Shown here: in pieces, positions 1-14,376 of the stretch
How positions within the stretch are numbered: position 1 is the first letter of the stretch
Layout of the letters: the number at the start of each line of letters is the position of its first letter
DNA from: an uncultured Oribacterium sp.
GTDB taxonomy: Bacteria; Bacillota; Clostridia; Lachnospirales; Lachnospiraceae
Direction of reading: 5' to 3'
Assembly: GCA_938030845.1 (NCBI GenBank)
Contig: CALHIC010000189.1
Coordinates: 1 to 14,376 of the forward strand
Length of the DNA stretch: 14,376 bases
Program-made: the position numbers and the translations under genes
The notes under the pieces: model-generated
Told to the model about the DNA's origin: nothing
The model's database searches: none
What the model saw: the letters and a program-made list of their open reading frames with translations, nothing else

Positions 1-66
1 TTTTAGGGGATAAAGAGGGTAAGATATACACATTTCTTCCGGAAAATAAGTTTTTTCCAAAGGGTA

Positions 67-95
67 TTGACGATTTATAGCCCTTTCTATATAAT
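67..95 (+). promoter_or_regulatory. Probable sigma-A promoter of rpmH-rnpA
   Basis: A -35 box TTGACG (67-72) is separated by exactly 17 bases from a perfect -10 box TATAAT (90-95). This predicts a transcript starting near 102 and a leader of about 110 bases before rpmH. Spacing and boxes are seen directly; use as a vegetative promoter is inferred. Confidence 0.8.
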
Positions 96-125
96 AATCT
101 GCGATGTTTACCCAAAATTAGGAGT

Positions 126-157
126 TTATTCGGGACCTTTCGGATAAGGACGAATAA
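126..157 (+). promoter_or_regulatory. Hairpin in the rpmH mRNA leader
   Basis: TTATTCG (126-132) pairs with CGAATAA (151-157). After a small internal bulge, CCTT (136-139) pairs with AAGG (146-149) around a six-base loop. A smaller hairpin follows (TGGC 177-180 with GCCA 186-189). There is no T-tract, so this is not an intrinsic terminator. It could be an mRNA-stabilising or protein-binding leader structure; no known riboswitch or L34 leader was recognised. Confidence 0.4.
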
Positions 158-215
158 TTCCCGGAGAAACGATCGGTGGCTTCAGGCCATACACTAAAAA
201 AAGGGAGGTGTCCGT

Positions 216-359
216 ATGCATAAGGGAAAAATGACTTATCAGCCAAAGACAAGACAGAGAGCAAAGGTGCATGGATTTAGAAAGAGAATGTCCACAGCCA
301 ACGGTAGAAAGGTTTTGTCTGCTAGAAGAGCTAAAGGTAGAGCAAGATTATCTGCATAA
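216..359 (+). CDS. rpmH: 50S ribosomal protein L34
   Basis: The gene encodes a 47-residue, very basic protein with the L34 signature: a TYQPKTRQR start segment, [11 protein letters not shown] in the middle and a [13 protein letters not shown] tail. L34 is a structural protein of the large ribosomal subunit. The start at 216 is preferred over the in-frame ATG at 231 because AGGGAGGTG (202-210) lies just upstream at normal spacing; the usual family length is about 44 residues, so this version has a few extra N-terminal residues. It is the first gene after the promoter at 67-95 and precedes rnpA, the almost universal bacterial pairing. Confidence 0.97.
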
Positions 360-375
360 TGCAGAAACATAAAGG

Positions 376-394
376 AAGCTTTCTTGAAAAGCTT
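376..394 (+). promoter_or_regulatory. Hairpin with AAGCTTT/AAAGCTT arms after rpmH
   Basis: AAGCTTT (376-382) pairs with AAAGCTT (388-394) around a five-base loop, 17 bases after the rpmH stop. It is the first of three hairpins in the rpmH-rnpA spacer. It may be a processing or stabilising element that lets L34 be made in larger amounts than RnpA; that role is inferred. Confidence 0.4.
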
Positions 395-395
395 A

Positions 396-412
396 AGGGG
401 AGTATTTCCCCT
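396..412 (+). promoter_or_regulatory. Second hairpin in the rpmH-rnpA spacer
   Basis: AGGGGA (396-401) pairs perfectly with TCCCCT (407-412) across a five-base loop. No T-rich run follows, so termination is unlikely from this hairpin alone. Confidence 0.4.
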
Positions 413-428
413 GTAGAATACAGAAATG

Positions 429-455
429 AGGCCGCTGGAAAGCGGTCTTTCTTCA
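429..455 (+). terminator. Weak terminator or attenuator upstream of rnpA
   Basis: AGGCCGCT (429-436) pairs with AGCGGTCT (441-448), with one G-U pair, across a GGAA tetraloop of the stable GNRA class. A short T-rich tail (TTCTTC) follows. The tail is interrupted, so partial termination between rpmH and rnpA is more plausible than a full stop; it may set the L34 to RnpA ratio. Confidence 0.4.
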
Positions 456-471
456 ACCTTGGAGATATTTT

Positions 472-819
472 ATGAAACGTTTTCCTTCCATGAAGTCAAA
501 TGAAGAGTTTCAGCATTGTTATAAAAAAGGAAAATCCTATGCCAATGCTTATTTTGTGATGTTGATAGTGGAAAACGGCTTAGACTATTCCCGACTGGGA
601 ATATCCTGTTCCAAGAAGGTGGGAAATTCTGTAGTTCGTCATGGAATCAGCAGAAAGCTTCGAGAGATATTTCGATTACACAAAGAAATCAAAGAGGGGT
701 TAGACATCGTTTTAGTCGTAAGACAGAAGGTAGCTTTTGCAAGCTATTCGGAATTGGAGATTGCTTATCTCGATTTATGTAGCAGGCATCATATACTTAG
801 TAATGGAGAGAAGTTCTGA
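472..819 (+). CDS. rnpA: Ribonuclease P protein component
   Basis: This 115-residue basic protein is the protein subunit of RNase P, which binds the catalytic RNA and helps cut the 5' leader from pre-tRNAs. Family features are the N-terminal basic start, the aromatic-rich strand at residues 24-33, and the conserved block KKVGNSVVR at 48-56 leading into the RNA-binding helix to about 68. The helix is usually R-N-R-x-x-R; here it reads RHGISRKLRE (56-65), so the third position of the RNR signature is Gly58 rather than Arg. Length is normal. GGAG at 461-464 supports the ATG at 472. It lies in the standard place after rpmH. Confidence 0.95.
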   Translation: MKRFPSMKSNEEFQHCYKKGKSYANAYFVMLIVENGLDYSRLGISCSKKVGNSVVRHGISRKLREIFRLHKEIKEGLDIVLVVRQKVAFASYSELEIAYLDLCSRHHILSNGEKF

Positions 820-851
820 AATTCTGATTTTTTCCAAAGGGAAATAAAATC

Positions 852-865
852 CCTATTATAATAGG
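852..865. promoter_or_regulatory. 14-bp perfect palindrome containing a -10-like box
   Basis: CCTATTATAATAGG is its own reverse complement and contains TATAAT at 857-862. No convincing -35 box lies 16-18 bases upstream, so promoter activity is doubtful. It could be an operator or a promoter that needs an activator for yidD-yidC-jag. The preceding AGGGA/TCCCT arms (838-854) overlap it. Confidence 0.3.
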
Positions 866-900
866 AAGAAACTCGGACAAAAAATACGTTTTATAAGGAT

Positions 901-931
901 ATAAGCTTTTCAAAATTGTGAAAAAGCTTAT
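901..931 (+). promoter_or_regulatory. Hairpin just upstream of the yidD ribosome binding site
   Basis: ATAAGCTTTTCA (901-912) pairs with TGAAAAAGCTTAT (919-931), with a single bulged A at 921 and a six-base loop. It ends five bases before the AAGGAG that serves yidD. The arms share the AAGCTTT/AAAGCTT core with the hairpin at 376-394. A translational or stability role is possible; no T-tract follows. Confidence 0.45.
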
Positions 932-948
932 TCCGAAGGAGAGCTTTG

Positions 949-1161
949 ATGAAAAAACTGATGTTAAAAATGATTCGTTTTTATCAAAAATTTTTATCTC
1001 CTATGAAGGGACATTCTCATTGTAAATACACACCCACATGTTCTCAATACGCCTATGAGGCCATACAAAAGCACGGGTGTGTGAAAGGACTATTGTTGGC
1101 AATCTGGAGATTACTGCGTTGTAATCCCTTTGCTAAAGGCGGATATGATCCTGTTCCCTAG
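949..1161 (+). CDS. yidD: Membrane protein insertion efficiency factor YidD
   Basis: This is a 70-residue protein of the YidD (DUF37, former haemolysin-related) family, a small membrane-associated factor that assists YidC-dependent insertion. The diagnostic block is present: [20 protein letters not shown], then a [18 protein letters not shown] end, with the conserved cysteines. An amphipathic N-terminus ([17 protein letters not shown]) is typical. A TTG at 946 is in frame and directly abuts the ATG at 949; ATG is chosen because AAGGAG (936-941) is then seven bases away. It lies between rnpA and yidC, as in most Firmicutes, and is 18 bases before yidC, so the two are probably cotranscribed. 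Confidence 0.93.
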
Positions 1162-1179
1162 AGATGAAGGGAGAAAAAC

Positions 1180-2508
1180 TTGATTCAAAATCTGATTATT
1201 TTAACCAAAAACACATCCAACCTACCCTTGTTCGGTCCAATCTGGAACCTTATTGTAAGCGCTTTGGGCTGGATTATGAACTGGATTTACCTTTTCTTAG
1301 ATGGAATAGGTATCCCCAATATTGGATTGGCCATCATTCTGTTTACCTTGGTAACTCGTATTTTGCTGTTCCCGACTTCTTTAAAACAGCAAAAATCCTC
1401 CAGAATGATGCAGATTATGCAACCGGAAATTCGTGCTGTACAGGAAAAGTATAAGAACAAAACGGACAATGCTTCCATGATGGCGCAGCAAACCGAAATG
1501 AAAGCCATTTATGAAAAGTACGGCACTTCTATGACTGCAGGGTGTTTGCCTTTGTTTTTACAAATGCCGATTATTTTCGCCCTGTATCGTATTATTATGA
1601 ACATTCCTGCCTATGTTCCTTCCGTAAAGGCGGTTTATGAAAGTGTTTCTACCGCTATCGGAGGTTCCTCTGCGGCTCAAAGTCTTCTGGACTTCGGAAA
1701 AGCCAACGGTATGGAATCTATTTTAAAGACCTTACACAACTTAGGTCTGGATGACCCCGCTAAGTATAATGCAGACGCGGTTCATAACTTTGTCATTGAC
1801 TTTTTGTATAAGTTAAATCCTGCGCAGTGGGCAAAGCTTCCGGAGATTTTCCCTTCTGCTACCCAGGTAATTCAGCAGGCTGCGGCAAAGTCTACAGAGA
1901 TTAACAGCTTTTTAGGCTTAAACCTTTCCACTGCTCCCTCTGCCTATGGATTTACCCCAAATATTTACTGGTTAATTCCTATTTTGGCAGGCTTAAGCCA
2001 GTGGGCTTCCACCCTGCTGATGCAGAAGCAGACCATGCCTACCGCAACTGAGGAGGGAGATCAGTCCCAGCAGATGATGAAGAGCATGAACGTTATGATG
2101 CCTTTGATGTCTGTGTGGTTCTGCTTCAGCTTTGCTTCCGGAATCGGTTTATACTGGATTGCTTCTTCCGTATTTATGCTCTTACAGCAGTTGATTTTAA
2201 ACTGGTACTTCGGAAAGAAGACCAATGAAGAGCTTTTACAGGATGCTATGGCAAAGGCTAACGAAAAAAGAGCTAAAAAAGGCTTACCTCCCATTGATGA
2301 AAAGACCGTGGAAAACAGATTAAAGCTTATGCAGGCTAAGGAAGATTCTGAAGAGAAGAATCGTATGGAAAAGATTGCAAAGCAAAATCTGAAGACAAAA
2401 GAATCTACAGACTATTACAATCAAAATGCGAAAGAGGGCTCATTAGCCAGCAAGGCAAACATGGTACAGCTTTACAATGAAAAGCATGAGAAAAAAGAGA
2501 AAAAGTAA
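1180..2508 (+). CDS. yidC: YidC/OxaI-family membrane protein insertase
   Basis: The 442-residue protein inserts and folds inner-membrane proteins, alone or with SecYEG. Visible features are a hydrophobic first segment around residues 20-40 and the TLVTRILLFP segment with the conserved groove arginine at residue 60. Then come a charged cytoplasmic hairpin (67-115), a membrane segment at 122-140, and a long exposed insertion at about 150-245 ending in FLGLNLS. Further membrane segments lie at 262-280 and 304-340, followed by a roughly 95-residue lysine-rich cytoplasmic tail suited to ribosome contact. No lipobox is seen, unlike Bacillus SpoIIIJ. The start is TTG, supported by AGGGAG at 1168-1173. 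The loop insertion and tail make it longer than the 260-300 residues usual in Bacilli. Confidence 0.95.
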   Translation: MIQNLIILTKNTSNLPLFGPIWNLIVSALGWIMNWIYLFLDGIGIPNIGLAIILFTLVTRILLFPTSLKQQKSSRMMQIMQPEIRAVQEKYKNKTDNASMMAQQTEMKAIYEKYGTSMTAGCLPLFLQMPIIFALYRIIMNIPAYVPSVKAVYESVSTAIGGSSAAQSLLDFGKANGMESILKTLHNLGLDDPAKYNADAVHNFVIDFLYKLNPAQWAKLPEIFPSATQVIQQAAAKSTEINSFLGLNLSTAPSAYGFTPNIYWLIPILAGLSQWASTLLMQKQTMPTATEEGDQSQQMMKSMNVMMPLMSVWFCFSFASGIGLYWIASSVFMLLQQLILNWYFGKKTNEELLQDAMAKANEKRAKKGLPPIDEKTVENRLKLMQAKEDSEEKNRMEKIAKQNLKTKESTDYYNQNAKEGSLASKANMVQLYNEKHEKKEKK

Positions 2509-2528
2509 AAAGCTTAGGGAGAAAAGCT

Positions 2529-3629
2529 ATGGACAAGTTTAGAGTTTCTGCAAAGACGGTAGAAGAAGCGATTACGAAGGCAACCATCTCTTTAGGTTGT
2601 ACCTCAGACAGAATTTCCTACAATGTGATTGTACAGGGAAGCAACGGTTTATTCGGTATCGGAGCAAAGCCCTGGATTATCGAAGCCTGGGAAAAGGATG
2701 AAGCGGAAATCGCAAAAGAAAAGGTTGCAGCGGAAAAGCCCGCGGCAGTAGAGAAAGCGGCATTTGAAAAGAAGGAAGCGGAAGGAAAAAGGGAAAGCTC
2801 TTCTGTAGAGGAAAAGTCTCAGAGTTTTGAGAAAAGGGAAGAAAGAAAGGCTTCCGGGGAGGATAAATCATTTTCCCATAATGCTTCTTTGGAAAAGAAG
2901 GACGAAAAGAGAGAGAAGAAGTTTGAAAAGAAGGAAGGCTTTAAGGGCTTCAGCAGAGGAGGCTATGATCCTATCCCTGCACCAATCTCTTCCGCTCCTG
3001 TAAAGAGAGAAGAAAAGTCCTTTGAAGGAAGAAGTCCCGAGAAGAGAGAACTTACGCCCCTTTCCGAAGAGGAAATCGCAGCGGTAACTAAGGCTGCTTT
3101 AGAGTTCTTAAGCTCTGTATTTCAGGGTATGGCTATGGAAGTGGAGCTTCAGACAGAGTTTAGAAACAGCAGCAATGAGCTTTACATCAACCTGGTAGGA
3201 CCGGATATGGGCATCCTCATCGGAAAAAGAGGACAGACCCTGGATTCCTTACAGTACCTTTGCTCCTTGGTGGTGAATAAAAACCACGGGGATGAGTATC
3301 TTCGGGTAAAGCTGGATACGGAGGATTACCGTAAGAGAAGAGAGCAGACCTTAAGAAGTCTGGCTAAAAACATTGCCTACAAGGTAAAGAAGAATCGGAA
3401 ATCCGTTCATTTGGAGCCAATGAATCCTTATGAGAGAAGAATCATTCATGCCGCACTGCAAAGTGACAGTCAGGTTTCCACAAAATCCGAGGGAGAGGAT
3501 CCCTTCCGCCACGTGGTGATTTTCTGTAAAAATGGAGGAAAGTTCCAAAAGGATTTCCGCCACAAGGGAAACAGGATGAGAAGAGAGGACAGGAAAGAAG
3601 AAAAGAGAGAAGAAAAGAGCGAAGAATAA
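2529..3629 (+). CDS. jag: Jag/KhpB-type RNA-binding protein (Jag-N, KH and R3H domains)
   Basis: This 366-residue protein has three parts. A Jag-N domain (1-55) carries VEEAITKA and GLFGIGAKP. A long charged Lys/Glu linker covers about 56-175. The C-terminal RNA-binding module has a KH domain with the GKRG loop at 232-235 and an R3H domain with RRIIH at 303-307. Jag/KhpB binds many small RNAs and mRNAs in Gram-positive bacteria and affects cell division and envelope synthesis; this is family knowledge. The linker contains FSRGGYDPIPAP (141-152), which resembles the YidD C-terminus and stands out from the charged repeats around it. AGGGAG at 2516-2521 sets the start and sits in the loop of a small hairpin (2511-2515 with 2524-2528). 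The gene is 20 bases after yidC, a standard pairing. Confidence 0.95.
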   Translation: MDKFRVSAKTVEEAITKATISLGCTSDRISYNVIVQGSNGLFGIGAKPWIIEAWEKDEAEIAKEKVAAEKPAAVEKAAFEKKEAEGKRESSSVEEKSQSFEKREERKASGEDKSFSHNASLEKKDEKREKKFEKKEGFKGFSRGGYDPIPAPISSAPVKREEKSFEGRSPEKRELTPLSEEEIAAVTKAALEFLSSVFQGMAMEVELQTEFRNSSNELYINLVGPDMGILIGKRGQTLDSLQYLCSLVVNKNHGDEYLRVKLDTEDYRKRREQTLRSLAKNIAYKVKKNRKSVHLEPMNPYERRIIHAALQSDSQVSTKSEGEDPFRHVVIFCKNGGKFQKDFRHKGNRMRREDRKEEKREEKSEE

Positions 3630-3719
3630 GACTTTCTTGCACCCCATGGAAGAAATAAGAAGAATAATTAGTAAGTAAATTCATTCGGTAAGGGGAACAT
3701 ATTCAGTAAGAAGAAGTTG

Positions 3720-3745
3720 TCAAAAGAAGTCATCAAAAGAAGTCA
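3720..3745. repeat. Two tandem 13-bp repeats after jag
   Basis: TCAAAAGAAGTCA occurs twice back to back (3720-3732 and 3733-3745), followed by a decayed possible third unit beginning TAAAACG. The rest of the gap from the jag stop (3630) to 3776 shows no gene; it is A/G-rich, with a second loose echo (ATTCGGTAAG and ATTCAGTAAG near 3682-3710). Confidence 0.7.
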
Positions 3746-3776
3746 TAAAACGTAAGTTAAAGAATTGTGTGATATT

Positions 3777-3840
3777 TAAGCAGTAGAGGTCTGAAATAGG
3801 GAGAGTTAGTTCTACCCTGATTTCAGGCCTCTATTGCTTA
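3777..3840 (+). repeat. 64-base near-perfect palindrome (long hairpin)
   Basis: The arms 3777-3797 and 3820-3840 pair over 21 uninterrupted positions, of which two are G-U in the plus-strand RNA. AGGG (3798-3801) then pairs with CCCT (3815-3818) after a bulged G, leaving a 13-base apical loop. It lies between jag and mnmE. No T-tract follows on either strand, so it is not a classical intrinsic terminator, although a stem this stable could still block readthrough or 3' exonucleases. It may also be a dispersed palindromic element. Confidence 0.75.
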
Positions 3841-3894
3841 TCGAGTGTATAAAGCTATTTAGCCTTATTTATCATTTCCTTCCTAGGCTTTTCA

Positions 3895-3923
3895 TTGCAT
3901 TGTAAGGCAAATCTTAGTAAAAT
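3895..3923 (+). promoter_or_regulatory. Probable promoter of the mnmE-mnmG-rsmG operon
   Basis: TTGCAT (3895-3900), a 17-base spacer and TAAAAT (3918-3923) form a reasonable sigma-A promoter. The predicted start near 3930 leaves only a short leader before the GGAGG at 3937-3941. It lies downstream of the 64-base hairpin, which is consistent with a new transcription unit. Confidence 0.55.
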
Positions 3924-3948
3924 ACAGAATTGCTGAGGAGGTGAGGAT

Positions 3949-5319
3949 TTGGAAAATACCATTAGCGGAATTGCCACCGCATTAGTAGAAAGCGGAATCG
4001 GCATTATCCGGATTAGCGGAAATCAGGCTGTGGAAATTGCCGGAAAAATTTTAAGAACTAAGGGGGGAAAACCCTTGGATATCAGAGAAAGCCACCGGAT
4101 TCGCTATGGCTTTGTTTTTGACGGGAAAAAGGAAATTGATGAGGTTTTGGTTTCCACTTTTTTAGCACCCAAATCCTTTACCGGAGAAGATACGGTGGAA
4201 ATCAACTGTCACGGCGGAATTCTTTTGATGCAAAAGGTTTTTCAGGCCACTCTTAAGGCCGGAGCAAGACCGGCGGAGCCGGGAGAGTTTAGTAAACGAG
4301 CCTTTTTAAACGGGCGTATCGACCTTTCACAGGCGGAGGCGGTGGCGGATTTAATTTCTGCCAAAAGCGAGGACAGCATTCGCTCTTCCCTTTCCCTATT
4401 ACAGGGTTCCTTAAAGGAAAAGATTAAGGGAATACGGAGCAGAATTCTGGAAGATACCGCCTTTATTGAAGCGGCTTTGGATGATCCGGAGCATATTTCT
4501 TTGGAGGGCTTTTCCGAGCAGTGTCAAGCCCATGTGGAAGGGATTCTCTCTGAAATTTCAGAGCTTTTGAAGCACCAAAGGGAAGGAAAACTCTTAAAGG
4601 AGGGAATTCAAACCGTTATTGTGGGAAAGCCCAATGCGGGAAAGTCATCTCTCTTAAATTGCCTGGTTAAGGCGGATAAGGCCATTGTAAGTAATATTCC
4701 CGGAACCACCAGAGATACGGTGGAGGAGGATATTCGTATCGGCTCCCTTTCCCTTCATTTGATGGATACCGCAGGAATCCGGGAAACGGAAGATATTGTG
4801 GAAGAAATCGGTGTGAATCGGGCAAAGGAAGGGATTGAAAAGGCGGACTGCGTTCTCTTGGTTCTGGACGGAAGCCTTCCCTTAGAGGAGGAGGACCGAA
4901 AGATTTTAGCCCTTTTAGAGGGAAAAAAGGTCCTGGTGCTTCTCAATAAAATGGATAAGGAAAGCATTTTACAAAAAGAGGACTTGGAAAAGTCTACCGG
5001 TTTTCCTGTGCTTCCTATTTCCGCCAAAGAGGGAAGGGGTATTGAGGAGCTTGGTCAAAAGCTGGAAGAGCTTTTTTATACCGGAAGTCTTTCCTTTTCC
5101 ACGGAAACCTATATTCACAGTGAACGGCAGATTGCAGCATTGGAAGAGGCTAAGTCTGCTTTGGAATTGGTCTTGGAGGGAATCCGTCTGGGAATGTCCG
5201 AGGATTTCTTGAGCATAGATTTAATGGGGGCATACAGTGCCTTAGGAAGAATTCTGGGAGAGGATGTTTCCGAGGATTTAATTAATGAGATTTTCGCAAA
5301 GTTTTGCATGGGAAAATAG
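3949..5319 (+). CDS. mnmE: tRNA uridine-5-carboxymethylaminomethyl(34) GTPase MnmE
   Basis: The 456-residue protein is the potassium-activated GTPase that works with MnmG to modify the wobble uridine of certain tRNAs. Order of domains: N-terminal formyl-THF-binding domain (1-117, starting TISGIATA and including GEDTVEINCHGG), a helical domain, and an inserted GTPase domain. The GTPase motifs are G1 GKPNAGKS (226-233), G2 TTRD (253-256), G3 DTAG (273-276), G4 NKMD (333-336) and G5 SAK (358-360). The C-terminus is FCMGK (452-456), containing the catalytic cysteine of the family. The start is TTG, chosen because GAGGAGGTGAGG lies immediately upstream (GGAGG at 3937-3941). mnmG follows 12 bases later. 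Length and motifs are normal. Confidence 0.97.
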   Translation: MENTISGIATALVESGIGIIRISGNQAVEIAGKILRTKGGKPLDIRESHRIRYGFVFDGKKEIDEVLVSTFLAPKSFTGEDTVEINCHGGILLMQKVFQATLKAGARPAEPGEFSKRAFLNGRIDLSQAEAVADLISAKSEDSIRSSLSLLQGSLKEKIKGIRSRILEDTAFIEAALDDPEHISLEGFSEQCQAHVEGILSEISELLKHQREGKLLKEGIQTVIVGKPNAGKSSLLNCLVKADKAIVSNIPGTTRDTVEEDIRIGSLSLHLMDTAGIRETEDIVEEIGVNRAKEGIEKADCVLLVLDGSLPLEEEDRKILALLEGKKVLVLLNKMDKESILQKEDLEKSTGFPVLPISAKEGRGIEELGQKLEELFYTGSLSFSTETYIHSERQIAALEEAKSALELVLEGIRLGMSEDFLSIDLMGAYSALGRILGEDVSEDLINEIFAKFCMGK

Positions 5320-5331
5320 TAAAGAGGGAAT

Positions 5332-7233
5332 ATGGCATTTTTAGAAGAACAGGTGGATATTGTAGTGGTGGGAGCAGGGCATGCAGGAGTGGAAGCGGCC
5401 CTGGTTTCCGCTAGGCGGGGGCATAAAACTCTTCTTTTTACCCTGAGCCCGGACAGCATTTCCATGATGGCCTGTAACCCCAATATCGGGGGAAGCTCCA
5501 AGGGGCATCTGGTCAGAGAATTGGATGCCCTGGGGGGAATGATGGGAAAGGTCTGCGACCAATCCTTTCTCCAGTCCAGGATGTTAAATAAGTCCAAGGG
5601 TCCGGCGGTACATTCCTTAAGAGCCCAGGCGGATAAGCAGGTCTATTCCCGGAATATGCGTCATCTTGTGGAAAATCAGGAGAATCTTCATATTCGGCAG
5701 GGAGAAATTGTTTCTCTACTGTGCAATGAGGAAAAGACGGAAATCCGCGGAGTTGTGAGCAGTACCGGAGCCAGATATTATGCCAAGGCAGTGCTGATTT
5801 GCACCGGAGTGTACTTGAATGCCCGCTGCATTTATGGAGAGGTTTCTGAAGAAACCGGGCCAAACGGTCTTCGCAGAGCTACAAAGCTGAGTCAGGCTCT
5901 TTTGGATTTAGGCTTCAGGCTACAGCGTTTTAAAACCGGAACCCCTGCCAGAGTGGATAGAAGGTCTCTGGATTTTAGCAAGATGGAAGTCCAGAAGGGA
6001 GATGTGCCTGTGGTGCCCTTCTCCTTTTCCACGGATCCTGCCAGTGTGCAAATTTCTCAGGAAGATTGCTACCTGACCTATACCTGTGAAGAAGGTCATG
6101 AGATTATTCGGGAAAATATTGACCGTTCCCCCATGTATAACGGGGTGATTCAGGGAACCGGCCCCAGATACTGCCCTTCCATCGAAGATAAGGTTATGAA
6201 GTTTCCAGAGAAAAATCGGCACCAGATTTTTGTGGAGCCGGAGGGAAGATACACCAACGAAATGTATCTTTCCGGTCTTTCCTCTTCTCTTCCGGAAGAC
6301 GTGCAAATGAGAATTCTTCGTACCATGGCAGGCTTTGAACAGGCGGAAATGGTGAGAACCGGCTATGCCATTGAATACGACTGCTTAAATTCTTTGGAAC
6401 TGGAAAATACCTTGGAAACAAAGAAAATTTCCGGCCTGTATTTTGCAGGACAAATGAACGGTTCCTCCGGCTATGAGGAGGCGGCGGTACAGGGCTTTAT
6501 GGCGGGAATAAATGCGGTACAAAAAATTGAAGGAAAAGAGCCCTTTGTATTAGATCGTTCCGAGGCCTATATCGGGGTTTTGATTGATGACCTGGTGACC
6601 AAGGAAAACAAAGAGCCTTATAGAATGATGACCAGCAGGGCGGAGTATCGTCTTCTGCTTCGACAGGACAATGCGGACCTTCGTCTTCGGGAAAAGGGCT
6701 ATGCTCTGGGGATGGTTTCAGAGGAGGAAATCAAGGCTACCAGGGAAAAGCAGGAAGCCATCCAAAAAGAGCTTCGCCGTATGGAAACTACCTATATCGG
6801 GGCAAATGCGGAGAATAACAGGATTTTGGAAAGCATTTCCTCTTCTCCTATCCAGTCCGGTATTTCTTTGAGAGAGCTTTGTAAGAGACCGGAGTGTAAT
6901 TATCAAAACATTGCTCCCTTGGATCCGGAAAGACCTTCCCTTTCTCCCTTCATACAGGAAGAAGTGGAAATCGAAATTAAATATGAGGGCTATATCAAGA
7001 GACAGATTCAACAGGTGGAAGCCTTTAAGAAAATGGAGCGGAAAAAGCTGCCAAAGGATATCTGCTATCATGATATTCACAACCTCCGTCTGGAAGCCAG
7101 ACAGAAGCTGGATTTGATTCGTCCGGAAAATATGGGTATGGCCTCCCGCATCAGCGGTGTCAGCCCTGCGGATTTATCGGTGCTTTTGATTTATCTGGAG
7201 AAGGAAAAGGAAAGAAGAAAGGAAGAGAAATGA
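5332..7233 (+). CDS. mnmG: tRNA uridine-5-carboxymethylaminomethyl(34) synthesis enzyme MnmG
   Basis: This is a 633-residue FAD enzyme (GidA) that, with MnmE, uses methylene-THF and glycine or ammonium to install the xm5 group at U34. Visible signatures are the dinucleotide-binding VVVGAGHAGVEAA (11-23), CNPNIGG with Cys48, GHLVRELDALGG (58-69), NKSKGPAVHSLRAQADK (86-102), RYCPSIEDK with Cys281, and GQMNGSSGYEEAAVQG (373-388). The C-terminal helical region that binds MnmE and tRNA runs from about 550. The short loop usually written GGTAKG or GGIGKG is GGSSKG here, a mild variant. AGAGGG at 5323-5328 supports the ATG. Its stop overlaps the rsmG start by four bases (ATGA), indicating translational coupling. 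Confidence 0.97.
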   Translation: MAFLEEQVDIVVVGAGHAGVEAALVSARRGHKTLLFTLSPDSISMMACNPNIGGSSKGHLVRELDALGGMMGKVCDQSFLQSRMLNKSKGPAVHSLRAQADKQVYSRNMRHLVENQENLHIRQGEIVSLLCNEEKTEIRGVVSSTGARYYAKAVLICTGVYLNARCIYGEVSEETGPNGLRRATKLSQALLDLGFRLQRFKTGTPARVDRRSLDFSKMEVQKGDVPVVPFSFSTDPASVQISQEDCYLTYTCEEGHEIIRENIDRSPMYNGVIQGTGPRYCPSIEDKVMKFPEKNRHQIFVEPEGRYTNEMYLSGLSSSLPEDVQMRILRTMAGFEQAEMVRTGYAIEYDCLNSLELENTLETKKISGLYFAGQMNGSSGYEEAAVQGFMAGINAVQKIEGKEPFVLDRSEAYIGVLIDDLVTKENKEPYRMMTSRAEYRLLLRQDNADLRLREKGYALGMVSEEEIKATREKQEAIQKELRRMETTYIGANAENNRILESISSSPIQSGISLRELCKRPECNYQNIAPLDPERPSLSPFIQEEVEIEIKYEGYIKRQIQQVEAFKKMERKKLPKDICYHDIHNLRLEARQKLDLIRPENMGMASRISGVSPADLSVLLIYLEKEKERRKEEK

Positions 7234-7976
7234 CCGAATTTTTTCGAGAGAAGCTTTCCCGTTTAACAGAGAGCTTAGGACTTTCTTTAACAGAACAACA
7301 GCTTTTACAGTTTTATCAATATTATCAGATTCTGGTGGAAAAAAATAAGGTGATGAATCTTACCGCCATTACGGAAGAGGAAGAGGTCATTGTTAAGCAC
7401 TTTGTGGATTGTCTGGCTATTTGTCAAATGAATGTTTCACGTGAAACATTTTCAGAATGGATAGAGGGAAAGTCGGTAATGGATGTGGGAACAGGAGCAG
7501 GATTTCCCGGACTTGTTCTAAAAATTGCCTTTCCAAGTATTCAGCTTTCTTTGAGTGACTCTTTGCAAAAGCGGATTCGTTTTTTGGAAGAGCTGGTGGA
7601 AAGCCTTGGTTTGGAAGGGGTGAGATTTTATCACGGTCGGGCTGAGGACCTGGGACATGATAAGAGCTTGCGGGAACAGTACGATTTGGTAGTTTCCAGG
7701 GCAGTGGCAAATCTTGCCACCCTCAGTGAGTATGACCTTCCCTTTGTGAAGCCGGGAGGCTATTTTCTGGCCTTAAAGGGCAGAGAAGTGGAAGAAGAAT
7801 TGGAGCAGGGAAAGAAAGCCATTTTCCTTTTAGGAGGAAAATGTGTGGAGAAGAAAATCTATACCCTGCCGGAAACCGATATGGGAAGGGCTATGCTTTT
7901 GATTCAAAAAGTAGAGCCCTGCGGAAAAAAATATCCTAGAAAGGCGGGAACTCCGGCTAAGTCGCCTCTTAGTTAG
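7230..7976 (+). CDS. rsmG: 16S rRNA (guanine-N7) methyltransferase RsmG
   Basis: The 248-residue protein methylates N7 of a guanine in the 530 loop of 16S rRNA using SAM (GidB family). Evidence: NKVMNLTAIT (39-48), the SAM-binding strand and loop SVMDVGTGAGFPGL (82-95), SRAVANLATL (156-165), KPGGYFLALKG (174-184), and the typical end KKYPRKAGTPAKSPL. Length fits the family. It begins in a four-base ATGA overlap with mnmG. Codons 68-73 (N-V-S-R-E-T) encode an exact parS centromere site, so this stretch serves two functions. A weak spacer of 14 bases leads to the EamA gene. Confidence 0.96.
   Translation: MTEFFREKLSRLTESLGLSLTEQQLLQFYQYYQILVEKNKVMNLTAITEEEEVIVKHFVDCLAICQMNVSRETFSEWIEGKSVMDVGTGAGFPGLVLKIAFPSIQLSLSDSLQKRIRFLEELVESLGLEGVRFYHGRAEDLGHDKSLREQYDLVVSRAVANLATLSEYDLPFVKPGGYFLALKGREVEEELEQGKKAIFLLGGKCVEKKIYTLPETDMGRAMLLIQKVEPCGKKYPRKAGTPAKSPLS
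7433..7448. promoter_or_regulatory. parS: parS centromere site inside rsmG
   Basis: TGTTTCACGTGAAACA is an exact match to the 16-bp palindromic parS consensus recognised by chromosomal ParB (Spo0J). The palindrome extends to 20 bp (7431-7450). ParB loads and spreads from such sites near the origin; parB itself lies about 2.7 kb downstream in this window. Confidence 0.95.
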
Positions 7977-7990
7977 AGAAGTATTATCAA

Positions 7991-8947
7991 GTGGAAAAGT
8001 TAAATGAAATAGAGAAAGAAAGCATTTTCCCAAAAGGAGAGGAAAAGCTTTTGACCGAAAAAAAGCATCCCTATAGGGAGAGAAATAAGGGAATTATTGC
8101 TCTTTTGATTACGACTGTGATTTGGAGTTTGGCCTTTATTGCCCAAAGTACCGCAATGGATCAGATTGGTCCCTGCGCCTTTGTGTTTTATCGGCACTTT
8201 TTATCCGGACTTTGCTTATTGCCCTTTGCCTTTTTAAAGCCATGCTCTAAGGAGGAAAAAAGAGCGGGAATCAAAGGGGGAGCCATTACCGGTATCGTAC
8301 TGGGATTTGCCAGCGTGATTCAGCAAATTGGCGTCAAAGAAACCACCGTTGGAAAGGCAGCCTTTTTAACAGTACTTTATATTATCCTGATTCCGATTTT
8401 CGGTTTAGTTATCGGAAAAAAGCCGGAAAAGAAAATCTGGTTTTGTGCAATTCTGGCTTTGGTCGGGGTTTATTTTATCGCGATTAAGGCAGGGACGAAA
8501 TTCACCATTGGTAGGGGAGATATGTACATCATTCTTTGCTCGGTGCTCTATGCCATACAGATTATGCAGGTGGGGCATTATGTGAAGAAGGTCAATATCA
8601 GCTGGTATATGTCCATACAGTTTTTAGCAGGCTCTTTGGTGGGATTACTGGGCTTTATTTTCTTTGAAAAGTTCTCCTTCATGAGTTTGAAGGCAGCCTT
8701 CCTTCCCATTGCTTATGCCGGTATTATGTCCGGGGCAGTGGCCTTCACCATGCAAAGCTATGCGCAAAAGAGACTGGAGGATACTCTTGCTTCTCTTCTT
8801 ATGTCTACCACTGCCATTTATGCGGCGATTTGGGGATGGCTGTTTTTGGGAGAGTCTTTGGGAATTCGGGAAATATTCGGCTGTATCATTATGACCATTG
8901 CGGTGGTCTATGCCCAGCTTCCGGAAAAACAGAAGAAAAGAAGCTAG
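7991..8947 (+). CDS. EamA/DMT-family transporter (10 predicted membrane segments)
   Basis: This 318-residue integral membrane protein has two tandem EamA-like halves, each opening with small hydrophobic helices: GIIALLITTVIWSLAFIAQSTA in the first and GDMYIILCSVLYAIQIMQ in the second. The pattern is that of the drug/metabolite transporter superfamily (permease-like, RhaT/YdcZ relatives). The substrate cannot be told from sequence. The maximal ORF starts with GTG at 7991, which has only a weak upstream Shine-Dalgarno. An in-frame TTG at 8051 is preceded by AAAGGAGAGG (8033-8042) and would give 298 residues beginning just before the first helix, so 8051 may be the true start. It lies between rsmG and parA, genes that are often adjacent, and looks like a lineage-specific insertion. 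No terminator is clear after it. Confidence 0.88.
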   Translation: MEKLNEIEKESIFPKGEEKLLTEKKHPYRERNKGIIALLITTVIWSLAFIAQSTAMDQIGPCAFVFYRHFLSGLCLLPFAFLKPCSKEEKRAGIKGGAITGIVLGFASVIQQIGVKETTVGKAAFLTVLYIILIPIFGLVIGKKPEKKIWFCAILALVGVYFIAIKAGTKFTIGRGDMYIILCSVLYAIQIMQVGHYVKKVNISWYMSIQFLAGSLVGLLGFIFFEKFSFMSLKAAFLPIAYAGIMSGAVAFTMQSYAQKRLEDTLASLLMSTTAIYAAIWGWLFLGESLGIREIFGCIIMTIAVVYAQLPEKQKKRS

Positions 8948-9040
8948 AATTTTTTTATAGAAGAAGGATAGCAACAGAATAGCTGCTAAAAGAGATAGCT
9001 TAGCAATGAAATAGATAGAAAAAAGTAGCAGGAAGATAAA

Positions 9041-9069
9041 TTGACAGTAATATAGAGCTGGGCTAAAAT
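9041..9069 (+). promoter_or_regulatory. Consensus promoter of parA-parB, touching parS
   Basis: TTGACA (9041-9046), 17 bases and TAAAAT (9064-9069) form a near-ideal sigma-A promoter. The last base of the -10 box is the first base of the second parS site, and the predicted start point (about 9075-9077) falls inside parS. ParB bound there would be expected to occlude initiation. Confidence 0.8.
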
Positions 9070-9084
9070 GTTTCACGTGAAACA
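9069..9084. promoter_or_regulatory. parS: parS centromere site at the parA promoter
   Basis: A second exact TGTTTCACGTGAAACA, about 1.6 kb from the copy in rsmG and in the gap between the EamA gene and parA. The gap 8948-9255 otherwise holds the promoter at 9041-9069, a 6-bp-stem hairpin at 8984-9005 (TGCTAA/TTAGCA), and the 13-bp repeats at 9126-9202. No gene was seen in it. Confidence 0.95.
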
Positions 9085-9125
9085 AAAGCGGAAATGGAAT
9101 ACAATTCATAGCAAGCAAGGATATA

Positions 9126-9202
9126 AATATTCTATACGAATATCCTATACGAAATCTTATACGAATATCTTATACAAATATCTTATACAAATATCCTATA
9201 CA
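9126..9202. repeat. Six tandem 13-bp iteron-like repeats upstream of parA
   Basis: Units matching AATATCYTATACR are seen at 9126-9138 (AATATTCTATACG), 9139-9151, 9152-9163 (12 bases, one T missing), 9164-9176, 9177-9189 and 9190-9202. A truncated AATAG unit follows. The first three end in CG and the last three in CA, so the array has two sub-types. It begins 41 bases after parS and lies in the predicted parA 5' leader. Function unknown; binding by a protein, an unwinding-prone AT tract, or neutral slippage are all possible. Confidence 0.9.
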
Positions 9203-9255
9203 AATAGCTTGTTATGGAATAGATTAAGGCAGAAAAAGAAAGGCTAAGGGGTCTT

Positions 9256-10020
9256 ATGGCGAAGATTATTACAATTGCAAACCAAAAGGGGGGTGTGGGA
9301 AAAACCACCACCGCTGTCAATTTGGCGGCTTCCTTAGCGGAAGCAAAACAGAAAGTTTTGCTTTTGGACTTTGATCCCCAGGGAAATGCGGGAAGCGGAA
9401 TCGGTATTCGGGAGGAAGAAATCAGCATTTACCGAATTCTTAGCGGAGAGTTTCCCATAGAAAAGGGCATTGTTCGGGAGGCTTTGGAAAATCTGGATTT
9501 TATTGCCGCAGACAGGAATCTTTCCGCCATGGATGCAGAGCTTGCAGAGGAGGAAAATAAAAACTTCTTATTAAAGGAAGCTCTGGAGAATATCCAAAAG
9601 GACTATGATTATATCTTTATTGATTGTCCTCCCAGCCTTGGTACCCTTACGGTAAATGCTTTAACGGCTTCTCACTCCGTCCTGATTCCCATTCAGTGCG
9701 AATACTATGCATTGGAAGGACTTAGCCAAATGACGGATACCATTTCCATGGTAAAGGACGCCTTGAATCCGGATTTAACAATCGAGGGAATTTTATTTAC
9801 TATGTATGACAGCAGAAATCTTCTGTCTCAGGAGGTGGTAAAAGCGGTGCAGGAGCATTTTTCGGATCCTATTTTTAAGACGATTATTCCCAGAAATGTT
9901 CGTCTGGCGGAGGCTCCCAGCCACGGTCTTCCTATCTCCCTTTACGACAACAGCTCTACAGGGGCGGAGGCCTACAGAAAGCTTGCAGCGGAGATTCTGG
10001 AAAAGGACATAGCGTATTAA
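9256..10020 (+). CDS. parA: Chromosome partitioning ATPase ParA (Soj)
   Basis: A 254-residue ParA/MinD-type P-loop ATPase that dimerises on DNA with ATP and is stimulated by ParB, moving or separating origins and, in Bacillus, controlling DnaA. Motifs: deviant Walker A QKGGVGKTT (10-18) with the signature Lys, Walker A' LLLDFDPQGNAG (35-46), and Walker B YIFIDCPPSLG followed by NALTAS. The late segment PRNVRLAEAPSHGLPISLYD is highly typical of chromosomal Soj proteins. AAGGGG at 9246-9251 supports the ATG. The gene is complete and of normal length. Its last 42 bases are copied in decayed form twice downstream, see the repeat entry. Confidence 0.97.
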   Translation: MAKIITIANQKGGVGKTTTAVNLAASLAEAKQKVLLLDFDPQGNAGSGIGIREEEISIYRILSGEFPIEKGIVREALENLDFIAADRNLSAMDAELAEEENKNFLLKEALENIQKDYDYIFIDCPPSLGTLTVNALTASHSVLIPIQCEYYALEGLSQMTDTISMVKDALNPDLTIEGILFTMYDSRNLLSQEVVKAVQEHFSDPIFKTIIPRNVRLAEAPSHGLPISLYDNSSTGAEAYRKLAAEILEKDIAY

Positions 10021-10104
10021 AAGCATGCTGCGGGGATTTTGGAAAAGGATGTAGCTGACTAAAAGCTTATAGTTGAGATTTTCGCAAAGAATATCATTTA
10101 CTAA
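9979..10104 (+). repeat. 42-bp tandem repeats of the parA 3' end, each ending in TAA
   Basis: The final 42 bases of parA (9979-10020, peptide KLAAEILEKDIAY and TAA) are followed directly by 10021-10062 (KHAAGILEKDVAD, TAA) and 10063-10104 (KLIVEIFAKNIIY, TAA). By hand alignment copy 2 matches copy 1 at 33 of 42 positions and copy 3 at 28 of 42, without any indel. Several differences are synonymous (GCA/GCT, CTG/TTG, GAC/GAT, GCG/GCT). The stretch 10105-10146 may be a further, badly decayed unit, ending GGAAAGAACATAAGCTTAA. No start codon with a ribosome site opens the extra copies, so they are not counted as genes. Confidence 0.88.
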
Positions 10105-10185
10105 AATTTAGAAAAATCGGAAAAGCAGGAAAGAACATAAGCTTAAACATAAATTTCAGCCGGATAGAGAAAGGAAGGGAAGAAC

Positions 10186-11058
10186 ATGGCAAAGCATGGT
10201 TTGGGAAGAGGGGTGGATACCCTTTTTGCCGGAAAGAAGGATGGACGGGAGAAGAAAGAGGAGCAGGCAATGGTGAAGCTTTCTTTGATTCAAGCCAATC
10301 CAAAGCAGCCCAGAAAACAATTTTCCCAGGAAGAGCTGGAGGAACTTTCTCAGAGCATTAAGCAATTCGGTGTTTTACAACCCTTACTGGTAAAAAAGGA
10401 AGGCCCTCTCTATGAAATTATTGCCGGAGAAAGAAGATTTCGGGCGGCAAAGATGGCCGGTCTTACGGAAATTCCCGTATTGATTCGGGACTATGATGAA
10501 AAGCTCAGTAAGGAAGTAGCCATCATTGAAAATATCCAAAGAGAAGACTTAAATGCGGTGGAGGAAGCCATGGCTTACCAAAGCCTGCTGACGGAATATC
10601 ATTTGAGTCAGGAGGAGCTGGCGGAAAGGGTGGCGAAGAAGCGTTCTACCATTGCCAACAGCCTTCGACTTTTAAAGCTTGAGGAAGAGATTTTAGAATA
10701 TCTTCGTCAGAATCTTTTGTCCGAGGGACATGCCAGAGCACTGCTTTCCGTGGAAAATACAGAGAAAAGACTTTCTCTTGCCAAGGAATGTGTAGAGAAA
10801 AAATGGAGTGTCCGGGAAATGGAAAGACGGGCCAAGGAAGAAAAAGCTCCGACGGAAAAGCAGGACAAGCCCAAGAAATTAAGTTCTCAGTGGAAAACCA
10901 TTGTTCACGGCTTGGAAGAGAAGATGAAGGAGCATTTGGGGACAAAGGTGACAATTACCGCCAAGAACGAGGATAAGGGTAAGGTGGAAATCGAATATTA
11001 CTCCAAGGAGGATTTGGATAGGATCACCCGGATTTTAGAAGGAAGGGGAGAAGAATAA
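10186..11058 (+). CDS. parB: Chromosome partitioning protein ParB (Spo0J)
   Basis: The 290-residue ParB is a CTP-dependent DNA clamp that loads at parS, spreads, and recruits SMC and ParA. Visible features are the ParA-stimulating N-terminus MAKHGLGRGVDTLF, NPKQPRKQF (38-46), the CTP-binding motifs GERRFRA (81-87) and ENIQRED (115-121), and a helix-turn-helix at about 139-164 (LSQEELAERVAKKRSTIANSLRLLKL) for parS recognition. A charged linker (about 217-235) and a C-terminal dimerisation domain from about 236 follow. GAAGGGAAGAAC precedes the ATG. It has two cognate parS sites upstream, and its stop directly abuts the next ATG. The segment 10105-10185 before it shows no promoter of clear quality. 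Confidence 0.97.
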   Translation: MAKHGLGRGVDTLFAGKKDGREKKEEQAMVKLSLIQANPKQPRKQFSQEELEELSQSIKQFGVLQPLLVKKEGPLYEIIAGERRFRAAKMAGLTEIPVLIRDYDEKLSKEVAIIENIQREDLNAVEEAMAYQSLLTEYHLSQEELAERVAKKRSTIANSLRLLKLEEEILEYLRQNLLSEGHARALLSVENTEKRLSLAKECVEKKWSVREMERRAKEEKAPTEKQDKPKKLSSQWKTIVHGLEEKMKEHLGTKVTITAKNEDKGKVEIEYYSKEDLDRITRILEGRGEE

Positions 11059-11565
11059 ATGGAAGTATTGCTACAACATGGTAAATTGGTTTTCGTACTG
11101 GTTTCCACATTAATTTCGCTCATTTCTCTCTTTTTCGCTCTGAAGGCAGAGGCCAAGTATAAAAAGCTTTATCGCCAGTATGATTATTTCATGCGGGGGA
11201 AGGATGCGGAAACTCTGGAGGATTATTTTATCGAGCTGCAGAGACATGTGGAAAAGCTGGAGGACCTGGAAGAAGAACAGCGGGAAATGCTTAAGATTTT
11301 ACATAAGAATATCAGACGTTCCTTCCAAAAATGGGGTATCATTCGCTATAATGCTTATGGCGGCATGGGAGGAAACCTCTCCTTTGCCTTGGCAATTTTG
11401 AATTATGATAACAGCGGCTTTATCTTTAATTCTGTTCATGCCAAAGAAGGGGGCTTCCTCTATATTAAAGAGGTGGAGGAAGGCAGCACTTCCGTGGAGC
11501 TTGGAGCGGAGGAAAAGCTGGCTCTGGAAGAGGCCTTAGGCTATAGGAAGAAGCCCCAGACTTAG
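11059..11565 (+). CDS. DUF4446 family single-pass membrane protein
   Basis: The 168-residue protein has one N-terminal membrane helix (about 8-28), then a charged, probably coiled-coil region (31-90) containing the family-like FMRGKDAETLED. A conserved core follows, KWGIIRYNAYGGMGGNLSFALAILNYDNSGFIFNSVHAKEG (91-131), with a variable tail. This matches my knowledge of DUF4446, a family of unknown function often found beside parB in Clostridia. Its ATG follows the parB TAA without a gap, and AAGGGGAGAAG inside the parB end provides the ribosome site, so it is translationally coupled to parB. A role with the partition machinery or envelope is only a contextual inference. The gene tail GYRKKPQT is echoed in the repeats that follow. 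Confidence 0.88.
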   Translation: MEVLLQHGKLVFVLVSTLISLISLFFALKAEAKYKKLYRQYDYFMRGKDAETLEDYFIELQRHVEKLEDLEEEQREMLKILHKNIRRSFQKWGIIRYNAYGGMGGNLSFALAILNYDNSGFIFNSVHAKEGGFLYIKEVEEGSTSVELGAEEKLALEEALGYRKKPQT

Positions 11566-11688
11566 GAAAGATTCAGAGGTAGGAAAAAGCCCCAGACTTA
11601 GAAAAGATTCAGAGATAGGAAAAAGCCCCGGACTTAGGAAAGATTCAGAGATAGAAAAAAGCCTTAGGGCATAGGAAGACCGGATTAG
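11544..11688 (+). repeat. 36-bp tandem repeats of the DUF4446 gene tail, each ending in TAG
   Basis: The last 21 bases of the gene (RKKPQT and TAG) recur in frame. After the stop come 11566-11601 (ERFRGRKKPQT, TAG), 11602-11637 (KRFRDRKKPRT, TAG), 11638-11667 (ERFRDRKKP, TAG, six bases shorter) and a short remnant 11668-11688 (GIGRPD, TAG). The period is 36 bp, equal to 12 codons, and all five stops including the gene's own are TAG in one reading frame. The copies are much more alike than those after parA, implying more recent amplification. Nearly the whole gap to the next gene consists of these units. Confidence 0.92.
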
Positions 11689-11704
11689 GAAGAAGGGTTA
11701 AACT

Positions 11705-14197
11705 TTGTTAAAACGACTAGGCGAAAGTAAACAGAAGTTTTGGAATAAAAGAAGAAGCAGAGCTTTGGTATTGGGCGGCATTTTTTTTGTCGCTCTGCTT
11801 TTTTATTTCTTCCATTCTTATCGTTCCATGGATCAAAACAATAGAATTTATGCCAACATGGGAAAAAGCAAATTACCGGTGCTTCATGTGCTTTCCTCCG
11901 GAAAAGAAATCAATCCTCTCTACGGCTATTTGCAGGAAATGGATGATGTCTTTGTGCGGGACAGCCTGACCTTACTTCCGGAAAACCGGCAGTGTGAGTT
12001 GATTTTGGAGGAGGGAAAGTCCGCCCCTAAGTCTGTGCATTATGATATTCGCTCCCTGGATGGGGCAGAGCTTTTGGAAAAGGACCAGGAAGGAAGCTTA
12101 CAGGAGGAAGGGGGAAGGGTTCACATTATCCTTCCTATCCAAAACTTGATGAAGGAAGGAAAGGAGTACCTTCTTCGTCTACGACTGGACCTGGGAGAAA
12201 GCAGCGTCTATTACTATACCCGCGTTTTACTGGGGAAGGAGGATATGGGACAGGAAGTTCTGAGTCTTGCGGAGGATTTTACCAGAAAGAGCTTTTCCAA
12301 ATCGGAGGCCAAGAGCCTTAGCACTTATCTGGAAAGTGATGATACCATGGATAACAGTTCTCTTGCCCATGTGAATCTGCATTCCTCCTTCCAGCAGATA
12401 ACCTGGGGAGACAGCGGCATGGAAATGGACGGGGAGCCGGAGATTCGTTTGAAGGAGCTGGACGGTACCATGGCATTAGTGCAAATCCAGTATGCCTCCA
12501 GAGCCACGGATCAGGACGGTAATGTGCACCGTTTCTTTAATGAAGATAACTATGTGATGCGATATGATCCTCAAAGAATTTTCCTGATGGACTTTGACCG
12601 AAGAACCAAGGAACTTTTTGACGGACAGAATTATCGTTACAAGGATAAGAAGATTTTACTGGGTGTGGGGGAAAAGAGCGATATTGAGGCCCTGCAATCC
12701 GCTACCAAAAATTTCTATGCCTTTACCGATAAGAATACCCTTTACCGTGCCGACGGAGAAGGAAAGGGCAATATGAACCGGATTTTTTCCTATTCAGAGG
12801 GGGAGAAGTCGGTGGAGAAGGAGAGTTTTACCCACGGTATTCATATTTTGAGTGTGGACACCAACGGGGATGTGGATTTTCTGGTATATGGCTATATTCG
12901 AAGGGGCCGACACGAGGGTTATACCGGCATTGTCTTTTATACCTATGACAATTCAGAAAATACGGTGGTGGAGAATTTCTTCCTGCCCTTAAAGGCCAGC
13001 AAGGAAAAACTGGAGGAAAACATTCAAAATCTTTCCTACTATGCGGACAACCGGATGTTCTACATTTTCTTTGCCGGCAGTATCTATGGGGTGGATACCA
13101 ACAGTTTCGAGGTTATTACGCTGTCTACCGGTCTTTCGGAAAATGATTTTGCTTCCAGCAGCAGTAAGCAATTTATTGCTTACGGAGAAAAGAACAATGA
13201 CGGAGAATTGCACAGGGAAATTGCCTTTAGAAATCTCCACGGAGATAAGAATTTGAGCATTTCCGAAGATGGAAAACGACTGAAGGTAATCGGCTTTCTG
13301 GGGGAGGATTTCCTCTACGGCTTACAGGATAGTGATAAGGATCAGATTTGGAATCCTCAGGGAGAAGTGCCGGTATCGGAGATTCGCATAGTTGGGGAAG
13401 ACATGAAAACCAAGCTTTCCTACAAAAAGGATGGCCTGTATTTTGCAAATTTCAGTCTGGAAGGAAATCAGCTTCGATTTGATGAATACCAGCTGCAGGA
13501 CGGGGAATATCAGTATGTGGGGAAGGACAGTTTGCTTTCCAACAAAGAAATCAAAGATGAAAGAAAGATTGCCTTGGAATCCAAGGTTCTGGGAAATATC
13601 GGAAAACTGCAGTACCTTCCCATGGTAGGTAAGGCGGTTAGCCAGTTTAGTCTGCATTACCCGGAAAAGTTCTCTATTGAAAAGGCAGGCTCTATTGAGC
13701 TTCCGGGAGAAACCAAGGAAGAGAATATACTTTTCTCCGCCTATAGCCTTGGGCATTATCAGGGAGAGTTCTCCACCATGGAGGCGGCCTATAAGAAGAT
13801 TTATGACCAGTTCGGTTATGTGGTGGATCAGAAGGAGCGGATTGTTTGGAATAGAACAGACCGTCCCAATACCGCTAACCTGAAGATTCAGGAAGAGGCA
13901 ATCAGCAATTTTGTTTCCCAAATCCCGGAGCTTCGAAGAGCTATGGACTATGATAACGGCGTGCTTCTAAATCTTTATGGTATGGATCTGCACGCTGCCC
14001 TCTACTATGTGGGCAAGGGCTATCCTCTGATGATTCGTATGGAGGATCAATGGGAGTTAATCAGCGGCTACAACAATAGCTTTATTACGGTATATACCCT
14101 AGGAGGAAGCAGCATACCCAGAAACATCAGTAGAGAAGAAGCTATCGCCAGATATGAGAAGGTGCATAATGCTTTTTACGGATATTTGAAGAAGTAG
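11705..14197 (+). CDS. Large membrane-anchored extracytoplasmic protein, function unknown
   Basis: This 830-residue protein has a basic N-terminus (KRLGESKQKFWNKRRSR), one membrane helix at about 20-39 and a long exterior domain, a type II topology without lipobox. I cannot name its family with certainty. The middle (about 300-550) is rich in beta-type segments and carries SVDTNGDVDFLVYG (383-396), an acidic loop like the calcium-binding turn of VCBS/FG-GAP propeller repeats. The last 155 residues, with YVVDQKERIVW and LHAALYYVGKGYPLMIRMEDQWELISGYN, resemble the end of a C39-like peptidase fold, but the expected His before the GY strand is absent, so it would be non-catalytic. The start is TTG with AAGAAGGG (11690-11697) upstream. 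The gene follows the DUF4446 repeats and is in a different frame from them. Confidence 0.85.
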   Translation: MLKRLGESKQKFWNKRRSRALVLGGIFFVALLFYFFHSYRSMDQNNRIYANMGKSKLPVLHVLSSGKEINPLYGYLQEMDDVFVRDSLTLLPENRQCELILEEGKSAPKSVHYDIRSLDGAELLEKDQEGSLQEEGGRVHIILPIQNLMKEGKEYLLRLRLDLGESSVYYYTRVLLGKEDMGQEVLSLAEDFTRKSFSKSEAKSLSTYLESDDTMDNSSLAHVNLHSSFQQITWGDSGMEMDGEPEIRLKELDGTMALVQIQYASRATDQDGNVHRFFNEDNYVMRYDPQRIFLMDFDRRTKELFDGQNYRYKDKKILLGVGEKSDIEALQSATKNFYAFTDKNTLYRADGEGKGNMNRIFSYSEGEKSVEKESFTHGIHILSVDTNGDVDFLVYGYIRRGRHEGYTGIVFYTYDNSENTVVENFFLPLKASKEKLEENIQNLSYYADNRMFYIFFAGSIYGVDTNSFEVITLSTGLSENDFASSSSKQFIAYGEKNNDGELHREIAFRNLHGDKNLSISEDGKRLKVIGFLGEDFLYGLQDSDKDQIWNPQGEVPVSEIRIVGEDMKTKLSYKKDGLYFANFSLEGNQLRFDEYQLQDGEYQYVGKDSLLSNKEIKDERKIALESKVLGNIGKLQYLPMVGKAVSQFSLHYPEKFSIEKAGSIELPGETKEENILFSAYSLGHYQGEFSTMEAAYKKIYDQFGYVVDQKERIVWNRTDRPNTANLKIQEEAISNFVSQIPELRRAMDYDNGVLLNLYGMDLHAALYYVGKGYPLMIRMEDQWELISGYNNSFITVYTLGGSSIPRNISREEAIARYEKVHNAFYGYLKK

Positions 14198-14241
14198 ATC
14201 TAAAAGGGCTGTGAAAATCAAAATAGTCAAGCTTTCGTATA

Positions 14242-14376
14242 TGCATTAATAGGTCTAAAACCGGAGCACGCTCTCGCTAACTTCGCCATCGCAGGGGTAC
14301 TAAGCGAAAAACAGCATTACATTTGTTTTTCGCAAGTACCCACGGGCTCAGATTGTCCTTCTTTTAGACCTATGCA
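14242..14376. mobile_element. Imperfect palindromic element, MITE-like, at the right edge
   Basis: TAGGTCTAAAA (14250-14260) pairs perfectly with TTTTAGACCTA (14362-14372). Flanking TGCA (14242-14245 and 14373-14376) extends the ends, with four extra bases on the left. Inside, GAGC (14264-14267) faces GCTC (14346-14349). A strong inner hairpin joins GGGTACT (14295-14301) to AGTACCC (14335-14341) and GCGAAAAACA (14304-14313) to TGTTTTTCGC (14324-14333) around a ten-base loop. No ORF is visible. It could be a non-autonomous mobile element or a structured RNA. The window ends exactly at the right terminus. Bases 14198-14241 hold nothing recognisable. Confidence 0.6.

Follow-up and report, generated by a model that had tools for sequence, protein, structure and literature searches.

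Why should the stop codon of a gene lie inside a tandem repeat, and does such a repeat serve the protein, the neighbouring gene or neither? The question is raised by the 3′ end of a DUF4446 gene in an uncultured Oribacterium sp., an oral bacterium akin to Oribacterium sinus, from which a 14,376-nt stretch (contig CALHIC010000189.1) was analysed as a whole and is called the window hereafter. The gene (11059..11565, plus strand, 168 aa) was defined by its open reading frame and by a Pfam match to PF14584 (149 bits for a cut-off of 27.4), and it ends in RKKPQT followed by TAG. Over this stop codon runs a 36-bp tandem array (11543..11663, plus strand) for which TRF reports 3.4 copies, a score of 207 and 91% matches. 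Unit 1 (11544..11579) consists of the gene's own tail, its TAG stop and the 14 nt beyond. Unit 2 (11580..11615) is identical to it at 33/36 positions, and unit 3 (11616..11651) agrees with unit 1 at 33/36 and with unit 2 at 34/36 positions, so that the full units are 92-94% identical pairwise. They are followed on the same strand by a truncated fourth unit and a remnant (11652..11686). The first 12 bases of the fourth unit match unit 3 at 11/12 positions and the sequence diverges afterwards, while the remnant, compared by eye, shares 17/19 bases with a segment of the gene end that immediately precedes unit 1, a likeness that hints at an additional event in a different register.

A sequence-only reading of this DNA had counted, beyond the gene's own tail, three more close copies plus a remnant. 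The array is real and the remnant is present, but the further full copies are two, the fourth unit being truncated. The same reading had placed the copies in the frame of the gene with a 36-bp period, and this proved correct: the DUF4446 frame runs through the array as RKKPQT-stop-ERFRG, RKKPQT-stop-KRFRD, RKKPRT-stop-ERFRD and RKKP-stop-GIGRPD-stop.

The array is far beyond chance. Indeed, when the window was shuffled 100 times (first-order), TRF scores peaked at 56 (mean best 38), to be compared with 207 for the real array. Its head-to-tail, near-identical units also fall within the range of about 10-100 bp that characterizes minisatellites. We rejected a CRISPR array because the units are contiguous, the entire 36 bp repeats and there are no unique spacers. 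We likewise rejected a structured RNA element or a terminator at the array: an Rfam search of the window at gathering scores gave no match, and the array RNA folds more weakly than its shuffles (z +1.98, with a fold at least as good in 198 of 200 shuffles). A terminator-like site at 11773-11795 sits within the next gene. Finally, an assembly artefact of the window is very unlikely, since the full units differ at 2-3 positions, where false repetition would have given identical copies, and since similar arrays are found in independent assemblies.

The nearest named genome is that of O. sinus DSM 17245 (G001, locus L001), in which the protein is 99% identical and which shares with the window four large DNA blocks of 90-95% identity. 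In DSM 17245 the end of the DUF4446 gene, with the same tail and stop, is single-copy and free of any array; this comparison rests on the sequence itself, the automatic alignment being poor at the far end of the site. The copy number thus differs between related genomes (3.4 in the window, 1 in DSM 17245), as it does in VNTRs. Among the 17 Oribacterium genomes searched, 14 have the gene, and in none of these does an array with a TRF score of at least 50 start within 60 nt past the stop; the best sub-threshold array at these ends has a 14-bp period, 2.4 copies and a score of 43. In the wider family, 74 of the 80 genomes searched gave a match and, among the 30 loci returned, a single one (L111) has an array at the DUF4446 stop, with a 14-bp unit unrelated to the 36-bp one. 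Comparing two genomes, one may invoke contraction in DSM 17245 instead of expansion in the window, but the more distant relatives are likewise devoid of the array. Given its absence from DSM 17245 and from the other Oribacterium gene ends, the most likely place of origin of the array is the branch of the window itself. We also noticed by eye, after the DUF4446 gene of Clostridium sp. KNHs205 (L009, ~6440-6680), an unrelated run of AT-rich repeats of about 15 bp.

The site in DSM 17245 offers a possible starting point for the array. Its 66 bp contain a sole 9-bp direct repeat, AGGAAGAAG, with one copy in the RKK codons and the other in the run of purines that precedes the TTG start codon of the downstream gene, and the spacing of the two copies is exactly 36 bp, which is the period of the array. 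In 20000 first-order shuffles of the 66-bp site, a 9-bp repeat occurred at spacing 36 in 19 and at any spacing of at least 10 in 883. If this site is taken to stand for the ancestor, the AGGAAGAAG pair is the short direct repeat, spaced by one period, that slippage would call for at the birthplace of an array. From the anatomy of the site we infer that the 36-bp array is a young minisatellite of the VNTR type, formed by replication slippage or short-homology recombination, and we give this reading a probability of roughly 0.85. In a DSM 17245-like ancestor, the AGGAAGAAG in the RKK codons would have mispaired with the AGGAAGAAG located 36 bp downstream, before the next start, and the tail, the stop codon and the spacer would have been duplicated together as a single 36-bp unit. 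Slippage between the 36-bp repeats would then have multiplied this unit, as the near identity of the units suggests. In the sequence as it stands, the protein is unaltered because the stop of the first unit is preserved. At the far end of the array, the next gene still has AGGAAGAAG in front of it, and the array therefore does no more than widen the gap. Such tolerance may explain why arrays of this kind can span stop codons, with no role for the reading frame. Slippage between short repeats is also the mechanism proposed, in the excerpts of the two papers considered here, for small variable segments (PMC2884548) and for Wolbachia VNTRs (PMC3287509). One observation speaks against the slippage account: compared by eye, the DSM 17245 spacer agrees with the second half of the unit at just 8/17 positions, so that DSM 17245 does not represent the true sequence before duplication.

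The gene that follows the array (11705..14197, plus strand, an open reading frame of 830 aa with a TTG start) has no Pfam or NCBIfam match. Seven nucleotides before its start lies AGGAAGAAGGG (11687..11697, plus strand), from its position a putative ribosome-binding site, whose first 9 bases are those of the RKK codons at 11545-11553. A frame with a similar start, a membrane-helix stretch, was seen by eye downstream of DUF4446 at Oribacterium gene ends. The gap between the two genes measures 139 nt in the window versus 33 nt in DSM 17245, in line with the earlier proposal that the array sets the distance to the next gene. It could then be asked whether selection keeps the array because it uncouples or tunes the translation of the 830-aa gene. 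In the relatives the two genes are close or overlapping: of the 13 Oribacterium besides DSM 17245, 10 have the start of the second gene overlapping the DUF4446 stop and 3 have it 2-15 nt farther on (by eye). Translation of the first gene may there drive that of the second, and the array separates them by its 139-nt gap. Furthermore, the row of seven AGGA(A/G) words in 11545-11687, which ends immediately ahead of the TTG, could keep ribosomes close to the true start; the weak folding of the array RNA and the lack of any ATG, GTG or TTG within 11566-11704 are consistent with this account. However, the gap of DSM 17245 is already 33 nt without an array, a purine-rich composition yields by itself both AGGA words and weak folding, and many other gene ends carry arrays of unrelated sequence. 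We thus regard a selected role in translation as improbable.

In its place, although not in its nature, the array resembles the MIRUs, described in the excerpted source as repeats between co-directional genes at stop/start signals, apparently mobile and with an ORF of their own coupled to the next gene (PMC12548453). Unlike the MIRUs as portrayed in that excerpt, the 36-bp unit derives from the local gene, and its gap, being free of start codons, holds no ORF of its own that could be coupled to the next gene. A dispersed repeat of the MIRU type was rejected as well: the search of DSM 17245 with the 36-bp unit gave 14 matches at E values up to 10, and a single site, the homologous gene end, below E 0.1.

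The reading of the array as a minisatellite can be set beside the other arrays of the window, which carries parA, parB and the DUF4446 gene, all with Pfam matches, and genes that we take from their translations to be rnpA, yidC, jag, mnmE, mnmG and rsmG. As the sequence-only reading had noted, a second gene has a stop-capped array: parA carries at its 3′ end (9978..10104, plus strand) repeated 42-bp units ending in TAA, with 2.1 copies according to TRF (9978-10066) and a diverged third unit. All three units of the window end in TAA. DSM 17245 has four units, the last of which corresponds to the last unit of the window (37/42 identical), and the parA-parB gap amounts to 165 nt in the window and 207 nt in DSM 17245, a difference of exactly one 42-nt unit. 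Upstream of parA, an AT-rich 13-bp array (9121-9210, TRF) has 6.7 copies, with about three degenerate copies in DSM 17245 (by eye). Another 13-bp array, between jag and mnmE (3711-3750, TRF), exceeds its DSM 17245 counterpart by one unit according to the alignment read by eye. A 12-bp array (3596-3631) reaches 2 nt beyond the jag stop and has the same length in the DSM 17245 alignment, which counts against the slippage account. Altogether, four of the five window arrays with a TRF score of at least 50 differ in copy number from DSM 17245.

The sequence-only reading had gone further and proposed a process recurrent in this genome, for which the two stop-capped arrays of the window should not be the sole cases. 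A scan of sampled DNA from O. sinus DSM 17245 (~794 kb) and O. parvum ACB1 (G002, locus L002; 400 kb) found more of them and upheld this proposal. Genes were called as longest ORFs, not with a trained gene finder. A strict count considered periods of 7-60, TRF scores of at least 50 and ORFs of at least 100 aa, and left out longer arrays, a CRISPR of G003 and six arrays of G043 with shared sequence; a loose count considered TRF scores of at least 50, periods of 7-200 and ORFs of at least 60 aa. In the strict count, stop-spanning arrays were found at 19 of 617 genes in O. sinus and 8 of 312 in O. parvum, versus 1/162 in G003, 0/340 in G010, 0/151 in G017, 0/364 in G043 and 0/333 in G087 (200 kb were sampled for each of G003 and G017). 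The two species therefore total 27/929 and the five other sampled genomes 1/1350 (Fisher P = 4e-10), with the reservation that O. sinus and O. parvum are sisters in the DUF4446 tree, so that this excess is that of one lineage, genomes and not genes being the independent units. A comparison of the 36-bp unit with other noncoding arrays (144 in all) brought out no sequence in common, a further point against a dispersed family.

The loose count narrows what can be concluded. It gave stop-spanning arrays at 25/720 genes in O. sinus, 9/377 in O. parvum, 1/375 in G010, 1/417 in G043 and 0/362 in G087, and also at 12/205 in G003 and 3/182 in G017. The G003 cases come mostly from a CRISPR-like array with small false ORFs; this array (L198, contig 12, ~172-178 kb, repeat of ~33 bp) had inflated the first count. 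Per 10 kb of noncoding DNA, the loose count of noncoding arrays was 8.9 in O. sinus, 8.0 in O. parvum, 0.8 in G010, 2.8 in G043 and 0 in G087, with 9.3 in G003 and 8.1 in G017; Markov-shuffled controls contained 5, 2, 3, 1 and 4 arrays for O. sinus, O. parvum, G010, G043 and G087, respectively. The strict densities were 6.5 in O. sinus, 6.8 in O. parvum and 3.9 in G017. For noncoding arrays as a whole, the excess of O. sinus and O. parvum over G017 thus holds only in the strict count and, given the loose figures of G017, the excess of the lineage is clear just for short-unit, stop-spanning arrays.

Do these arrays prefer stops to starts? In the strict count of the five Oribacterium samples, 26 arrays touched stops and 3 touched starts, two touching both. 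In the loose count, the numbers were 25 to 10 in O. sinus (four touching both, P 0.017) and 9 to 4 in O. parvum (P 0.27), becoming 16 to 7 (P 0.09) and 7 to 3 (P 0.34) when at least 9 coding bases were required. G017 gave 3 to 3 in the loose count and G043 0 to 3 in the strict one. In view of these figures, the preference for stops is not firm. Selection against start-spanning duplications would be a simple reading of the excess at stops: a duplication over a stop would be tolerated because the first protein stays whole, while one over a start may disturb initiation.

Two further claims of the sequence-only reading concerned the reading frame, and neither was supported. First, a period that is a multiple of three was thought significant, and the absence of such a preference elsewhere had been named as the result that would count against it. 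This is what we found: in the strict count of the five Oribacterium samples, the periods of stop-spanning arrays are distributed 12/8/8 modulo three (P = 0.32 in a test for over-represented multiples of three), and in the loose count 9/7/9 in O. sinus and 3/3/3 in O. parvum. Taking all noncoding arrays of the two species gives 43/37/27 (P = 0.15). Arrays within genes of O. sinus and O. parvum have a period that is a multiple of three in 55 of 68 cases, as selection on coding sequence would produce. With no multiple-of-three preference among stop-spanning periods, there is no sign that frame-keeping by the 36-bp array is more than a coincidence or that the frame has a role. Second, a single stop mutation was said to let the protein lengthen unit by unit. 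Among the closest relatives, the five whose C-terminus is complete (P0001-P0004 and P0088) all end at the same place and none is lengthened, in a survey of 12 proteins out of the 120 listed among 870 matches, each standing for a 90%-identity cluster; P0083 is without its C-terminus, and the tails of the more distant P0007 (199 aa) and P0009 (184 aa) are free of repeated RKKPQT. An in-frame C-terminal extension module was consequently rejected on the distribution of periods and on the absence of lengthening in these five relatives. A related reading would see in the array a stop-capped reserve, from which readthrough, frameshift or stop loss extends the protein in 12-residue steps. The period of 36 does preserve the frame and, by eye, another frame is open through the units (G-R/K-SPRLRKDSE-V/I), but the shared end point of the five relatives and the disregard for frame of the periods at other gene ends make such a reserve scarcely credible.

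The 36-bp array is thus an ordinary minisatellite by origin and behaviour, and the interest lies not in the array itself but in the surplus of arrays at the gene ends of a single lineage. As a tentative reading, which we consider possible although rather unlikely, the O. sinus / O. parvum lineage would have a raised rate of small duplications, surviving mainly across stops because both neighbours stay intact there, with the loss of a DNA-processing function behind it. The candidate is the SbcCD nuclease, and that its loss in this lineage caused the many small tandem arrays has, in our view, little probability. SbcD (TIGR00619) is above its cut-off in 14 of the 17 Oribacterium genomes and below it in O. 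sinus, O. parvum and G015. For SbcC (TIGR00618), none of the 17 exceeds the cut-off and the contrast rests on E values, which are 3e-38 or better in the same 14, ~1e-5 in O. parvum and G015, and without a match in O. sinus. Judged on whole genomes, these three thus apparently lack SbcD and, with less certainty, SbcC, unlike the other 14. Among the five Oribacterium samples, the strict densities of noncoding arrays per 10 kb are 6.5 and 6.8 without SbcCD versus 2.5, 0.3 and 3.9 with it. On the other hand, G017 has SbcCD and is equally dense in the loose count. G043, of another genus, has no match to the SbcC Walker B and its SbcD is below the cut-off, yet it has 0.9 arrays per 10 kb in the strict count (2.2 before removal of the six arrays with shared sequence), and SbcCD loss is therefore not sufficient. 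In addition, two proteins of G015 exceed the PF13558 cut-off, which makes its SbcC-like absence uncertain, and O. sinus and O. parvum, as sisters, represent one event. A loss of MutS or RecJ was rejected, each protein having matches in 17/17 genomes, 16/17 of them over the cut-off and including O. sinus and O. parvum.

Within the literature collection searched, no paper turned up on tandem repeats in Oribacterium sinus and none on intergenic stop-codon tandem repeats in Lachnospiraceae. Like bacterial minisatellites and intergenic VNTRs, the 36-bp array is built of nearly identical units, tens of bases long and arranged head to tail, and relatives differ in the number of copies. It differs from them in two respects: a gene's final codons and stop form part of the unit, and the period coincides with the distance between two occurrences of a 9-bp word, one in the tail codons and one in the pre-start stretch. 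The closest genome-wide parallel that we found is Ehrlichia ruminantium, for which the excerpted report describes active expansion and contraction of noncoding tandem repeats (PMC10710844); compared with what that excerpt presents, the Oribacterium arrays are many and short, with mostly unrelated units that often lie over stops.

The site described here presents a bacterial minisatellite in two states, with the array and without it, and also a short repeat spaced in keeping with the period. In the sampled stretches of the lineage, a stop-spanning array is found at about 1 gene in 34 (strict count). If the raised-rate reading is true, these genomes would be a natural record of the birth of minisatellites seeded by microhomology. 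Given the two states of the site and the high frequency of such arrays, this lineage could serve to study how arrays are born and how they affect gene spacing and translational coupling.
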